From Hymenobacter tibetensis (GTDB lineage Bacteria > Bacteroidota > Bacteroidia > Cytophagales > Hymenobacteraceae), in the NCBI RefSeq assembly GCF_022827545.1, contig NZ_CP094669.1:1206001-1270000 (forward strand): 64,000 bases of DNA, given 5' to 3'. A program made the translations under genes and the position numbers. Below the pieces are notes generated by a model that saw only the letters and a program-made list of their open reading frames with translations, was not told where the DNA came from and searched no databases. Every line of letters starts with the position of its first letter. The first letter of the stretch is position 1. Positions 1 through 64,000 of the stretch are shown one piece after another.

Positions 1-2
1 AA

Positions 3-218
3 AGCGTAGCGCTACTGCTCGGCGTAGACCGGTTTATGAGTGAGGCACGGGCTATTACCAACGTCATCGGCAACGGGGTTGCGACGCTGGTAGTGGCCAA
101 GAGTGAAGGCGAATTCGACGAAGCTCGTCACCAGTTGGCCTTGCAGGGGCGCTCCGTGCCCGAGGAGCAAACGCCTGAGCCTGCTGCGCTGCTGCCGCGC
201 GTAGAAGTGCCAGTGTAG
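3..218 (+). CDS. Dicarboxylate/amino acid:cation symporter, C-terminal end (partial)
   Basis: The reading frame is open from the window edge and ends at TAG 216-218, so only the last 71 or so residues are present. Residues read [20 protein letters not shown] followed by a [10 protein letters not shown] stretch. This is the characteristic end of the DctA/GltP (SDF, sodium or proton:dicarboxylate/glutamate symporter) family, where the conserved Asp-Arg-X-(X)-Ser-Glu-Ala-Arg-X-X-(T)-Asn helix helps to form the substrate site. It is an inner-membrane importer. The last 35 residues (Pro and Glu rich) are a non-conserved cytoplasmic tail. The porin gene 160 nt downstream is on the same strand and might supply its outer-membrane passage; that link is inferred. 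The family assignment is firm, but the exact substrate cannot be read. Confidence 0.85.
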
Positions 219-225
219 TTGACAA

Positions 226-256
226 GCTGACGGTAGCCAAGCCGCTGGCCGTCAGC
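226..256 (+). terminator. Hairpin after the symporter gene
   Basis: GCTGACGG (226-233) is perfectly complementary to CCGTCAGC (249-256), with an inner CCA/TGG pairing. It lies 7 nt after the symporter stop codon. No T-run follows, so it may be a weak or processing hairpin rather than a strong intrinsic terminator. Confidence 0.4.
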
Positions 257-378
257 AAACACAACCTACTTGTTTCGGGGGCCGCCTTGGCCGCACCACC
301 TTCCGCTTGCCGGCACGCCTGGCTAGTTAGGCGGAGCCGTACCTTTTCTTTAACTCCCACTTTCCCGGTTTTATTCTG

Positions 379-1851
379 ATGATCAAGTCATTACGCTTGC
401 TACTCACCAGCGGGGCCCTGCTGGCAGTGGCCGGGGCACATGCGCAGGTAGTAGTGCCGCCCACCACGGGCAAAGCGCCCGACCCCGCCCCAACAAGCTT
501 GCCGCAGACTACCCCCGCGCCCGCCAAATCGGCGCCGTATGCGGGCGGCATGAAAATCAACATCTCGCCCGATGGGTCGAAGTACGTGCGCATCATGACG
601 GCTCACCAGCTGTGGGTGCGCTACAGTGAGAACAACACCGGTACTGTATCAGCCACCGAGGAAGCCACGCCCGACCAGGTGGACTTTGGCTTGCGCCGCT
701 CCCGGGTGCTGCTGGTTTCGCAGCTTAATCCGCGCTTCTTGGTGATTACGCAGTTGGGCATCAACGGGCAAAGCACCATTTCGGGGGGCGCGCCCGGCGA
801 ACCAACCGGCCCCGGCAAGAAGCCCCAGTTTCACCTACATGATGCCTTGGTGGAATACAAGGTAAACAAGTACCTGAGTGCGGGCGGTGGCTTGCACTAC
901 TACAACGGCATCTCGCGCCAAACCAGCTTTGCGGCCTTCTCGCTGATAGCCTTGGATGTGCCTGGCACCCAGTCGCCGGTCATCGACGCCATCGACCAGA
1001 CCGGCCGGGGCTTGGGCGTTTATGCCCGTGGGCGAGTGGGCAGCTTCGACTACCGGCTATCGGTGAACGACGCGTTTCGCAACAACGTGACCAGCTCACC
1101 GGCGACGTTGGCTACCGATGTGGCCCAATTCAACCCGCGCAGCCGGGGCAAGGTGCTACAAGGCTACTTCGACTGGGAATTTCTGGACAAAGAGCTGAAC
1201 CTAGTGCCGTTTGCAGTGGGCAACTACCTCGGGGCCCGGCGAGTGTTCAACCTTGGCGCGGGATTCATGTACTACGCCGAAGGCATGTACTCTCGCGCCC
1301 AACAGGCACCTACGCCGCTGCCCACCACCACGGCCGACGCCTGGGCCATTCCGTACGCCAAGCACGACTTGAGCGTGTTGTCAGCAGACCTCTTTTTCGA
1401 CACGCCCCTGGACACGGCCTCGCGCAACCAGACCGCTTTTTCGGTGTATGCTGCTGCCTATAAGTACAACATGGGACCCAATTACGTGCGCTACGGCGGT
1501 ACCCTGAATCCTGGCGCTGGCTCGTCGGCGCTGCGTGGCAATGCGGTGCCCATAGTGGGCACCGGCACGGCCCAAACCATCCAGAGCGGGTTTCTGCTGC
1601 CTCGCCGGCTGCTGGGACCCAAGGTGCGCTTGCAACCCTACGTGTCGTATATCCACGGCCGCTACGAGGGACTACGCCGCGAGGCGGGAGGCATACAGGA
1701 AGTACACATTATGGACGGTGGGGTGAACGTGTTGCTCGACGGCCATCAAGCCAAAGTAACGCTCAACTACCGCGCCCGCCCCGATTTCAACGACGTCAAC
1801 GATGTCAACTACCGGCCTGAAGTCACGATGCAGCTGCAGGTGATTCTGTAA
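379..1851 (+). CDS. Phosphate-selective porin O/P-like outer-membrane beta-barrel protein
   Basis: This 490-residue protein starts with a clear signal peptide (about residues 1-22, cleavage after AHA), then has a Pro/Thr/Ala-rich linker to about residue 55. The remainder alternates short amphipathic, aromatic-rich strands with Gly/Asn turns, as in Bacteroidota proteins of the porin OprO/OprP family (for example a VDFGLRRSRVLL motif, then repeated Tyr-rich strands). It probably forms a passive outer-membrane channel. A strong bidirectional hairpin terminator follows its stop. The preceding symporter gene could be a functional partner. Family-level assignment is by recognition of overall pattern; the transported solute is unknown. 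Confidence 0.75.
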   Translation: MIKSLRLLLTSGALLAVAGAHAQVVVPPTTGKAPDPAPTSLPQTTPAPAKSAPYAGGMKINISPDGSKYVRIMTAHQLWVRYSENNTGTVSATEEATPDQVDFGLRRSRVLLVSQLNPRFLVITQLGINGQSTISGGAPGEPTGPGKKPQFHLHDALVEYKVNKYLSAGGGLHYYNGISRQTSFAAFSLIALDVPGTQSPVIDAIDQTGRGLGVYARGRVGSFDYRLSVNDAFRNNVTSSPATLATDVAQFNPRSRGKVLQGYFDWEFLDKELNLVPFAVGNYLGARRVFNLGAGFMYYAEGMYSRAQQAPTPLPTTTADAWAIPYAKHDLSVLSADLFFDTPLDTASRNQTAFSVYAAAYKYNMGPNYVRYGGTLNPGAGSSALRGNAVPIVGTGTAQTIQSGFLLPRRLLGPKVRLQPYVSYIHGRYEGLRREAGGIQEVHIMDGGVNVLLDGHQAKVTLNYRARPDFNDVNDVNYRPEVTMQLQVIL

Positions 1852-1898
1852 GCCTGCTGGTGTGTTCGGATAGTATGGTGGACTACTTCTACCAAAAG

Positions 1899-1951
1899 AC
1901 TGCCTCCCGTTTTCATCGCGCGCTGTTGCATGCAATGAAACGGGAGGCAGT
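1899..1951. terminator. Bidirectional terminator between convergent porin and susD genes
   Basis: Arms at 1899-1916 and 1935-1951 pair over 17 bp with one bulged T (core ACTGCCTCCCG / CGGGAGGCAGT) around an 18-nt loop. T-rich sequence follows on the plus strand and CTTTT on the minus strand, so it can serve both converging genes. Confidence 0.85.
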
Positions 1952-1979
1952 TTCTGTTCGGGTGGTACTCTACTTACAC

Positions 1980-3800
1980 TTACTGCAGCGGGTCGAAGGC
2001 CCCGCCCCAGGTATTGTTCTGGATCAATTGCGGGTTGTTGTCGATGGATTGCTGAGGCAGCGCGAAGAAGTAATATTTGGATTGCCAGTCGATACCCTTG
2101 GGGAAGCTCGCTGGCGAATCTAGTACTCTAACAGTAGGAGTGCCATTGGCAGTCGTTAAAGTGAAATAGTTGGTGTACACAAAGTCGAGGTCCAGATTGT
2201 CGCGGTTGGTGGCGAAATCAGCAGGTACACCGGTGGTCTTCAAGGTGATGATCAGGCCTTCGCGGCGCTTGCCGTTGAGAGTTTCCATCTTGAGCCAGCG
2301 CCGCAAATCCCAGAACCGCTTGCCTTCGAAGGCCAGTTCAATCTGCCGCTCGTATAGGATGGCATCAAACATTTGCGCCCGGCTCATGCCGGCTTGCAGG
2401 CCATAATTACCGTCGCTACCTGCTTCAATGCCTGCCCGTGCCCGAATGGCTTTGAGCTGCGTGTAGGCCTCGGCAATGTTGCCTACGCCACAGGCGCTTT
2501 CGGCCAAGTTCAGCAGTACTTCGGCATAGCGAATCTCGATCCAGTCGTTGCCGGAGTACCGCGCATCGTTGATGCCCAAGGCTGGATCAATGGCTTTGCG
2601 CAGGTAGAAACCGGTGTTGGTAGCGCCAGATGGCTCTACGCTGGTAGTGCCCCGGAGATAGGTCCAGATCTTGTAGTTGGCATTGCCATTCAGCGGCCAG
2701 TTTGCCCCGTTATAGGCAATGGTTCTACCGAACCGGGGGTCGCGGTTTTTATAAAACAACTGCAAGTTGTAGGGGTACTTGGTCGATTCGCCCGGCTTCT
2801 TGCCATCGAGCATGGGGAAGGCTTTCACAAGGTCCCAGGTGGGGCGGTTCGAGCCGCCGCCGGTGCCAGTGTAGGCTGGCCGGGTGCCGTTGTCATACGT
2901 GTTGTTCTTGCTAGTTCCCGTGCCCGGACCATTATTGTAACCCGTTACCAGTACTGCCTCTGGGTTGCCTACCTCGTCAAACCACAATCTTTCAAAGGAC
3001 GCGTGGAGTCGGAAATTGTTGGCAGTTAGAATGGTGCGAGCTTGCTGGCTGGCCGCGAAGGCCCGCTGCCACTTGGTGGCATCATCGGAACGGTTGAACT
3101 GGGGGCTGGCAGCGTAGAGCAGTGCCCGCGCCTTGAAGGCGGCGGCGGCTCCGCTTGTGATGCGGCCCCAGTTGTTGTTGCCGCTCCACCGGCCGGGCAG
3201 GTACGCAATAGCCGAATCCAGGTCAGCAACAATTTGGTTGAAGCACTCGGTGGTGGAATTGCGCGGCACGTACGCCTCGTTGCGAGCCTCTTCACCCACG
3301 GCCTGTAGCGGCGTGAGCACCAGCGGCACCCCACCGTAGATCCGTACTAGGTCGAAGTAGCGGAACGCGCGGAAGAAAAGGGCTTCGCCTTTGAGCTGGT
3401 TACGTGGCTGGGTTGGAATCGGCGACCGTTCGAGGCCCCGAATGAACGTATTGATTGTGCGAATTCGGCCGTAGTTGTTGTCTTTGTTTATTGCGACACC
3501 AATATCCGTGACGTCGTTTTGCACAATCGTCCCCTGTAAGTACTTCAGATCTGCCTGTGCTTCTTCTGACAAGCGGCTGGAATTTTCATTGCCCAAACCA
3601 ATGCCGGTCACACCAAACCAGCCGGGTAGGTTTTGGTCGTAGATGAAGCTAAGGTTGAGAAAGGCCAGCTCTGCGTTCTGGAAAACCAATTCCTCGTTGG
3701 CGGAAGCAAGGTCGATTTTGTCGAGGGTGTCTTTGCAGCCCGCCATGGTCAGCACGGAGGCCGAGAAAGCGAGTAGGGTGGCTATGCGGTTGATTTTCAT
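1980..3800 (-). CDS. SusD/RagB family nutrient-binding outer-membrane lipoprotein (first pair)
   Basis: The 606-residue protein has a lipoprotein signal peptide with the lipobox cysteine at residue 22 (TMAGC). It shows the SusD hallmarks: an N-terminal TPR-like helical scaffold (NQLKGEALFFRAFRYFDLVRIYGGVPLV region, near residue 150) and a C-terminal RagB/SusD domain with ILYERQIELAFEGKRFWDLRRW. SusD proteins sit on the cell surface as a lid over the SusC channel and bind the glycan. The start lies 14 nt after the stop of the susC gene, so the two are co-transcribed. The carbohydrate bound is inferred from the neighbouring pectin enzymes only. Confidence 0.95.
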   Translation of the reverse strand: MKINRIATLLAFSASVLTMAGCKDTLDKIDLASANEELVFQNAELAFLNLSFIYDQNLPGWFGVTGIGLGNENSSRLSEEAQADLKYLQGTIVQNDVTDIGVAINKDNNYGRIRTINTFIRGLERSPIPTQPRNQLKGEALFFRAFRYFDLVRIYGGVPLVLTPLQAVGEEARNEAYVPRNSTTECFNQIVADLDSAIAYLPGRWSGNNNWGRITSGAAAAFKARALLYAASPQFNRSDDATKWQRAFAASQQARTILTANNFRLHASFERLWFDEVGNPEAVLVTGYNNGPGTGTSKNNTYDNGTRPAYTGTGGGSNRPTWDLVKAFPMLDGKKPGESTKYPYNLQLFYKNRDPRFGRTIAYNGANWPLNGNANYKIWTYLRGTTSVEPSGATNTGFYLRKAIDPALGINDARYSGNDWIEIRYAEVLLNLAESACGVGNIAEAYTQLKAIRARAGIEAGSDGNYGLQAGMSRAQMFDAILYERQIELAFEGKRFWDLRRWLKMETLNGKRREGLIITLKTTGVPADFATNRDNLDLDFVYTNYFTLTTANGTPTVRVLDSPASFPKGIDWQSKYYFFALPQQSIDNNPQLIQNNTWGGAFDPLQ

Positions 3801-3814
3801 GAGTGCAATAGAAA

Positions 3815-6800
3815 TTAGAAGCCAACATTCAAACCCAGCGACAACGACCGTAGCGTAGGATACGCATCGTAGGCCCCCCCATAGACTTTGTAGTCGTAAG
3901 GGTTGTAGAAATTGATGGCGTTGACCGCTACAAAGAAAATTTTCACGCTGCTGATGTTGGCGCGGCTCACAAAGGCAGTAGGCAAATTGTACGAAACAGT
4001 GGCGTTGCGCATGTTTGCCGTAAACGAATTCCGGAACCAGAACTCCGAGGTGCGGTTGTAGCTATTGGCAGTTCCCGGCGACGGGTATTTAGCATTCGGA
4101 TTCTCAGGGGTCCAGTGGTCGGCCCAGAACTCCGGCCGGTTGGCGGTAGTCGTTGCCACACTGCGGGCATTGCCTTCCACCACGTCTTGGCCCCCAAACG
4201 ACATGCCCATCGTCAGTTGAACAGTCAGGCCTTTGTAGGTGATGCTGGGGTTAAGGCCGATACCGTAGAGGTTGTTGGCCTTTTTGGTGAGATAGGTTAC
4301 GTCGTCTTCGGTGATTTTGCCATCACGTTCCGTGTAGTTGCCAGACGCGTCTTTGGGGCCGCGGATATCCTCGTAGTACAGCATCCCGGCTCTAGGTATG
4401 TCGCCAAACAAGGTGTAACCGGGGTTGGCAGTCACCCATTCCTTTACCTCTTCATCGCTGCGGAACATGCCCAAGTACTTGAAGCCTAAGACACCGGGGT
4501 CGCGCGATTGGCCGGTAGGGTCGTCGAACTGCCCGATTTTACCCCGCTCCACATCTACCCTGATGTTCTTGGAGTCGCTCCACGAGAAAAACGAATTCAC
4601 CCGGAACGATAAATCTTCGTTGATTTTGTCACCGTAGCCTACCGATACCTCGGTGCCGAAGCCATCTATAATGGCGTAGTTCTCCGAAGGCAGCGCTGCC
4701 CCAATCACCAGCGGAGCCGAGGCCCTGATTTCGGTGAGCATGTTGTAGCGGTGGTCGTAGAAACCATCCACACTAAACGAAAGGCGGTTGTCTAAGAACC
4801 GAGCGTCGATACCCGCGTTATACTTTTCGTTGTTGTCCCAGCGGGCGCGGCGGTTAGCCAGGGCGTTATTGGGGGAGGCCGTAAGCGTCCGGTTGGCGTT
4901 GCCGCCAAATACCGCGCCTTTGTCGCTCAAGAACTGGTAGTTTTCCTGCCAGTTGTAGGCGCGGGTAGCATCACCTCCCAGCAAGCCCACCGAGCCGCGT
5001 ATCTTCAGAAAGTTAACTGCGCCACTTTTCGGGAAGAATCCTTCTTCTGAAATCACCCAGCCCGCCGACAGCGACGGAAACAAGCCCCAGCGATACTCAG
5101 GAGCAAAGTTGGTGGAGCCGTCGTAGCGCAACGCCAACTCGGCGAAGTACTTGTTGGCGTAGTTGTAGTTGATGCGGCCAGCGTAGGAAAGAATGCCCGA
5201 TTCCGTTGTGGTTTCCTCGGTGTACAGTTCACCCGTGGCGAAGCGCATGTTATCGAGCCCCCCCGGAATGACACCACTCCTGTAGCTTTTGGTTTGGTCG
5301 AAGAAGGTTTCGGATTGCTCGAAGAACGCCAGCGCCGAGACGTGATGTTGGCCAAACTGCTGATCGTATGTTAGGTACCCGTTGAACTGATACGAGTCAG
5401 TGAAGTTCGGCGTAATCATTACCATATCCCCGTTTCGGAGCGTACGCTGCTGCAGCACCTCGCCTCCCGGAATGTGGTTGTTCTGGCCTAGCCCTTTGTA
5501 TTCGGTTACCACGTAGGTGGTGCCAAACTGCTTGCCAAAGGTGTTATCGAGCGTGCGACTATAAAGCACCCGAGCTTTCAAGCCCTTCAGAAACGGAATG
5601 TCGTAGTCGATATTGGCAGTCAGGTTCAGGCCGGTATTGCGCTGCGAAGTGTAGTTGTTCGACCTCTGTACCTCAAAGAAATGGGCGGCGTCCACGCTGT
5701 TCGTATTGACGGTAGAGCCCTGCGCCTGATAGGCTGGTTTGCCATCTATGTAGAACGCCGCGAACTTAGGTGTCCAGAGCAACGACTTCATGTCGTTGTC
5801 CACGCTTTCTTGGCCCTGCTTGAACCAGTAGGTTTGCCGCTTAAAAATGTCGCCGCTCAGTGAGAGGCCCGCTTTCAGGCCGGTGGCTACCGTCACGTCG
5901 GTGCTGGCCCGGAACGTCCACTTGTCGGAATTGATGTTGTCGAAGTTGCCGTTCTGACGGTTATACGACACGCTGGCGAAGTATGTGGCTCGGTCGCTGC
6001 CGCCGCTTACGTTCAGGGCATTGCGCGTGACAATGGCTGGTTTCCAGGCCTTCTCCAGCCAGTTGGTGCTGTTGCTGGCAAAATGCTCCAACTCATCGGG
6101 GGTGTAGTATATCTGCTCTGTGAGTGCGCGGCCCCGGTAGAGATTGAAGTCGTTGAGGTACGTAGCTTGCTCCAAGCCGCTCATCATGCTGGGCAGGCGC
6201 ACGGCATCCGACATACCCACCGAGCCGCTATAGGAGAACTTGGCCGGCCCGGCTTTGCCCCGCTTGGTGGCCACCACTACCACGCCCTGGTTGGAGCGGG
6301 CTCCATAGATGGCGGCCGCGGCATCTTTCAGGATGGAAATGGCTTCCACCTCGGACTGGTCGAGGAGGTTGAAGTCTTCCTCGGTGCGCACCACGTTGTC
6401 AATCACGTAGAGCGGGCGAGTTGTGCCGCCGTCTTTAGAGACAATCACGGGGTTACGAACCGTAATCTGTCCTCTGTCGCCAGGACGGGCGGTGCCGCCG
6501 CTCACGCCAACGCCTGGCTGCTGCCCCGCAAGAGCCGTAGAAAGGTTGCCTACCGGCAATTCTTCGATGGCCTTCATGTCCACGGTAGCTACGGCGCCCG
6601 TCAGACTTGCTCGGGACTGCGTGCCATAGCCTACTACCACTACTTCGTCGAGGGCGGCTGCATCGTCCACCAGCACGACGTCAAGCGAGGAGCGGCCCGC
6701 TACTTGTATTTCCTGCTTTTTAAACCCAATAGAGCTGAGTACCAGCGTCTCGTTGCCGGTGGGTACGTTGAGGCGGAATACGCCTTTAGCATCGGTGGCG

Positions 6801-7048
6801 GTGCCGGTAGTGGTGCCTTTTATCACTACGCTCACTCCCGGAATTCCTTCGCCCTTGGCATCCCGCACCGTACCGGTCAGGTTCATAAAGAGTGAGGAAG
6901 CCGACCCGGAAGGGGCCGAGACGGGGCCGTGTACCCCAGCGGCGCTAGCTGCCCCTGTACTAAGCAAAAAACCAGTTAAGAGGGCATAGGCAGCCTGCTG
7001 ACTAACGCTAAGCGGGCGGGTGGGAAGTTGGGGTACAAAACGGGTCAT
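3815..7048 (-). CDS. SusC/RagA family TonB-dependent outer-membrane transporter (first pair)
   Basis: The 1077-residue protein has a signal region (about 1-37), a carboxypeptidase-regulatory-like domain (about 56-128, LTGTVRDAKGEGIPGVSVV), then a TonB-box-like DEVVVVGYG at 134-142. A plug domain ending in the RSNQGVVVVATKRG motif and a long 22-strand-type barrel closing on LSLGLNVGF follow. It imports oligosaccharides using energy from TonB. Length and domain order are standard for the family. The gene lies between DUF3826 (38 nt upstream) and susD (14 nt downstream) and all three read leftward, forming one operon. Confidence 0.96.
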   Translation of the reverse strand: MTRFVPQLPTRPLSVSQQAAYALLTGFLLSTGAASAAGVHGPVSAPSGSASSLFMNLTGTVRDAKGEGIPGVSVVIKGTTTGTATDAKGVFRLNVPTGNETLVLSSIGFKKQEIQVAGRSSLDVVLVDDAAALDEVVVVGYGTQSRASLTGAVATVDMKAIEELPVGNLSTALAGQQPGVGVSGGTARPGDRGQITVRNPVIVSKDGGTTRPLYVIDNVVRTEEDFNLLDQSEVEAISILKDAAAAIYGARSNQGVVVVATKRGKAGPAKFSYSGSVGMSDAVRLPSMMSGLEQATYLNDFNLYRGRALTEQIYYTPDELEHFASNSTNWLEKAWKPAIVTRNALNVSGGSDRATYFASVSYNRQNGNFDNINSDKWTFRASTDVTVATGLKAGLSLSGDIFKRQTYWFKQGQESVDNDMKSLLWTPKFAAFYIDGKPAYQAQGSTVNTNSVDAAHFFEVQRSNNYTSQRNTGLNLTANIDYDIPFLKGLKARVLYSRTLDNTFGKQFGTTYVVTEYKGLGQNNHIPGGEVLQQRTLRNGDMVMITPNFTDSYQFNGYLTYDQQFGQHHVSALAFFEQSETFFDQTKSYRSGVIPGGLDNMRFATGELYTEETTTESGILSYAGRINYNYANKYFAELALRYDGSTNFAPEYRWGLFPSLSAGWVISEEGFFPKSGAVNFLKIRGSVGLLGGDATRAYNWQENYQFLSDKGAVFGGNANRTLTASPNNALANRRARWDNNEKYNAGIDARFLDNRLSFSVDGFYDHRYNMLTEIRASAPLVIGAALPSENYAIIDGFGTEVSVGYGDKINEDLSFRVNSFFSWSDSKNIRVDVERGKIGQFDDPTGQSRDPGVLGFKYLGMFRSDEEVKEWVTANPGYTLFGDIPRAGMLYYEDIRGPKDASGNYTERDGKITEDDVTYLTKKANNLYGIGLNPSITYKGLTVQLTMGMSFGGQDVVEGNARSVATTTANRPEFWADHWTPENPNAKYPSPGTANSYNRTSEFWFRNSFTANMRNATVSYNLPTAFVSRANISSVKIFFVAVNAINFYNPYDYKVYGGAYDAYPTLRSLSLGLNVGF

Positions 7049-7086
7049 AGCAGTTGATTTGGGAGGAAACGCATGCTCTAAGTCGA

Positions 7087-7764
7087 TTACTTGCCCGCTT
7101 CAGCGGCACGGCGGGCTTGCCAGTCTTTGCCCGCTTGGTTCATATCAATGCCAGCCGCCGAGAGGTAATTGTTAATTTTACCCTTGTATTTGCCGAACCA
7201 CGCGTGTTTCTTCTCTGATGTGCTGGCATCCATAGCGTGCTCCCGGGCTTCCACCAACCACGCCAGCATCTGGGCTTTTTGGGCCTCAGTTAGGTTAGGC
7301 AGCATCTCGTTGTAAGCGCGCATGGTATTGGGGGCCACGCTATACGTCATGCCGTCTTTCACCTTTTCTATTTGGGTGGCGGTCAGGTGGCGGCCCAGCT
7401 TTTTCAGGTATTGCGCGTGCAGCTTATCTAGGGCGGCGGTAGTGGCGGCATCTACCTTGGCGGCCTCTGCTTTGGTGGCCTCGTCCTGGGGCTTGCTTTT
7501 CAGCGCGCTCAACTCCGTTTTTTGCTTCTCGTGAATGTCGTTGAGCTGCCGGTACTGGTTGGCAATAACGTCCCGCACTTGCACTGAAGTTTTGGCGTCC
7601 AGTTCCCCGAGCGTGGCCACAATCTTGGCAGCACGTTCGGTGATGGTGCGAGTGTAGGCCGCTTCTTTGGTTTCGGTTGGCTGGGTGGTTTGAGCGGAAA
7701 CCAGCGTAAGCGAAGCGGCGGAGAGAAATCCGGCTAAGAACAGACTGCGTAATGGGTGGGTCAT
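7087..7764 (-). CDS. DUF3826 family secreted protein
   Basis: A 225-residue protein with a signal peptide (about 1-24, ending VSA). The mature part is strongly helical and charged, with Lys/Ala/Glu-rich segments. It contains the conserved C-terminal signature of DUF3826: MLPNLTEAQKAQMLAWLVEA, then HAWFGKYKGKINNYLSAAG. DUF3826 proteins recur in Bacteroidota pectin and other glycan loci, but their function is not established. This is the first gene of the DUF3826-susC-susD operon, so it may act at the cell surface with the transporter. That role is inference from position. Confidence 0.85.
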   Translation of the reverse strand: MTHPLRSLFLAGFLSAASLTLVSAQTTQPTETKEAAYTRTITERAAKIVATLGELDAKTSVQVRDVIANQYRQLNDIHEKQKTELSALKSKPQDEATKAEAAKVDAATTAALDKLHAQYLKKLGRHLTATQIEKVKDGMTYSVAPNTMRAYNEMLPNLTEAQKAQMLAWLVEAREHAMDASTSEKKHAWFGKYKGKINNYLSAAGIDMNQAGKDWQARRAAEAGK

Positions 7765-7841
7765 ACGGAACGAGTTGCTTCAGTGCAGCAGCAAGTTATG
7801 TATCCATTAAAGCGAGCCTATACAGCTTTTAACCAACTTGT

Positions 7842-7857
7842 TGTACGATATTATCAT
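7842..7857 (-). promoter_or_regulatory. Conserved upstream 16-mer, copy 1
   Basis: On the minus strand this reads ATGATAATATCGTACA. It matches 14 of 16 positions of the element upstream of the pectate lyase gene (15536-15551). Its 3' end is 77 nt from the start codon at 7764; the other copy is 76 nt from its own start. A TATAGG sequence follows 19 nt downstream, against 17 nt in the other copy. This suggests a shared promoter or operator. Function is inferred. Confidence 0.5.
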
Positions 7858-8050
7858 ATAAGCTGAAGGGCTGCCTGTCAGCTTGCTAACCCGTAGTAAT
7901 AGTGCTGTTTTCGAGCTTTGGTAGTAGCCTCGGTAGAGAGTTCTAAGCCCGAGCGTAGGTTCTTTGCAGGTTGCTTTTGCACAAGCAGAAGTGCTTGAAA
8001 ACGTCTATTCTATCTGTTGATAATCACAAGGCTAGAGTAAGGCGACTAGC

Positions 8051-8953
8051 TTATCCAGACTGGAAAATAGACTTCAGATAGATAGTATTGGCGCCAAAGT
8101 TCTTCTTGACGTTGCGGGCATCGTTGGCGTCGCGTGAGCGTTCAATCACCAGCCAACCGTCCCAGCCTATTTCGGACAAGGTTTGTTTCACGCGCTTCAT
8201 GTCCAGGCGGGTGTTGTTTTCCAGCCATACCCCGTCTTCGTCGGTAGCGTGCATCTGGCAGATACGCTTGCGGCCCAGAATCTTCAATTCCTGGTGCAGG
8301 TCGCGGCCTTCTTTCAACGGGTTCGAGAAATTGAAGTAGATCTGAATGTGTTTGGAGCCGATTTCGCGCAGCAATTCCACTTCGCCTTTGGCATCCAGCG
8401 CCGTTTCAATGCCCACTACGACGCCCGCTTTCTGCGCCATGCGGCCCACTACTTTCAGCCGCTCGACAATGGCCGGGCGCAGTTCGGGGTTTTTCACCAA
8501 GTCGCCCTGCGTGCCAAGGGGCAGAAACGCCACCTTCACGTTCATGGCCTTCATCGTATCGATGCAGTCTTGCACCATGCGCTGATAAGTGGGGCGGGTG
8601 GCGAAGGATTGCGCATAAAAACCCGTCATGGCTAGAGAGCATATTTCCAGGTTCAGCTCTTTGGCTTTGTCAAGAAATTGCTGTCTGATTTCTGGCTTAG
8701 CTAACTGGCTGTCAAAGGTTTCGCGTTGGCCTAGGCCGCCCATGTCTATTTCTACACCATCAGCCCCAATGTCTTTGGTCAGCTGTAGGGCGCCCAGCTT
8801 CTGCCGCTTCAAGATCATCAAGTCCACCACAGCAATCTTGTAAGTAAGCTTTTTACTACGGGCCGAGTAAGTTGACCCAGGCAAGAGCAAACCAGCCGTA
8901 AGCAGAGAGCCAGCTTTTAAAAAGTCCCGACGATTAAGCGGATGCTGATGCAT
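8051..8953 (-). CDS. Tat-exported sugar phosphate isomerase/epimerase-like TIM-barrel protein
   Basis: A 300-residue protein beginning MHQHPLNRRDFLKAG, a twin-arginine signal (R8-R9) followed by a hydrophobic stretch ending around residue 29. The rest resembles the xylose-isomerase-like TIM-barrel family (sugar phosphate isomerase/epimerase, AP endonuclease 2 superfamily). It has GADGVEIDMGG, VVGIETALDAKGE, QMHATDEDGVWLEN and GWLVIERSRD, whose acidic and His residues are the usual divalent-metal ligands. The signal places it outside the cytoplasm, so it probably acts on free sugars or oligosaccharides rather than sugar phosphates. It is the last gene of the operon that begins with PL1. The exact reaction is unknown. 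Confidence 0.8.
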   Translation of the reverse strand: MHQHPLNRRDFLKAGSLLTAGLLLPGSTYSARSKKLTYKIAVVDLMILKRQKLGALQLTKDIGADGVEIDMGGLGQRETFDSQLAKPEIRQQFLDKAKELNLEICSLAMTGFYAQSFATRPTYQRMVQDCIDTMKAMNVKVAFLPLGTQGDLVKNPELRPAIVERLKVVGRMAQKAGVVVGIETALDAKGEVELLREIGSKHIQIYFNFSNPLKEGRDLHQELKILGRKRICQMHATDEDGVWLENNTRLDMKRVKQTLSEIGWDGWLVIERSRDANDARNVKKNFGANTIYLKSIFQSG

Positions 8954-9058
8954 GTCCGATAAGGGTTAGTGAATACTTACTTATACTGTCTTGCCCTGTG
9001 CCAGAAGTGGTAAGGCATGAGGTCTGACACTTGGGCTGCCACAGCAAATTCACTCAGA

Positions 9059-10519
9059 CTACTTGCTGACTTCTGTGGTAGCCGTAGTGGGGTTCGTGGC
9101 TGCGGCATCGGTGCGAAACGGGCGTACGGGGAGGCCGCTCTTGGAAAATAGGTTTGGCTTGGCTACCTCATCCCAGCCAAAGCGCACTGCCACTGGCTGC
9201 GCCACACCAGTGGCTGACACTAGTACCCGCTTGCCTTTGATGCGGGCTTGGCCTGGGTGAAACACGCCGTCGGGCCCCGCTAGTTGGAAATCCGTGAGTG
9301 GCTGCTTGTTTTCACTTACAAGGCTGCTGCGGAAGTTCTGAAACGAGAGAATAGCCTCGTTGCCCTTCACCGCCATGCTTTGGTACACGGGGCTAACAGG
9401 TACGTTGTGCTTTTTATAGGTGGCGGCCAACGCCAGCCACGCCAGCCGCCGCCCGATTTTCCACTTATAAGGTGGGTGTATATCGTCGAGTTTGGTCACG
9501 AGGTCGGTTGTGACAATCACACCGGTATAAGGAATTTGGAGGGCCGCTGTTTGCGCTTCGCGGAATCTGGGCAGCGTTTCGCGGTTGAGGGGCACCTTGG
9601 TGTCCTTGGACTCCGAGTACTTGAAGGGCGCCAGCTGCACGTAATAGAAGGGCAGGGCCGAATCTTGCCAGGCCGCACGCCAGCTTTCGATTAGCGTCTT
9701 CATTTTGTGGGTGTAGGTGCTAGTTTCGGCCAGAAAGCAGTTGCTTTCGCCCTGGTACCACAAAAAGCCGCGCACCGCAAACGGCACTAAGGGCCGTATC
9801 ATGGGCTCGTAGAACTTGCCAGGGTCACCGTCCACCTTTTGGGTGGCGTAGTACGAATCCTGCTGGAAGGCCGCTTCCGCAATCCAGGGCTCGATGCGGC
9901 TGCCCGGTACGGCCGAGGAAATAACGCCAATTGGCACGTTCAAGCGCTGGTTCAGCTCCTTAGCGAAGAAATAAGCCGGCGCCGAAAACGACCGGAGCGC
10001 CGAATCTTGCGCGACACTCCAGCCGCGGTGCAACGAGTCGGGCTTCACTAGCTCCTTGCGGTTCACCAGAAAAATGCGAATCAGGGGGTTGTGAGCGCGC
10101 TCCAGCTCCGTCAGCGGACTAGCATCCTCGGTGGCCGGAATCGTCGCCTTGCTGTTCTTGCGCATGGTGTACTCCATGTTAGACTGTCCCGAAGCCAGCC
10201 ATACCTCGCCCACCAGCACATTGCGCAGCCGAATAGTATTGCGGCCGGTAATTACCAGCTCCGCGGGGGTACTGGAAGTCGCCAGAGGTTGCAACAGCAC
10301 CTGCCAACGTCCGGCTGCATCGGCCACGGTACTTACCTGTTGGCCGGCAAACTGCACCGCAACAGTTTCGCCGGGCGCGGCCTGGCCCCAAATCGGGAGG
10401 GGCTTGTTGCGTTGCAGTACCATATTGTGGGCCAGCACCCGCGGCAAGACCACGTTGGCCTGCGCTGGCGTAACCCAACTAAGCACCAACAGCAACACCC
10501 CAAGTACTTGGTTTTTCAT
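9059..10519 (-). CDS. Sialate O-acetylesterase-type SGNH hydrolase (probable pectin acetylesterase)
   Basis: From the ATG at 10519 the protein has 486 residues and a signal peptide (about 1-21). An upstream in-frame start at 10540 would overlap the previous gene and lengthens the signal without purpose. Visible motifs are SGQSNMEY (nucleophile Ser113), FLWYQGESN and DDIHP (Asp and His of the catalytic set), all typical of the sialate O-acetylesterase/SGNH family. Mature ends carry beta-sandwich segments on both sides of the catalytic domain. Only 2 nt separate it from the upstream DUF6298 gene, which suggests translational coupling. In this setting it most likely removes acetyl groups from pectin, which is inference. 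Confidence 0.85.
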   Translation of the reverse strand: MKNQVLGVLLLVLSWVTPAQANVVLPRVLAHNMVLQRNKPLPIWGQAAPGETVAVQFAGQQVSTVADAAGRWQVLLQPLATSSTPAELVITGRNTIRLRNVLVGEVWLASGQSNMEYTMRKNSKATIPATEDASPLTELERAHNPLIRIFLVNRKELVKPDSLHRGWSVAQDSALRSFSAPAYFFAKELNQRLNVPIGVISSAVPGSRIEPWIAEAAFQQDSYYATQKVDGDPGKFYEPMIRPLVPFAVRGFLWYQGESNCFLAETSTYTHKMKTLIESWRAAWQDSALPFYYVQLAPFKYSESKDTKVPLNRETLPRFREAQTAALQIPYTGVIVTTDLVTKLDDIHPPYKWKIGRRLAWLALAATYKKHNVPVSPVYQSMAVKGNEAILSFQNFRSSLVSENKQPLTDFQLAGPDGVFHPGQARIKGKRVLVSATGVAQPVAVRFGWDEVAKPNLFSKSGLPVRPFRTDAAATNPTTATTEVSK

Positions 10520-10521
10520 AA

Positions 10522-13500
10522 CTATTTCTTCTGGAGCCACACCACTTCGGCGCCGACGGGTTGCTTGGTTAGGGTAATGCGCTGACCGCCTTTCACGGTT
10601 TCAGAGGCACTAGAAAGCTTACCCGTTTTTGGGTCGATGTGTCGGACCACGAACGTGCCTTTCAAAGTGGACAAATCGAGCTCGACCGGCGCTGCACTTT
10701 CGCGGTACACCAAAAAGCCGGTTTTATTGTCGCTCATCAGCCACTGGCCGGTCGGCTGGCCGCTTAGCTCCACGGGTGCCATGCCGGCTACGGCCGCCGC
10801 AAAGCGCGCATTCGAAACTTGCGGCACCGAGGCCAACGACCCGCCCGCAAGCAGCACCGCCCACCCGAATGCATCATAGCTGTCGGCGGAGTAGAGCACG
10901 GCTTTGTCGGGGAATTGCTTGCGGTATTCGCGCACGGCCCGGTACACTTGCTCGAACGAGCTGCGCTTGGGCTTAAGCAACCGGGCGTGCTGACGCGGCG
11001 CCAAATTCTGCCCGCCTGCTGGCGCGTAAGGGGTGCCGTCGGCCTGGTAGTGCCAGTAGTTGATGTCGATGACGTCTACCACGGCGGCCCGGGCAGGGTC
11101 GGCTAGAATGGCGTCTTGCACGTCTTTGGTGGTACTCAGGGCAATAGTGGCCGCTTGGCCGGTTTCCGTTTCCCACTCTTTGATGGTATCCAGCCAGAAC
11201 TGCACGAACGCCAGCGGCCCCGTAAACTCAGCCCCAATCAAGTGAATCACGCCGGACTTGCCCACGAAGTTGTTGAGGCACTGCCGAATGTAGGCCCGGT
11301 GCAAGGGTCGCCGCGTGGCATCCGTCACGTCGTAAAATTGCTCGGCCATGAAGATGCGCTTGTCGCCAGCGTAGGGCGCGGGTTCGGAGAAGCCGGTGTT
11401 GTTGATGTTGTTGACGGGCCGCCACGGAAAGTCGGCGTAGTGGGCACCGGCTTCGATGATGTTGTGCTGGAAATAGTGCTGATTGAGCAGTACGAGGCCT
11501 TTTTGGTCGGCTAGGTCGGCAAACTCGGCCAGGCGGCTCCAGTACCAGCGGTTGTACTTGGTAAGGTCGTAGCGGCTGAGGCCGTCCCAGGCGGTACCGG
11601 TGCCGCTACGGGCGAAAGGCAACTCGTAGAAGGGTGGCCATACCTCGCCGTCCATGCGCTTCACCCGTTCGTGGTCGTCGCGGCGGCGCTCGTACCACAG
11701 GCCATAGTTGTGCGCCAAAGCCACCACGTTGGCGGCCCGCATGGAATCCGTCAGTTCGGGTAGGTCGTCGGTGAGGCCGCGGCCCGTCATGCCCGGCACG
11801 AAGCGGGTGACGTGCGGTTTGGGGTTGCGCAGCCCGTAGGGCCGGGCGCTGCCGTTCCACCACGGCACTTCCTGCCGCCGACCCGTCAGGAGGGCGTTGC
11901 CGCGCACTAGCACCCCGCGCTCCACGTGCAGCGGCGCCGCATACGCAGGCTTGCCTACCGGCTTCACCTTCAGCTTGTCGATGGTAGGAGCCGTGGTTTG
12001 AGTGGGGATGGGCTGGCGGCTTGGGGCGGCCTGAATGAAGGCCAGCACGGTAGGGGCAGCCTCCGTCGATAGTTTGGTTAGCTCCTGCGCCACGGCCACG
12101 GGTGGGCTGCTGGAGGCTTCGGTGGATATTGGCAGCAGCATAGCACGGCTGGCTACGGTGACCCCGAGGCGGTCTTGCAGCTGCGCGTAGTACAGGCTGC
12201 GGGGTTTGATGTGCTCGTTTGATTGCTCCCAATGCCCGTTGCCGGCAAACTGCGCCCAGGTGCCAAAGGCCCAATTTTGCGCCGTGGGCGGCTGGTAGCA
12301 ATCCACGCGGGCGGCGGTGCACTGCCAAAACACGCTGTTGGCGGCGGCCCAACCCGCTCCCTGTCCGTCTTGCTCCCGGTTGCCGAAGCGCAGCGCCTGG
12401 CCGTATTCCTTCACAATATCAAACAGAGTGCCCGCGGCCCAACTGTCGATGCTGCCACTGAAACTGTAGGCATCCTCGGCCTCGCACTGCACAAAGGCAT
12501 TGGGGCCGGCCGCGCAGTAGCCCACCGCAAAATCGTGGTAGCCAGATTGGGCGTACAGCCGCTGAAACAGCGTTTGCTGGCCCTTGGTCATAAACGTATT
12601 GCGCCGCTCGCCCCCAATTTCCGACACGGGTTCGGTGGAAATGCAGTCTTCTACGGTAAGGCGGCGGACGGTTTCGTGGGCTAGCACCGCCGAGCCGGCA
12701 AAACGCCGAAATGCTACCTGCCGCACCCACGCATCCTGTACGTTGTCCAGCACCATGGCCATCCAGCGGTGGTCTTCGTCTTTCGGGTTGCTGGCATCCA
12801 CCGCGGATTCCAAGCGTAAATTTTCGACGCCCACCTGCGTGAGTAGCCCCGGCCAGGTAGCCCGGGCCACCGTGCCACCGCCGTAGGTTTTGTCGAGGGC
12901 CGTGGTGATGGGCGCATCCAGCGTGAGGCTGGCGGCCTCAATGGCTACCACCTGCCGGTCCCAGAACAAGTCGCGCTGGCCGGGTTTCCAGCCCAGCGCC
13001 GACTCGCCGCCCCCGAAGGATTGGGTGCCGAGCTGCTCGATCCAGGCCGCCGTGGAAGGCCGCTGCACCCGCACCCGGTCGCCCACTTTGAAAGCGCCAG
13101 GAGTAACTACCCGCATCGTGCGAGCATTGACGGGCACGTACGCATCGGTAATGGCCTGAGCGGCTTCTAGCTTCCGGTCGTTGCGGCCAGCTATCGTTAT
13201 CAGGTTGTCGCGCGAGTAGCCGGTGCCGACCACGGTGGTACCTTCTTCGCCTATGCCGCTGCCTCGCAACACCACGCCCGACGCCCGAATCAGCAACCGG
13301 CCTGCTACCTCGTGCTTGCCTTTACCCAGCAATACCGCCCCCCGAAAGCCGTCCTTGCCCAGCGGCAGCCCCGATACGTAGTCCAGCGCTGCTTGAATCC
13401 GGCCCGTGGCATCTCCCGCTTGCACCGGCACTACCACCCGGATAACCACCATCGGAATGCCTTGCTCGCCGGCTCGGTAACCACAGTAGGAAAAGTCGGG

Positions 13501-13671
13501 CACTCGGTTGCCCAAGGAGTCCGGCGCGTACGCTAGCTTGCCGTCTTTGTCGGTTGCAATAGGGGGTGGGGGCACCGGCTTTTTAGGCGGTTTGCCGCCT
13601 TGCGCCAATGCCGGAGCAGCGCTGGTAGCTAACAGAAAGAGTAGAGCAGAGAGGAAGCGTGGTAGGGGCAC
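10522..13671 (-). CDS. Parallel beta-helix protein with C-terminal DUF6298-like domain
   Basis: There is no good ATG. Starts considered are TTG 13737, TTG 13680 and GTG 13671; the last two place a compact signal peptide (PLPRFLSALLFL, cleavage near ALAQ) directly at the N terminus, so I use GTG 13671 (1049 residues). Residues of about 60-470 form a pectin-lyase-like right-handed beta-helix, with repeated turns such as VVLRGSGIGEEGTTVVG and VENLRLESAVDASN. After a Pro/Thr/Ala linker (about 510-560), a second half of about 480 residues starts VERGVLVRGNALLTGRR and looks like a TIM-barrel hydrolase region (INNTGFSEPAPYAG, DVIDINYWHYQADG). The final segment is beta-rich. I match it to DUF6298 proteins seen in pectin loci from memory. 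Catalysis is unproven. It is flanked by PL1 and the esterase in one operon. Confidence 0.7.
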   Translation of the reverse strand: MPLPRFLSALLFLLATSAAPALAQGGKPPKKPVPPPPIATDKDGKLAYAPDSLGNRVPDFSYCGYRAGEQGIPMVVIRVVVPVQAGDATGRIQAALDYVSGLPLGKDGFRGAVLLGKGKHEVAGRLLIRASGVVLRGSGIGEEGTTVVGTGYSRDNLITIAGRNDRKLEAAQAITDAYVPVNARTMRVVTPGAFKVGDRVRVQRPSTAAWIEQLGTQSFGGGESALGWKPGQRDLFWDRQVVAIEAASLTLDAPITTALDKTYGGGTVARATWPGLLTQVGVENLRLESAVDASNPKDEDHRWMAMVLDNVQDAWVRQVAFRRFAGSAVLAHETVRRLTVEDCISTEPVSEIGGERRNTFMTKGQQTLFQRLYAQSGYHDFAVGYCAAGPNAFVQCEAEDAYSFSGSIDSWAAGTLFDIVKEYGQALRFGNREQDGQGAGWAAANSVFWQCTAARVDCYQPPTAQNWAFGTWAQFAGNGHWEQSNEHIKPRSLYYAQLQDRLGVTVASRAMLLPISTEASSSPPVAVAQELTKLSTEAAPTVLAFIQAAPSRQPIPTQTTAPTIDKLKVKPVGKPAYAAPLHVERGVLVRGNALLTGRRQEVPWWNGSARPYGLRNPKPHVTRFVPGMTGRGLTDDLPELTDSMRAANVVALAHNYGLWYERRRDDHERVKRMDGEVWPPFYELPFARSGTGTAWDGLSRYDLTKYNRWYWSRLAEFADLADQKGLVLLNQHYFQHNIIEAGAHYADFPWRPVNNINNTGFSEPAPYAGDKRIFMAEQFYDVTDATRRPLHRAYIRQCLNNFVGKSGVIHLIGAEFTGPLAFVQFWLDTIKEWETETGQAATIALSTTKDVQDAILADPARAAVVDVIDINYWHYQADGTPYAPAGGQNLAPRQHARLLKPKRSSFEQVYRAVREYRKQFPDKAVLYSADSYDAFGWAVLLAGGSLASVPQVSNARFAAAVAGMAPVELSGQPTGQWLMSDNKTGFLVYRESAAPVELDLSTLKGTFVVRHIDPKTGKLSSASETVKGGQRITLTKQPVGAEVVWLQKK

Positions 13672-13753
13672 AGTGCGCAACGGGGTGGCGTTGGAAGAAA
13701 TGCAAATGAATGGCAACGCTGAAACCAGAATTGTCAAAAGAAGCTAGAACGCT

Positions 13754-13779
13754 AGCTCCCTTCTCATCTGAGGGGAGCT
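13754..13779. terminator. Short hairpin between PL1 and the DUF6298 gene
   Basis: AGCTCCC (13754-13760) pairs perfectly with GGGAGCT (13773-13779) around a 12-nt loop. It lies in the 150-nt gap inside a same-strand operon. It could attenuate or protect mRNA; it lacks a convincing T-run. Confidence 0.35.
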
Positions 13780-13821
13780 GGTTCTTTGGCTTCTAAGCAT
13801 AAAACTAGCTAATAGGCTGCG

Positions 13822-15459
13822 CTACGACGGTTTTACTTCTTTCACGGGCACCACGCTGTTCAGGTACACTTCGATGTTGGTGTAGCCGTCTTTGCCGCGC
13901 ACCTGGCTGGCGTCGTTGGCGTCGTTGGGGTTCAGCTTGTTTTTCTTTTCGTACGCGTCGGGCATACCGTCCTTGTCGGTGTCTTGGTAGGGCTGGCCGG
14001 CGTAGGTGGGGTAGCCGCCCACTTGGTTGATGTCGGTGATGATGCCTTGCTTGTAGGAATCGATGGGGAGGCGGCGGTGCTTGAACTGCGTTTCGGGCAG
14101 TTGCACGCCTTCCTTGTACTCGATTTTGCCGGTGCGCACCTGTTTCACGATGCGCGTATCCACCGGGTCGCGCTTGGGTAGGGTGGCGCCGGCGTTTTCC
14201 AGCACATACTGGTAGGCCTTTTCGGTGGGCATGATGGTGATATCGGGCATGGGCAGGGGCGAGTTCACGCGCATGTCGGCGGTGTACTTGCCCGCGTCGG
14301 CCAGTTCCTCCACCTGCACGCCGCCATTCCAGTTGTCTTTGGTTACTTTCTCGTTGCCTTCCATGATGTTGCCGTTCACGTAGGCGCGGCCGTACACCTG
14401 GTACTTCAGCTTGCTGCGGCCCGATTCAGGCTTCAAAATCCGGTGGCCGACCGGCGAATCTTTCGGCGTGAGCGGACCGGGCTTGTAGTAGTTGTTGATG
14501 ATGTTGTACATGGCCCGGTAGTCGCCGCCGTCGGTGGAGCGGTGCACCCAGTTGAACATCACGTTGTTGGCGAAGTTGAAAATGCCGTTCCAGCCAATAG
14601 ACGGGTTACGGCCGGCGTTGTCGGCCCACAGGTTGCGCATGAACGTGCAGTTCTCGCCCCCGAGCGTGCTGCCAAACGCGTGGTTCCAAGTGTCCAGCGA
14701 CTCCGAGAAGATAGAGTTCTGAATGGTGATGTTGACCGTGCCGAGCTTCTGCTCCGGGATGCCGGTGCTGTCGTTGTACATGTGCCGGTACATCGACATG
14801 TTCTCGTCCAAGCCCCAGCTGGCCGATACGTGGTCTATCATGATGTTGCCCACCGGGTTGCCCCCAATGGCATCGTCGCGGCGGCCCACGTTGGTTTCGC
14901 CGCGGCGGAAGCGCATGTACCGGATAATCACGTCGTGGGTGTTCAGCCACACCGATTCGCCGGCCACGCAGATACCGTCGCCGGGCGCAGTCTGGCCCGC
15001 AATGGTGATGTAAGGCGCGCGAATGATGAGCGGGCTTTTCAAACGAATAATGCCGGCCACGTTGAACACCACAATGCGCGCGCCGCCTTGCTCACAGGCT
15101 TCGCGCAGTGTACCAGGGCCGCTGTCGGCCAGGCTAGTCACCACGTACACCTTGCCGCCGCGCCCCCCGAAGGCGTGCGCCCCACCACCTTCCGCTCCCG
15201 GAAACGCCGGCAGCGGCGACTGGGGCAAATCAATTGGGCGGGCGGCCCAGGGAATGTAGGGCTTGCCGTTTTGGGCGTCGCGCTGGATGATGGGGTAGGC
15301 CTTGGCCCAGGCAAGGTCCGATTGCCGCTGGGCCTCTTTCATCATGTCGTTGGTAGCTTTCTGCACATCAGCCGGAATCTGCGGATACTGCGCCAGAGCG
15401 GCCTGTTGCGTGGCGAGGAAGACTGCCAAACCGAGAAGAGGACGAGCGAATTTTTTCAT
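13822..15459 (-). CDS. Pectate lyase, polysaccharide lyase family 1 (copy 1)
   Basis: The ATG at 15459 gives 545 residues with a signal peptide (about 1-23). An earlier start at 15495 only adds residues before the signal. The PL1 signature is clear: FPGAEGGGAHAFGG (from 86), TSLADSGPGTLREA, ITIAGQTAPGDGI, HDVIIRYMRFRRG and IDHVSASWGLDEN (208-220), which carries calcium-site acids. It should cleave de-esterified homogalacturonan by beta-elimination in the periplasm or at the surface. The C-terminal end (about 490-535) holds DTDKDGMPDAYEKK and KDGYTN, thrombospondin type 3-like calcium repeats. It is closely similar throughout to the PL1 at 39377-41032. It is the first gene of the leftward operon running to 8051. 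Confidence 0.95.
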   Translation of the reverse strand: MKKFARPLLGLAVFLATQQAALAQYPQIPADVQKATNDMMKEAQRQSDLAWAKAYPIIQRDAQNGKPYIPWAARPIDLPQSPLPAFPGAEGGGAHAFGGRGGKVYVVTSLADSGPGTLREACEQGGARIVVFNVAGIIRLKSPLIIRAPYITIAGQTAPGDGICVAGESVWLNTHDVIIRYMRFRRGETNVGRRDDAIGGNPVGNIMIDHVSASWGLDENMSMYRHMYNDSTGIPEQKLGTVNITIQNSIFSESLDTWNHAFGSTLGGENCTFMRNLWADNAGRNPSIGWNGIFNFANNVMFNWVHRSTDGGDYRAMYNIINNYYKPGPLTPKDSPVGHRILKPESGRSKLKYQVYGRAYVNGNIMEGNEKVTKDNWNGGVQVEELADAGKYTADMRVNSPLPMPDITIMPTEKAYQYVLENAGATLPKRDPVDTRIVKQVRTGKIEYKEGVQLPETQFKHRRLPIDSYKQGIITDINQVGGYPTYAGQPYQDTDKDGMPDAYEKKNKLNPNDANDASQVRGKDGYTNIEVYLNSVVPVKEVKPS

Positions 15460-15535
15460 GAGCTGGGTAGGAGTTAAACCGCAGCTAAGTAACAAGACAA
15501 AAAGAGCCGCTACCTATACCATTTTTTCGACCCTG

Positions 15536-15551
15536 TGTAGGATGTTATCAT
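15536..15551 (-). promoter_or_regulatory. Conserved upstream 16-mer, copy 2
   Basis: Minus strand ATGATAACATCCTACA, 76 nt before the PL1 start codon (15459). It matches 15 of 16 bases with copy 3 (32628-32643, plus strand) and 14 of 16 with copy 1. A TATAGG follows 17 nt downstream. Probably a shared promoter or operator element of the pectin regulon (inference). Confidence 0.5.
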
Positions 15552-15705
15552 TCGCTACGGGTGCGCCCGGTTCGAGTGGACTTCCAGCCGAAATACCCTA
15601 ATTGTGCGCGTTAGTTGCCGCTAGCAAGTGACGCCGCGCGTCGAGCAAGTTCCATAGTTTCAATCCTATAAGCGGCATTAGGCCACGTTTTAGCGCTCGA
15701 CTACA

Positions 15706-15721
15706 CTCCTTATGTAAGGAG
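15706..15721. terminator. Perfect 16-nt palindrome, hairpin or operator
   Basis: CTCCTTA-TG-TAAGGAG, followed on the plus strand by AGCTTTTTG. The same core CCTTATGTAAGG occurs in the loop of the terminator at 63778-63815. It may be a terminator remnant or an operator; sequence alone does not decide. Confidence 0.35.
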
Positions 15722-15878
15722 AGCTTTTTGCTAGGGGTTCGGCGCTCAGTTGGTGCAATTGTAGCGGGTGTGCCCATACAAACCAGGCCTGGTGGGGGCG
15801 TTGGTGTTGCTGAGGCGCCGTGGCAATATGCTATAAGAGGCGGAGAAGATGGTATAAAGCAAGCGGGGGTAGCCACTA

Positions 15879-15886
15879 TAACTTTG
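15879..15886 (+). promoter_or_regulatory. Bacteroidota -7 promoter box
   Basis: TAACTTTG matches the Bacteroidota sigma-factor -7 consensus TAnnTTTG exactly and sits 38 nt before the ATG at 15925. No clear -33 TTG is seen at the usual distance, so this is a candidate only. Confidence 0.45.
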
Positions 15887-15924
15887 ATGAGGTAGAATAT
15901 TGTCTTCACCCAAAAAAACCGCCG

Positions 15925-18705
15925 ATGCGTTGGAGTTTGTGGAAGTGCCTTGCATCTAGTTGGTTCCTGATTGGCTGCCTGCTGCTTTCCGCCCCCGGCG
16001 CGTCGGCCGCCCCCCCGAAGCCCACTGAAACGCGCCTTATCGTGCTGCCCAAAAAAGCCCACCCGCGTCTGCGCTACGGTGCCGAGCGGCTACTAGCAGC
16101 CCTGCAAGCGGCCGGCTATAAGGCCAGTATCACCGAGCAAGACAAAGTTAGTGGCAAGAGCAACCAGATTGTAGTAGGCCGCGCCACCGATGCGCTGCTG
16201 ACGCAGGCCGCTACCACCTACCACGCCACGCCCGGCGCGGCGTCCGGCAGAGAGGGCTTCACCATCACCTCAGCTGATAAAAACACCGTTCTGGTCAGCG
16301 GCACCGACAATTCCGGGGTGCTCTACGGCTGCCTGGAACTGGCCGAGCAGGTGAAAGCACAGGGCAAAATAGAAGAGAAGCTCAGCGTGAAAGAGCAACC
16401 CGAAATGGTGATGCGCGGCGCCTGCATCGGCATTCAAAAGCCGTATTACTTGCCCGGCCGTACCGTGTACGAGTACCCCTACACGCCCGAAGTGTTTCCG
16501 TGGCTCTACGATAAAGCGTTGTGGGTGAAGTACCTCGACATGCTGGCCGACAACCGCATGAACTCGCTCTACCTCTGGAACGGCCACCCGTTTGCCTCCC
16601 TGGTGCGCCTCAAAGACTATCCCTACGCGGTGGAAGTGGACGATGCCACCTTCAAGAAGAACGAGGAAATGTACCGTTTCCTGACCGAGGAAGCCGATAA
16701 GCGCGGTATTTGGGTGATTCAGATGTTCTACAACATCATTGTGTCCAAGCCCTTTGCCGAGCACCACAACATCAAAACCCAGGACCGCGCCCGGCCCATC
16801 GTGCCGCTCATTGCCGACTACACCCGCAAATCCATTGCCGCCTTCGTCGAGAAATACCCCAACGTGGGCCTGATGGTGGCGCTTGGCGAAGCCATGGAAG
16901 GCGTCGGGCAGGATGATGTGGACTGGTTCAACAAAACCATCATTCCGGGCGTGCTCGACGGCCTCAAAGCCTCCGGCCAAACCGAACTGCCGCCCATCGT
17001 GCTGCGCGCCCACGACACCGACGCGCCCCGCGTGATCAACGCCGCGCTGCCGCTCTACAAGAACCTTTATACCGAAGCGAAATTCAACGGCGAGGCCCTC
17101 ACCACCTACACCCCCCGCGGCTCCTGGGCCGAGTTGCACCGCACCCTGAGCGGCATGAATTCGGTGCACATCGAGAACGTGCACATCCTGGCCAACCTGG
17201 AGCCGTTTCGCTACGGCTCCGCCGATTTCATCCAGAAATCGGTGCAGGCCATGCACAGCATCTACGGTGCCAACGGTTTGCACCTCTACCCGCAGGCTTC
17301 GTATTGGGACTGGCCCTATACGGCCGACAAAGCCCCGGAGCGTCTGCTGCAAATCGACCGGGACTGGATGTGGTACAAGGCTTGGTCGCGCTACGCCTGG
17401 AAAGCCAACCGCCCCCGGCCGGCCGAGGTGAATTATTGGGGCCAGCAGCTAGGCGAGCAGTTCGGCACCACCGTTGAAGCCGGCAAGCAAGTGCTGGAAG
17501 CCTACGAGCAAGCCGGTGAAATCGAGCCGAAACTGCTGCGCCGCTACGGTATCACCGACGGCAACCGCCAGACCCTGACGCTAGGCATGCTCATGGGCCA
17601 GCTCATCAACCCCAAGCGCTACGGCCTGTTTACGCTGCTCTACGAGTCGGAAGCGCCGGAGGGCGAGATGATTATCGAGTACGCTGAGAAAGAAGCCAAA
17701 GGACAGAAGCACATCGGTGAAACCCCGCCCCAAGTGGCCGACGAAGTGCAGGCGCACGGCAAAGCCGCCGTGGCCGCCATTGAGCGCGCCGCCCCGTCCG
17801 TTACCAAAAACCAGGCGGAGTTTGCGCGCATCAAAAACGACATGTACTGCCAGGCCGTACTGGCTGATTTCTACGCCGAAAAAGTGCGCGCCGCCTTGCA
17901 AGTGCTGCGCTACAAGTACAGCAAGAATGTAACCGACCTGGAAGCTGCCGTGCCCGCGCTGGAAGGCAGCGTGCAGCACTGGCAGAAAATGGTAGACCTC
18001 ACCAAGAATACCTACCTCTACGCCAACAGCATGCAAACTGCGCAGCGCAAAATTCCGATGCGCGGCGTGGATGCCACCTACATCACGTGGGCGGAGATGC
18101 TGCCCGTGTATCAGCGGGAGCTAACTAACCTGCGCCACAGCATCGACTCGCTGAAAGCCGTGAAGGCGCTGCCCGCCTCGCAGAAGTTGGTGGTGCTGCG
18201 CAACGCCCCCGTCACGCTGCTTACCAAAGCCGGTACCTATTCCGTAGCGGCGGGGCAGCCGGTTTTCGCGGACACTACAACTCAGATTACGGCCCTCGCA
18301 CCGGAGTTAGCCGGCTTAAAAGGCGTGCGCCTGAATGCCGCTCAGCAGCGCAAAAACGGCACGGAACTGCGCTTCACGACCACCAAGCCGGTGCAAGTGC
18401 TGGTAGGCTATTTCAATAAGAAAAGTTCGCGCTACCTGCCCGCGCCGCAGCTTGAAATTGACGCCAGCGCCAACGACTACGGCCAAGCCGACGTCAAGAT
18501 TGCCAACGGGCTGGTAGTAGCGGGTCAGCCGGCCGTGAATGTGCATGCTTATACGTTCAAAGCCGGTACGCACACCCTCAACCTGAGCCGCGGCGCCTGC
18601 CTGATTCTCGGCTTTGCGGATGCCAGCCAGCCGCTGCGTACCTACAACGCCGGCCTTGGCGGCGGGGGCGAGCAGGCCAAGGAAATAGACTGGTTATTTG
18701 AATAA
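15925..18705 (+). CDS. Secreted glycosidase-like protein with GH20/GH67-type N-terminal fold
   Basis: The ATG at 15925 (926 residues) begins a good signal peptide (about 1-28, ending ASA). A start at 15820 would add 35 residues before it. An N-terminal alpha/beta domain (about 35-160) has NTVLVSGTDNSGVLYGCLEL, typical of the accessory domain of GH20, GH67 and GH115 exo-glycosidases. A TIM-barrel-like core follows (about 180-520): NRMNSLYLWNGHPFASL, KRGIWVIQMFYNIIVS, VGLMVALGEAMEG, HLYPQASYWDWPY. A helical region and a C-terminal beta-sandwich complete it. A uronic-acid-processing exo-enzyme is plausible beside GH28 and PL1, but I cannot name the family or the catalytic residues. Distantly, GH115 or GH67-like is an alternative. 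It is first in the rightward run, preceded by a TAnnTTTG box. Confidence 0.6.
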   Translation: MRWSLWKCLASSWFLIGCLLLSAPGASAAPPKPTETRLIVLPKKAHPRLRYGAERLLAALQAAGYKASITEQDKVSGKSNQIVVGRATDALLTQAATTYHATPGAASGREGFTITSADKNTVLVSGTDNSGVLYGCLELAEQVKAQGKIEEKLSVKEQPEMVMRGACIGIQKPYYLPGRTVYEYPYTPEVFPWLYDKALWVKYLDMLADNRMNSLYLWNGHPFASLVRLKDYPYAVEVDDATFKKNEEMYRFLTEEADKRGIWVIQMFYNIIVSKPFAEHHNIKTQDRARPIVPLIADYTRKSIAAFVEKYPNVGLMVALGEAMEGVGQDDVDWFNKTIIPGVLDGLKASGQTELPPIVLRAHDTDAPRVINAALPLYKNLYTEAKFNGEALTTYTPRGSWAELHRTLSGMNSVHIENVHILANLEPFRYGSADFIQKSVQAMHSIYGANGLHLYPQASYWDWPYTADKAPERLLQIDRDWMWYKAWSRYAWKANRPRPAEVNYWGQQLGEQFGTTVEAGKQVLEAYEQAGEIEPKLLRRYGITDGNRQTLTLGMLMGQLINPKRYGLFTLLYESEAPEGEMIIEYAEKEAKGQKHIGETPPQVADEVQAHGKAAVAAIERAAPSVTKNQAEFARIKNDMYCQAVLADFYAEKVRAALQVLRYKYSKNVTDLEAAVPALEGSVQHWQKMVDLTKNTYLYANSMQTAQRKIPMRGVDATYITWAEMLPVYQRELTNLRHSIDSLKAVKALPASQKLVVLRNAPVTLLTKAGTYSVAAGQPVFADTTTQITALAPELAGLKGVRLNAAQQRKNGTELRFTTTKPVQVLVGYFNKKSSRYLPAPQLEIDASANDYGQADVKIANGLVVAGQPAVNVHAYTFKAGTHTLNLSRGACLILGFADASQPLRTYNAGLGGGGEQAKEIDWLFE

Positions 18706-18733
18706 GAGACGCCGAAAAGCCCTAACTCCCACC

Positions 18734-20302
18734 ATGCGGTTGCAAACGAAAGCACTTCTCTTCTTCCTCGGATTTCTCAACTGGCAAGCTCCCAACGCGG
18801 CCGTAGCGCAGCAGCGCCCGCCGTTCGTGCTAACCACCGATAAGCTGCGCTCCAGCGTGGCCTGGTTCAACAGCATGGACCAAGAGACGGTTGTCAACCA
18901 CGTGCCCAATGCCCAAGCCGCCGATTGGCTGGCCGAGCAAGTGCCGCTGTTCGAGTGCCCCGATTCGTTGTTGCAGCAAACCTACTACTACCGCTGGTGG
19001 ACTTACCGCAAGCACCTCAAGCAAACGCCCGACGGCTATGTGTTCACGGAGTTTATCACCCCGATGAACCACGCCGGCAAGCACAACACCATTAGCAGCG
19101 CCTTGGGGCATCACCTCAACGAAGGCCGTTGGCTGCACGACCCGCAGTACATCGACCAGTACCTGCGGTTCTGGCTGTTCGCCGACCCCAAGCAGCCCAA
19201 GCCCAAGCTGCGCGCCTTTAGCAGTTGGTTGCAGGATGCGGTGTACAGCATGTATCTGGTCAACCCCAACAAAGCCCTGGTGCAAGAGCTGCTGCCCGTG
19301 CTCAACACCGATTACCGGCAGTGGGAAAAGGAAAAAATGCTGCCCAACGGCATGTTCTGGCAGTTTGATGTGCGCGACGCCATGGAAGAATCCATCAGCG
19401 GCAGCCGCAAGGAAAAGAACGTGCGCCCCACCATCAACAGCTACATGTACGGCAACGCCAAGGCCATGAGCGCCATGGCCAAACTAGTAAAAAACGATAC
19501 GCTGCAAACCAGGTACGCGCAGAAAGCCAAGCAACTCCGCGCCGACGTGCAGCGCACCTTGTGGGACGAGAAAGGCACCTTCTTTAAAGTGCAATACGAA
19601 AAAGGGGGCCTCTGCGAAGCCCGCGAGGAACTCGGCTACATTCCGTGGTACTTCTCGTTGCCCGCCGACAAACCCACCTACGCCAAGCAGTGGACCCACC
19701 TCACCGACACGGCCGGCTTCCGGGCGCCGTGGGGCATCACCACCGCCGAGCGGCGCGCCCCCGGCTTCCGCACCCACGGCTCGGGCCACGGCTGCGAATG
19801 GGACGGCGCGGTGTGGCCTTACGCCACCACCCAAACCCTAAAGGGCCTCGCCAACCTGCTGACCGAGTACAAAAACCAGGACGGCATGAGCGCGCAGGTG
19901 TACTTTGATGAGCTGCGCAAATACGCGCAGTCGCACCAGAAAAACGGCGTGCCCTACATCGGCGAGTATCAGGACGAGAAAAATGGCGAGTGGCTAAAGG
20001 GCGACAACCCGCGCAGCAGCTACTACAACCACTCCGGTTTCGCCGACCTCATCATCACCGGCCTAGTCGGCCTCAAACCCCGCCCCGACAACGTAGTGGA
20101 GCTTTTTCCGCTGGTGCCACAAGGCAAATGGGACTACTTCTGCCTCGACCAAGTACGCTACCACGGCCGCCTGCTCACGGTGCTCTGGGACAAAACCGGC
20201 GCCAAATACAACAAAGGCCAGGGCCTGCGCATCTTCGCCGACGGCAAGGAAATTTACCACGGCAAGGAGCTGAAAAAAGTTACCGCCAAGCTTCCAAGCT
20301 GA
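18734..20302 (+). CDS. MGH1-like (alpha/alpha)6-barrel glycoside hydrolase
   Basis: The ATG at 18734 (522 residues) starts a signal peptide (about 1-25, ending VAQ). An upstream TTG at 18698 would overlap the preceding gene. The sequence reads as a clan GH-G style (alpha/alpha)6 toroid: YYYRWWTYRKHL, PMNHAGKHNTISSALGHH, FDVRDAMEESISGS, GYIPWYFSLPADKPTY, HGSGHGCEWDGAVWPY and SYYNHSGFADLIITGLVG. Acidic residues in the EWDG and RDAMEES segments are candidates for catalysis. A short C-terminal beta domain (about 430-520) closes it. Related modules act on terminal arabinose, mannose or glucose linkages; the substrate here is not readable. It lies 28 nt after the preceding gene, so it is probably in its operon. 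Confidence 0.65.
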   Translation: MRLQTKALLFFLGFLNWQAPNAAVAQQRPPFVLTTDKLRSSVAWFNSMDQETVVNHVPNAQAADWLAEQVPLFECPDSLLQQTYYYRWWTYRKHLKQTPDGYVFTEFITPMNHAGKHNTISSALGHHLNEGRWLHDPQYIDQYLRFWLFADPKQPKPKLRAFSSWLQDAVYSMYLVNPNKALVQELLPVLNTDYRQWEKEKMLPNGMFWQFDVRDAMEESISGSRKEKNVRPTINSYMYGNAKAMSAMAKLVKNDTLQTRYAQKAKQLRADVQRTLWDEKGTFFKVQYEKGGLCEAREELGYIPWYFSLPADKPTYAKQWTHLTDTAGFRAPWGITTAERRAPGFRTHGSGHGCEWDGAVWPYATTQTLKGLANLLTEYKNQDGMSAQVYFDELRKYAQSHQKNGVPYIGEYQDEKNGEWLKGDNPRSSYYNHSGFADLIITGLVGLKPRPDNVVELFPLVPQGKWDYFCLDQVRYHGRLLTVLWDKTGAKYNKGQGLRIFADGKEIYHGKELKKVTAKLPS

Positions 20303-20354
20303 TAGTTGAGTTCTCACACGTGCCCAAGCTGCAACGCCAAAGGCCACAAGTTAA

Positions 20355-20369
20355 GCGAGATGCTTCGGC
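20355..20369 (+). repeat. Remnant of a palindromic-repeat arm
   Basis: A 15-nt match (GCGAGATGCTTCGGC) to the inner end of the right arm of the repeat family found at 52-62 kb. There is no opposite arm nearby, so this is likely a decayed copy in the 115-nt gap before the GH28 gene. Confidence 0.5.
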
Positions 20370-20417
20370 AAGTTAGCCCAACCGTTCAGGACTTCTGCCC
20401 CCTAGTAAAGATTCGAT

Positions 20418-21983
20418 ATGCAATACAACTTCCTTCGTCTCAGTGGTTTTTGCTTGCTGCTTTTGCTTTGCGCTACGGCCGCACAGGCGCAACAGTACTA
20501 CAATGTGCTGAAATACGGCGCCCGCAACGACAGCACCAAGCTGGCCACGGCGGCCATCAAGAAAGCCATTGAGGCGGCCGCCAAAGCGGGCGGCGGCACG
20601 GTGTACTTCCCGGCGGGCAAGTACCGAACCGGCCCGATTCATCTTAAAAGCAACATCACCATTGACATAGGAGCCGGCGCCGTGCTTTACTTCAGCGACA
20701 ATTTCGACGACTACCTGCCCATGGTAGAGTCGCGCTACGAGGGCATTGATGTGAAGACGTTTTCGCCGTTTTTCTATGCCTACAAGGCCGAGAATATCAC
20801 CATCAAAGGACGCGGCACCATTGATGGGCAAGGCAAAAAGTGGTGGGATTTTGCGGAGGGTGCCTCGCGCAAAAGTCAGGATTCGAAATGGCAGCAGGAA
20901 TTCTTCCGCCTCAACGCCAACATCCTGAAGCCCGACCTGCCCGGCGTAATCGAGCGCGGCTTTATCCGGCCGCCGTTCATCCAGCCGATGTACTGCAAAA
21001 ACGTGCAGATCGAAGGCATCACCATCCGCAACTCGCCGTTCTGGACCGTAAACCCCGAGTTCTGCGAAAACGTGACCATCACCGGCGTCACCATCAACAA
21101 CCCGCCTTCGCCCAACACCGACGGCATCAACCCCGAGTCGTGCCGCAACGTGCACATCGCCAACTGCCACATCAGCGTCGGCGACGACTGCATCACCATC
21201 AAGTCGGGCAAGGACCGGGCGGGGCGCAAGATGAACGTGCCGGCCGAGAACTACACCATCACCAACTGCACCATGCTCTCGGGACACGGCGGCGTAGTGA
21301 TTGGCAGCGAGATGTCGGGGGGCGTAAAGAAAATCACTATTTCCAACTGCATCTTCGACGGTACCGATCGGGGCATCCGCATCAAAACCGCCCGCGGTAG
21401 GGGTGGGGTAGTCGAGGACATTCGGGTGGATAACGTGGTGATGAAGAACATCCGCGAGCAAATCATCGTGCTGGACATGCAGTACGCCAACTCCCCGGCC
21501 GAGCCCGTCACGGAGCGTACGCCGCGGTTTCGTAACATTCATTTCAGCAACATCACCGCCGAGGGCAACCAAGCGGGCCTACTCAACGGCCTAACCGAAA
21601 TGCCCATCGAAAACGTCACGTTCAGCAACATGAACATCGACGCCAAGCAGGGCTTCACGGTGAAGGAGGCGCGCAACATCGCCTTCCACAACGTGCAAGT
21701 AAACCCCGCCGCCGGCCCCGCCGTGCGCGCTGAAAACGTGCAGCAACTCTGGCTCGACGGCATCCGCAGCGCCATGCCCTCCGTCGCCACCCCGCTTCTC
21801 GAGCTAACCAACACCGAAGACGCCTTCGTCTACAACGCCTTCCCGGCCGCCGGCACCGAAACCTTCCTGAAGCTGAAAGGCGCCAAAACCCGCAACATCG
21901 TGCTGCAAAACAACAACTTCAAGTACGTGAAAGCCCCGGTAAGCCAAGACGAATCGGTGAAGGAAAAAGTAGCGGTGAACTAG
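20418..21983 (+). CDS. Polygalacturonase, glycoside hydrolase family 28
   Basis: A 521-residue protein with a signal peptide (about 1-24, ending AQA). All GH28 landmarks are present: NTDG at 233-236, GDDC at 255-258 (the catalytic Asp pair and third Asp), GHGG at 289-292 and RIK at 321-323, on a right-handed parallel beta-helix. It hydrolyses alpha-1,4 linkages between galacturonic acid residues by inversion. Long inserted loops near 145-190 suggest an exo-acting or rhamnogalacturonan-specific pocket, but this is not proven. It sits between the (alpha/alpha)6 hydrolase and GH95 on the plus strand. Confidence 0.95.
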   Translation: MQYNFLRLSGFCLLLLLCATAAQAQQYYNVLKYGARNDSTKLATAAIKKAIEAAAKAGGGTVYFPAGKYRTGPIHLKSNITIDIGAGAVLYFSDNFDDYLPMVESRYEGIDVKTFSPFFYAYKAENITIKGRGTIDGQGKKWWDFAEGASRKSQDSKWQQEFFRLNANILKPDLPGVIERGFIRPPFIQPMYCKNVQIEGITIRNSPFWTVNPEFCENVTITGVTINNPPSPNTDGINPESCRNVHIANCHISVGDDCITIKSGKDRAGRKMNVPAENYTITNCTMLSGHGGVVIGSEMSGGVKKITISNCIFDGTDRGIRIKTARGRGGVVEDIRVDNVVMKNIREQIIVLDMQYANSPAEPVTERTPRFRNIHFSNITAEGNQAGLLNGLTEMPIENVTFSNMNIDAKQGFTVKEARNIAFHNVQVNPAAGPAVRAENVQQLWLDGIRSAMPSVATPLLELTNTEDAFVYNAFPAAGTETFLKLKGAKTRNIVLQNNNFKYVKAPVSQDESVKEKVAVN

Positions 21984-22022
21984 GTATCTAGTTTCCAGAG
22001 CACAATTGAATTGAAGCCACCC

Positions 22023-24848
22023 ATGCCCCACCCACGCCTTACTGTTCTTCTTGCATTCTTGTGCTGGCTAACGGCTAACATCTGTGCGGGGCAGCAACCG
22101 TTGAGGCTCTGGTACGCGCAGCCGGCCGCAAAATGGACCGATGCCCTGCCGATTGGCAATGGCAGGCTAGGCGGGATGGTGTTCGGCGGAGTAGAGCAGG
22201 AGCGGATTCAGTTCAACGAAACCACGCTCTGGACCGGGCGGCCGCGCAACTACAATCGCCCCGGTGCGGCGCAGTACTTGCAGCCTATCCGGCAGTTGCT
22301 GGCCGAGGGCAAGCAGGCCGAGGCAGAAGCCTTGGCCGCCGAGCATTTTATGGGCGTGCGGGACCATGAAAAAGAATACGACGCTCAAAAAACCGCGTGG
22401 CTCAAGCAGGTGCAAGCCACCACCGTAGCGGAAGCCGCGGCGTCCACTCACCCGTGGAAACCGTTGAAGCTGCCCACGCCCAACGGGTGGGAAAGTGCCG
22501 GCCTTGAAGGATTAGACGGGGCCGTGTGGTTTAAAACCACCTTCGAACTGCCCGCAGCGTGGGCAGGCAAAAACCTCACGCTCAGCCTAGGCCGCATCCG
22601 CGACGTGGACATAACCTACGTGAACGGCACGCAAGTTGGCACCGACGAGGGTATCAGCAAGAAGCGGCGCTACCAAGTGCCCGCCGCCGTGTTGCGCCCC
22701 GGCGTGAATCAGTTGCTGGTGCAGGTGCTCAACTTCTATGACAAGGGCGGCCTGATTGGCGTGAAGGAGCAGCAACCGGTACTGGTGGTGTACCCCGAGG
22801 GCGCCGACCCGGCCACCGGCGTGCCCTTGAATCCGGCCTGGCAGTACTGGATCCAAGACGACAAGCCCCCGTTGTTTCCGAGCTACCAAGCCTCGTATCA
22901 GCCCTTCGGCGACGTGCTGCTGGATTTCACGCAGAAGGGTGCCGCCACGGAGTACTACCGGGAGTTAGACATCAGCCAAGCCGTGGCCCGGACGCACTAC
23001 AAGCAGGCCGGAGTGACGTTCACCCGGGAGTACTTCGCTAGTGCCACACGCAACGCCCTGGTTTGCCGGTTGACGGCCGACCAAAAAGGCCGCATCAGCC
23101 TGAGCGCTCAACTGCAAAGCCCGCACAAAAACCAAAAGGTGTACCGCATTGACGACCACACGCTGGCCTTGGCCGTGCAAGTGCGCGACGGCGTGCTGCG
23201 CGGCGTGAGCTATTTGCGCGTAGATGCCAAGCGCGGCAAGGTGACAGTAACTGACAACCAGATCAAACTAGAAAACGCCGACGAAGCTACTCTCACCCTG
23301 ACGGCCGCCACCAACTTCGAGAACTATCAGCAAGCCAATGCCCAGCCCGAGAAACGGGTCGAGCAGACGCTACGCAACGTCAGTGGCAAATCCTTCGCCG
23401 ACCTCAAAACCGAACACATCCGCGACTATCAAGAGCTGTTCAATGGCTTTTCCGTGGACTTGGGGCACAGCCAAAACGAAAAGCTCCCCACCGATGCTCG
23501 GATCAAGCAGTTCAGCCCTGCCGCTGACCAGGCGCTGCTGGCGCTGTATATGCAGTACGGGCGCTACTTGCTGATTTCATCGTCGCGGGCGGGGGGGCAG
23601 GCTGCTAATTTGCAGGGCATTTGGAACGAGTCGTTGACGCCTTCATGGGGCAGCAAGTACACCACCAACATCAACCTGCAAATGAATTACTGGCCGGCCG
23701 AGGTTCTTGGGTTGTCGGCTTGCATGGCGCCGCTGATGCAGCTGATCGGCGAAACGGCGGCGGCCGGTAAAGTCACGGCCAAAGAACACTACAACGCCCG
23801 CGGGTGGGTGCTGCACCACAACACCGATTTGTGGCGCGGCACGTCGCCCATCAACGCCTCCAACCACGGAATTTGGGTGACAGGAGCGGCTTGGCTAAGC
23901 CAGCACCTTTGGGAGCATTACCAGTTCACGCACGACAAGGAATTTCTGCGTCAGCACTACCCTGTCATGAAAGAGGCGGCCACGTTCTTCCTGGATTTCT
24001 TGGTACCCGACCCGCGTACCGGCTGGTTGATCAGCACGCCGTCCAACTCGCCCGAGCACGGCGGCCTAGTGGCCGGCCCCACCATGGACCACCAGCTGAT
24101 TCGGGAGTTGTTCAAGAACTGCAGCGCCGCCGCGCAGGTTCTCGACACCGATGCCGCTTTCCGGCAAACCTTCACTGAAAAAGCCAGCCAGATAGCCCCC
24201 AACCAAATCGGCAAGCACGGGCAACTACAAGAGTGGCTGGAAGACAAAGACGACCCCACTGATACGCACCGCCACGTTTCGCACGTGTGGGGCGTGTTTC
24301 CCGGCACCGATATCACTTGGGACACCAACCCCAAGCTGATGCAAGCGGCGCAAACCTCCCTGACGCAACGCGGCGACGAAGGCACCGGCTGGAGCTTGGC
24401 TTGGAAAGTCAACTTGTGGGCGCGCTTCAAAGATGGCAACCACGCCCTGCGGATACTGGAAAAGCTGCTCTCCCCGGCCGAAAACGCCACGGGCAGCGAA
24501 CAGGGCGGCGTGTACAAAAACCTGTTCGATGCCCACCCGCCCTTCCAAATTGACGGCAACTTCGGTGGCGCGACTGGCATGGCCGAGATGCTACTGCAAA
24601 GCCACGCCGGCTACCTCGACCTGCTGCCCGCCCTCCCTACCGCCTGGCCCGACGGCACCATCCGCGGCCTGCACGCCCGTGGGGGCTTCGTGGTGGATAT
24701 GCAGTGGCAGAAAGGCGCGTTGCAACAGCTGGAAATCAAATCAGAAGCGGGCCAAGAATGCGTGCTGCACTACGGCTTTAAGCAAGCGCGCTTCCCAACT
24801 AAAGCCGGCAAGACATACAAGTTGACTGCCGATTTGAAGTTGAAATAA
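22023..24848 (+). CDS. GH95 alpha-L-fucosidase/alpha-L-galactosidase with inserted jelly-roll domain
   Basis: The ATG at 22023 gives 941 residues with a signal peptide (about 1-23). A TTG at 22011 adds only four residues. The GH95 N-terminal super-beta-sandwich begins [20 protein letters not shown] and [14 protein letters not shown]. It is interrupted between about 111 and 288 by a galactose-binding-like jelly roll ([44 protein letters not shown]). It then resumes at [11 protein letters not shown]. The (alpha/alpha)6 domain holds [20 protein letters not shown] and [15 protein letters not shown], with the conserved Asn pair and later acidic residues, and [14 protein letters not shown]95 removes terminal alpha-linked L-fucose or L-galactose; L-galactose occurs in RG-II. 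The extra length over the usual size near 780-800 matches the insertion. Confidence 0.9.
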
Positions 24849-24975
24849 AATGCTAGTAGCTAGTTCCTCAGCTGAATTTCGCGCATCAAGCGGCGTGCGT
24901 TAAGGGTGATTGTCCCATGCTACAACGATGACTAGTACTAGCTTCTAATTCTAGTTAACCACCCCGGCCTCCGGC

Positions 24976-25001
24976 CACCCCTGCTTGAAAAAGGAGGGGT
25001 G
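24976..25001. repeat. Hairpin of a CACCCCT/AGGGGTG intergenic repeat
   Basis: CACCCCT (24976-24982) pairs with AGGGGTG (24995-25001). It is preceded by CCCCGGCCTCCGGCC, itself a small palindrome. It lies in the 180-nt gap between GH95 and GH2 and resembles dispersed intergenic repeats common in this phylum; it might also act as a terminator. Confidence 0.4.
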
Positions 25002-25028
25002 CTAAAACCTAGCTCTAACACATCTGCC

Positions 25029-28000
25029 ATGCCCCGCCTTGCTCTGCCTTCCGTTCTGCTGTTGCTTTCCTGGCTGCTAACTGCCAATGCAGTAGTGGGG
25101 CAGTCGGGTCTGCGGGTGGCGGTGCCGCTGCTAGACAATTGGCGCACGGTAGCCGACGACAAAAACCAGCAGGCCTTCAACGGCTTCGAGAAGCCTAATT
25201 TCAACGACCAAAGCTGGCAAACCGTGGCGGTGCCCCACAATTGGGACGCCTACGAAGGCTACCGGCGGCTGCGCCACGGCAACCGCCACGGCTACGCCTG
25301 GTACCGCAAAACCTTCCCCGTGAAGGCCGCCCAACAGGACGCCCGGTATTTCCTGTTTTTCGAAGGCGTGGGCTCCTACGCGACGGTGTGGCTGAACGGC
25401 CGGCCGGTGGGCACGCACGCCGGTGGCCGCACCACCTTCACCCTGGACATAACCGAAGCCGTGCTGCTCGATGGCCGCCCCAACGTGCTGGCCGTCCGCG
25501 CCGACCATCCGGCTGGCATCCAGGATTTGCCGTGGGTGTGCGGCGGCTGCTCAGAGGAAAGGGGGTTTTCAGAAGGCTCGCAGCCGATGGGCATCTTCCG
25601 GCCGGTACAGTTAATCGTTACCAATCCGGTGCGGATCGAGCCGTTTGGCGTGCACATCTGGGCCGATTCCACCGTGTCGGCGCAGGCGGCGCAATTGCAC
25701 GTGGATTCGGAAGTGCGCAACTACCATGGCAAGCCGCAGACCGTAACCGTGGTTAATCAACTGTTTGATCGGCAGGGCAAGAAAGTGGCCGAAATTAAAT
25801 CCAAGCAGAAGCTGGCAGCCGGTAAAACAGTGCAGGTTCAACAGTTGCTGCCGACGCTCACGCAGCCGCATTTGTGGTCATTGGACGACCCCTATCTGTA
25901 TCGGCTGGTGACGCAAGTGAGTGCGAAAGGAAAAGTGCTCGACGAGCTGGAAACGCCCTATGGAATTCGTTGGATTAGCTGGCCGATTGGCCCGGCTGCC
26001 GCCAAGCACAAGCAGTTTCTGTTGAATGGCAAGCCCGTTTTCATCAACGGCATTGCCGAATACGAACACTTGCTCGGCCAAAGCCACGCCTTCGGGGCCG
26101 AGCAGATCCGGACGCGGGTAGAGCAAATGAAAGCGGCCGGTTTCAACGCCTTCCGCGACGCGCACCAGCCCCACAACCTGCGCTACCAAGCCAATTGGGA
26201 TTCGTTGGGCTTGCTATGGTGGCCGCAGTTGGCCGCCCACGTGTGGTATGATAACCCGGCGTTTCGCCAGAACTTCAAAACCCTGCTCGTTGATTGGGTG
26301 AAGGAGCGGCGCAACAGCCCATCCATCGTGCTGTGGGGGCTGGAAAACGAAAGCACGTTGCCCGAAGACTTCGCCCGCGAATGCACTGCCCTCATCCGCC
26401 AACTCGACCCCACGGCCTCGGCGCAGCGCAAAGTCACGACTTGCAACGGGGGCAAGGGCACCGATTGGGACGTGCCCCAAAACTGGACCGGCACTTACGG
26501 CGGCGACCCCAATACCTACGGCGCCGACGTGGAGCGGCAGGTGCTTATTGGCGAGTATGGCGCCTGGCGCACCCTCGATCTGCACTCCGAAGGCCCGCCC
26601 GTTTTCAACAGTGGCCCGTTCAGCGAAGACCGGTTCACGCAGCTTATGGAGCTGAAAGTACGCCTCGCGGAAGCGGCCAAAGACAAAACCGCCGGTCATT
26701 TCTTCTGGCTGTTCACTTCCCACGACAACCCCGGCCGGGTGCAAGGCGGGGAGGGGCAGCGCGAACTAGACCGCATCGGCCCGGTAAATTATAAGGGCTT
26801 GCTGACGCCCTGGGAAGAGCCAACGGACGCGTTCTACATGTTCCGCGCCAACTACGCTCCCAAGGACAAAGAGCCGATGGTCTACATTGCCTCGCACACC
26901 TGGCCCGACCGGTGGCTGAAACCGGGGCGCAAAGACAGCCTTGCCGTGTACTCGAACTGCGACGAAGTGGAGCTGTTCAACGACGTGAATGCCACCTCGC
27001 TCGGCCGCAAAACCCGCGCTGGCATCGGCACCCATTTCCAGTGGGATGGGGTGGACGTACGCTACAACGTGCTCTACGCCGTGGGCTACGTGGCTGGCAA
27101 GGCCGTGGCCCGCGACTACATCGTGCTCAACCACTTGCCTGAAGCGCCCGGCTTCAAGGCGTTTCTAGCCGAGGCGCAACCCATAACGGCGCCGCAGCCG
27201 GGCCACAACTACCTGTACCGCGTGAACTGCGGCGGGCCGGCGTACGTGGACCGTCACGGCAGCACCTGGCAGGCCGATCAGCCCCGCACCAACTCCCAAA
27301 CGTGGGGTTCTGAATCGTGGACGCGGGACTTTCCCGGCTTGTCGCCGTTTTTCGCCAGCCAGCGCCGCACCCACGACCCCATCCGAGGCACCACCGACTG
27401 GCCGCTGTTTCAGAGCTTCCGCTACGGCCGCGAAAAACTGCGCTACGCCTTCCCGGTGCCCAACGGCGAATACGTGGTGGAACTGTACTTCGTGGAGCCC
27501 TGGCTCGGCACCGGCGGCGGGCTCGACTGCACCGGCTGGCGCTTGTTCGACGTGGCCGTTAACAACCAGACAGTACTTAAGGACCTGGACATCTGGAAGG
27601 AAGCGGGCCACGACCAAGCCCTGAAAAAGACGGTGAAAGTGCGCGTGACGGATGGGCAGCTCGTCGTGTCGTTTCCGCACGTAGCATCCGGGCAGGCCCT
27701 AATTGCCGGCATTGCCATTGCCAGCCCCGACGCCACTGCGAAGCCCGCGCCCGCCCCGCAGCCCGTTATCAGTGCCCTAACCATTGCCGACCAAGGCTCG
27801 GCGGCGCAATGGACAACCCAAACCTGGCTGGATACCGGCAATTTCCCCTATACCAACGACCAAGCCACCTTCAGCAGCTTGCCTTCCGCCTTGTACGGCG
27901 CCGAGTGGCTGCAGGCGCCGCTAAACCTAGCTTCCGCGAACAAACCCCGCGCTACCTTCCAAGTAACCACCGCGGCCGACGTGTACATCGGTCTGGATGC

Positions 28001-28616
28001 CAAGCAAAGCACCGCGCCCGCTTGGCTGCGCGAATACGAGAACACCAAAACCACGCTGGAAATCGACTACGCCGGTGGCCGCACGTTCCGCGTGTACCGC
28101 AAGCGGTTTCCGGCCGGCGCTACCGTCGCGCTCGGCCCCGATAGCCGCGCCGCTGCCCCGGACGCCTTGCCTTACCTGGTGGCCGTCAACCGCGCCTCCA
28201 CCATCGAGCCGGCTTACGACCTGAAGCCCGTGACTGGCTACAAGCCGGCCACGGCTCGCCTCTCGGGCGCCGGCGTGGTGAAAGACGTGGTGCACGAAAA
28301 GGAAAGTATTACCTTCAAAGAGGCTGCTGGTGGGGCCGTGGAGTGGACCATCAGCGTAGGCGTTGCCGATACGTATTCTCTGACGTTGCGCTACGCCAAC
28401 CAGCTAGCTAAGCCACTGAAAGGCAAGCTTTCCGTGGCCCTGGCCGATGGCACGGTGCTCAAGGAAGAAGAGGTGGAACTGGTGCCTTCCAAACCCGGCA
28501 AGTGGAACTACCTGGCTAGCTCCACCGGCTCGATGATCAACGCGGGCAGCTACAAGATCAAATTCAGCGGTACTGATGCCGCCGGGCTCAGCGTATCGGG
28601 GTTGGAAGTGCAATAA
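25029..28616 (+). CDS. Glycoside hydrolase family 2 with malectin domain
   Basis: ATG 25029 gives 1195 residues with a signal peptide (about 1-24); the in-frame GTG 24999 is less suitable. Order of domains: GH2 sugar-binding jelly roll (WQTVAVPHNWDAYEG, YFLFFEGVGSYATVWLNG), immunoglobulin-like domain, TIM barrel with WGLENESTLP (acid/base Glu) and LIGEYGAW (nucleophile Glu). A malectin-type carbohydrate-binding domain follows (about 730-900: YRVNCGGPAYVDRHG, YVVELYFVEPWLG). The C-terminal third has more beta-sandwich modules, the last around VEWTISVGVADTYSLTLRYAN. It is an exo-acting retaining beta-glycosidase, probably beta-galactosidase or beta-glucuronidase, but the sugar cannot be decided. 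Its length, over 1100, is typical of multimodular GH2 in these loci. Confidence 0.88.
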   Translation: MPRLALPSVLLLLSWLLTANAVVGQSGLRVAVPLLDNWRTVADDKNQQAFNGFEKPNFNDQSWQTVAVPHNWDAYEGYRRLRHGNRHGYAWYRKTFPVKAAQQDARYFLFFEGVGSYATVWLNGRPVGTHAGGRTTFTLDITEAVLLDGRPNVLAVRADHPAGIQDLPWVCGGCSEERGFSEGSQPMGIFRPVQLIVTNPVRIEPFGVHIWADSTVSAQAAQLHVDSEVRNYHGKPQTVTVVNQLFDRQGKKVAEIKSKQKLAAGKTVQVQQLLPTLTQPHLWSLDDPYLYRLVTQVSAKGKVLDELETPYGIRWISWPIGPAAAKHKQFLLNGKPVFINGIAEYEHLLGQSHAFGAEQIRTRVEQMKAAGFNAFRDAHQPHNLRYQANWDSLGLLWWPQLAAHVWYDNPAFRQNFKTLLVDWVKERRNSPSIVLWGLENESTLPEDFARECTALIRQLDPTASAQRKVTTCNGGKGTDWDVPQNWTGTYGGDPNTYGADVERQVLIGEYGAWRTLDLHSEGPPVFNSGPFSEDRFTQLMELKVRLAEAAKDKTAGHFFWLFTSHDNPGRVQGGEGQRELDRIGPVNYKGLLTPWEEPTDAFYMFRANYAPKDKEPMVYIASHTWPDRWLKPGRKDSLAVYSNCDEVELFNDVNATSLGRKTRAGIGTHFQWDGVDVRYNVLYAVGYVAGKAVARDYIVLNHLPEAPGFKAFLAEAQPITAPQPGHNYLYRVNCGGPAYVDRHGSTWQADQPRTNSQTWGSESWTRDFPGLSPFFASQRRTHDPIRGTTDWPLFQSFRYGREKLRYAFPVPNGEYVVELYFVEPWLGTGGGLDCTGWRLFDVAVNNQTVLKDLDIWKEAGHDQALKKTVKVRVTDGQLVVSFPHVASGQALIAGIAIASPDATAKPAPAPQPVISALTIADQGSAAQWTTQTWLDTGNFPYTNDQATFSSLPSALYGAEWLQAPLNLASANKPRATFQVTTAADVYIGLDAKQSTAPAWLREYENTKTTLEIDYAGGRTFRVYRKRFPAGATVALGPDSRAAAPDALPYLVAVNRASTIEPAYDLKPVTGYKPATARLSGAGVVKDVVHEKESITFKEAAGGAVEWTISVGVADTYSLTLRYANQLAKPLKGKLSVALADGTVLKEEEVELVPSKPGKWNYLASSTGSMINAGSYKIKFSGTDAAGLSVSGLEVQ

Positions 28617-28694
28617 AACCCGGAAAAATCTAGGGAGGCGAAGATGCTACAATAGGAAGGGAAAATCATACACCAACCCTGTAGCAGGGGCAGG

Positions 28695-28702
28695 TAAATT
28701 TG
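28695..28702 (+). promoter_or_regulatory. Candidate -7 promoter box before the SSS transporter
   Basis: TAAATTTG matches TAnnTTTG exactly, 62 nt before the ATG at 28765. No convincing -33 element accompanies it. It could give the transporter-aldolase pair its own promoter. Confidence 0.4.
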
Positions 28703-28764
28703 CTATTGATACTGCTACTAATGGTTTCAGGCAAGGATTCTCCGCATTTCGACAATATTGTCTT

Positions 28765-30360
28765 ATGAACAATCTGCGAGTTCTCGACCTGGCCATTATT
28801 GCGCTCTACTTGGTGGCTATGATAGCCGTGGGAGTGTATTTCGCCCGCAAAAACAAGAATCCCGAGCAATACTCCAGTGCCTCCGGCTCGATTCCGGGTT
28901 GGGCTATTGGCATGTCCATCTACGCTACTTTTCTGAGTAGCAACACCTTCTTGGGCGTGCCGGGCAAGGCATTCGGTACCAACTGGAACGCGTTTGTGTT
29001 CAGCGTCTCGATGCCGCTGGCGGCGTGGGTGGCGGCCCGCTACTTCGTGCCCTTCTACCGCAGCACCGGCGAGATTTCAGCTTATACGCACCTGGAAAAG
29101 CGTTTCGGGAGTTGGGCCCGCACCTACGCGGTGGTGTGTTTTCTGCTGACGCAGCTGGCGCGCATCGGTTCTATTTTCTTCGGTATTGCCCTCACGTTGC
29201 AGGCCCTGACGGGTTTTTCGATGGAGATGATTATGCTGATGACGGGCATCTGCATCATCGTGTACACGGTGCTCGGCGGCATTGAGGCCGTTATCTGGAC
29301 CGAGGTGGTGCAGGGCGTTATCAAGACCTTCGGGGCGCTGCTGATTCTGTATCTGATTGTCGAGAATATGCCGGGCGGCGTGGCCAACATTGGCACCATC
29401 GGCCAGCAAAACGACAAGTTCAGCTTGGGTGGTTTCGCGCCCGACTTCACCCAATCCACGTTTTGGGTGGTGCTGCTTTACGGTTTCTTTATCAACCTCA
29501 ACAATTTCGGGGTTGACCAGAACTACGTGCAGCGCTACCACACGGCAGCGTCGGCCAAGCAGGCCGCCAAATCCATTTGGCTGTGCGTGCTACTGTATCT
29601 GCCGGCTTCGCTGCTGTTCTTTGTTATCGGTACGGCGCTGTTTGCTTATTACCAAGTGCACCCCGAACTGATTGAGGCCGTGAAGCTGAAAGTGGCCGCC
29701 GAACGGTTGCCGCTCACCGCCACCGCGGCCCAAATCAGTCAGACGGCCGCGCAACTGCTCCCCACCGACTACGGCGACAAGGTGATGCCGCACTTCATGG
29801 TCACCAAGATTCCGCCGGGCTTCGTCGGGCTCATCGTGTCGGCCATCCTGTCGGCAGCCATGAGCACCATTAGCTCCGGGATGAATGCCTCGGCCACCGT
29901 CTTCACCGCCGACATCTACGAGCGGTACTTCAAGCCCAACCTCAGCGGCCGCCAGACGATGCGCATGCTGCACCTCGGCACGGTGGTGGTCGGACTGATG
30001 GGCATGGGCACCGGCATTGCCATGATTGGGGTGAAGAGCGTGCTGGACGTGTGGTGGGAACTGTCCGGGATTTTTGCGGCGGGCATGCTCGGGTTGTTTC
30101 TGCTGGCCGTCATTAGCCGCCAGACCCGCAACCACGAAGCCCTGACGGCCACCGCCATTGGCGTGCTGGTTATTCTTTGGATGACGTTTTCGCCCAGCCT
30201 GCCCGAGAGCTTTGGCCCGCTCCGTAACCCGTTGCACAAAAGCATGATTATCGTGGTCGGTACGCTGACCATCTTTTTAATTGGACTGCTGCTTTCCCGG
30301 CTCCGCAAAAGTCCGGTGGTAGCCAGCCGGCCCGAGGAAATCGAGCTGCCCGTCCACTAA
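28765..30360 (+). CDS. Sodium:solute symporter family transporter (first)
   Basis: The ATG at 28765 gives 531 residues starting MNNLRVLDLAIIALYLVAM. Longer frames to 28576 run into the GH2 gene and carry a charged, non-conserved leader. About 13 hydrophobic helices are visible, with SSS family features such as FARKNKNPEQY, GWAIGMSIYATFLSSNTFLG, GGIEAVIWTEVVQG and ILSAAMSTISSGMNASATVF (sodium-site Ser/Thr). It imports a sugar or sugar acid with sodium through the inner membrane. It follows the GH2 gene and precedes the DapA-like gene by 66 nt, so it likely takes up galacturonate, rhamnose or another product. The substrate is inferred only from context. Confidence 0.92.
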   Translation: MNNLRVLDLAIIALYLVAMIAVGVYFARKNKNPEQYSSASGSIPGWAIGMSIYATFLSSNTFLGVPGKAFGTNWNAFVFSVSMPLAAWVAARYFVPFYRSTGEISAYTHLEKRFGSWARTYAVVCFLLTQLARIGSIFFGIALTLQALTGFSMEMIMLMTGICIIVYTVLGGIEAVIWTEVVQGVIKTFGALLILYLIVENMPGGVANIGTIGQQNDKFSLGGFAPDFTQSTFWVVLLYGFFINLNNFGVDQNYVQRYHTAASAKQAAKSIWLCVLLYLPASLLFFVIGTALFAYYQVHPELIEAVKLKVAAERLPLTATAAQISQTAAQLLPTDYGDKVMPHFMVTKIPPGFVGLIVSAILSAAMSTISSGMNASATVFTADIYERYFKPNLSGRQTMRMLHLGTVVVGLMGMGTGIAMIGVKSVLDVWWELSGIFAAGMLGLFLLAVISRQTRNHEALTATAIGVLVILWMTFSPSLPESFGPLRNPLHKSMIIVVGTLTIFLIGLLLSRLRKSPVVASRPEEIELPVH

Positions 30361-30426
30361 GCGCCCACTTGCTAACCTGATAGGCCCTGCGCGGCCCCAC
30401 TACCAGACAAGTCGTCTACCCCAACC

Positions 30427-31350
30427 ATGGAAAAAACGCCGAAGGGATTTATCCCCGTTATGCTCATGCCCTTTCAAAACGACGGGCAAATCGATTATCC
30501 TGCGCTTACTCGCTTGACAGAGTTGTACTTAGAGGCCGGCGCCGCCGGTTTGTTCGCCAATTGTTTGTCCAGCGAAATGTTCGAGCTGAGCGCGCAGGAA
30601 CGGCTTGAAACCATCCGCCACGTGGTGGATGTGGTGGGCGGCGCCGTGCCCGTAGTAGCTACCGGCACCTTCGCCGGCGCCCTCAACGAGCAAGCCGACT
30701 TCGTAAAGAAAGTATACGACGCCGGCACCGAAGCCGTCATCGTCATCACCGGCCTACTAGCCACCGAGCAAGAGTCGGACGCCGTGTTCGACGAGCGAAT
30801 CTTCCGGCTCTTGGATTGGACGCCGGGTATTCCTATCGGTTTCTACGAGTGCCCCGAGCCCTACAAACGCGTGTTGTCGGCCAAGCAGCTCGGGCAATTT
30901 GTAGACACGGGCCGCGTAACCTACCACAAAGACACCTGCCTCGATATCGAGCAGGTGCGCGCCAAACTCGCTGCGGTGGAAGGCCATCCTTTCGGCCTTT
31001 ACGACGCCTACATGGGCCACGCCGTGGAGTCGTTGCGAGCCGGCGCGGCGGGACTGTCCTGCATTCAAGGCAATTTCTTCCCCGAACTCATTGTGTGGCT
31101 CTGCAACAACTACGACAACCCCCACGCCGCAGCGGAAGTGGAGGCGGTACAGCAGTTCTTCGTCAAAAACATGGACGTGATGCACAACGTGTATCCCATT
31201 GTGGCCAAATACTCGCTCAAGCAGCGGGGCATGGATATTTCCACTTTTACCCGCCGTCGAGTAGGCACCTTCACCAGCTCGATTCGGCAGGGCGTGGAAG
31301 CTCTCTGCGGGGATTACAACATCCTAAGCAGAAGCCTGGAACTAGTGTAA
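30427..31350 (+). CDS. DapA/NanA superfamily aldolase
   Basis: A 307-residue cytoplasmic TIM-barrel enzyme without signal peptide. Tyr140 (IGFYECPEP) and Lys168 (TYHKDT) are spaced 28 residues apart, as the catalytic Tyr and Schiff-base Lys of dihydrodipicolinate synthase. The usual GTTGE loop is replaced by FANCLSSEMFELS, so lysine biosynthesis is unlikely and a 2-keto-3-deoxy sugar-acid or similar aldolase or dehydratase is more plausible. Gene order with the SSS transporter fits catabolism of an imported sugar acid, for example from galacturonate, Kdo or Dha of RG-II; that is inference. A strong bidirectional terminator follows. Confidence 0.88.
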   Translation: MEKTPKGFIPVMLMPFQNDGQIDYPALTRLTELYLEAGAAGLFANCLSSEMFELSAQERLETIRHVVDVVGGAVPVVATGTFAGALNEQADFVKKVYDAGTEAVIVITGLLATEQESDAVFDERIFRLLDWTPGIPIGFYECPEPYKRVLSAKQLGQFVDTGRVTYHKDTCLDIEQVRAKLAAVEGHPFGLYDAYMGHAVESLRAGAAGLSCIQGNFFPELIVWLCNNYDNPHAAAEVEAVQQFFVKNMDVMHNVYPIVAKYSLKQRGMDISTFTRRRVGTFTSSIRQGVEALCGDYNILSRSLELV

Positions 31351-31373
31351 AAGGGGCACTGGTGTGAGAGGAG

Positions 31374-31415
31374 AAAGGCCATTATGCTGAGCACCGCTCA
31401 CGCATAATGGCCTTT
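31374..31415. terminator. Bidirectional intrinsic terminator
   Basis: AAAGGCCATTATGC (31374-31387) pairs perfectly with GCATAATGGCCTTT (31402-31415). An inner TGAGC/GCTCA extends the stem, leaving a 3-nt loop and one bulged C. T-runs occur on both strands. It separates the convergent aldolase and AraC genes. Confidence 0.92.
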
Positions 31416-31430
31416 TTTACGTTGCTGCGC

Positions 31431-32324
31431 TTAAGCCGCGGCCAGCTCTTTGTAGCTGTGCAGGTACTTCTTCTTGTACTCAAGCGGCGTCATTTTGGTG
31501 ATTTTCTTGAAGTGCCGGTAGAAGTTGGACACGTTGTTGAAGCCGCATTCAAAACAGATTACCTCGGTAGGCAGCTTGTCCTCGATTAGCAAGCGGCAAG
31601 ACTGACTGATGCGAATCTCGATGAGGAAGTCGTAGTAGGTTTTCTTGGTGATCAGCTTAAAGTACCGACAGAAAGAAGTCACGCTCAGGTTACTGATAGA
31701 GGCAATTTCTTCGAGCGTGATTTCTTTTTTGTAGTTGGACAGCGTGTAGTTGCACACCTTGTTGATGCGCTGCACATCCGATTCGTTGCTTTGCTTGAAG
31801 GCGTGGTGCTCGGAGGCAATCGTCTCGATTTCCGTCGTCTCCGACAGGATTTTGAGAATGGACAAAAAGATGATGATGCGGTCGAGGTCGGTGGCGTGCA
31901 CGGCGGCCAGCATCAGCGGCGCTAGCCGGGTCTTGGCTTCCCCGCTCAGAATCAGGCCGCTTTTCGCTTTCTCGAACAGCTTGGGTATCAAGTAGGCTTC
32001 GGGCAAACCCAGCAAGTAACGGCCTAGGCACTCAGGTAGAAACTGAATTACCACAGCTTCCACTTCCAGCTCCGGATTGCACTGGAAATACTCTTCGTTG
32101 CAGCGCCAGGTATGGGGCAGGTTGGCACCTAATAGGATAATTTCGCCCGCCGAAAAGTTGCTGATGTTGTCGCCCACCAAGCGCACGCCTTCCCCCTTAA
32201 TCACATAGTGCAGTTCAAGCTCCGGGTGATAATGCCAGATGGTACCAAAGTTGGGCTTCCGGTCGTGGCGGATGCTAAAGGAACTCTGGTTGTTAACTGG
32301 GATTTTGTGAAAGTGGGCTTTCAT
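31431..32324 (-). CDS. AraC family transcriptional regulator with cupin N-terminal domain
   Basis: A 297-residue cytoplasmic protein. The first about 130 residues are a cupin-like sensing domain (HKIPVNNQSSFSIRHDRKP, IWHYHPELELHYVIKGEG, ANLPHTWRCNEEYFQ). The last about 100 hold two helix-turn-helix units, seen as ISNLSVTSFCRYFKLITKKT and ICFECGFNNVSNFYRHFKKI, ending TPLEYKKKYL. Such regulators usually sense a sugar and activate catabolic operons. It is divergent from the susCD-containing operon at 32861, and the intervening region has the conserved 16-mer, making it the best candidate to bind that element. This is inference. No hybrid two-component regulator is present. Confidence 0.93.
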   Translation of the reverse strand: MKAHFHKIPVNNQSSFSIRHDRKPNFGTIWHYHPELELHYVIKGEGVRLVGDNISNFSAGEIILLGANLPHTWRCNEEYFQCNPELEVEAVVIQFLPECLGRYLLGLPEAYLIPKLFEKAKSGLILSGEAKTRLAPLMLAAVHATDLDRIIIFLSILKILSETTEIETIASEHHAFKQSNESDVQRINKVCNYTLSNYKKEITLEEIASISNLSVTSFCRYFKLITKKTYYDFLIEIRISQSCRLLIEDKLPTEVICFECGFNNVSNFYRHFKKITKMTPLEYKKKYLHSYKELAAA

Positions 32325-32627
32325 GGGAAGGAAGGGTAAAAGTGGAAGGTAGAGCGAGAAATAACCAGCTATAAAGCAGTCTTAGCAAGCAGCGTATTCT
32401 AGGATCTTATCTTGGAAGCAAATCCTTGGAGTTGATGCGAAAACAGGGGTGGAAGCGGGGAAGTAACCACTAATATATTTTACGCTATCGATTGCACTCT
32501 CCTGTAGTCTACTGCCTTAATCGGTTGTGATAGCTGGAATACTAGAATATCAAGGGCAAATCCAGCTCATCGCAAACCTTTGCGCAACTAGGCAAAAACG
32601 GGTTGAATTTTCAGCGCGACTGAGGGC

Positions 32628-32643
32628 ATGATAACATCCTATA
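32628..32643 (+). promoter_or_regulatory. Conserved upstream 16-mer, copy 3
   Basis: ATGATAACATCCTATA, pointing towards the operon at 32861. It is 15/16 identical with the pectate lyase copy on the opposite strand. Distance to the GTG start is 217 nt, longer than the 76-77 nt of the other two copies, implying a longer leader. Confidence 0.45.
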
Positions 32644-32686
32644 CTAAGTAGCTAATAACCGCTAGAGACCCCGCCTCCGCGGCTAG

Positions 32687-32694
32687 CATATTTG
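32687..32694 (+). promoter_or_regulatory. Candidate -7 box upstream of the second operon
   Basis: CATATTTG differs from TAnnTTTG at one position and lies downstream of the conserved 16-mer. It is a weak candidate because no TTG is seen at the -33 spacing. Confidence 0.3.
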
Positions 32695-32860
32695 TAGAAG
32701 AAGTCTTTCCTGCCGTTGCTGCGTCCTGGCCTTGCGAAAACAATCACGGAATTCGTGCCAGTGGCTTTTCAGTTGAGGCGCCGAGCAGCCACTAAAACGA
32801 GTTGCTCGGTGGGGAAGAGCTTGTGTAACTGCATCTTCTACCCTCTAACTAGCAGCAAGC

Positions 32861-34519
32861 GTGAACCTTGTTTCCTCGAAGAAAGTGTTGTTAATCGCCA
32901 GCGGTGATTTGCGACTCGCGGCCAACCAGAACTGCTGGGCAGCGCAATACGCCATGGAAGGCCAGTTGGGAGCCGCTATTGCCCGGCAAGGCTGGACGGT
33001 GAAGCGGGCCCACACCTACGACTTAGAAAAGCAACACGGCTTCATCGACTCGCAGAAGATGGGCATGGAGGTGTTCCGCAGCATCGACCCGCAGCAGCCG
33101 CTCATCGTGGCCGAAAGCGTGTGGCAGTATTCGCACCACGTGCTGGCCGGCCTCACCACCCACCAAGGCCCCATCCTGACGGTGGCCAACTGGAGCGGAC
33201 AATGGCCCGGCCTGGTAGGCATGCTGAACCTGAACGGCTGCCTCACTAAAGCCGGCGTGGCTTACAGCACGCTGTGGAGCGAAGATTTCACCGATGCTTT
33301 CTTTGAAAACAGCTTGCAGCAATGGCTAACCGAAGGCCGCATCACCCACGACCACAGCCACGTCAAGAGCTTTTCCGGCGTGACGTTGCCTTCTGCCGAC
33401 GAGCTGATTGGCCGCACGTTCGGCCAGAAATTCCGGCAAAACAAGGCCATCATGGGCGTATTCGACGAAGGGTGCATGGGCATGTACAACGCCATTGTGC
33501 CCGACGAGCTGCTGCACCCCACGGGCGTGTTCAAGGAGCGCCTCAGCCAGGCCACGCTCTACGCCGCCATGCGCGACGTAACCGACAGCGAAGCCCACAC
33601 CGTGCTCGACTGGCTGCTAGCCAAGCGCATGAAATTTAATTGGGGCAGCAACGAAGCAACCCAACTCACCCGCGCCCAAACCCTGGAACAGTGCAAGATG
33701 TACATTGCCGCCGTGCGCATTGCCGCCGAGTTCGGCTGCGACACCATTGGCATCCAGTATCAGCAGGGCCTCAAGGATTTAACCGTAGCCAGCGACCTGG
33801 TAGAAGGCTTGCTCAACAACACCGAGCGGCCCCCCGTCTTCTTGAAAACTGGCGAGGAACTGTACCCCGGCCAGGCGCTGCCGCACTTCAACGAAGTGGA
33901 TGAGTGCGCCGGCCTCGATGCGCTGCTTACCTACCGCTTGTGGAACGAGCTGGGCTTGTCGGGTGAGACGACGCTGCACGATTTGCGTTGGGGCCAGTCG
34001 TTTGACACCGGGGGGGGCGAGGAATTTGTGTGGGTGTTCCTGATTTCGGGCGCCGCGCCGCCGGCCCACTTTATTGGGGGCTACGAGGGCGCCGTTAGTG
34101 AGCGGCAGCCGCCCATGTATTTCCGCTTGGGTGGGGGTAGTTTGAAGGGTATTAGCCGGCCGGGTTCACTGGTTTGGAGCCGGATTTACGTGATGAACAA
34201 CAAGTTGCACTGCGACTTGGGCGTGGGCGAAGCCGTAGCGCTGCCCCCGGCCGAAACCGAGCGCCGCTGGCAAGAAACCACGTCGGAGTGGCCCATTATG
34301 CACGCCGTCCTGCGGGGCGTGAGCCGCAACCAGATGATGGCCCGCCATAAAGCCAACCACATCCAAGTGGTGTACACGCCCTACGAAGCCAAGGCGCACC
34401 AGGCCTGCCGCATCAAGGCGGCGGCCCTCGCCGAACTCGGTGTGGAAGTGCACTTCTGCGGCGAAGTAGCCGGCATTACGGCCCCGATTATGCAGGCCCA
34501 AGCCGTGTTGCCCGGCTAA
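32861..34519 (+). CDS. L-fucose/L-arabinose isomerase-like protein
   Basis: A 552-residue cytoplasmic protein without signal peptide, starting with GTG at 32861 ([16 protein letters not shown]); no better ATG exists near. The fold resembles the L-fucose isomerase family: an N-terminal Rossmann-like sugar-sensing domain ([19 protein letters not shown]), [18 protein letters not shown] with candidate metal-binding Glu and Asp residues, then [22 protein letters not shown] helix and [20 protein letters not shown]. Such enzymes interconvert aldoses and ketoses. Family members are poorly characterised and the catalytic status is uncertain. It is the first gene of the operon that continues with susC 51 nt later, unusual for a cytoplasmic enzyme, and suggests that the sugar released by this PUL, such as L-fucose or L-arabinose, is its substrate. 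Confidence 0.75.
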
Positions 34520-34570
34520 GCTTTTCGTTGACTTCCCACCTATTGACCCCTCCCGTTTCCAAATCCCCCC

Positions 34571-37564
34571 ATGAAACCATTTATTCCCATTCTGGCGGCT
34601 TCCACGCTGCTAGTCAGCGCCGCCCAGGCGCAAACCCGCTCCATCACGGGCCAGGTGCTCGGTGGCGATAAAGCCGAAGCGCTACCCGGCGTGACGGTGC
34701 TGGTAAAAGGCACCACCAACGGCAGCAGCACCGATACGGAAGGCCGCTTTACGCTCCAGATACCCGACAAACAGGACGTCACGCTGGTCGTTTCTTACTT
34801 GGGCTATAAAAGTCAGGAACTGCTGGTAAAGCCCGACCAAACCCGGCTGGAAGTGCGCTTGTCGCCGGAGTCGGCGGCGCTCGACGACGTAGTGGTGATT
34901 GGCTACGGGTCGGTGCGCAAGCGCGACTTAACGGGGGCCGTCGTATCGGTGAAAGGGGAGGAGGTAACCAAGCTGCCCGTCACGACGGTGACGGAAGCAT
35001 TGCAAGGCAAGATTCCGGGCGCGGATATCACCCGCAGTAACGGGTACGCGGGGCAAGGTTCTTCGATTCGTATTCGAGGCAACCGCTCTATTGCCAACCC
35101 TGGCTCTTCCAACAACGTGCTCTACATCGTGGACGGGGTGCAGAACGTCAACGCCTCCGACATCGACCCGAACGATGTGCAAAGCATCGAGGTGCTGAAA
35201 GATGCTTCCTCGACGGCCATTTACGGCTCGCGCGGGGCCAACGGTGTCGTGATTATCACCACCAAGCGCGGCAGCACCGGCAAGCCCAAAATCAACTTCA
35301 ACGCCTACACCGGCGTAACCAAAGTGGCCGGCTACGGCGAGTACTTGAGCGGGCCGCAGTGGATAGATTTCCGCCGCGAGGCCTTCCGCGCCGCTGGCAC
35401 CTGGAACAGCCCCGCCGACGACGCGGTGGCCTTCAACCCCGCGCAGCGCGAAGCCATTGCCAACGAGCAATACCTGAACTGGCCCGACCAAGTGCTGCAC
35501 AACGGCATGCAGCAGAACTACCAAGTGGGCCTTACGGGCGGCTCCGAGAACACCAAGGTGTACTTTTCGCTGGGCTACTATGACGAGAAAGGCTTGCTCA
35601 AGCTAGACCGTTTCAAGCGCTACACCACCCGCGCCAACATCGACCAAACGGTGAACAAGTGGCTGAAAGTGGGCGTGCAGAGCCAGCTGGCGTACATCAA
35701 CAACGACATCCGCCGCGACCCGCTCAACCTGGCTTCGCAGGCCATTCCGCTGGGGCGCGTGTACGACGACGAGGGCAAGCTCAACTACAACCTGCTGGGC
35801 GGCACCCAAATCAACCCGCTGGCCGACGAGCAGCCGGGAGCCTACCAGCGCAACAACAAAACCAACCGCCTCACCGCCGCGGCCTACGTGGAGCTGACGC
35901 CCCTCGAAGGATTGAGCTTGCGCTCCACCTTTGCGGCCAACTACTCCACCTCGGAGCTAGGCAACTTCTACGGTCGCAACACCATTGACGGGCGCGGGGC
36001 CAATTCGCAGTCTTCGATTACCAACAACCAAAGCCGCAACCTGAGTTGGGAAAACGTGCTGACGTACCGCAAGGACATCGGCGACCATTCGCTCACGCTT
36101 ACCGGGGTAGCCAGCGACCTGATTTTCAATAATACCAACAGCTTTGCGCAAGGTCAAAACCAGGTGCTGCCTTCGCAATCGTTCTACAACCTGGGCGCCG
36201 CCAACCAGAACATATTCATAGGCTCAGGCTTTTCGCGCAACAATCTGGTGTCCTTTGCCGGCCGCATCAACTACAGTTGGAAAGGACGCTACCTGTTAAC
36301 GTTTACCAACCGTGCCGACGGTTCTTCTAAGCTGGCGCCGGGCAACAAATGGGCCTACTTCCCCTCGGCGGCCATTGGCTGGCGCATCATCGAGGAGTCG
36401 TTTATGCAGAATGCCAAGTTCCTGACCGAGCTGAAGCTGCGCGGCAGCTACGGGGTGTCGGGCAACGATGGAATTGCGGCGTACGCCACCCAAAACTCGC
36501 TCACGAACACGCCCTTTGCCTTTACTGACGCCAACGCCACCCCCACCTACACGATTTCGCCGCTTATTGGCAACGCGGAGCTAGGTTGGGAGAAAACCTA
36601 CACCACCGACATCGGGGTGGACTTCGGCATGTTCGACAACCGCCTGACCGGCACCGTCGACTACTACGACGCGCAGACCAAGGATCTGATCTTCCCGTAC
36701 ACGCAGCCCGCGTTTACGGGCGTGGCCACGGTCAACCGCAACATCGGCCGCACCCGCAACAAGGGCGTAGAGGTGTCGTTGACTTCGCAAAACCTGCGCG
36801 GCGACAACCTGACGTGGTCGACGACGCTGACCTACGCCCGCAACCGGGAAACCATTGTGGAGCTGCCCACCGGCGACGTCATTGCCACCGATTACCGCAA
36901 CTCGCTGATCGTGGGCCAGCCGGCCCAGGTGTACTACGACTACAAGAAAATTGGCATCTGGCAGCTAGGCGAAGAAACCGAAGCCGCCTCCTACGGGACG
37001 CCCGGCCAATTCCTGCCCGGCGACATCAAGGTGGCCGACCTGTCAGGCCCGGATGGCGTACCCGATGGCAAAATCACGGCGGCCGACCGCACGGTTATTG
37101 GCTCGCGGGTGCCGAAGTGGACCGGTGGCCTAAGCAACGACGTGCGCTACAAAGGCTTCGATTTGAACGTGCTACTGGTGGCCCGCGTGGGGCAGTGGAT
37201 CAGCTCCGACTACTACGCCAAGTTCAACCGGAGCGGCAACAACAACAACGCCATTGTAGACTACTGGACGCCCGAAAATCCCACCAACGACTACCCCCGT
37301 CCGCACTCCACCCGCGCGCTGAGCTACGTCACCACCCTCACCGAGCGCGAGGCTTCGTGGGCTAAAGTGCGCAACGTGACCTTGGGCTATACCCTGCCGA
37401 AGAGTTTGGTAAGCAAGGGCAAAATCGACAACGTGCGGGTGTACGTGTCGGGCCGCAACCTCTACACCTTCAGCAACCTCGATGATTTCGACCCCGAGGG
37501 AGAAGGTGTTGTGGACCAGCCGCTGAACCGCGCCTACGTGGTAGGCCTGAACGTGGGCTTCTAA
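34571..37564 (+). CDS. SusC/RagA family TonB-dependent transporter (second pair)
   Basis: A 997-residue protein with a signal peptide (about 1-20, ending QAQ). It has a carboxypeptidase-regulatory-like domain (about 23-98, SITGQVLGGDKAEALPGVTV), a TonB-box-like DDVVVIGYG at 105-113, and a plug with KDASSTAIYGSRGANGVVII. The barrel ends in AYVVGLNVGF. It imports oligosaccharides through the outer membrane. The susD gene starts 15 nt after its stop. It differs substantially from the first SusC in sequence and length, so the two pairs may handle different fragments. Confidence 0.96.
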   Translation: MKPFIPILAASTLLVSAAQAQTRSITGQVLGGDKAEALPGVTVLVKGTTNGSSTDTEGRFTLQIPDKQDVTLVVSYLGYKSQELLVKPDQTRLEVRLSPESAALDDVVVIGYGSVRKRDLTGAVVSVKGEEVTKLPVTTVTEALQGKIPGADITRSNGYAGQGSSIRIRGNRSIANPGSSNNVLYIVDGVQNVNASDIDPNDVQSIEVLKDASSTAIYGSRGANGVVIITTKRGSTGKPKINFNAYTGVTKVAGYGEYLSGPQWIDFRREAFRAAGTWNSPADDAVAFNPAQREAIANEQYLNWPDQVLHNGMQQNYQVGLTGGSENTKVYFSLGYYDEKGLLKLDRFKRYTTRANIDQTVNKWLKVGVQSQLAYINNDIRRDPLNLASQAIPLGRVYDDEGKLNYNLLGGTQINPLADEQPGAYQRNNKTNRLTAAAYVELTPLEGLSLRSTFAANYSTSELGNFYGRNTIDGRGANSQSSITNNQSRNLSWENVLTYRKDIGDHSLTLTGVASDLIFNNTNSFAQGQNQVLPSQSFYNLGAANQNIFIGSGFSRNNLVSFAGRINYSWKGRYLLTFTNRADGSSKLAPGNKWAYFPSAAIGWRIIEESFMQNAKFLTELKLRGSYGVSGNDGIAAYATQNSLTNTPFAFTDANATPTYTISPLIGNAELGWEKTYTTDIGVDFGMFDNRLTGTVDYYDAQTKDLIFPYTQPAFTGVATVNRNIGRTRNKGVEVSLTSQNLRGDNLTWSTTLTYARNRETIVELPTGDVIATDYRNSLIVGQPAQVYYDYKKIGIWQLGEETEAASYGTPGQFLPGDIKVADLSGPDGVPDGKITAADRTVIGSRVPKWTGGLSNDVRYKGFDLNVLLVARVGQWISSDYYAKFNRSGNNNNAIVDYWTPENPTNDYPRPHSTRALSYVTTLTEREASWAKVRNVTLGYTLPKSLVSKGKIDNVRVYVSGRNLYTFSNLDDFDPEGEGVVDQPLNRAYVVGLNVGF

Positions 37565-37579
37565 TTCGACCAGACCATC

Positions 37580-39319
37580 ATGTACAAAAAAATCCGCCCC
37601 CTAACGTTTGCCGTGTTGGCGCTGGCTGCTTCCGCTTGCCAAGGGCAACTCGAAGAATTCAACCCGAGCGGTGCCACCGCCGAGGCCGTCTTTACCACCC
37701 CCGAAGGCTTTGAAACCGCCATCACCGGCGCCTACACCTACAACCGCACCATCTACGGCAAGGAGTCGGGCTACGCGCTGCTGGAAATGGGCACCGACAT
37801 CTGGACCAATGCCGAAAGTAACGGTGCCACGGCCGTAGCCGGCGTCAGCCCGCAGCCGCCGTTGGTGAACTACCAGGGCCTGAACACCGACAACCTGTGG
37901 GTGAGAAACAACCTGTGGCAGCCCTGCTACGCCGGTATCAACCTAGTCAATCAGGCCCTGCAAACCATCAACACGGCCGGGCTGAGTACAGCGCGCCGCG
38001 CTTCGGCTGAGGCGGAGTTGCGCTTCATGCGCGCTTGGTACTACTACCATTTGGTGGAAAGCTTCGGGCCGGTGCCGCTGCGCCTCGAGCCCACCAGCGG
38101 CGTGGTGGCTACGGCCACCCGCGCTTCGGTGGAAGAAGTGTACGCTCAGATTCTAACTGATGTGGACTTTGCCGTAGCCAACCTGCCCGTAACGCTGGCG
38201 CAGTATCCGGCCCCGGCCACGGCCACCGACTACGGCCGCATCACGCGGCCCGCGGCCGAGGCCTTCGCGGCCAAAGCGTATCTGTCGAGCGGGCAGTACC
38301 AGAAAGCGGCCAACTTCGCCCGCAAGGTCACGACGGCCTATACCGGGCAGGGTATCCGGCTGGTAGCCAACTACGCCGACCTTTGGAACATCACCAACCA
38401 GCGCAACTCCGAGGTGCTGTGGGCGGTGAACTACTCCACCAATCTGACCTTCAACGCGGGCAGCAACACGGCGCACCAGTGGTTTTTGATGAAGTACGAC
38501 GACCAGCCCGGCATGACGCGCGACGTAGCCAACGGCCTACCGGGTGTGCGCTACATGCCTACGCGCTTCCTACTCAACCTCTACAACGAGCAAAACGACG
38601 CCCGCTACGTAGGGTCGTTCAAGCAAGCCTGGATTGCCAACAATGCCGCCAACATTCCGCGCTGGTCGGCGGCCGAAGTAGCCCAAAATGCCGCCTTAGC
38701 GCCGCTGCTCAATCAGCCCAAATTCACGGTTGGCGACACCGCGGTGTTTACCACCAAGCGCAGCATCGATGATTTCCAGCAGCGCTACACCCGTCGCTAC
38801 CGCTACAAGGTGTACGACATCGACGACCTCTACAACGCCAACGGCTCGTTGAAGGGTGAGCGGCGCTACTACCCCTCGTTGCGCAAGTTCGACGACCCCA
38901 CCCGCGCCACTGCCACCGTAACGGAAAGCTCCCGCGACGCCTTCATGCTGCGCCTAGGCGACATCGTTCTCATCGGGGCCGAAGCGCAGGTTCGCCTCGG
39001 CAAAGCCGATTCGGCTGCTTACTACGTGAACCTGGTGCGCACCCGCGCCGCCCTGCCCGGCCGCACCAACGCCATGCAAGTAACCGCCAGCCAAATGACC
39101 CTGGACTTTGTGCTCGATGAGCGGGCCCGCGAGTTGGCCGGCGAGCAAGTGCGCTGGCTGGACCTAAAACGCACCGGCAAACTTGCCGAACGGGTCCGCC
39201 TCTACAACCCCGACGCCCGGACCAGCATTCAGGATTTCCACGCGCTACGCCCCATTCCGCAGAGCGACCTAGATGCCGTGACCAACAAGGCCGAGTTCCA
39301 GCAAAACCCGGGGTACTAA
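37580..39319 (+). CDS. SusD/RagB family outer-membrane lipoprotein (second pair)
   Basis: A 579-residue lipoprotein with lipobox cysteine at residue 20 (AASAC). SusD hallmarks are AEAELRFMRAWYYYHLVESFGPVPL, EAFAAKAYLSSGQYQKAANFARKV (TPR-like) and VLDERARELAGEQVRWLDLKR. It is the surface glycan-binding partner of the SusC encoded directly upstream. The gene order susC-susD-PL1-GH140 is that of a classical PUL. Confidence 0.95.
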   Translation: MYKKIRPLTFAVLALAASACQGQLEEFNPSGATAEAVFTTPEGFETAITGAYTYNRTIYGKESGYALLEMGTDIWTNAESNGATAVAGVSPQPPLVNYQGLNTDNLWVRNNLWQPCYAGINLVNQALQTINTAGLSTARRASAEAELRFMRAWYYYHLVESFGPVPLRLEPTSGVVATATRASVEEVYAQILTDVDFAVANLPVTLAQYPAPATATDYGRITRPAAEAFAAKAYLSSGQYQKAANFARKVTTAYTGQGIRLVANYADLWNITNQRNSEVLWAVNYSTNLTFNAGSNTAHQWFLMKYDDQPGMTRDVANGLPGVRYMPTRFLLNLYNEQNDARYVGSFKQAWIANNAANIPRWSAAEVAQNAALAPLLNQPKFTVGDTAVFTTKRSIDDFQQRYTRRYRYKVYDIDDLYNANGSLKGERRYYPSLRKFDDPTRATATVTESSRDAFMLRLGDIVLIGAEAQVRLGKADSAAYYVNLVRTRAALPGRTNAMQVTASQMTLDFVLDERARELAGEQVRWLDLKRTGKLAERVRLYNPDARTSIQDFHALRPIPQSDLDAVTNKAEFQQNPGY

Positions 39320-39376
39320 GTTCTGGCGGGCGCCTCATTTACCGTCCCCTACAGTAATGACTAGCACTAAGCACAC

Positions 39377-41032
39377 ATGAACAAGCGCCTTCTTTTCCTT
39401 TCCGTTCTTGCTTCTACCGCCGCCCGACCCGCGCTGGCGCAGTACCCCAAGATTCCGCCGGAAGTGCAGGCCAAGGCTGATGCCGCCCTGGTCGAAGCCG
39501 AGAAACGCTCGGACGAAGCCTGGAAAAAGGCCCTGCCCATCATCGAAGCCGAGGCCAAAGCCGGCAAGCCCTACGTGCCGTGGGCCGCGAAACCGTCGGA
39601 TTTGCCGCAGTCGAGCCGGCTGGCGTTTCCGGGCGCCGAAGGCGGTGGTGCGCACGTGTTTGGCGGGCAGGGCGGTAAGGTGTACGTGGTGAAGAGCCTG
39701 GCCGACAGCGGCCCCGGTACCTTGCGTGAGGCGTTGGAACAGGGCGGAGCCCGCATCATCGTGTTCAATGTGGCGGGCATCATCAAGCTGCAAAGCCCCA
39801 TCATCATCCGGGCGCCTTACGTAACCATAGCGGGCCAAACCGCGCCCGGCGACGGTATCTGCGTGGCTGGCGAATCCATCTGGATCAACACCCACGACGT
39901 GGTGGTGCGCTACCTGCGCTTCCGCCGCGGCGCCACCGACGTAGCGCGCCGCGACGACGGCTTGGGCGGCAACCCGGTGGGCAACATCATCATCGACCAC
40001 GTGTCGGCGAGTTGGGGGCTGGATGAGAACATGTCCATCTATCGGCACGTCTACCACAACCCCGAAACCGGTAAGGCCGACAAGCTGCCGACGGTGAACG
40101 TGACCATTCAGAACTCGATTTTCTCGGAAGGGCTGGATACCTACAACCACGCGTTTGGCAGCACCATTGGTGGGCTTAACAGCTTGTTCACCCGCAACCT
40201 GTGGGCCAACAACATCGCCCGCAACCCCTCGGTGGGCATGTACGGCGACTTCAACTTCGCCAACAACGTGGTGTTCAACTGGTGGAACCGCTCGGCCGAT
40301 GGCGGCGACAACCACTCGGAGTACAACTTCGTGAACAACTACTACAAGCCCGGCCCCATCACGCCCGCCGGGGAACCCATCAGCTACCGGATTCTAAAAC
40401 CTGAATCCGGCCGCGACAAAGACGCCAAGAACCTGTTCGGCAAAGCCTACGTGGCCGGCAACGTGGTAGCCGGCAACGCGACAGTTACCCAAGACAATTG
40501 GGCTGGTGGCGTGCAGGTGGAAGGCGTGCCCGAAGCCGATAAAATTGTGGCTGCAATTAAAGCCGACAAGCCGTTCACGCTGCCCAACATGGGCACGGTG
40601 CTGTCCGCTCAGGAAGCCTACCAATACGTGCTGGCCAACGTTGGCTGCACCCTGCCCAAGCGCGACGCCGTGGATGCGCGCATCGTGGAGGACGTGCGCA
40701 CCGGCAAAATCACATACGCCAAAAACGCGCAGCCCACCCCGCCAAGCCCCTACATCAAGCGCCGCCTGCCCGCCGATTCCTACAAGCAAGGCATCATCAC
40801 GGACCCCGCGCAGGTAGGAGGGTACCCCGTGTACGCCGGCAAGCCCTACGCCGACGCCGACAACGACGGCATGCCCGATGCGTGGGAAAAAACGCACGGC
40901 CTGGACCCTAAAAACGCCGCCGATGCCACTCAGGACCGCGACAAAGACGGCTACGCCAACATCGAAGAATACCTCAACAGCGTGGTGCCGTTGCAAAACG
41001 TGCGGCCCGCTGCCGGCAAAGCAAAGTCATAG
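39377..41032 (+). CDS. Pectate lyase, polysaccharide lyase family 1 (copy 2)
   Basis: A 551-residue protein with a signal peptide (about 1-22, ending LAQ). PL1 landmarks match the first copy: FPGAEGGGAHVFGG (from 84), SLADSGPGTLREA, TIAGQTAPGDGICVAGES, HDVVVRYLRFRRG and IDHVSASWGLDEN (from 206). Its C terminus has DADNDGMPDAWEK and DKDGYANIEEYLN, thrombospondin type 3-like calcium repeats. It should cut polygalacturonate by beta-elimination. The two PL1 proteins are similar over their full lengths, so one arose from the other or from a shared duplication. It follows susD by 57 nt and is followed by a hairpin terminator. Confidence 0.95.
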   Translation: MNKRLLFLSVLASTAARPALAQYPKIPPEVQAKADAALVEAEKRSDEAWKKALPIIEAEAKAGKPYVPWAAKPSDLPQSSRLAFPGAEGGGAHVFGGQGGKVYVVKSLADSGPGTLREALEQGGARIIVFNVAGIIKLQSPIIIRAPYVTIAGQTAPGDGICVAGESIWINTHDVVVRYLRFRRGATDVARRDDGLGGNPVGNIIIDHVSASWGLDENMSIYRHVYHNPETGKADKLPTVNVTIQNSIFSEGLDTYNHAFGSTIGGLNSLFTRNLWANNIARNPSVGMYGDFNFANNVVFNWWNRSADGGDNHSEYNFVNNYYKPGPITPAGEPISYRILKPESGRDKDAKNLFGKAYVAGNVVAGNATVTQDNWAGGVQVEGVPEADKIVAAIKADKPFTLPNMGTVLSAQEAYQYVLANVGCTLPKRDAVDARIVEDVRTGKITYAKNAQPTPPSPYIKRRLPADSYKQGIITDPAQVGGYPVYAGKPYADADNDGMPDAWEKTHGLDPKNAADATQDRDKDGYANIEEYLNSVVPLQNVRPAAGKAKS

Positions 41033-41050
41033 CTGAAACCAATTAAAAGG

Positions 41051-41098
41051 CCGTCATGCTCGATCTAGCGTCCGCCTGCCGAAGCATGACGGCTTTTT
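41051..41098 (+). terminator. Intrinsic terminator after PL1 copy 2
   Basis: CCGTCATGCT (41051-41060) pairs perfectly with AGCATGACGG (41083-41092), followed by CTTTTT. The loop is 22 nt. The stem has the same GTCATGC/GCATGAC ends as the palindromic repeat family, so it may be a repeat recruited as a terminator. Confidence 0.75.
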
Positions 41099-41128
41099 AA
41101 GCTTATTAGGAGCAATACCATCACGCAA

Positions 41129-42526
41129 ATGCCCAAAAAGCCCCGCAATTTCTTCGTGCTTTTCCTGCTAGTATCGCTCACGGCGTGGGCGCCAGCCGTT
41201 GAGCCAACGGGCAAGTTGAAAGTAGCTTCCAACGGCCGGTACTTGGCCACCGAAGCCGGCAAGCCGTTCTTCTGGCTCGGCGACACCGGGTGGCTGCTCT
41301 TCAACAAGCTTAAGCGCGAAGAAGCGGAAACCTACCTCGAAGACCGGCGCAAAAAAGGCTTCAACGTCATTCAGGTGATGGTGCTGCACCAAGTGCCGAG
41401 CGCGAACGTGTACGGCGATTCGGCGTTGGTGCGCGGCAACGTAGCGCAGCCGCTGCTTACGCCCGGCAGCACCGCCGCCGACGCCGCGCAGTACGACTTT
41501 TGGGACCATGTCGATTACATCATCGACCTAGCCGCCAAGAAAGGGCTGTACATGGGCCTCGTGCCGGTGTGGGGTACCAACGTGAAGGCCGGCAAAGTCA
41601 ATCAGCAGCAAGCCAAAACCTACGCCACTTTCCTGGCCGAGCGCTATAAGAACCGGCCCAACATCATCTGGCTAAACGGCGGCGACATTGCCGGCTCGGA
41701 TTCGCTAAAGGTGTGGAACACGATTGGCAGCACGCTCAAAACCGTTGACCCCAACCACTTGGTGACGTACCACCCGCGCGGCCGCACGCAGTCGTCGGAT
41801 TGGTTTCACCAGGCGGCGTGGCTGGATTTCAACATGTACCAGTCGGGCCACCGGCGCTACGAGCAGGACACCTCCCGCAACGAGAAAAAGCTCTACGGCG
41901 AAGACAACTGGCGCTACCAATTAGTAGACAACAAGCTAACGCCCACCAAGCCTAGTATCGACGGTGAACCCTCCTACGAGGGCATTCCGCAGGGCCTGCA
42001 CGACATCACGCAGCCCCGCTGGAACGATGCCGATGTGCGCCGCTACGGCTATTGGTCGGTGTTTGCGGGCGCGTTTGGCTACACCTACGGGCAGAACTCG
42101 GTGATGCAGATGCACAGCTCGTTCGACAAAGGCAGCGCCTACGGCTCTTCGGAGTTGTGGTCGTCGGCCATCAACGCGCCGGGCGCGGCCCAAATGGTGC
42201 ACCTCAAGAACCTGATGCTTTCCCGGCCCTTCTTCGAGCGGGTGCCCGACCAGTCGTTGATTGCCGGGGAAGTGGGGGAGAAGTACAACCGCCTGTTCGG
42301 TACCCGGGGCAAGAACTACGCTTTCGTGTACACCTACAACGGCCGCAACATCAAGGTGAACCACGGCAAAATCAGCGGGGCCAAGGTGAAAGCCTCCTGG
42401 TTTAGTCCACGCGACGGCAAAACCAGCCCCATCGGCACCTTCCCCAACAAAGGCACCCAAGACTTCAACCCGCCCGGCGAGACAAAGAACGGCAACGATT
42501 GGGTACTGATTCTGGATGCGGCGTAG
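41129..42526 (+). CDS. Glycoside hydrolase family 140 (apiosidase-type, DUF4038)
   Basis: A 465-residue secreted protein (signal about 1-23). The DUF4038/DUF5060-like signature of GH140 is clear: GKPFFWLGDTGWLLFNKL, RRKKGFNVIQVMVLHQVPS and, on the TIM barrel, WLNGGDIAGSD (Asp186) and DGEPSYEG (Glu280), the two expected catalytic carboxylates. The C-terminal small domain has KVKASWFSPRDGKTSPIG. GH140 enzymes cut the apiose-galacturonate link that carries RG-II side chains. This is one of the strongest indicators that the locus targets RG-II. It sits between PL1 and GH43 in the same direction. Confidence 0.9.
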   Translation: MPKKPRNFFVLFLLVSLTAWAPAVEPTGKLKVASNGRYLATEAGKPFFWLGDTGWLLFNKLKREEAETYLEDRRKKGFNVIQVMVLHQVPSANVYGDSALVRGNVAQPLLTPGSTAADAAQYDFWDHVDYIIDLAAKKGLYMGLVPVWGTNVKAGKVNQQQAKTYATFLAERYKNRPNIIWLNGGDIAGSDSLKVWNTIGSTLKTVDPNHLVTYHPRGRTQSSDWFHQAAWLDFNMYQSGHRRYEQDTSRNEKKLYGEDNWRYQLVDNKLTPTKPSIDGEPSYEGIPQGLHDITQPRWNDADVRRYGYWSVFAGAFGYTYGQNSVMQMHSSFDKGSAYGSSELWSSAINAPGAAQMVHLKNLMLSRPFFERVPDQSLIAGEVGEKYNRLFGTRGKNYAFVYTYNGRNIKVNHGKISGAKVKASWFSPRDGKTSPIGTFPNKGTQDFNPPGETKNGNDWVLILDAA

Positions 42527-42554
42527 CGTTTACTGAACCTATAAAACGGAAGAA

Positions 42555-42585
42555 CGTCATGCAGAGGCGGAGCCGAAGCATGACG
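42555..42585 (+). repeat. Short copy of the palindromic repeat
   Basis: CGTCATGC (42555-42562) and GCATGACG (42578-42585) are perfect inverted repeats around GGCGGAGCC. This is a single arm of the larger family, with its inner end replaced by GACG, located in the gap between GH140 and GH43. Confidence 0.7.
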
Positions 42586-42614
42586 TGACAGTCTAGCGTT
42601 TCTGAGAAAATTCA

Positions 42615-43586
42615 ATGATCAAACGTAAAGCCCTGCGCTTCCTTACTCCGCTGCTTGGGGTCGCCCTGCTGAGTGCGTGCTCGAAGGACGTGTATATGTT
42701 CACGTCGTTTCGGGAGCCGGCTACTGACGGGCTACGGCTGCTCTATAGCCACGACGGCTACAAGTGGACGGACATGGGCCGCTCGTTTCTGACGCCGCAA
42801 GTGGGGCCGAGCAAGCTGATGCGCGACCCGTCCATTGCTCGCGGGCCGGACGGCACTTACCACCTCGTGTGGACCTGCGGCTGGAAAGGCGACAAAGGTT
42901 TTGGCTACGCCAGTTCCAAGGATTTGGTGCACTGGTCGACGCAGCGTTTCATTGACGTGATGGGGCACGAACCGACTACCGTGAACGTGTGGGCACCCGA
43001 AATCTTCTACGACGCGCCCACCAAGCAGTACCTCGTCGTGTGGGCCTCCACCATCCCGTTCCGCTTCCCGAAAGGCATCGAAGAAGAAGACAACAACCAC
43101 CGACTCTACTACACCACCACCAAGGATTTTCAGTCGTTTACGCCCGCCAAGCTCTTTACTGACCCCGGTTTCAGCTCGATTGACGCCGTGGTGGTGCAGC
43201 GGGCCGCCAAAGACTACGTGCTGGTAGTGAAAGACAACACCCGGCCCAACCGCAACATCAAAGTGGCCTTCGGGCCGAGTGCGCTCGGGCCGTTTCCGAA
43301 CGTGTCGGAGCCGTTTACCGGCAACTTCACCGAAGGCCCGAGCGTGGTACGCCTCCCGCACGACGAGTGGCTGATCTACTACGACGCCTACAAGGAAAAG
43401 CGCTACGGCGTGATGAAGACTTCTGATTTTAAGTCGTTCACCGACGTGTCGGGGCAGACCAGCGTGCCGGAAGGGCACAAGCACGGTACCATCTTCGCGG
43501 TGCCGCGCAAAACTTTCAACACCTTGTTGCAGAGCGCCCCCGCCGGGGCAGCCGCCGCAACGCCAACGAGCGGAACTCATGAGTAA
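42615..43586 (+). CDS. Glycoside hydrolase family 43-like lipoprotein
   Basis: A 323-residue protein with a lipoprotein signal (Cys22 in LLSAC). It is a five-bladed beta-propeller of the GH43 type: LMRDPSIARGPDGTYHLVWT (Asp71 as candidate base), VNVWAPEIFYD, and FTEGPSVVRL with a candidate general acid Glu. The conserved blade motif DGYKWTDMG and YASSKDLVHW repeat, typical of these propellers. GH43 members hydrolyse alpha-L-arabinofuranose or beta-xylose linkages; arabinose is a pectin side-chain sugar. The downstream gene overlaps its last 8 nt, so they are translationally coupled. Confidence 0.85.
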   Translation: MIKRKALRFLTPLLGVALLSACSKDVYMFTSFREPATDGLRLLYSHDGYKWTDMGRSFLTPQVGPSKLMRDPSIARGPDGTYHLVWTCGWKGDKGFGYASSKDLVHWSTQRFIDVMGHEPTTVNVWAPEIFYDAPTKQYLVVWASTIPFRFPKGIEEEDNNHRLYYTTTKDFQSFTPAKLFTDPGFSSIDAVVVQRAAKDYVLVVKDNTRPNRNIKVAFGPSALGPFPNVSEPFTGNFTEGPSVVRLPHDEWLIYYDAYKEKRYGVMKTSDFKSFTDVSGQTSVPEGHKHGTIFAVPRKTFNTLLQSAPAGAAAATPTSGTHE

Positions 43587-45456
43587 GCACATAGCACCTC
43601 TCGCGGCTACTGCGTTAACTGTGCTGGGCAGTCTTTCCGCCCGCGGCCAGGAAACCATCCGCTACACCGGCACCACGCTCAGCAACGTGGACTACCACCA
43701 CGGGCAGCTGCGGCCGGCCATCGGGACGCACACCCGGCAGGTGCTGCGCGCCAACCGCGAGCAGCCGAGCGCCGCCAACGGGGAAGGGTGGACCTACAAC
43801 CACGCCCCCATGCTGGCCTACTGGAACGGGCAATTTTACCTGCAATACCTCAGCAACCCGGTGGGGGAGCACGTGCCGCCGGGCCGCACGCTGCTGCTTA
43901 CCTCCAAGGACGGTGAAACCTGGACCAACCCCACGGTGATTTTTCCGCCCTACAAAATTCCGGACGGCGTTACCAAACCCGACCAGCCCGGCAAAGTCGC
44001 CAAGGATTTGGTGGCCGTAATGCACCAGCGCGTGGGCTTCTACGTGTCCAAGAAAAACCGGCTGCTGACGCTCGGCTACTACGGCATTGCCCTCGACGCC
44101 AAAGACGACCCAAACGACGGCCAAGGCATCGGGCGGGTGGTGCGCGAGGTGCTGCCCAATGGCAAATTCGGCCCGATTTACTTTCTGCGAAACAACAAGA
44201 CCTGGGACAAGTCGAAGTCCACGTATACGTTTTACACCAGCAGCAAAGACAAGGGTTTTGTAGCGGCCTGCGAGGAAATTCTGGCTTCGCCGCTGATGAT
44301 GCAGCAGATGGTGGAAGAGCAGGACCGCGACGACCCATTGATTCCGCTCAAAAAGGAATACAAAGCCTTCAGTTACTACCACCTGCCCGACAACCGGGTG
44401 GTGGGCCTCTGGAAGCACGCCCTCACCACCATCAGCCCCGACGGCGGCAAAACCTGGCCCAATCCGGTTGTTCGGGCGCCGAAGTTTGTGAACAGCAACG
44501 CCAAGATTTGGGGCCAGCGCACCTCCGATGGGCGCTACGCCACGGTATACAATCCCTCGGAATTCCGTTGGCCGCTCGGCATTTCCACCAGTGAAAACGG
44601 GTTGGACTACACCGATTTGTGGCTGGTGCATGGCGAAATCAGCCCCATGCGCTACGGCGGCAACTACAAGTCGTACGGCCCGCAGTACGTGCGCGGCATT
44701 CAGGAAGGCGACGGCACGCCGCCCGACAAAAAGCTGTGGGTGACGTACAGCCTGAACAAGGAAGACATCTGGATTGCCTCGGTGCCCGTGCCGGTGCGCG
44801 CCAAAGCGGAAACGCAAGCCAACGAGGTATTTGCACAGCTGCCGGCCGGGCAGGAATTGGTGAACTGGAACACCTACAGCCTGGTGCAAGCGCCAGTGGA
44901 AATCGGTAAGCTGCCAGACGGCACGAAGGGTCTGGTGTTCAAGGACTCCGACAAGTTCGATTACGCTAAAGCGGAGCGCGTTATTCCTGAAGCCAAGAAA
45001 GTGGTAGCGGAGTTTTCGGTGGTGCCCGCCCAAAACGACAAGGGCTTGCTGCAAATCGAGTTTCAGGACGGCAAAGGCACGCCGGCCGTGCAGCTCACCT
45101 TCGATGCCGAGGGTAATTTCCGCCACAAAGCCGGGGCTCGCTTCAAGAACATCACCAAGTACCAAGCCGGCCAGCAGTACGACGTGCGCGTGTCGCTCGA
45201 CGCCGATGCCCGGTCCTTCGCGGTGTCCATCAACGGCAAGCCCTCGGGTACCTACATCTTCTTCGCGCCAGTAGCTTCCTTCGAACGAATCATGTTCCGC
45301 ACCGGCGAAGCTCGCCACTTCCCCACGCCCGACACCCCCGCCGACCAAACCTACGACCTACCCCAAGCCGGCGAATCAGACCCGTTAGCCACCTTCTACC
45401 TCAAGTCGCTGAAGACAAGCGTGCCAGAGGCCGCAACCGGCTCCGCCGCTAATTGA
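43579..45456 (+). CDS. Sialidase-like beta-propeller with C-terminal jelly-roll domain
   Basis: A 625-residue secreted protein (signal about 1-23, ending ARG). The ATG lies inside the last codons of the GH43 gene, an 8-nt overlap. It contains propeller blades of BNR/sialidase type (TSKDGETWTNPTV, ISPDGGKTWPNPVV, STSENGLDYTDLW) across about residues 60-420. From about 455 to 605 a concanavalin/LamG-like jelly roll follows (FSVVPAQNDKGLLQIEFQDG, RHKAGARFKNITK, SFAVSINGKPSGTY). The usual FRIP motif of true sialidases is not evident, so a different substrate, perhaps a 2-keto sugar acid (Kdo or Dha of RG-II), could be considered. That is speculation. It is coupled to GH43 and the following GH2 gene starts 9 nt later. 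Confidence 0.7.
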   Translation: MSKHIAPLAATALTVLGSLSARGQETIRYTGTTLSNVDYHHGQLRPAIGTHTRQVLRANREQPSAANGEGWTYNHAPMLAYWNGQFYLQYLSNPVGEHVPPGRTLLLTSKDGETWTNPTVIFPPYKIPDGVTKPDQPGKVAKDLVAVMHQRVGFYVSKKNRLLTLGYYGIALDAKDDPNDGQGIGRVVREVLPNGKFGPIYFLRNNKTWDKSKSTYTFYTSSKDKGFVAACEEILASPLMMQQMVEEQDRDDPLIPLKKEYKAFSYYHLPDNRVVGLWKHALTTISPDGGKTWPNPVVRAPKFVNSNAKIWGQRTSDGRYATVYNPSEFRWPLGISTSENGLDYTDLWLVHGEISPMRYGGNYKSYGPQYVRGIQEGDGTPPDKKLWVTYSLNKEDIWIASVPVPVRAKAETQANEVFAQLPAGQELVNWNTYSLVQAPVEIGKLPDGTKGLVFKDSDKFDYAKAERVIPEAKKVVAEFSVVPAQNDKGLLQIEFQDGKGTPAVQLTFDAEGNFRHKAGARFKNITKYQAGQQYDVRVSLDADARSFAVSINGKPSGTYIFFAPVASFERIMFRTGEARHFPTPDTPADQTYDLPQAGESDPLATFYLKSLKTSVPEAATGSAAN

Positions 45457-45465
45457 CCCCACCCG

Positions 45466-48288
45466 ATGCCCAAACTCCTACTTGCCCTCTTGCTCTGTCT
45501 AGCTGCTACTGGCCTCCGCGCGCAGGGCACCGAAACGATGTTCCTGTCTGGTACCGACAAAGACCACACGAAGAAGTGGAAGTTCTACTGCACAGCGGGG
45601 CGCAATTCCGGCAAGTGGACCACCATTCCGGTGCCCTCGAACTGGGAACTGCAAGGCTTTGGCAAGTACAACTACGGCCACGACAAAGACGCCGAGCGGG
45701 GCAAGGAAAAGGGTCTGTATAAATACGAGTTCAAGGTGCCCAAGAACTGGGACGGTAAGACCATCAACCTTGTGTTCGATGGCTCGATGTCGGATACCGA
45801 AGTGAAGATCAACGGGCAGTCGGCCGGGCCGATGCACCAAGGCTCCTACTACCGCTTCAAGTACGACATCACCAAGCTGCTGAAGCCCGGCAAAACCAAC
45901 CTGCTCGAAGCCACCGTAGCCAAGCATTCCGCCAACGAATCCGTCAACGATGCCGAGCGGCGCGGCGACTTCTGGCTGTTCGGCGGCATCTTCCGGCCGG
46001 TGTTTCTGGAGGCGCTGCCCACCACCCACATCAACCGCGTAGCCGTAGACGCTAAGGCCGATGGCAGCTTCCGGGCCGACGTGTACACCCAGGGCACCGC
46101 CGCCGATGAGGTAGTAGGTCAGCTCTACACGCTGGATGGGCAAAAAGCCGGCGCCGAATTCCGCAGCGCCGTAGCGGCTGGCGGTGCGGCTACGCGCCTG
46201 CAAACCACGCTAACCCAAGCTAAACTCTGGACCCCGGAGTCGCCCAACCTGTACCGGGTGGCCTTCACGCTGCGCAAAGGTGGGCAGCCGGTACACACCG
46301 TGGATAAGCGCATCGGTTTCCGGACAGTGGAACTGCGCGAGCGGGACGGTATCTACGTCAACGGCGCCAAAATCAAGTTCAAGGGCGTGTGCCGGCACTC
46401 GTTCTGGCCGACCTCGGGCCGCACCACCAGCAAGGCGCTCAGCATCCTGGACGTGAACCTGATGAAGGACATGAACATGAACGCCGTGCGCATGTCGCAC
46501 TACCCGCCCGACGACCATTTCCTGGCCGCCTGCGACTCGCTGGGCCTCATGGTGCTTGATGAAGTGGCCGGCTGGCACGGCAACTACGACACGCCCACCG
46601 GCACCAAGCTCACTGAGGAAATGGTGCGCAAAGACGAAACCCACCCCAGCATTGTGGTGTGGGTGAACGGCAACGAAGGCGGCCACAACTTCGACTTCGA
46701 CCCCGTGCTTGACCGGATGGACCTGCAAAAGCGCCCCGTTATTCACGCCTGGCAGGTGTTCCGCGGCACCGATACCCAGCACTACATCAACTACGACTAC
46801 GGCAACGGCACCCACTTGCAAGGCCACAACGTGGTGTTCCCGACTGAGTTCCTGCACGGCCTCTACGACGGCGGCCACGGTGCCGGCCTCGAAGACTACT
46901 GGGAGCAGATGTGGGCGCACCCCCGCTCGGCGGGCGGTTTCCTCTGGGACTTCTCCGACGCCGGCGTAGTCCGCACCGACAAGGGCGGCATCCTCGACAC
47001 CGACGGCAACCATGGCGCCGACGGCATCCTGGGGCCATACCGCGAGAAGGAGGGCAGCTACTTCACCATCAAGGAAGTGTGGAGCCCCGTGTTCTTCGAG
47101 CGCCGCGAAATCACGCCGGCTTTCGATGGCTCGTTCCGGGTGCAGAACCGCTTCCACTACACCAACCTCAACCAGTGCAAGTTCACCTGGAAGCTGGCGC
47201 AGCTGCCCGGCCCCGGCAGCAAAGCCGCACCCGTTACCAAAACCGGTACCGTAGCCGCTCCATCCGTGACGCCGAACGGCACCTACGGCACCCTCAAGCT
47301 CGATCTGCCCACCGACTGGCAGCAGCACGACGTGCTCTACATCACGGCCCAGGACCCCGCTGGCCGCGAAATTTACACCTGGAGCTGGCCCATTGCCCGC
47401 CCCGACGCCGTAGCGAAACAGCTGATTCGGATGGACGGCCCCAGCGCCGCCCGCCTCACCGAAACCGATTCGCTGTACACCGTATCCGCCAACGGCGTGG
47501 AGCTGACGTTCGGCCGTAAATCGGGGGTGTTGCGCACCGTGCGCAATGCCAAAGGCGTTATTCCGCTCACCAACGGCCCCGTGCTGGCCGAGGGCGAAAC
47601 TATGTTTGAAGGCCTCACCCAGCGCCAGGACGGCCAGAACGTGGTTGTCGAAGCCAAGTTCGCCAAGAAGAGCCGCTACCAGTCGTTGCAGTGGACGGTG
47701 TACCCCTCAGGCTGGGTGCGCATGAGCGCCAAGTACTTCCCCAAAGACTACGATTTCGCGCTGGCCGGCCTGAGCTTCACCTACCCCGAAAAAGAGGTAA
47801 AAGGCGCTCAGTGGCGCGGCGACGGTCCCTACCGCGTGTGGAAAGACCGGATAAAGGGCACCAACCTCGGCGTCTGGACCAAAGGCTACAACGACACCAG
47901 CACCGGCGAAATGGAAGGCACCCGTGGCCCCGAGTACCCTGAGTTCAAGGGCTACTACTCCAACTTCTACTGGCTCACGCTCCAAACCACCGGCCAGCCC
48001 TTCACGGTAGTCTGCGACCAGGAAGACGTGTACCTGCGCCTGTTCACGCCGCGCTTCTCGGCCACGCCCTACAACACGGCCCCGGCTTTCCCGAGCGGCA
48101 GCATCTCCTTCATGCACGGCATCACGCCCATCGGCACCAAGTCGCAGAAAGCCGAGAACATGGGCCCGATGGGCAAAACCAACATGTACTACGACTACAG
48201 CAAAGACCCTTCGTACGCCAAGGAAATCACCCTCTACTTCGACTTCACTGGTCAGCAAGCTACTCCTGCGGCAGTAGGCAAGCGTTAG
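45466..48288 (+). CDS. Glycoside hydrolase family 2 beta-glycosidase
   Basis: A 940-residue secreted protein (signal about 1-20). GH2 order: jelly-roll sugar-binding domain (about 25-185, WTTIPVPSNWELQGFGKYNY), immunoglobulin-like sandwich, TIM barrel with WVNGNEGGHN (Glu404 acid/base) and FPTEFLHGLYDG (Glu461 nucleophile), then large C-terminal beta-sandwich domains. The architecture is that of Bacteroidota GH2 enzymes in pectin loci. The sugar released is not clear: beta-galactosidase, beta-glucuronidase and alpha-L-arabinopyranosidase are all known from GH2. It ends the operon, followed by a strong hairpin. Confidence 0.9.
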   Translation: MPKLLLALLLCLAATGLRAQGTETMFLSGTDKDHTKKWKFYCTAGRNSGKWTTIPVPSNWELQGFGKYNYGHDKDAERGKEKGLYKYEFKVPKNWDGKTINLVFDGSMSDTEVKINGQSAGPMHQGSYYRFKYDITKLLKPGKTNLLEATVAKHSANESVNDAERRGDFWLFGGIFRPVFLEALPTTHINRVAVDAKADGSFRADVYTQGTAADEVVGQLYTLDGQKAGAEFRSAVAAGGAATRLQTTLTQAKLWTPESPNLYRVAFTLRKGGQPVHTVDKRIGFRTVELRERDGIYVNGAKIKFKGVCRHSFWPTSGRTTSKALSILDVNLMKDMNMNAVRMSHYPPDDHFLAACDSLGLMVLDEVAGWHGNYDTPTGTKLTEEMVRKDETHPSIVVWVNGNEGGHNFDFDPVLDRMDLQKRPVIHAWQVFRGTDTQHYINYDYGNGTHLQGHNVVFPTEFLHGLYDGGHGAGLEDYWEQMWAHPRSAGGFLWDFSDAGVVRTDKGGILDTDGNHGADGILGPYREKEGSYFTIKEVWSPVFFERREITPAFDGSFRVQNRFHYTNLNQCKFTWKLAQLPGPGSKAAPVTKTGTVAAPSVTPNGTYGTLKLDLPTDWQQHDVLYITAQDPAGREIYTWSWPIARPDAVAKQLIRMDGPSAARLTETDSLYTVSANGVELTFGRKSGVLRTVRNAKGVIPLTNGPVLAEGETMFEGLTQRQDGQNVVVEAKFAKKSRYQSLQWTVYPSGWVRMSAKYFPKDYDFALAGLSFTYPEKEVKGAQWRGDGPYRVWKDRIKGTNLGVWTKGYNDTSTGEMEGTRGPEYPEFKGYYSNFYWLTLQTTGQPFTVVCDQEDVYLRLFTPRFSATPYNTAPAFPSGSISFMHGITPIGTKSQKAENMGPMGKTNMYYDYSKDPSYAKEITLYFDFTGQQATPAAVGKR

Positions 48289-48310
48289 AAGGTTAGGATT
48301 TAGAATATAG

Positions 48311-48347
48311 CAGCGGGTAGTAAGCCGATAAGGTTTACTACCCGCTG
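48311..48347 (+). terminator. Intrinsic terminator ending the second PUL operon
   Basis: CAGCGGGTAGTAA (48311-48323) pairs perfectly with TTACTACCCGCTG (48335-48347) with further pairing near the loop. TTTG follows. It lies 22 nt after the GH2 stop codon. Confidence 0.88.
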
Positions 48348-48409
48348 TTTGTGTGCTGAAGGTAGAAGGTCGTTATTGAGGGACAGTTATAAACCTCCGA
48401 ACTATCAAG

Positions 48410-48763
48410 ATGGCCAAAAAGCAAGAAGATCTTAAGAACGAATCGGTTAGAAACTATTCTTTCCTAAAAGAGATGTACGAAGACTCGTATTTCCCTAGTA
48501 CGCTGGTAGACAAAGGCAAAGCCATCTTGGTAGGCTTGTGCTTCAAAATCGAACAAGAACAGCCCAAGTCGTTGGATGAATTGTACGAACTCACTCACGT
48601 TGCTACCGACAAGTTCAACGACTTGCAGGAAGATTTCGAGGAAGCCGATAGCGAAATAGAAACAGGCGCAAGAGAGGCTATTGCTGAGGATTTTGCCTTC
48701 GTAGCCAAGGCCTATGATTTTGAGGTTGATATAGAAGAGTTGATAGCAACCAGGGAGTGGTAA
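48410..48763 (+). CDS. DUF5713 family protein
   Basis: A 117-residue acidic, helical cytoplasmic protein with no signal peptide. The sequence matches DUF5713 well: NYSFLKEMYEDSYFPSTLVD, LCFKIEQEQPKSLDELYELT, TDKFNDLQEDFEEADSEIET and IEELIATREW. DUF5713 proteins are small, widespread and of unknown function. It has no evident link with the pectin genes around it and lies next to the AT-rich gene, so both may be one accessory insertion. The first ATG (48410) is the natural start. Confidence 0.85.
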   Translation: MAKKQEDLKNESVRNYSFLKEMYEDSYFPSTLVDKGKAILVGLCFKIEQEQPKSLDELYELTHVATDKFNDLQEDFEEADSEIETGAREAIAEDFAFVAKAYDFEVDIEELIATREW

Positions 48764-48800
48764 ATTCGATTGCTTGACTACAATTTAGGATACTGAAAAT

Positions 48801-49397
48801 ATGAGTAAACAAATGACAAGTGACTTGAGAATAGAATCAGTTATAGCAGCGGTTGCTGATCATAACAGAAATGCTATAGAGCATATAGATAGTAGACTTG
48901 AAGGTTTTTTAAAGATATTTAATGAAGCCTTTCCTATAGAAGATGATTTTCTAAGGGGGAGGGTGGAAGCCATAACCTGGAGTTTATTTAGTTCAATATT
49001 ATCTCTGTACGCAAATCAGAATAATGGCGCAGTGCTTGTTGAATTATATTCATTGATTGAGAAATTTTCAATAAGAGATTTTCCTGGTAAAATCACTGAT
49101 GATAAAGAAAAGAAAGGAGTAATTGCAAGTTTGATAGAAAGAAAAAATTTAACAGATATTGCTCCATTATATAATACATTAGGAATTTGGGATAGTGACG
49201 ATATAGCGTTTATTGGAAAAATATCTAAAATAAGAAATGGTATAGCCCATAAGAATGAAAAGTTGATTTCAAAATCTATTAATAATGGCAAAGAAGTTCA
49301 TTACCTAGATATAGATTCAATGGTCAACAAACATGATGCTTGTAATTATATTATTAACTCAATTAAAATTTTTGTAAAACTTAGTAATGATAAATAG
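48801..49397 (+). CDS. AT-rich orphan gene, HEPN-like protein
   Basis: A 198-residue protein with no signal peptide and no recognised family name. Base composition is strikingly low in GC for this window (17 of 60 bases are G or C at 49141-49200), with many AT-rich codons, which indicates recent transfer. The sequence is mainly helical. Near residue 145 it has IRNGIAHKNE; Arg145 and His150 match the RxxxxH motif of HEPN-domain ribonucleases, and the helical context before it agrees. HEPN proteins are often toxins or anti-phage RNases. The match is to a short motif only. The DUF5713 gene is 37 nt upstream; no obvious antitoxin partner is adjacent. Confidence 0.55.
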   Translation: MSKQMTSDLRIESVIAAVADHNRNAIEHIDSRLEGFLKIFNEAFPIEDDFLRGRVEAITWSLFSSILSLYANQNNGAVLVELYSLIEKFSIRDFPGKITDDKEKKGVIASLIERKNLTDIAPLYNTLGIWDSDDIAFIGKISKIRNGIAHKNEKLISKSINNGKEVHYLDIDSMVNKHDACNYIINSIKIFVKLSNDK

Positions 49398-49607
49398 GCC
49401 AGGACATATACTATTCCGTACATGCTAAGCTTCTCACCATGCCCAAATCCTAAAGCATCTTGCTAAGATCGTAGAATGAACTAGCCGAAAAATTGGTGAA
49501 CTATGGGACGCCAAAAGTGCTCTGCACAACCCCGCGTCCCACGCCTGCCAATCGGTAGGCATTCCTGCTCCTGAAAACGGCGGGAACCGGGGGTGAGGCC
49601 CTGCCCC

Positions 49608-52370
49608 ATGAACACGAACCGCCTGCTCGCCTTTCTTTGTACGATCTTGCTACTCACGGCCTTCCGGGAACCCCGGCCCGCCGCCGTGCAACTCCAGCGC
49701 CTGCGTTGTGAGCTGCTCACCAACCCCGAAGGCATCGACGTAACCGCGCCGCGCCTGAGCTGGGAGGTTGGCAGCCCGGAGCGCAACCTGGAACAAACCG
49801 CCTACCAGGTGCTGGTAGCCTCCACGCCCGAGAAGCTGGCCGCCGACGAAGGCGACCTGTGGAACTCGGGCAAGGTGAATTCGGGGCAGTCGGTGCACGT
49901 GGCGTATGCGGGCGCGCCGCTGCGGAGCCGGGCGCAGTGCTACTGGAAAGTACGCACCTGGACCAACCAGGGCGAAACCGCCTGGAGCACGCCGGCCCGG
50001 TGGAGCGTGGGCTTGCTGAACTACCTCGACTGGAAAGGCCGCTGGATTGGCTTCGACCGGGCGTTTGCCTGGGACAAAGAGGAAAGCCACGCCCGGCTGT
50101 CGGCGCGCTACTTCCGCAAGGAATTCAAAACCGAAAAGCCCATCAAGCAAGCCACGGCCTACATTATAGGGCTGGGGCTGTATGAACTGTACGTGAACGG
50201 GCAGCGGGTAGGGGAGCAGGTGCTGGCGCCCGGTCCCACCGACTACACCAAGGGCGTGAAGTACAACACCTACGACGTGACGCCGCTGCTCAAGCAGGGC
50301 CCCAACGCGCTGGGTACCGTGCTCGGCAACGGTCGGTTCTACGCCATGCGCCAGAACTACAAGCCCTACAAAATCAAGACCTTCGGCTACCCCAAGCTGC
50401 TCATGCAACTGGAAGTAACCTACGCCGACGGCACCCGCGACGTCATCAAAACCGACGATACCTGGCAGGGCACCGCCGACGGCCCCATCCGCACCAACAA
50501 CGAGTACGACGGCGAGGAATACGACGCCACCAAGGAAATGCCCAGTTGGAGCACCGCCGGTTTCGACGCCAAAAAGTGGCTGAAGGCCGAGCTGGTGCAG
50601 GAGCCCGGCGGCGCGTTTGAGGCGCAGATGAACGAGAACATGAAGGTGATGGAAACCATCAAGCCGGTGTCCATCAAGCCCCTGGGCGGCGGCAAGTATA
50701 TCCTGGATATGGGCCAGAACATGGTGGGCTGGCTCCGGCTGCGCACCAGCGGCCCGAAAGGCCAGAAGGTAACCTTGCGCTTCGCCGAAACTTTGCAGAA
50801 AAGCGGCGAGCTGTACGTGGCCAATCTGCGCGACGCCCGCGTAACCGACGTGTACACGCTCAAAGGCGGCGGGCGCGAAACCTGGGAGCCTACCTTCGTT
50901 TTCCACGGCTTCCGCTACGCGGAAATCAGCAACTGGCCCGGCGCCACGCCCACCGTAGCCGATTTCGACGGCCGCATCGTGTACGACGACATTGCCACCA
51001 CCGGCGAGTTCACCACCTCCGACGCCACCATCAACCAGGTGTATAAGAACGCCTACTGGGGCATCCGCGGCAACTACAAAGGCATGCCCATTGACTGCCC
51101 GCAACGCAACGAGCGGCAGCCCTGGCTCGGCGACCGGACCACCGGGGCCTACGGCGAGAGTTTCGTGTTCGACAACGCCCGCCTCTACGCCAAGTGGCTC
51201 ACCGATATCGAGCAGGCCCAAAAAGCCGACGGCAGCATCCCCGACGTGGCCCCCGCGTTCTGGCGCTACTACGGCGACAACGTAACTTGGCCCGGCACCT
51301 ACCTCACCATTGCCGACATGCTCTACCGGCAGTACGGCGACGCCGCCCCGCTCACCCGCCACTACGAGTCCATGAAGCGCTGGCTGACCTACATGCGTCA
51401 GAACTACTCGGAAAACGGCCTCATCACCAAAGACAAGTACGGCGACTGGTGCGTGCCGCCTGAGTCGAAAGAGCTGATTCACTCCAAAGACCCCGCTCGC
51501 AACACCGACGGCGCACTCATTGCCAGCAGCACTTACTACCACATGCTGGGTTTGATGCAGGGCTTTGCCAAGGTGCTCGACAAGCCGCAGGACGCGCAGG
51601 AGTATGCTAAGCTGGCCGCCGACCTGAAAACCGCCTTCAACCAGAAATTCCTGAACAAGGAAACCTGCCAGTACAGCAACGGCACCGTGACGGCCAACCT
51701 GTTGCCGCTGGCCTACGGCCTGGTGCCCGAGGAAGACCAGGGCAAGGTGTTCCAGAACATTGCCGACAAGATTCTGGTGGAAAACAAGGGCCACATCAGC
51801 ACCGGCGTAATCGGGACGCAGTGGCTGATGCGCGGCCTCACCGAGCACGGCCGCCCCGATATTGCCCTGCGCCTGGCCACCAACCGCGACTATCCGAGCT
51901 GGGGCTACATGGCCGCCAACGGCGCCACCACTATTTGGGAGCTGTGGAACGGCAACACCGCCGACCCCGCCATGAACTCCCAAAACCACGTGATGCTGCT
52001 CGGCGACCTACTGGTTTGGTACTACGAAAACCTGGCCGGCATCAAGTCCGCCCCCGACGCTCCCGGCTTCCAGCGCCTGGAAATGAAGCCCACGCCCACC
52101 CCCGGCCTTACGTCGGTACAGGCCTCGTACCACTCGGTGCGCGGCCTGGTAAAAAGCAGCTGGAAACAAGATGCTAAGCGCTTCACCTGGAACATCGCCG
52201 TGCCCGGCAACACCAAGGCCCTGGTTTACATCCCCGCCAAAAACGCGAAAGACGTGCAGGAAGGTGGCAAGAAAGCCAGCAGCGCCACCGGCGTGAAGTT
52301 CGTGCGCCAGGAAAGCGACCGGGCCGTGTTCGAGGTTGGGTCGGGTGACTACGCCTTCGAAGTGAAATAG
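49608..52370 (+). CDS. GH78 alpha-L-rhamnosidase
   Basis: The ATG at 49608 gives 920 residues with a signal peptide (about 1-20). A GTG at 49593 adds five residues. GH78 organisation: an N-terminal fibronectin-like domain (VQLQRLRCELLTNPEGID), jelly-roll domains (SARYFRKEFKTEKPIKQATA, LGLYELYVNGQRVGEQVLAP), an (alpha/alpha)6 barrel with IDCPQRNERQPWLGDRTTG (general acid region) and NGATTIWELWNGNT (Glu in the catalytic base region), and a C-terminal beta-sandwich with ASYHSVRGLVKSSWKQD. It removes terminal alpha-L-rhamnose from rhamnogalacturonan. The gene starts a rightward run where each junction holds a palindromic repeat. Confidence 0.93.
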   Translation: MNTNRLLAFLCTILLLTAFREPRPAAVQLQRLRCELLTNPEGIDVTAPRLSWEVGSPERNLEQTAYQVLVASTPEKLAADEGDLWNSGKVNSGQSVHVAYAGAPLRSRAQCYWKVRTWTNQGETAWSTPARWSVGLLNYLDWKGRWIGFDRAFAWDKEESHARLSARYFRKEFKTEKPIKQATAYIIGLGLYELYVNGQRVGEQVLAPGPTDYTKGVKYNTYDVTPLLKQGPNALGTVLGNGRFYAMRQNYKPYKIKTFGYPKLLMQLEVTYADGTRDVIKTDDTWQGTADGPIRTNNEYDGEEYDATKEMPSWSTAGFDAKKWLKAELVQEPGGAFEAQMNENMKVMETIKPVSIKPLGGGKYILDMGQNMVGWLRLRTSGPKGQKVTLRFAETLQKSGELYVANLRDARVTDVYTLKGGGRETWEPTFVFHGFRYAEISNWPGATPTVADFDGRIVYDDIATTGEFTTSDATINQVYKNAYWGIRGNYKGMPIDCPQRNERQPWLGDRTTGAYGESFVFDNARLYAKWLTDIEQAQKADGSIPDVAPAFWRYYGDNVTWPGTYLTIADMLYRQYGDAAPLTRHYESMKRWLTYMRQNYSENGLITKDKYGDWCVPPESKELIHSKDPARNTDGALIASSTYYHMLGLMQGFAKVLDKPQDAQEYAKLAADLKTAFNQKFLNKETCQYSNGTVTANLLPLAYGLVPEEDQGKVFQNIADKILVENKGHISTGVIGTQWLMRGLTEHGRPDIALRLATNRDYPSWGYMAANGATTIWELWNGNTADPAMNSQNHVMLLGDLLVWYYENLAGIKSAPDAPGFQRLEMKPTPTPGLTSVQASYHSVRGLVKSSWKQDAKRFTWNIAVPGNTKALVYIPAKNAKDVQEGGKKASSATGVKFVRQESDRAVFEVGSGDYAFEVK

Positions 52371-52389
52371 AAACTGAATCAAAAAGAAC

Positions 52390-52549
52390 GTCATGCAGAG
52401 GCACAGCCGAAGCATCTCGCCCACCAAACTAACTCCTGACGTGAGCGGCAAAGAGGTTGAGATGCTTCGACAAGCAAACGCCAGATCAAGCATGATAATA
52501 CTGTTCCAACGTCAGCACGCGGGATGCTTCGGCTGCGCCTCTGCATGAC
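52390..52549. repeat. Palindromic repeat, composite copy B
   Basis: Arms at 52390-52420 and 52519-52549 (31 nt each) match at 29 of 31 positions as inverted repeats. Between them a 17-nt arm of a second repeat type (GAGATGCTTCGACAAGC, 52459-52475) is present, as in copy D. CAACGTCAGCAC (52507-52518) abuts the right arm, as in the element at 61678-62086. The unit is a mosaic of two repeat types between the GH78 and sialidase-like genes. Confidence 0.88.
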
Positions 52550-52562
52550 AGACGATTTATCA

Positions 52563-53717
52563 ATGAAACATACCCTCGCCCTTTTACTCGCCACTTGCCT
52601 GACTGCTGGCTGCTCGGTGGCGCAGACTCCGGCTGCCAAGCCTCAGCCCAACCCCTGGCAGCGTGCCGTGACCACCAATGAGTTCATCTTGGAGAAGATG
52701 CCCTTCCCAGAAAGCCACGCCGCTACCCTGGCCGAAACACCTGCGGGCCTCGTAGCCTCATGGTTTGGCGGCACCAAGGAGCGCAACCCCGACGTGGGTA
52801 TTTGGGTGAGCCGGATGGAAAACGGCAAGTGGACCGCGCCGGTGGAAGTAGCCAACGGCGTGGTAAACGAAACCCTGCGCTACCCGACCTGGAACCCGGT
52901 GCTCTACCAAGTGCCTGGCGGCGAGCTGCTGCTGTTCTACAAAATCGGGCCGAAGCCATCGGACTGGAAAGGGTGGATGCGCACCTCCAAGGATAACGGC
53001 CGGACGTGGTCGGCGGCGCAGGCCTTGCCGGAAGGCTACATTGGGCCGGTAAAGAACAAGCCGGTGCTGCTCTCGAACGGTACCCTGCTCAGCCCCACCA
53101 GCACCGAGGGCAACGACGGCTGGCGCGTGCACCTGGAAGCTACCACCGACTTCGGCAAAACCTGGAGCATGATCGGGCCGATTGCCAACGGCGAAACCAA
53201 AGGCGCCATTCAGCCCAGCATCCTCAAGCACAAAGATGGCAAGCTCCAGTTGCTCTGCCGCAGCCGCGACCGGGCCATCCTGGAATCGTGGTCGTCGGAC
53301 CAAGGCAAAACCTGGACCCCGCTGGCCAAAACCACCCTCCCCGGCAACAACTCCGGCACCGACGCCGTGACCTTACAGGACGGGCGCCAATTGCTGGTCT
53401 ATAACCACGTGCTGCCGCCCGGCACCCTGGCCAAGGGCCCGCGCACCCCGCTGAACGTCTCGATTTCCAAGGACGGCAAGGAATGGTACGCGGCGGCCAT
53501 CCTGGAAGACTCGCCCATCAGCCAGTATTCCTACCCCTCGGTGATTCAAACCAAGGACGGCAAGGTGCATTTCGTGTACACCTGGCGCCGCAAGAGCATT
53601 AAGCACGCCGTGCTCGACCTGAAAAAGGTGAAGCTGGTGAAAATTGAAAACGGCCAGTGGCCCGCCCTGAAAGGCTACAAAGCCCCATCCGCCACGGCCG
53701 AGATTACACAGGATTAA
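52563..53717 (+). CDS. Sialidase-like (BNR repeat) exo-enzyme, lipoprotein
   Basis: ATG 52563 gives 384 residues; a start at 52524 would read through the palindromic repeat (MLRLRLCMT) and is rejected. The signal is a lipoprotein type with cysteine near residue 17 (LTAGC). The body is a six-bladed propeller with Asp-box-like blades (SKDNGRTWSAAQ, TTDFGKTWSMIG, SSDQGKTWTPLA, SKDGKEWYAA) and the conserved SWFGGTKERNPDVGIWVSR and PTWNPVLYQ of predicted neuraminidases (COG4692-type). The true substrate in pectin loci is unknown; no sialic acid genes occur here, so a plant glycan is likelier. A second protein of related fold is at 43579-45456. Confidence 0.8.
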   Translation: MKHTLALLLATCLTAGCSVAQTPAAKPQPNPWQRAVTTNEFILEKMPFPESHAATLAETPAGLVASWFGGTKERNPDVGIWVSRMENGKWTAPVEVANGVVNETLRYPTWNPVLYQVPGGELLLFYKIGPKPSDWKGWMRTSKDNGRTWSAAQALPEGYIGPVKNKPVLLSNGTLLSPTSTEGNDGWRVHLEATTDFGKTWSMIGPIANGETKGAIQPSILKHKDGKLQLLCRSRDRAILESWSSDQGKTWTPLAKTTLPGNNSGTDAVTLQDGRQLLVYNHVLPPGTLAKGPRTPLNVSISKDGKEWYAAAILEDSPISQYSYPSVIQTKDGKVHFVYTWRRKSIKHAVLDLKKVKLVKIENGQWPALKGYKAPSATAEITQD

Positions 53718-53753
53718 CAGCGCGTCAAAAAGCCTGTCAGTCTCAAAAAGAAT

Positions 53754-53850
53754 GTCATGCAGAGGCGCAGCCGAAGCATCTCGCTCGAATCGTTGAGTTG
53801 GCTTTGGCAACGTCAGCAGGCGAGATGCTTCGGCTGCGCCTCTGCATGAC
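53754..53850. repeat. Palindromic repeat, copy C (31-bp perfect arms)
   Basis: Arms 53754-53784 and 53820-53850 are perfect 31-nt inverted repeats with a 35-nt spacer. Each arm is itself an imperfect hairpin (ATGC..GGC..GCC..GCAT). The spacer is homologous to that of copy E when read on the opposite strand, so C is inverted relative to E. Confidence 0.92.
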
Positions 53851-53883
53851 GTTCTACATTTCGTTTCAAGCACCACTCCACCC

Positions 53884-55302
53884 ATGCTCCGAACCCTCCG
53901 CATCCTTCTTGCTTTCCTGCTGCTGACCACCACGGCCTGGGCTCAGAACTCCGACGATCAGTACCGGGAGCCGCTGCAAACGGTGCTCGACCAGATTCAG
54001 CAACGCTACGGCGTGAAAATCAGGCCCGATGCGGCCATGGTGAAAGACAAGTGGGTGACGTACGCCGAGTGGCGTTTTCGGCCGGATGTAGAGGAAACGT
54101 TGAAAAACGTGCTGGCGCCGTTTGATCTGCAAGTCACCAAAACCGGCGACAAAGCCTACAAGCTCAAGACCTTCCAGTACCACCTGAAAACGCCTGAGGA
54201 AGGCGCCGCGCAATTGACCTACCTCGCCAGCCAGTACCACGATGCGGCCACCTGGGAAAAGCGCAAAGCAGAGTTGCGCAGCTGCATGTGGCAGGCACTT
54301 CGGCTCTCACCCATGCCAACCAAGCCCGCCAGCAAGCCCATCATCACCAACAAGCGGCAGTTTGACGGCTACACCGTAGAAAACGTGGCGCTGGAAACCC
54401 TGCCCGGCCTCTATATGACCGGCTCGGTGTACAAGCCGCTGAAAGTGAAAGGTAAAGTGCCAGTCATCATCAGCCCGGATGGGCACTTTGGCGACGGGCG
54501 CTACCGGGCCGATGCGCAAAAGCGCTGCGCTACGCTGGCCCGCATGGGGGCTATGGTGTACAGCTACGATTTGTTTGCCTGGGGCGAGTCGTTGCTGCAA
54601 TTCAAGGGTGAAGACCACCGCCGCAGCCTCGCCATGACGGTACAGGCCCTGAACGGCGAGCGTGCCCTCGACTATTTGCTGTCGTTGAAAAACGCCGACA
54701 AAACCCGCGTGGCCATCACCGGCGGCTCGGGCGGCGGCAGCCAAACCATGCTGCTTACCGCCCTCGATGACCGGATCAAAGTAAGCGTGCCCGTGGTGAT
54801 GCTTTCCACTTACCATAGTGGCGGTTGTCCGTGCGAAAGTGGCCAGCCGGTGCACCTCTGCGGCAGTGGCACCAACAACGCCGAACTGGCCGCCATGGCC
54901 GCTCCACGTCCCCAACTCGCCATCACCGACGGCGGCGACTGGACCGCCCAAACCCCCCAAGTCGCCTATCCTTACCTCCAGAAACTCTACGGCTACTACG
55001 GCAAAACCGACCTCGTGCAGAACGCCCACTTCCCGAAAGAAGGCCATGACTACGGTGCCAACAAGCGCCAAGCCATGTACAAGTTCCTGGCCCAGCACCT
55101 TGCCCTGAACCTGTCCGCCGCCGAAGACGCCAACGGCAAGCTGGACGAGTCGAAGGTGACGATAGAGAAGGAAGAAGCCCAGAAAGTATTCGGTCCGAAA
55201 GGCGAGCTGCTGCCCGCCAACGCCATCCACAGCTTCGAGGCATTGCAAGCCCTATTCAACAAAACCTCACCTGTCATCCCTACGGCAGAGGCGAAAAACT
55301 AG
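53884..55302 (+). CDS. CE19-like alpha/beta-hydrolase esterase with N-terminal STN-like domain
   Basis: A 472-residue secreted protein (signal about 1-20). Residues of about 28-97 resemble the small STN/secretin-type domain (VLDQIQQRYGVKIRPDAAMV, VEETLKNVLAPFDLQVTKTG). The rest is an alpha/beta hydrolase of acetylxylan-esterase type: VPVIISPDGHFGDG, a nucleophile elbow GGSGGGS with Ser282, and GHDYGANKR as the likely His site. It resembles the pectin methylesterase from the B. thetaiotaomicron RG-II locus (carbohydrate esterase family 19); that comparison is from memory. It would remove methyl or acetyl esters before backbone cleavage. Preceded by repeat C. Confidence 0.72.
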   Translation: MLRTLRILLAFLLLTTTAWAQNSDDQYREPLQTVLDQIQQRYGVKIRPDAAMVKDKWVTYAEWRFRPDVEETLKNVLAPFDLQVTKTGDKAYKLKTFQYHLKTPEEGAAQLTYLASQYHDAATWEKRKAELRSCMWQALRLSPMPTKPASKPIITNKRQFDGYTVENVALETLPGLYMTGSVYKPLKVKGKVPVIISPDGHFGDGRYRADAQKRCATLARMGAMVYSYDLFAWGESLLQFKGEDHRRSLAMTVQALNGERALDYLLSLKNADKTRVAITGGSGGGSQTMLLTALDDRIKVSVPVVMLSTYHSGGCPCESGQPVHLCGSGTNNAELAAMAAPRPQLAITDGGDWTAQTPQVAYPYLQKLYGYYGKTDLVQNAHFPKEGHDYGANKRQAMYKFLAQHLALNLSAAEDANGKLDESKVTIEKEEAQKVFGPKGELLPANAIHSFEALQALFNKTSPVIPTAEAKN

Positions 55303-55361
55303 GATTAGACTTCTAGTTCGACACCTCAATAGAAGAGGAGCGAGTGAAAATATGGTTAGCG

Positions 55362-55464
55362 GTCATGCTGAGCTTGTCAAAGCATCTCTCCCGCTGACTA
55401 TTGATTGGTAATTCAGCGAAGCAGTAGAGATGCTTCGACAAGCGGACATTAGATAGAGCATGAC
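55362..55464. repeat. Palindromic repeat type 2, copy D
   Basis: Outer GTCATGCT (55362-55369) and AGCATGAC (55457-55464) are perfectly inverted. Inner arms at 55372-55389 and 55426-55443 match at 17 of 18 positions (GCTTGTC.AAGCATCTCT). It shares ends with the other repeats but has different interior arms. The start codon of the next gene (55460) lies inside its right end. Confidence 0.85.
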
Positions 55465-57364
55465 AGACGGTATCCTTCGGAAAACCTTATTCATATTCCT
55501 CAACCTGCTGGCAGCCAACACCCAAGCGGCTGACATCTGGGTGGCGCCGAATGGCTCGGACCGCAACTCCGGTACTGCCGACAAGCCGCTGGCCACGCTG
55601 AACATGGCGCTGCGCCAGGCCCGCGACCTGCGCCGCTTGCACGATGCTTCGGTAAATAACGGCGTGCACATCTGGGTAAAGGGTGGCGAATACTGGCTAA
55701 TGGAACCATGGTTTTTTCGCCCCGAAGACTCTGGTACAGCCGAAAGTCCGACGATAGTAGAGGCGGCGCCCGGTGAGCAGCCAGTGCTGAGCGGTGGCGT
55801 GTCGGTGAAGGGCTGGCGCAAGCTGACTGCTGCGCCGGCCGGGCTGCCTAAGGCGGCGCAGGGGCAGGTGTGGGTCGCCGATGCACGGTTGGTAGGTGGC
55901 CGGAAGCTGGATTTTCGCCAGTTGTGGGTGAACGGACGCAAAGCCACTCGTGCCCGCACCCCCAACAACGACAACCTGCCCCGCCTGCTCACCTGGGACA
56001 CCGACAAGCGCGAAACCACGATACCCGCTACCGCTTTGAGCGGCGTGAAGCAGCCTGGCCAGCTGGAAATGGTGCTGCACCAGATGTGGGCCGTGAACGT
56101 GCTACGCGTGAAAACCTTAACCGTGCAAGCCGACAAAGCCCGCGTGACGTTCCAAGAGCCCGAAAGCCGCATCCAATTCGAGCATCCCTGGCCCCGGCCC
56201 ATCATCAACGGCAAAAACGGCAGCTCGGCCTTCTACCTCACCAACGCCATCGAACTGCTCGACCAGCCCGGCGAGTGGTACTACGACGCCATCCGCGGGC
56301 AGGTACTGTATTGGCCCCGCGCCGGCGAAAACCTGAGCACCGCCCAAGTGGTAGCGCCGGCGCTGGAAACCGTGCTACGCGTGGAAGGCACCCTCGACCA
56401 GCCAGTAAGCCACGTGCAATTCAAAGGCCTGACCTTTGCCTACACCACTTGGCTGCGGCCCTCGCACCAAGGCCACGTACCGTTGCAGGCCGGCATGTAT
56501 CTGCTGGATGGCTACTCACTGGCCAAGCCCGGCACACCTGATAAGGCTGGCCTCGAAAACCAGGCGTGGATTGGTCGGCCGCCTGCGGGGGTGGAACTGC
56601 AAGGCGCGGACCACACGCGCTTCGAGCGGTGCCAGTTCCTGCATATGGGCGCCACAGCGCTGGACTATCAAAGCGGCACCCACGACGATGTAGTTGCTGG
56701 CTGCACCTTCCGCGACGTGGCCGTGAACGGCATTCAAGTGGGCAAGTTCTCCGACGAAAGCGTGGAAACGCACCTGCCCTACAACCCCAAAGACGAGCGG
56801 GAAATTTGCGCCAACGAGCTGCTGGAAAACAACTTCCTGACCGACTGCGGCAACGAAGATTGGGGTGCCGTGGGCATTGCCGCCGGCTTTGTGCGCAACA
56901 CCACCATCCGCCACAACGAAATCAGTAAGGTGCCCTACACCGGCATCAGTGTGGGCTGGGGCTGGACCAAAACCGCCAACTGCATGCGCGACAACCGTGT
57001 GACAGCCAACTACATCCACCACTACGCCCAACACACCTACGACGTGGCCGGCGTCTACACGCTGTCGGCGCAGCCGGGCACCACCATCACCGAAAACCGG
57101 GTGGAGGATATTGCCCATGCGCCCTACGTACACGACCCCGACCACTGGTTTTACCTCTACCTCGATGAGGGTTCCTCAAACATCACGGTGCAGGACAACT
57201 GGTGCCCCGCCGAGAAGTTCCTAGCCAATGCCAACGGCCCCGGCAACGTCTGGAAAAACAACGGCCCGATGGTATCCGACGCCATCAAGCAAGCCGCCGG
57301 CCTAGAGCCGAAGTACCGAGCATTGCGCACTGGAACCGTACCGACCGAAGCCAAGAAAAAGTAA
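55460..57364 (+). CDS. Right-handed parallel beta-helix glycosidase, GH141-like
   Basis: A 634-residue secreted protein. The ATG at 55460 (MTDGILRKTLFIF) starts a good signal peptide (about 1-23) and lies within the right end of repeat D, so this repeat supplies the initiator codon. The mature start DIWVAPNGSDRNSGTADKPL and repeated coils (VELQGADHTRFERCQFLHMG, VAGCTFRDVAVNGIQVG, TIRHNEISKVPYTGISVGWG) show a parallel beta-helix. The arrangement resembles GH141, a family containing an RG-II alpha-L-fucosidase. The family assignment is from memory of the fold and sequence pattern, and other beta-helix hydrolases remain possible. Confidence 0.68.
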   Translation: MTDGILRKTLFIFLNLLAANTQAADIWVAPNGSDRNSGTADKPLATLNMALRQARDLRRLHDASVNNGVHIWVKGGEYWLMEPWFFRPEDSGTAESPTIVEAAPGEQPVLSGGVSVKGWRKLTAAPAGLPKAAQGQVWVADARLVGGRKLDFRQLWVNGRKATRARTPNNDNLPRLLTWDTDKRETTIPATALSGVKQPGQLEMVLHQMWAVNVLRVKTLTVQADKARVTFQEPESRIQFEHPWPRPIINGKNGSSAFYLTNAIELLDQPGEWYYDAIRGQVLYWPRAGENLSTAQVVAPALETVLRVEGTLDQPVSHVQFKGLTFAYTTWLRPSHQGHVPLQAGMYLLDGYSLAKPGTPDKAGLENQAWIGRPPAGVELQGADHTRFERCQFLHMGATALDYQSGTHDDVVAGCTFRDVAVNGIQVGKFSDESVETHLPYNPKDEREICANELLENNFLTDCGNEDWGAVGIAAGFVRNTTIRHNEISKVPYTGISVGWGWTKTANCMRDNRVTANYIHHYAQHTYDVAGVYTLSAQPGTTITENRVEDIAHAPYVHDPDHWFYLYLDEGSSNITVQDNWCPAEKFLANANGPGNVWKNNGPMVSDAIKQAAGLEPKYRALRTGTVPTEAKKK

Positions 57365-57377
57365 AGTCTTATGACAA

Positions 57378-57485
57378 AAGAACGTCATGCAGAGGCGGAG
57401 CCGAAGCATCTCGCGTGCTGAGGTTGCAGGGCTAAATCAACGATTCGAGCGAGATGCTTCGGCTCCGCCTCTGCATGACGTTCTT
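57378..57485. repeat. Palindromic repeat, copy E (37-bp perfect arms)
   Basis: Arms 57378-57414 and 57449-57485 are perfect 37-nt inverted repeats around a 34-nt spacer. The centre of each arm is GGCGGAGCC/GGCTCCGCC instead of GGCGCAGCC/GGCTGCGCC of copy C, changed on both arms together. The spacer begins GTGCTGAGGTTG, as in the GIY-YIG element. Confidence 0.93.
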
Positions 57486-57510
57486 CTATAGAAAACTATC
57501 ACCCCACCTG

Positions 57511-59706
57511 ATGCTAGAAACCCACTTCCTAAAGCGCTTCACCACAACAGCCGCCGTGTTGGCTCTGCTCACCGCCAATACCATCCAGGCCCAGCAAGCC
57601 ACTAAGGCCACCTGGATTTGGTACCCCGGCGACTATGAAATCTGGCTGAGCAATCAGATGCAGAACCGTCGCACCGAGCGGGGTACGTTCTTTCCGCCGT
57701 TCTGGCGGCTTGATAGCCACTATCCGCTTATCGATTTTCACCAGGATTTCGAGTTGAAGGCGGCCGAGGAAGTGGAGTTGCGCGCTGAGGGCCAGTACAA
57801 CGTGAAGCTCGACGGCAAACTGCTGTCTGGCTCACCTACGCGCCTGACGGTGCCGGCAGGCAAGCACCGGCTCAACATCAAAGTCTACAACCAAGCCCAC
57901 GTGCCGACGGTGTTCGTGCGCGGCAAAACCATCGGGACGGACAGTAACTGGCTGGTGACCTACGAGGACAAGGAGTGGATTGACGCGTCGGGCAAGGTGT
58001 CGGACCAATCGGGTACGACGTGGCTGACGGCTGGCAGCTGGAACTTCAATGAGGCGCAGGCGCTACCTTCCACCTTCAAGCTCAAGACCGAGCCGCAACG
58101 GGCCGCCAGCGTTACGCGCACAGCGGGCGGCGGCATGCTAGTGGATTTCGGGCGCGAAACCTTCGGGTACGTGCAGCTGCACGGGTTGCAAGGCAAGGGG
58201 CAAACCACGCTGTATTTCGGCGAATCCAAGGAAGAGGCGCTGAGCACCGAGGGCTGTGAAACGCTGGAGCGCATGGACGTGAACCAGCCGCAGAAAGGCG
58301 AGAAGCTGACTTCGCTGTCGAAGGCGTTTCGGTTTGTGAACATCCAGCCGGAGGCGGGCGTGACGCTGGATTCGGTGTCGATGTTGTATGAGTACGCGCC
58401 GGTGGTGGAGCGGGGCCAGTTTCGGTGCTCCGACGACCAGCTGAACAAGATCTGGGACGTGGCGGCCTACACCATGCACTTGAACACGCGGGAGTTTTTC
58501 ATCGACGGTATAAAGCGCGACCGGTGGGTATGGTCGGGCGACGCCTACCAGAGCTACCTGATGAACTACTACCTGTACTTCGACACGCCGGCGGTGAACC
58601 GCACTACCTTCGCGCTGCGTGGCAAAGACCCCGTGACCAGCCACGTCAACACCATTATGGACTACACGTTTTACTGGTTCATCGGCATCTACGACGCCTA
58701 CCAGTACACCGGCGACAAAACCGTGGTGACGCAGCTCTACCCGCGCATGCAAAGCCTGATGGACTACTGCCTCTCGCGCCGCAACAAAGACGGCCTGATG
58801 GAGGGCCTGGCCGGCGACTGGGTGTTCATCGACTGGGCCGACGGCCTGAGCAAAAAGGGTGAAGTGAGCTTCGAGCAGTTGCTCTTGTGCCGCAGCCTGG
58901 AAAGCATGGCCCTGTGCGCCAACCTCGTAAACGACCAGGCCGGCGCGCAGAAATACCAGCAGCTCGCCACCGACCTCAAAGCGAAAATCTTCGCCACTTA
59001 CTGGAACCAGAGCAAAGGCGCGCTGGTGCACAGCCGCGTGAACGGCCAGCCCACCGACAACGTGACACGCTACGCCAATATGTTCGCCATCTTCTTCGAC
59101 TACCTCAACAACGAGCAGGAGCAGCAGGTGAAGAAGTCGGTGCTGCTGAACCCGCAGGTAGCTAAAATCACCACGCCCTACATGCGTTTCTATGAGCTGG
59201 AAGCCCTCTGCGCGCTGGGCGAGCAGCCCTACGTGCTCAAGGAAATGAAGAGCTATTGGGGTGGCATGCTCAATGAAGGCGCTACGTCTTTCTGGGAAGA
59301 ATACGACCCCGCCAAGAAGGGCACCGAGCACCTGAGCATGTACGGCCGGCCTTTCGGCAAGAGCCTGTGCCACGCCTGGGGTGCCAGCCCGATTTACCTG
59401 CTGGGCAAGTATTACCTCGGCGTGAAGCCCCTCTCGGCAGGCTATGCCACCTACGAAGTGGTGCCCAACCTCGGCGGCCTGCAATGGATGGAAGGCACGG
59501 TACCCACGCCCCAAGGCGACATTGCGGTGCGCGCTACGCCTAAGCAGTTGAAAGTGAAGGGTGCTGTTGGTACTGGCACGTTGCGTTTCCAGAGCAAGAC
59601 CAAGCCGAGCTGCAAAGGCGCGAAAATCCGGGCGAAAGGCAACGGGCAGTATGAGTTGCAGTTGGAAAAAGGCCGCGAGTACGTGGTGATTTATCAGGCG
59701 GTGTAA
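57511..59706 (+). CDS. GH78-like (alpha/alpha)6 rhamnosidase family protein
   Basis: The ATG at 57511 gives 731 residues with a signal peptide (about 1-27). An earlier in-frame ATG at 57454 is inside repeat E and is rejected. N-terminal beta-sandwiches (LLTYEDKEW-type, GGMLVDFGRETFGYVQLHG, GQTTLYFGESKEEALSTEG) precede an (alpha/alpha)6 barrel: FRCSDDQLNKIWDVAAYTMH, FFIDGIKRDRWVWSGDAYQS, GLMEGLAGDWVFIDWADG and NEGATSFWEEYDP. This is the GH78 pattern with DGIKRDRWVWSGD as the general-acid segment. The C terminus has beta-domain GGLQWMEGTVPTPQGDI. It should act on a rhamnose linkage or related deoxy sugar. The downstream L-rhamnose mutarotase overlaps its stop by one base, which supports rhamnose release. 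Confidence 0.85.
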   Translation: MLETHFLKRFTTTAAVLALLTANTIQAQQATKATWIWYPGDYEIWLSNQMQNRRTERGTFFPPFWRLDSHYPLIDFHQDFELKAAEEVELRAEGQYNVKLDGKLLSGSPTRLTVPAGKHRLNIKVYNQAHVPTVFVRGKTIGTDSNWLVTYEDKEWIDASGKVSDQSGTTWLTAGSWNFNEAQALPSTFKLKTEPQRAASVTRTAGGGMLVDFGRETFGYVQLHGLQGKGQTTLYFGESKEEALSTEGCETLERMDVNQPQKGEKLTSLSKAFRFVNIQPEAGVTLDSVSMLYEYAPVVERGQFRCSDDQLNKIWDVAAYTMHLNTREFFIDGIKRDRWVWSGDAYQSYLMNYYLYFDTPAVNRTTFALRGKDPVTSHVNTIMDYTFYWFIGIYDAYQYTGDKTVVTQLYPRMQSLMDYCLSRRNKDGLMEGLAGDWVFIDWADGLSKKGEVSFEQLLLCRSLESMALCANLVNDQAGAQKYQQLATDLKAKIFATYWNQSKGALVHSRVNGQPTDNVTRYANMFAIFFDYLNNEQEQQVKKSVLLNPQVAKITTPYMRFYELEALCALGEQPYVLKEMKSYWGGMLNEGATSFWEEYDPAKKGTEHLSMYGRPFGKSLCHAWGASPIYLLGKYYLGVKPLSAGYATYEVVPNLGGLQWMEGTVPTPQGDIAVRATPKQLKVKGAVGTGTLRFQSKTKPSCKGAKIRAKGNGQYELQLEKGREYVVIYQAV

Positions 59707-60434
59707 TGAAGGCGCTACCTCGTGTATCCACTCGTTTGCTGGTAACCCTTCTGTTAGTGTTGTTTCAGGGCCTAGGCGCTCAGGCACAGACAAGTGAAAA
59801 AGCGTCGATAGTTGAGATTATCGGTGCTGGCAAAACGCCTTTGGCAGCAGAAAACCTGGTGGCGCTGTGCCGCAAGCACCAGGTGCCGGCCACTGGTGTG
59901 TACTACTGGCAAAACCACCTAGTGGCTTACGGTAAGACGGAGAATATTCGGGCGCTGCACAAGAACCTCGCGGCTATTTATGCGGGTAGCACCGTCAAGC
60001 TCTACAACGCGCCATTCTACAAATTCGACCGGCAGCGCTGCCCCGACAAAACCACCGCCCGGCAGTGGGACAACATCCTGCTGACCTGCAACCTGGTGGA
60101 GGACAAAACCAAGCAGCAGGAGTACATGCAGTACCACGCCACCCAGTTCAAACAGTGGCCCGAAGTAGCCACCGGCTTCTGCAACGCCAGCTTCCAGCAG
60201 CTATTAGTGTTCCGCCAGGGCCGCCAGCTGATGCTGGTTATCAGCATCCCGAAAGGCGCCAGCCTAGACGAACTGAACCCGCGCACCACCTTGAACAACC
60301 CGCGCGTGGACGACTGGAACGCCCTGATGAAGCAGTACCAAACCGGCCTACCCGGCACCAAGCCCGGCGAGGCCTGGGTGTTCTTGCAGCCCGTTGCGCC
60401 GGCAGTGAGGCAACTAGCACCCATCAAAAAGTAA
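59706..60434 (+). CDS. Secreted L-rhamnose mutarotase with N-terminal extension
   Basis: A 242-residue protein; its ATG overlaps the stop of the GH78-like gene (TAATG). It has a signal peptide (about 1-27). Residues of about 121-232 match L-rhamnose mutarotase: LLTCNLVEDKTKQQEYMQYH, with His144, QFKQWPEVATGF, CNASFQQLLVFRQGRQLMLV and NNPRVDDWNALM. The usual enzyme is about 104 residues. The preceding part (about 30-115: VALCRKHQVPATGVYYWQNH, IRALHKNLAAIYAG) may be a second, degenerate copy of the same fold. It converts alpha- and beta-L-rhamnose and here would work in the envelope on sugar released by GH78. The secretion and tandem arrangement are unusual. Confidence 0.85.
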   Translation: MKALPRVSTRLLVTLLLVLFQGLGAQAQTSEKASIVEIIGAGKTPLAAENLVALCRKHQVPATGVYYWQNHLVAYGKTENIRALHKNLAAIYAGSTVKLYNAPFYKFDRQRCPDKTTARQWDNILLTCNLVEDKTKQQEYMQYHATQFKQWPEVATGFCNASFQQLLVFRQGRQLMLVISIPKGASLDELNPRTTLNNPRVDDWNALMKQYQTGLPGTKPGEAWVFLQPVAPAVRQLAPIKK

Positions 60435-60441
60435 ATAGAAC

Positions 60442-60540
60442 GTCATGCAGAGGCGTTAGCCGAAGCATCTCGCGTGCTGAAGTTGCAACGGTAATCATAC
60501 ATAAGCACGCGAGATGCTTCGGCTAGCGCCTCTGCATGAC
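60442..60540. repeat. Palindromic repeat, copy F (37-nt arms)
   Basis: Arms 60442-60478 and 60504-60540 match at 36 of 37 positions, the exception being a G-U compatible change. The arm centre is GGCGTTAGCC/GGCTAGCGCC, different from copies C and E. The spacer is 25 nt. Confidence 0.92.
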
Positions 60541-60576
60541 ACTCAGTTGAGATAAACCAAATAGATACTACTTCTT

Positions 60577-61641
60577 ATGTTGAACCTAGGAATATTGGGC
60601 CTGGGCGAAGGCCGCAGCACCATGTCGGCCGCGCTGAATAGCCCCAACTTGACGCTCAAAACCATCTGCGACCGAAACGAGGAATTGTGCCGCCAGCGGG
60701 TCGATGAGTTTCAGTTTATGGGCCAGGTCACGGCGCAGTACCAAGACATGCTCGACGATCCGGAAATCGATGCCATTGCCATCTACACGCCCGACCACCT
60801 GCACGCCGAGCACGTGGCGCAGGCGTTGCGCGCCGGTAAGCACGTCGTCTGCACCAAGCCGTTTATCGACGACCTATCCAAGGCCAACGAGTTGTTGGCG
60901 CTGGCTGAGCAATCGGGTAAAAAGGTCTTTATCGGCCAAAGTTCCCGGTTTTTCGAGCCCATGAAGCGCCAGCGCGCCGACTACGAAGCCGGCCTGATTG
61001 GTGAGCTAATCAGCATCGAGAGCTACTACCACGCCGACCACCGCTGGTTTCTGGCCAAAGGCTGGTCCTTAGAAAACAGCTTCAAGTGGCTCTACGGTGG
61101 CCTCAGTCACCCCGTGGATTTCATCCGGTGGTACTTGCCCAACATCGAGGAAGTAATGGGCTACGGCATACTCAGTTCCAACGGGCGCGAAGGCGGCCTC
61201 AAGAACCCCGACACCATGCACTTCATCTTCAAAGCCACCGACGGCCGCGTGGCCCGCGTGAGCGGCTGCTACACCGGCCCCGTGCAGCCCGTGCAGCGCG
61301 ACTCAGAAATGAGCTGCATCCTGCGCGGCACCGAGGGCGCCAGCCAAGGCGACTACATGGACCTGCGGTACGCCATTACCGATAAAACGGGGGAGGAGCG
61401 CCTCATCACCTGGGAGCACAAGCTCAAGCACTACTTCCGCTTCGAAGGCAAGAGCCACCACGCCGGCGAGTACCAAAACTACCTCGACTACTTCGCCGAT
61501 TCCATCAACCAGAACTTCACCGCCTACCCTGATATCCGCGAAGGCATCGGCACCGTGGCACTGCTCCAAGCCATGGACCGCGCCCTCACCACCGGCCAGC
61601 CGGTGAAAGTGCAGAATATTCTAAAGGAAAACGGGCTGTAA
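60577..61641 (+). CDS. Gfo/Idh/MocA family oxidoreductase
   Basis: A 354-residue cytoplasmic protein without signal. N-terminal Rossmann fold: MLNLGILGLGEGRSTMSAAL, AIYTPDHLHAEHVAQALRAG and the CTKPFIDDLSKA segment equivalent to the conserved EKP motif. The C-terminal alpha/beta domain has HPVDFIRWYLPNIEEVMGYG with candidate catalytic His. Such NAD(P)-dependent enzymes oxidise or reduce sugars and sugar acids. Its setting implies catabolism of an RG-II sugar, but the substrate cannot be assigned. It follows repeat F. Confidence 0.88.
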   Translation: MLNLGILGLGEGRSTMSAALNSPNLTLKTICDRNEELCRQRVDEFQFMGQVTAQYQDMLDDPEIDAIAIYTPDHLHAEHVAQALRAGKHVVCTKPFIDDLSKANELLALAEQSGKKVFIGQSSRFFEPMKRQRADYEAGLIGELISIESYYHADHRWFLAKGWSLENSFKWLYGGLSHPVDFIRWYLPNIEEVMGYGILSSNGREGGLKNPDTMHFIFKATDGRVARVSGCYTGPVQPVQRDSEMSCILRGTEGASQGDYMDLRYAITDKTGEERLITWEHKLKHYFRFEGKSHHAGEYQNYLDYFADSINQNFTAYPDIREGIGTVALLQAMDRALTTGQPVKVQNILKENGL

Positions 61642-61677
61642 AGAATATAGAAACACCCAAGAACAACCCGAATGGCC

Positions 61678-62086
61678 GTCATGCAGAGGCGCAGCCGAAG
61701 CATCTCGCGTGCTGACTCCAGCAAACTACTCACACTTTTATGAGCTACTGCGTCTACCTGCTGACAAACCCTGCTCGCACCGTCCTATACACTGGCGTTA
61801 CAAATGACTTGGAGCGCCGACTGTACGAGCACTCCCAAGGGTTAGGAAACGCGGGCAAGTTCACCGGTCGATACCAGTGCAATCTGCTGGTGTACTTTGA
61901 AATATGCCCGGATGCTCGGCAGGCTATTGTTCGTGAGAAAGAAATAAAGGGTTGGAGCCGGGCTAAGAAAGAAGCCTTGATTACAGCATTTAATCCGGAC
62001 TGGAACCCTATCGATTTACGCACTTGGACTGAGTGAATTGACCCAACGTCAGCACGCGAGATGCTTCGGCTGCGCCTCTGCATGAC
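61678..62086. mobile_element. GIY-YIG-encoding palindromic element (copy G)
   Basis: Arms 61678-61716 and 62048-62086 are perfect 39-bp inverted repeats, 409 nt overall. The interior holds only the GIY-YIG gene: 23 nt separate the left arm from its start codon and 11 nt separate its stop from the right arm. The arms are those of repeats B, C, E and F extended to GTGCTGAC. The base immediately after the right arm begins AGACGATTT, shared with the right flank of copy B. It is proposed as an autonomous mobile palindrome; mobility is not shown by the sequence. Confidence 0.75.
61740..62036 (+). CDS. Small GIY-YIG nuclease (URI family)
   Basis: A 98-residue single-domain protein. GIY position reads VYL (5-7), YIG reads YTG (17-19), then DLERRLYEH (Arg26/27, His31) and KFTGRYQCNL. 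The catalytic Glu is probably Glu66 in IVREKEIKGWSRAKKEA. This is the COG2827-like pattern, complete and not frameshifted. GIY-YIG domains cut DNA with a metal ion; single-domain members have varied, mostly unclear roles. Here the gene is enclosed by the two perfect 39-bp arms of a repeat family, suggesting that it could act on that repeat. Start ATG 61740 is preceded by CACACTTTT. Confidence 0.93.
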   Translation: MSYCVYLLTNPARTVLYTGVTNDLERRLYEHSQGLGNAGKFTGRYQCNLLVYFEICPDARQAIVREKEIKGWSRAKKEALITAFNPDWNPIDLRTWTE

Positions 62087-62140
62087 AGACGATTTGCTGT
62101 TCCTAATTACATCCCACCCAAATCCCACATTCCCCACCGC

Positions 62141-63730
62141 ATGGGCAACAATCTACTCGGCCGGCTTACCATCTGGGACTACGCTATTGTGGCGGCGTAC
62201 CTTGTTATCCTGTTCGCTATTGGCTACCGAGCCAGCTTCTCGAAAAAAGCGAAAACTGAGGAATCGTTGTTTCTGGCGAACAAGTCGCTGGGGTGGGCCA
62301 GCATTGGGTTCAACATGTGGGGCACCAACGTGGGGCCTTCTATGCTGCTGGCGTTTGCTAGTATCGGGTACAGCACGGGCATTGTGGCGGTGAATTTCGA
62401 GTGGTACGCCTTTGTGTTTCTGTTTCTGCTGGCGGTGGTGTTTGCGCCGCGTTATTTGGCCGCCAATGTGAGTACCATGCCCGGCTTCATGGGTCGGCAG
62501 TTCGGCGACTCGACGCAAAATATCCTGGCCTGGTACGCCCTGATCAAGATTCTGATTTCGTGGCTGTCGTTGGGCTTGTTCTCGGGCGGGGTGCTGGTGC
62601 GCCAGATTCTGGGTATTCCGATGTGGCAATCGGTGATTGTACTGGTGCTGTTTGCGGGCTTTTTCACGTTTGCCGGTGGCTTGAAGGCCATTGCCAAGGT
62701 GAACGTGTTTCAGATGCTGCTACTCATCGGCGTTTCACTCACACTGACGGTTATTGGGGTGATGAAAGTGGGCGGCCTGAGTAAGTTGTGGCACAGCGTA
62801 CCGAGCCACTACTGGAACCTGGTGCAGCCCGCTTCCGACCCGAAATACCCGTGGTACGCCATTCTGCTGGGCTACCCGGTGTCGGCGGTGGCGTTTTTCT
62901 GTACCGATCAGGCCATGGTGCAGTCGGTGCTGGGGGCCAAGAGCCTGGAACAGGGGCAGTTGGGCGTGAACTTCATCGGATGGCTGAAAATCCTGTCGTT
63001 GCCGCTGTTCATCCTCACCGGTGTCATCTGCTATGTGCTGTTCCCCAACCTCGCCAGCCCCGACCAAGCCTACATGACGATGGTGACCACCCTGTTTCCG
63101 GCCGGTATGAAAGGCTTGGTTATCGTGGTGCTGATTGCAGTGCTGGTGGGCACTATCAGCTCGTCACTCAATGCCCTGAGCACCGTGTTTGTCATGGACG
63201 TGTACGCCCGCAACATCAACCCCCAAGCCACCGAAAAGGACGTGGTGCGCGTAGGTCGCCTGACAGTGCTAGTGGGTTGCGCCTTCGCCGTACTCGTGGC
63301 CCTGGCCATCGACTCAGTGAAAGGCCTCAACCTATTCGACGTATTTCAGGCGGTACTCGGGTTCATTGCGCCGCCGCTGGCCGTGGTGTTCCTGCTCACG
63401 GTGTTCTGGCAGCGTACCACCCAGCGGGCCGTAAACGGCATTCTGTCGGTAGGCTCGGCGTTTAGTTTGGGCGTGGGCGTGGTGTATTTGTGGGTGCTGC
63501 CGCCCAGTGAGTACAGCTTCTGGCCGCACTATCTGGTACTGTCGTTTCTCATCTTCGCCGTGCTGTTCGTGGCCGCCGTGCTGGTTTCCCTCACCGACCC
63601 CGCCGGCCAGGCCGCCCGCCAGGCCGTGGACTACGGCGTGCTGGCCAAGCCTACCCCGCGGGTGCGCCTGCTGTGGGCCTCGCTGGCCGTGGTGATGGTG
63701 GGGCTGTACATCGTGTTCAATGGGCACTAG
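62141..63730 (+). CDS. Sodium:solute symporter family transporter (second)
   Basis: A 529-residue inner-membrane protein with about 13-14 hydrophobic helices, no signal peptide. SSS family features: DYAIVAAYLVILFAIGYRAS, FNMWGTNVGPSMLLAFASIG and LVGTISSSLNALSTVFVMDV (sodium-binding Ser residues). It differs from the first SSS protein in the window and probably carries another product, perhaps L-rhamnose given the nearby mutarotase and rhamnosidases. An open frame at 62061 reading through the repeat is rejected. Followed by a strong terminator. Confidence 0.92.
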   Translation: MGNNLLGRLTIWDYAIVAAYLVILFAIGYRASFSKKAKTEESLFLANKSLGWASIGFNMWGTNVGPSMLLAFASIGYSTGIVAVNFEWYAFVFLFLLAVVFAPRYLAANVSTMPGFMGRQFGDSTQNILAWYALIKILISWLSLGLFSGGVLVRQILGIPMWQSVIVLVLFAGFFTFAGGLKAIAKVNVFQMLLLIGVSLTLTVIGVMKVGGLSKLWHSVPSHYWNLVQPASDPKYPWYAILLGYPVSAVAFFCTDQAMVQSVLGAKSLEQGQLGVNFIGWLKILSLPLFILTGVICYVLFPNLASPDQAYMTMVTTLFPAGMKGLVIVVLIAVLVGTISSSLNALSTVFVMDVYARNINPQATEKDVVRVGRLTVLVGCAFAVLVALAIDSVKGLNLFDVFQAVLGFIAPPLAVVFLLTVFWQRTTQRAVNGILSVGSAFSLGVGVVYLWVLPPSEYSFWPHYLVLSFLIFAVLFVAAVLVSLTDPAGQAARQAVDYGVLAKPTPRVRLLWASLAVVMVGLYIVFNGH

Positions 63731-63777
63731 ATTGCCGCAATACCTGAGTAAACCCTTCCTATAGCCCTCTGAACCCA

Positions 63778-63815
63778 AAAACCCCAGCCACCTTATGTAA
63801 GGCAGCTGGGGTTTT
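63778..63815. terminator. Bidirectional terminator
   Basis: AAAACCCCAGC (63778-63788) pairs perfectly with GCTGGGGTTTT (63805-63815). An inner CCTTA/TAAGG hairpin lies in the loop. T-runs on both strands fit the convergent SSS and Old Yellow Enzyme genes. Confidence 0.92.
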
Positions 63816-63851
63816 CACTGAAAACGCAGTTGAGAGAACTGCCCGGCGTGG

Positions 63852-64000
63852 TTATACCAGTGTGCTCAGAGCTTCGCGGCTGTAGCCCTTCATTTCGTCT
63901 GAGCGGCCTTGCTGGATTTTCTCCACCCAGTTTGGGTCCACAATCAGCTGGCGGCCCACGGCCACAAGGTCAAATTCGTTGCGGTCAAGACGACGCAGCA
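63852..64000 (-). CDS. NADH:flavin oxidoreductase/Old Yellow Enzyme family, C-terminal end (partial)
   Basis: The frame is open from the window edge and ends with TAA at 63852-63854. The visible 49 residues read RRLDRNEFDLVAVGRQLIVD, then PNWVEKIQQGRSDEM and a YSREALSTLV end. EFDLVAVGRQLIVDPNW is the hallmark end of the Old Yellow Enzyme TIM barrel, contacting FMN phosphate. The remainder lies beyond the window. It is convergent with the SSS gene and separated by the terminator, so it is probably outside the pectin region. Confidence 0.85.
   Translation of the reverse strand, partial: LRRLDRNEFDLVAVGRQLIVDPNWVEKIQQGRSDEMKGYSREALSTLV

Follow-up and report, generated by a model that had tools for sequence, protein, structure and literature searches.

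A small GIY-YIG nuclease gene enclosed by tagged palindromes in Hymenobacter tibetensis, and its probable partnership with such repeats in many bacteria

The stretch of DNA that we analysed (the window; 64,000 nucleotides of the Hymenobacter tibetensis contig NZ_CP094669.1, positions 1,206,001 to 1,270,000) holds an element at 61678-62086 in which two inverted arms enclose a single gene (Table 1). The match between the arms is perfect over 39 bp and ends at both sides, and the GIY-YIG gene, complete and the sole gene between them, leaves margins of 23 and 11 nt; both features had been described in a sequence-only reading of the locus, and were confirmed by reverse-complement comparison and by a PF01541 match. 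The arms read CCGTCATG, or TCTGTCATG on the opposite strand, placing a CGTC/TGTC tag at their outer ends. No transposase was found inside the element: with hits accepted up to E 1, the enclosed gene matches no Pfam family but PF01541. Chance as the origin of the arms is ruled out by the shifted-position controls given below; when 35 other genes of the window were put through the same scan, two scored at least 15, both adjoining junctions that hold these palindromes. Two open reading frames start inside arms (window 57454 and 62061) and translate the repeat as MLRLRLCMT...; these starts may be annotation artefacts.

Table 1. Features of the palindrome family in the window (positions counted from its first letter).
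Feature	Positions	Strand	Remark
5' arm, CGTC-type palindromic repeat unit, tag outward	61678-61716	+	perfect reverse complement of 62048-62086
GIY-YIG nuclease gene, 98 aa	61740-62036	+	PF01541, E 5e-17
3' arm, tag outward	62048-62086	-	perfect reverse complement of 61678-61716
Solo palindrome B	52390-52549		same junction in G023, left arm different there
Solo palindrome C	53754-53850		in G023, a different arm and spacer at the same place
Solo palindrome D, diverged	55362-55464		looser arm pattern
Solo palindrome E	57384-57479		with short flanks, ssDNA fold -51 kcal/mol, z -13
Solo palindrome F	60442-60540		looser arm pattern
Single arm-like piece	42556-42584	+	looser arm pattern

The same arms had been reported in four gene-free solo copies (B, C, E and F), which we took to be the palindromes listed under those letters; all four are present, their arms are similar rather than identical to those of the element, and a fifth, diverged palindrome (D) joins them. 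Six solo arms lie within 8 mismatches over the 39 positions (1, 1, 2, 7, 7 and 8), the others being found only with a looser pattern. A GTGCTGA..GTTG segment said to be common to the gene-bearing copy and the solo spacers occurs in some of these spacers, whereas others read TCGAATCGTTG. Between 49.6 and 63.7 kb of the window, six of the seven junctions between frames that we took as genes contain one of these palindromes, and at the seventh the two frames overlap. In the whole genome (G000, 6.33 Mb) we found 18 arm cores with at most 3 mismatches, against none for a reversed control pattern, and 14 of the 18 form 7 outward-tagged pairs, one of which is the gene-bearing element. In a near relative, G023, the junctions of palindromes B, C and E are the same, with arms or spacers exchanged or altered in place.

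Across the family, arms start with (C/T)GTC-AT. Among 156 distinct arm-like Hymenobacter sequences, the triplet after GTCAT or GTCCT was fully complementary to the far-end triplet in 101, whereas 500 shuffles gave 25.9 on average and at most 38, and the complementary form takes in nine different triplets; because these stem triplets covary across the genus, each arm is, or was, a hairpin. The window arm type (GCA/AGC) has one mismatch in three and a stem interrupted by mismatches, and the window arm alone folds no better than its shuffles (z 0.95); the Sinorhizobium meliloti unit folds well (z -4.87). Copy numbers reach 624 arms in one congener, and one arm type of G016, counted 318 times in that genome, stands in tag-outward pairs at 32 of the 40 places listed. 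The start-to-start spacing of paired solo arms is set by type, at about 128 bp for TGC, about 50 bp for TCC and 60-74 bp for CCT in most of the pairs listed from G016, G002 and G031.

GIY-YIG nucleases are known by the GIY and YIG tyrosines together with a conserved arginine, glutamate and asparagine. The window protein scores above the PF01541 cut-off and has the conserved residues; the two other PF01541 matches in its genome, three in all, are frames of 671 and 516 codons. In a 40-row alignment Y6, Y17, G19, H31, E54, K67 and N85 are invariant, and R65 and E66 are conserved at 90% or more; the first-helix arginine, invariant in the 10 rows of a separate alignment (A3), does not appear among the residues that reach this level in the larger alignment. 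The protein is under purifying selection, and no second domain was found in its 98 residues. An alignment-based structure model reached a mean pLDDT of 90.0 (a single-sequence model, at 37.6, was useless), and GIY-YIG nucleases and UPF0213 proteins ranked best among its structure matches, with restriction-type and other GIY-YIG folds lower. The UPF0213 entries are hypothetical proteins. The fold also resembles Slx1, whose chains differ in being longer and, in several cases, complexed with Slx4. In neither case does sharing a fold reveal the function.

Homologues of the small nuclease are present in 52 of 61 Hymenobacter genomes, and in 64 of the 99 genomes searched, the matches in G024 being fragments. 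We fetched 90 loci of the genus, including the window's own, and searched 250 bp per side for gap-free inverted repeats; 63 of the 90 genes are flanked at a score of at least 15, against 0 of 351 control positions obtained by shifting along these loci. A further 20 loci (six from the genus, four fragments and ten order-level) gave 19 that could be scored, L317 having no match, and 11 reached at least 15, against 0 of 72 control positions. The 90 loci represent 31 sites, 17 of them seen once, with the element flipped at two. Within an element, the arms share on average 95% identity over 30 nt, and for 32 of 44 elements no other arm gives a better match than the partner arm. Gene phylogeny and arm type are concordant: with arm types assigned by eye, and neither arm nor gene types assigned blind, arm type changes 12 times on the nuclease tree (95 columns, many forks open, kinship not removed), compared with a shuffled mean of 48.2. 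Genome-wide copy number, too, tracks the matching gene for TCC (p 2.5e-4) and TGC (p 2.1e-4), while the association is less clean for CCT-type genes, which accompany CCT arms (p 0.011) and GCx arms as well (p 0.016), all of these p-values ignoring genome kinship.

The nuclease might be an ordinary dispensable gene in whose intergenic spaces palindromes moved by other means gather. Such hitchhiking would suit the filling of six of the seven window junctions, as well as the several kinds of palindrome seen at the same junctions in different genomes; the very large excess over shifted positions in the same loci, the adherence of arm type to nuclease clade and the mutual resemblance of an element's own arms in 32 of 44 cases nevertheless make it quite unlikely. 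We instead take the small nuclease and the palindromes to be partners, which these sequence comparisons make highly probable.

In four genera, Azospirillum, Shinella, Sphingobium and Hymenobacter, there are orthologous junctions that lack the gene. Such sites were what the sequence-only reading had proposed to look for in close strains, counting their absence against its proposal. Azospirillum lipoferum 4B carries the nuclease between sufB and sufC; in A. oryzae, A. ramasamyi and strain B510 (about 94% identical) both the gene and any tagged repeat are absent from that place. Shinella HZN7 has both gene and repeats; in that search HZN7, WSC3-e and WSD5-1 cover the query fully, and of the next five records, which cover about 590 bp less, two were fetched and aligned, S. 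sumterensis and S. oryzae (about 80% identical), which have neither. The gene is present on Sphingobium plasmids of TYG46, MM7A and TYG73; in its place the TYG64 plasmid has one CGTC palindrome, the left half of which is the outer half of the left arm, its right half corresponding in the same way to the right arm. An altered version is present in TYG74, and something else in TYG72. Comparison of the Novosphingobium junction gave no clean contrast.

At one Hymenobacter junction, site 1, five genomes carry the gene, and we fetched 28 orthologous junctions with no homologue match inside. Sorted by exact tags, nine of these contain a palindrome in which both strands carry exact tags of three types (G046, G045, G011, G038, G025, G041, G048, G007 and G032), nine have no inverted repeat of at least 14 (G020, G039, G015, G014, G003, G051, G028, G022 and G006) and the remaining ten hold other palindromes. 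Two of the site-1 junctions, L338 (G022) and L343 (G006), contain a piece of about 420-470 bp, alike in both, instead of a palindrome. At the window's own junction, compared with L117 and L119 left out, G009 and G024 share the genes on both sides but lack the nuclease; their junction is taken up by other palindromes, so that the element boundary is unreadable and neither genome offers a clean element-free site. No target-site duplication was resolved at the aligned junctions, which are diverged. Unrelated palindrome families occupy the same intergenic junctions in different Hymenobacter (L115 in G009, L118 in G024, L331 in G034, L334 in G047, L344 in G043 and L362 in G013), as if junctions were repeatedly re-occupied by palindromes.

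The linkage extends well beyond the genus. In a plasmid collection, 41 records matched, and 9 of the 16 loci fetched score at least 15 when 500 bp is searched; inspected by eye, 11 of the 16 have tagged repeats on both flanks (Sinorhizobium, Shinella, Neorhizobium, Rhizobium CIAT894, Novosphingobium aromaticivorans, Azospirillum lipoferum, Sphingobium, Aeromonas, Neisseria, Planktothrix and Spirosoma), Photobacterium has them downstream only, and four loci have none (Rhizobium K1/93, Acidiphilium, Salinivibrio and Sphingomonas). Scanning species genomes with alignment A3, we found 66 of the best 80 loci listed to score at least 15, against 4 of 289 shifted positions, a figure that favours such clades and is no random sample, because the members of A3 come mostly from loci already known to be flanked. 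By record title, the flanked loci belong to Alpha-, Beta-, Gamma- and Deltaproteobacteria, Nitrospirae, Armatimonadetes, Bacteroidota and candidate division LCP-89, and also to Patescibacteria-type lineages (Uhrbacteria, Moraniibacteriota); the misses include one locus each from Patescibacteria, Ignavibacteriales and Acetothermia. With a loose tag pattern, tags in the 66 flanked loci point outward in both arms in 48, outward in one arm in 10 and only inward in 6, with none in 2. A further 30 Bacteroidota loci gave 17 at this score, compared with 1 of 118 shifted positions.

None of 14 remote small GIY-YIG genes from related orders has a GTC tag in its best arm, and 3 have another inverted repeat of at least 15. 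Left out of those 14 were L381, a near relative that is broken and whose TGTCATCCTGA arms score 19, and five nearer homologues from two other genera (L382-L386), which have no GTC-tagged arm pair, one showing another repeat at 15.5. Among long GIY-YIG frames, none of the 13 (of 25) that lie fully inside fetched loci scores at least 15.

The repeats themselves have known relatives. CGTC-tagged REPs, described from five phyla, are said by Di Nocera et al. (2013; PMC3733652) to "apparently lack a dedicated transposase"; the unit described there is an 8-9 bp stem-loop starting with AT, with an unpaired, mostly CCA tail, and occurs as inverted dimers in high copy (PMC3733652). The window family shares the CGTC/TGTC tag, the inverted dimers and the high copy number, and several of the arms that flank the nuclease in Proteobacteria are built as described, among them CGTCATCCTCGGGCTTGACCCGAGGATCCA of S. 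meliloti. The window arm differs in its mismatched stem, which falls short of the 8-9 bp stem-loop, and in its tail, which is CTCGC and not the CCA that S. meliloti, Shinella and Azospirillum have; lacking a stem of its own and a CCA tail, it is not filed here as a CGTC REP but regarded as related and working alike. The locus had been proposed as a possible new kind of minimal mobile element. Since the repeats relate to the CGTC REP superfamily, the palindromes are not a new kind, and what is new is their link to an enzyme. The main text of the CGTC REP paper contains no word that starts with GIY (PMC3733652). In open-licence literature, with preprints and subscription papers outside, we found no link between GIY-YIG genes and CGTC-type palindromes, and no paper containing 'GIY-YIG' together with either 'repetitive extragenic palindromic' or 'dRS3'.

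A functional parallel comes from REPINs, which are thought to be moved by RAYTs (PMC3116915). There the unit is likewise an inverted repeat doublet, and one or a few enzyme genes are flanked by matching repeats; RAYTs, however, are tyrosine transposases (PMC3116915), while the enzyme here is 98 aa long with a GIY-YIG domain only. The enclosed gene, matching PF01541 alone, thus has no HUH tyrosine transposase of the REPIN-RAYT kind. The precedent of REPINs, and the persistence of solo copies in nuclease-free genomes described below, could mean that another enzyme, a RAYT or IS200-like transposase, moves the palindromes and that the GIY-YIG gene is cargo. We regard this as very unlikely: the same cargo family would need to have been picked up in several phyla, and in the CGTC-positive species listed in the CGTC REP paper as having tyrosine transposases, none of those genes is flanked by CGTC sequences (PMC3733652). 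By analogy, our best reading is that the nuclease would do for these palindromes what a RAYT does for REPINs, but as a hydrolase. The same pairing in many other bacteria makes the nuclease probably the missing partner that spreads the repeats, and we consider a role of this sort likely. The element at 61678-62086 would then be the gene-bearing form of a family related to CGTC REPs, with the GIY-YIG protein probably as its dedicated enzyme and the solo palindromes, each a pair of inverted arms around a short spacer, as non-autonomous passengers. The sequence-only reading had proposed a mobilising role for the nuclease; its link to the palindromes has proved type-specific and widespread, and gene-free junctions exist, whereas mobilisation itself is what we infer from these observations.

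Gene and repeats are not strictly coupled. A search separate from the scoring above found 25 of the 90 genus loci without arms, and one clade of 32 holds 23 of the 25. Twenty loci share one upstream flank, and only L032 and L074 among them keep arms, so the circumstance that had been held to speak against the proposal, homologues at the same locus without arms, is partly realized (18 of 20). Armless copies at one conserved site include L033 and L035-L038. Armless copies have a median dN/dS of 0.084 (92 pairs) compared with 0.195 (30 pairs) for other copies, and in-frame stops in 1 of 24 compared with 10 of 66, which looks like domestication, possibly as a host gene. This bears on the possibility that the nuclease trims or resolves cruciforms as a host-adopted enzyme, the adjoining repeats being regulatory or accidental. 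The stronger constraint on armless copies, mostly at one conserved site, and the resemblance to Slx1 agree with such a service; a house enzyme, however, has no need of its substrate on either side or of 31 different sites. We find it unlikely as a general account and best seen as the later fate of one clade.

Conversely, an intact small GIY-YIG gene is missing from 10 of the 61 Hymenobacter genomes (G005, G006, G021, G024, G027, G028, G032, G055, G058 and G060), which show only frames of at least 500 codons, three of 269-298 codons in G024, and fragments in that genome and in G058. Arms in nuclease-free genomes, the second circumstance named against the proposal, thus occur to an extent: nine of these ten genomes hold at least 17 arms of at least one type (for example 617 GCx in G024, 326 CCT in G060, 97 TGC in G021, 89 TCC in G058 and 17 TGC in G005), and G028 has 2 arms in all. 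The nuclease's only near relative in G024 is a set of broken pieces (L316; contig 11, 246400-249700), and the 617 GCx arms of that genome perhaps reflect a recent loss of the enzyme. A strict rule by which the gene implies arms and its absence implies none is ruled out by the nuclease-free genomes with repeats. The repeats outlive the enzyme, as expected of passengers, and both kinds of uncoupling fit an old element with gene loss and domestication.

How a partnership of nuclease and palindromes might spread repeats can be outlined from the enzyme's fold. GIY-YIG homing endonucleases such as I-TevI cut a gene-free allele at a defined site and are then copied in; the present system differs in that no second domain was found, palindromes flank the gene and many gene-free solo copies exist. 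GIY-YIG enzymes hydrolyse DNA and do not rejoin strands, so copying would fall to the host. The nuclease would recognise a tagged hairpin or cruciform and cut it, and host repair would copy a sister element into the break, with the arms serving as homology, giving a homing-like spread. We put forward this sequence of hairpin-specific cutting and repair from a sister copy tentatively, as somewhat less than an even chance. We favour cut-and-repair over strand transfer for three reasons: the fold is one that hydrolyses DNA; sites seem not only to gain palindromes but also to have existing ones replaced; and in Sphingobium the gene sits between the halves of a palindrome that is solo in a relative.

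A second nuclease family shows a similar arrangement. At the tgt-lptG junction of G020, G057, G028 and G021, a PF13366 gene is enclosed by a long palindrome of another kind, and G042 has a similar palindrome without that gene. PF13366, which we take to be the GxxExxY family, has genes in long inverted repeats at L349, L352, L353 and L354 (the tgt-lptG junction), at L348 and among L388-L417. Full-length loci, taken as best matches with one per genome, are flanked at a score of at least 15 in 22 of 28 cases, against 0 of 112 shifted positions; L388 and L400, whose loci are ended by contig ends, were excluded from this count. The arms are of a different kind, often CGCAGAG-like. PF13366 and its palindromes are thus likely a second nuclease-palindrome pair, which suggests that the pairing of a nuclease with palindromes may be a general design. 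Minimal mobile elements might then consist of a hairpin and a lone hydrolytic nuclease (GIY-YIG with CGTC-type arms, PF13366 with CGCAGAG-like arms), each nuclease cutting its own type and host repair copying in the element or a solo hairpin, with no transposase; we rate this broader scheme as close to, though still short of, an even chance.

If this is true, the orphan CGTC REPs of several phyla would gain their enzyme, and a nuclease-plus-repair route would stand beside the known transposase route for the spread of small palindromes. It would also account for the common annotation 'GIY-YIG nuclease family protein', and perhaps for that of the PF13366 family. With a candidate enzyme of fewer than 100 residues, the question of which enzyme serves the CGTC REPs becomes directly testable.
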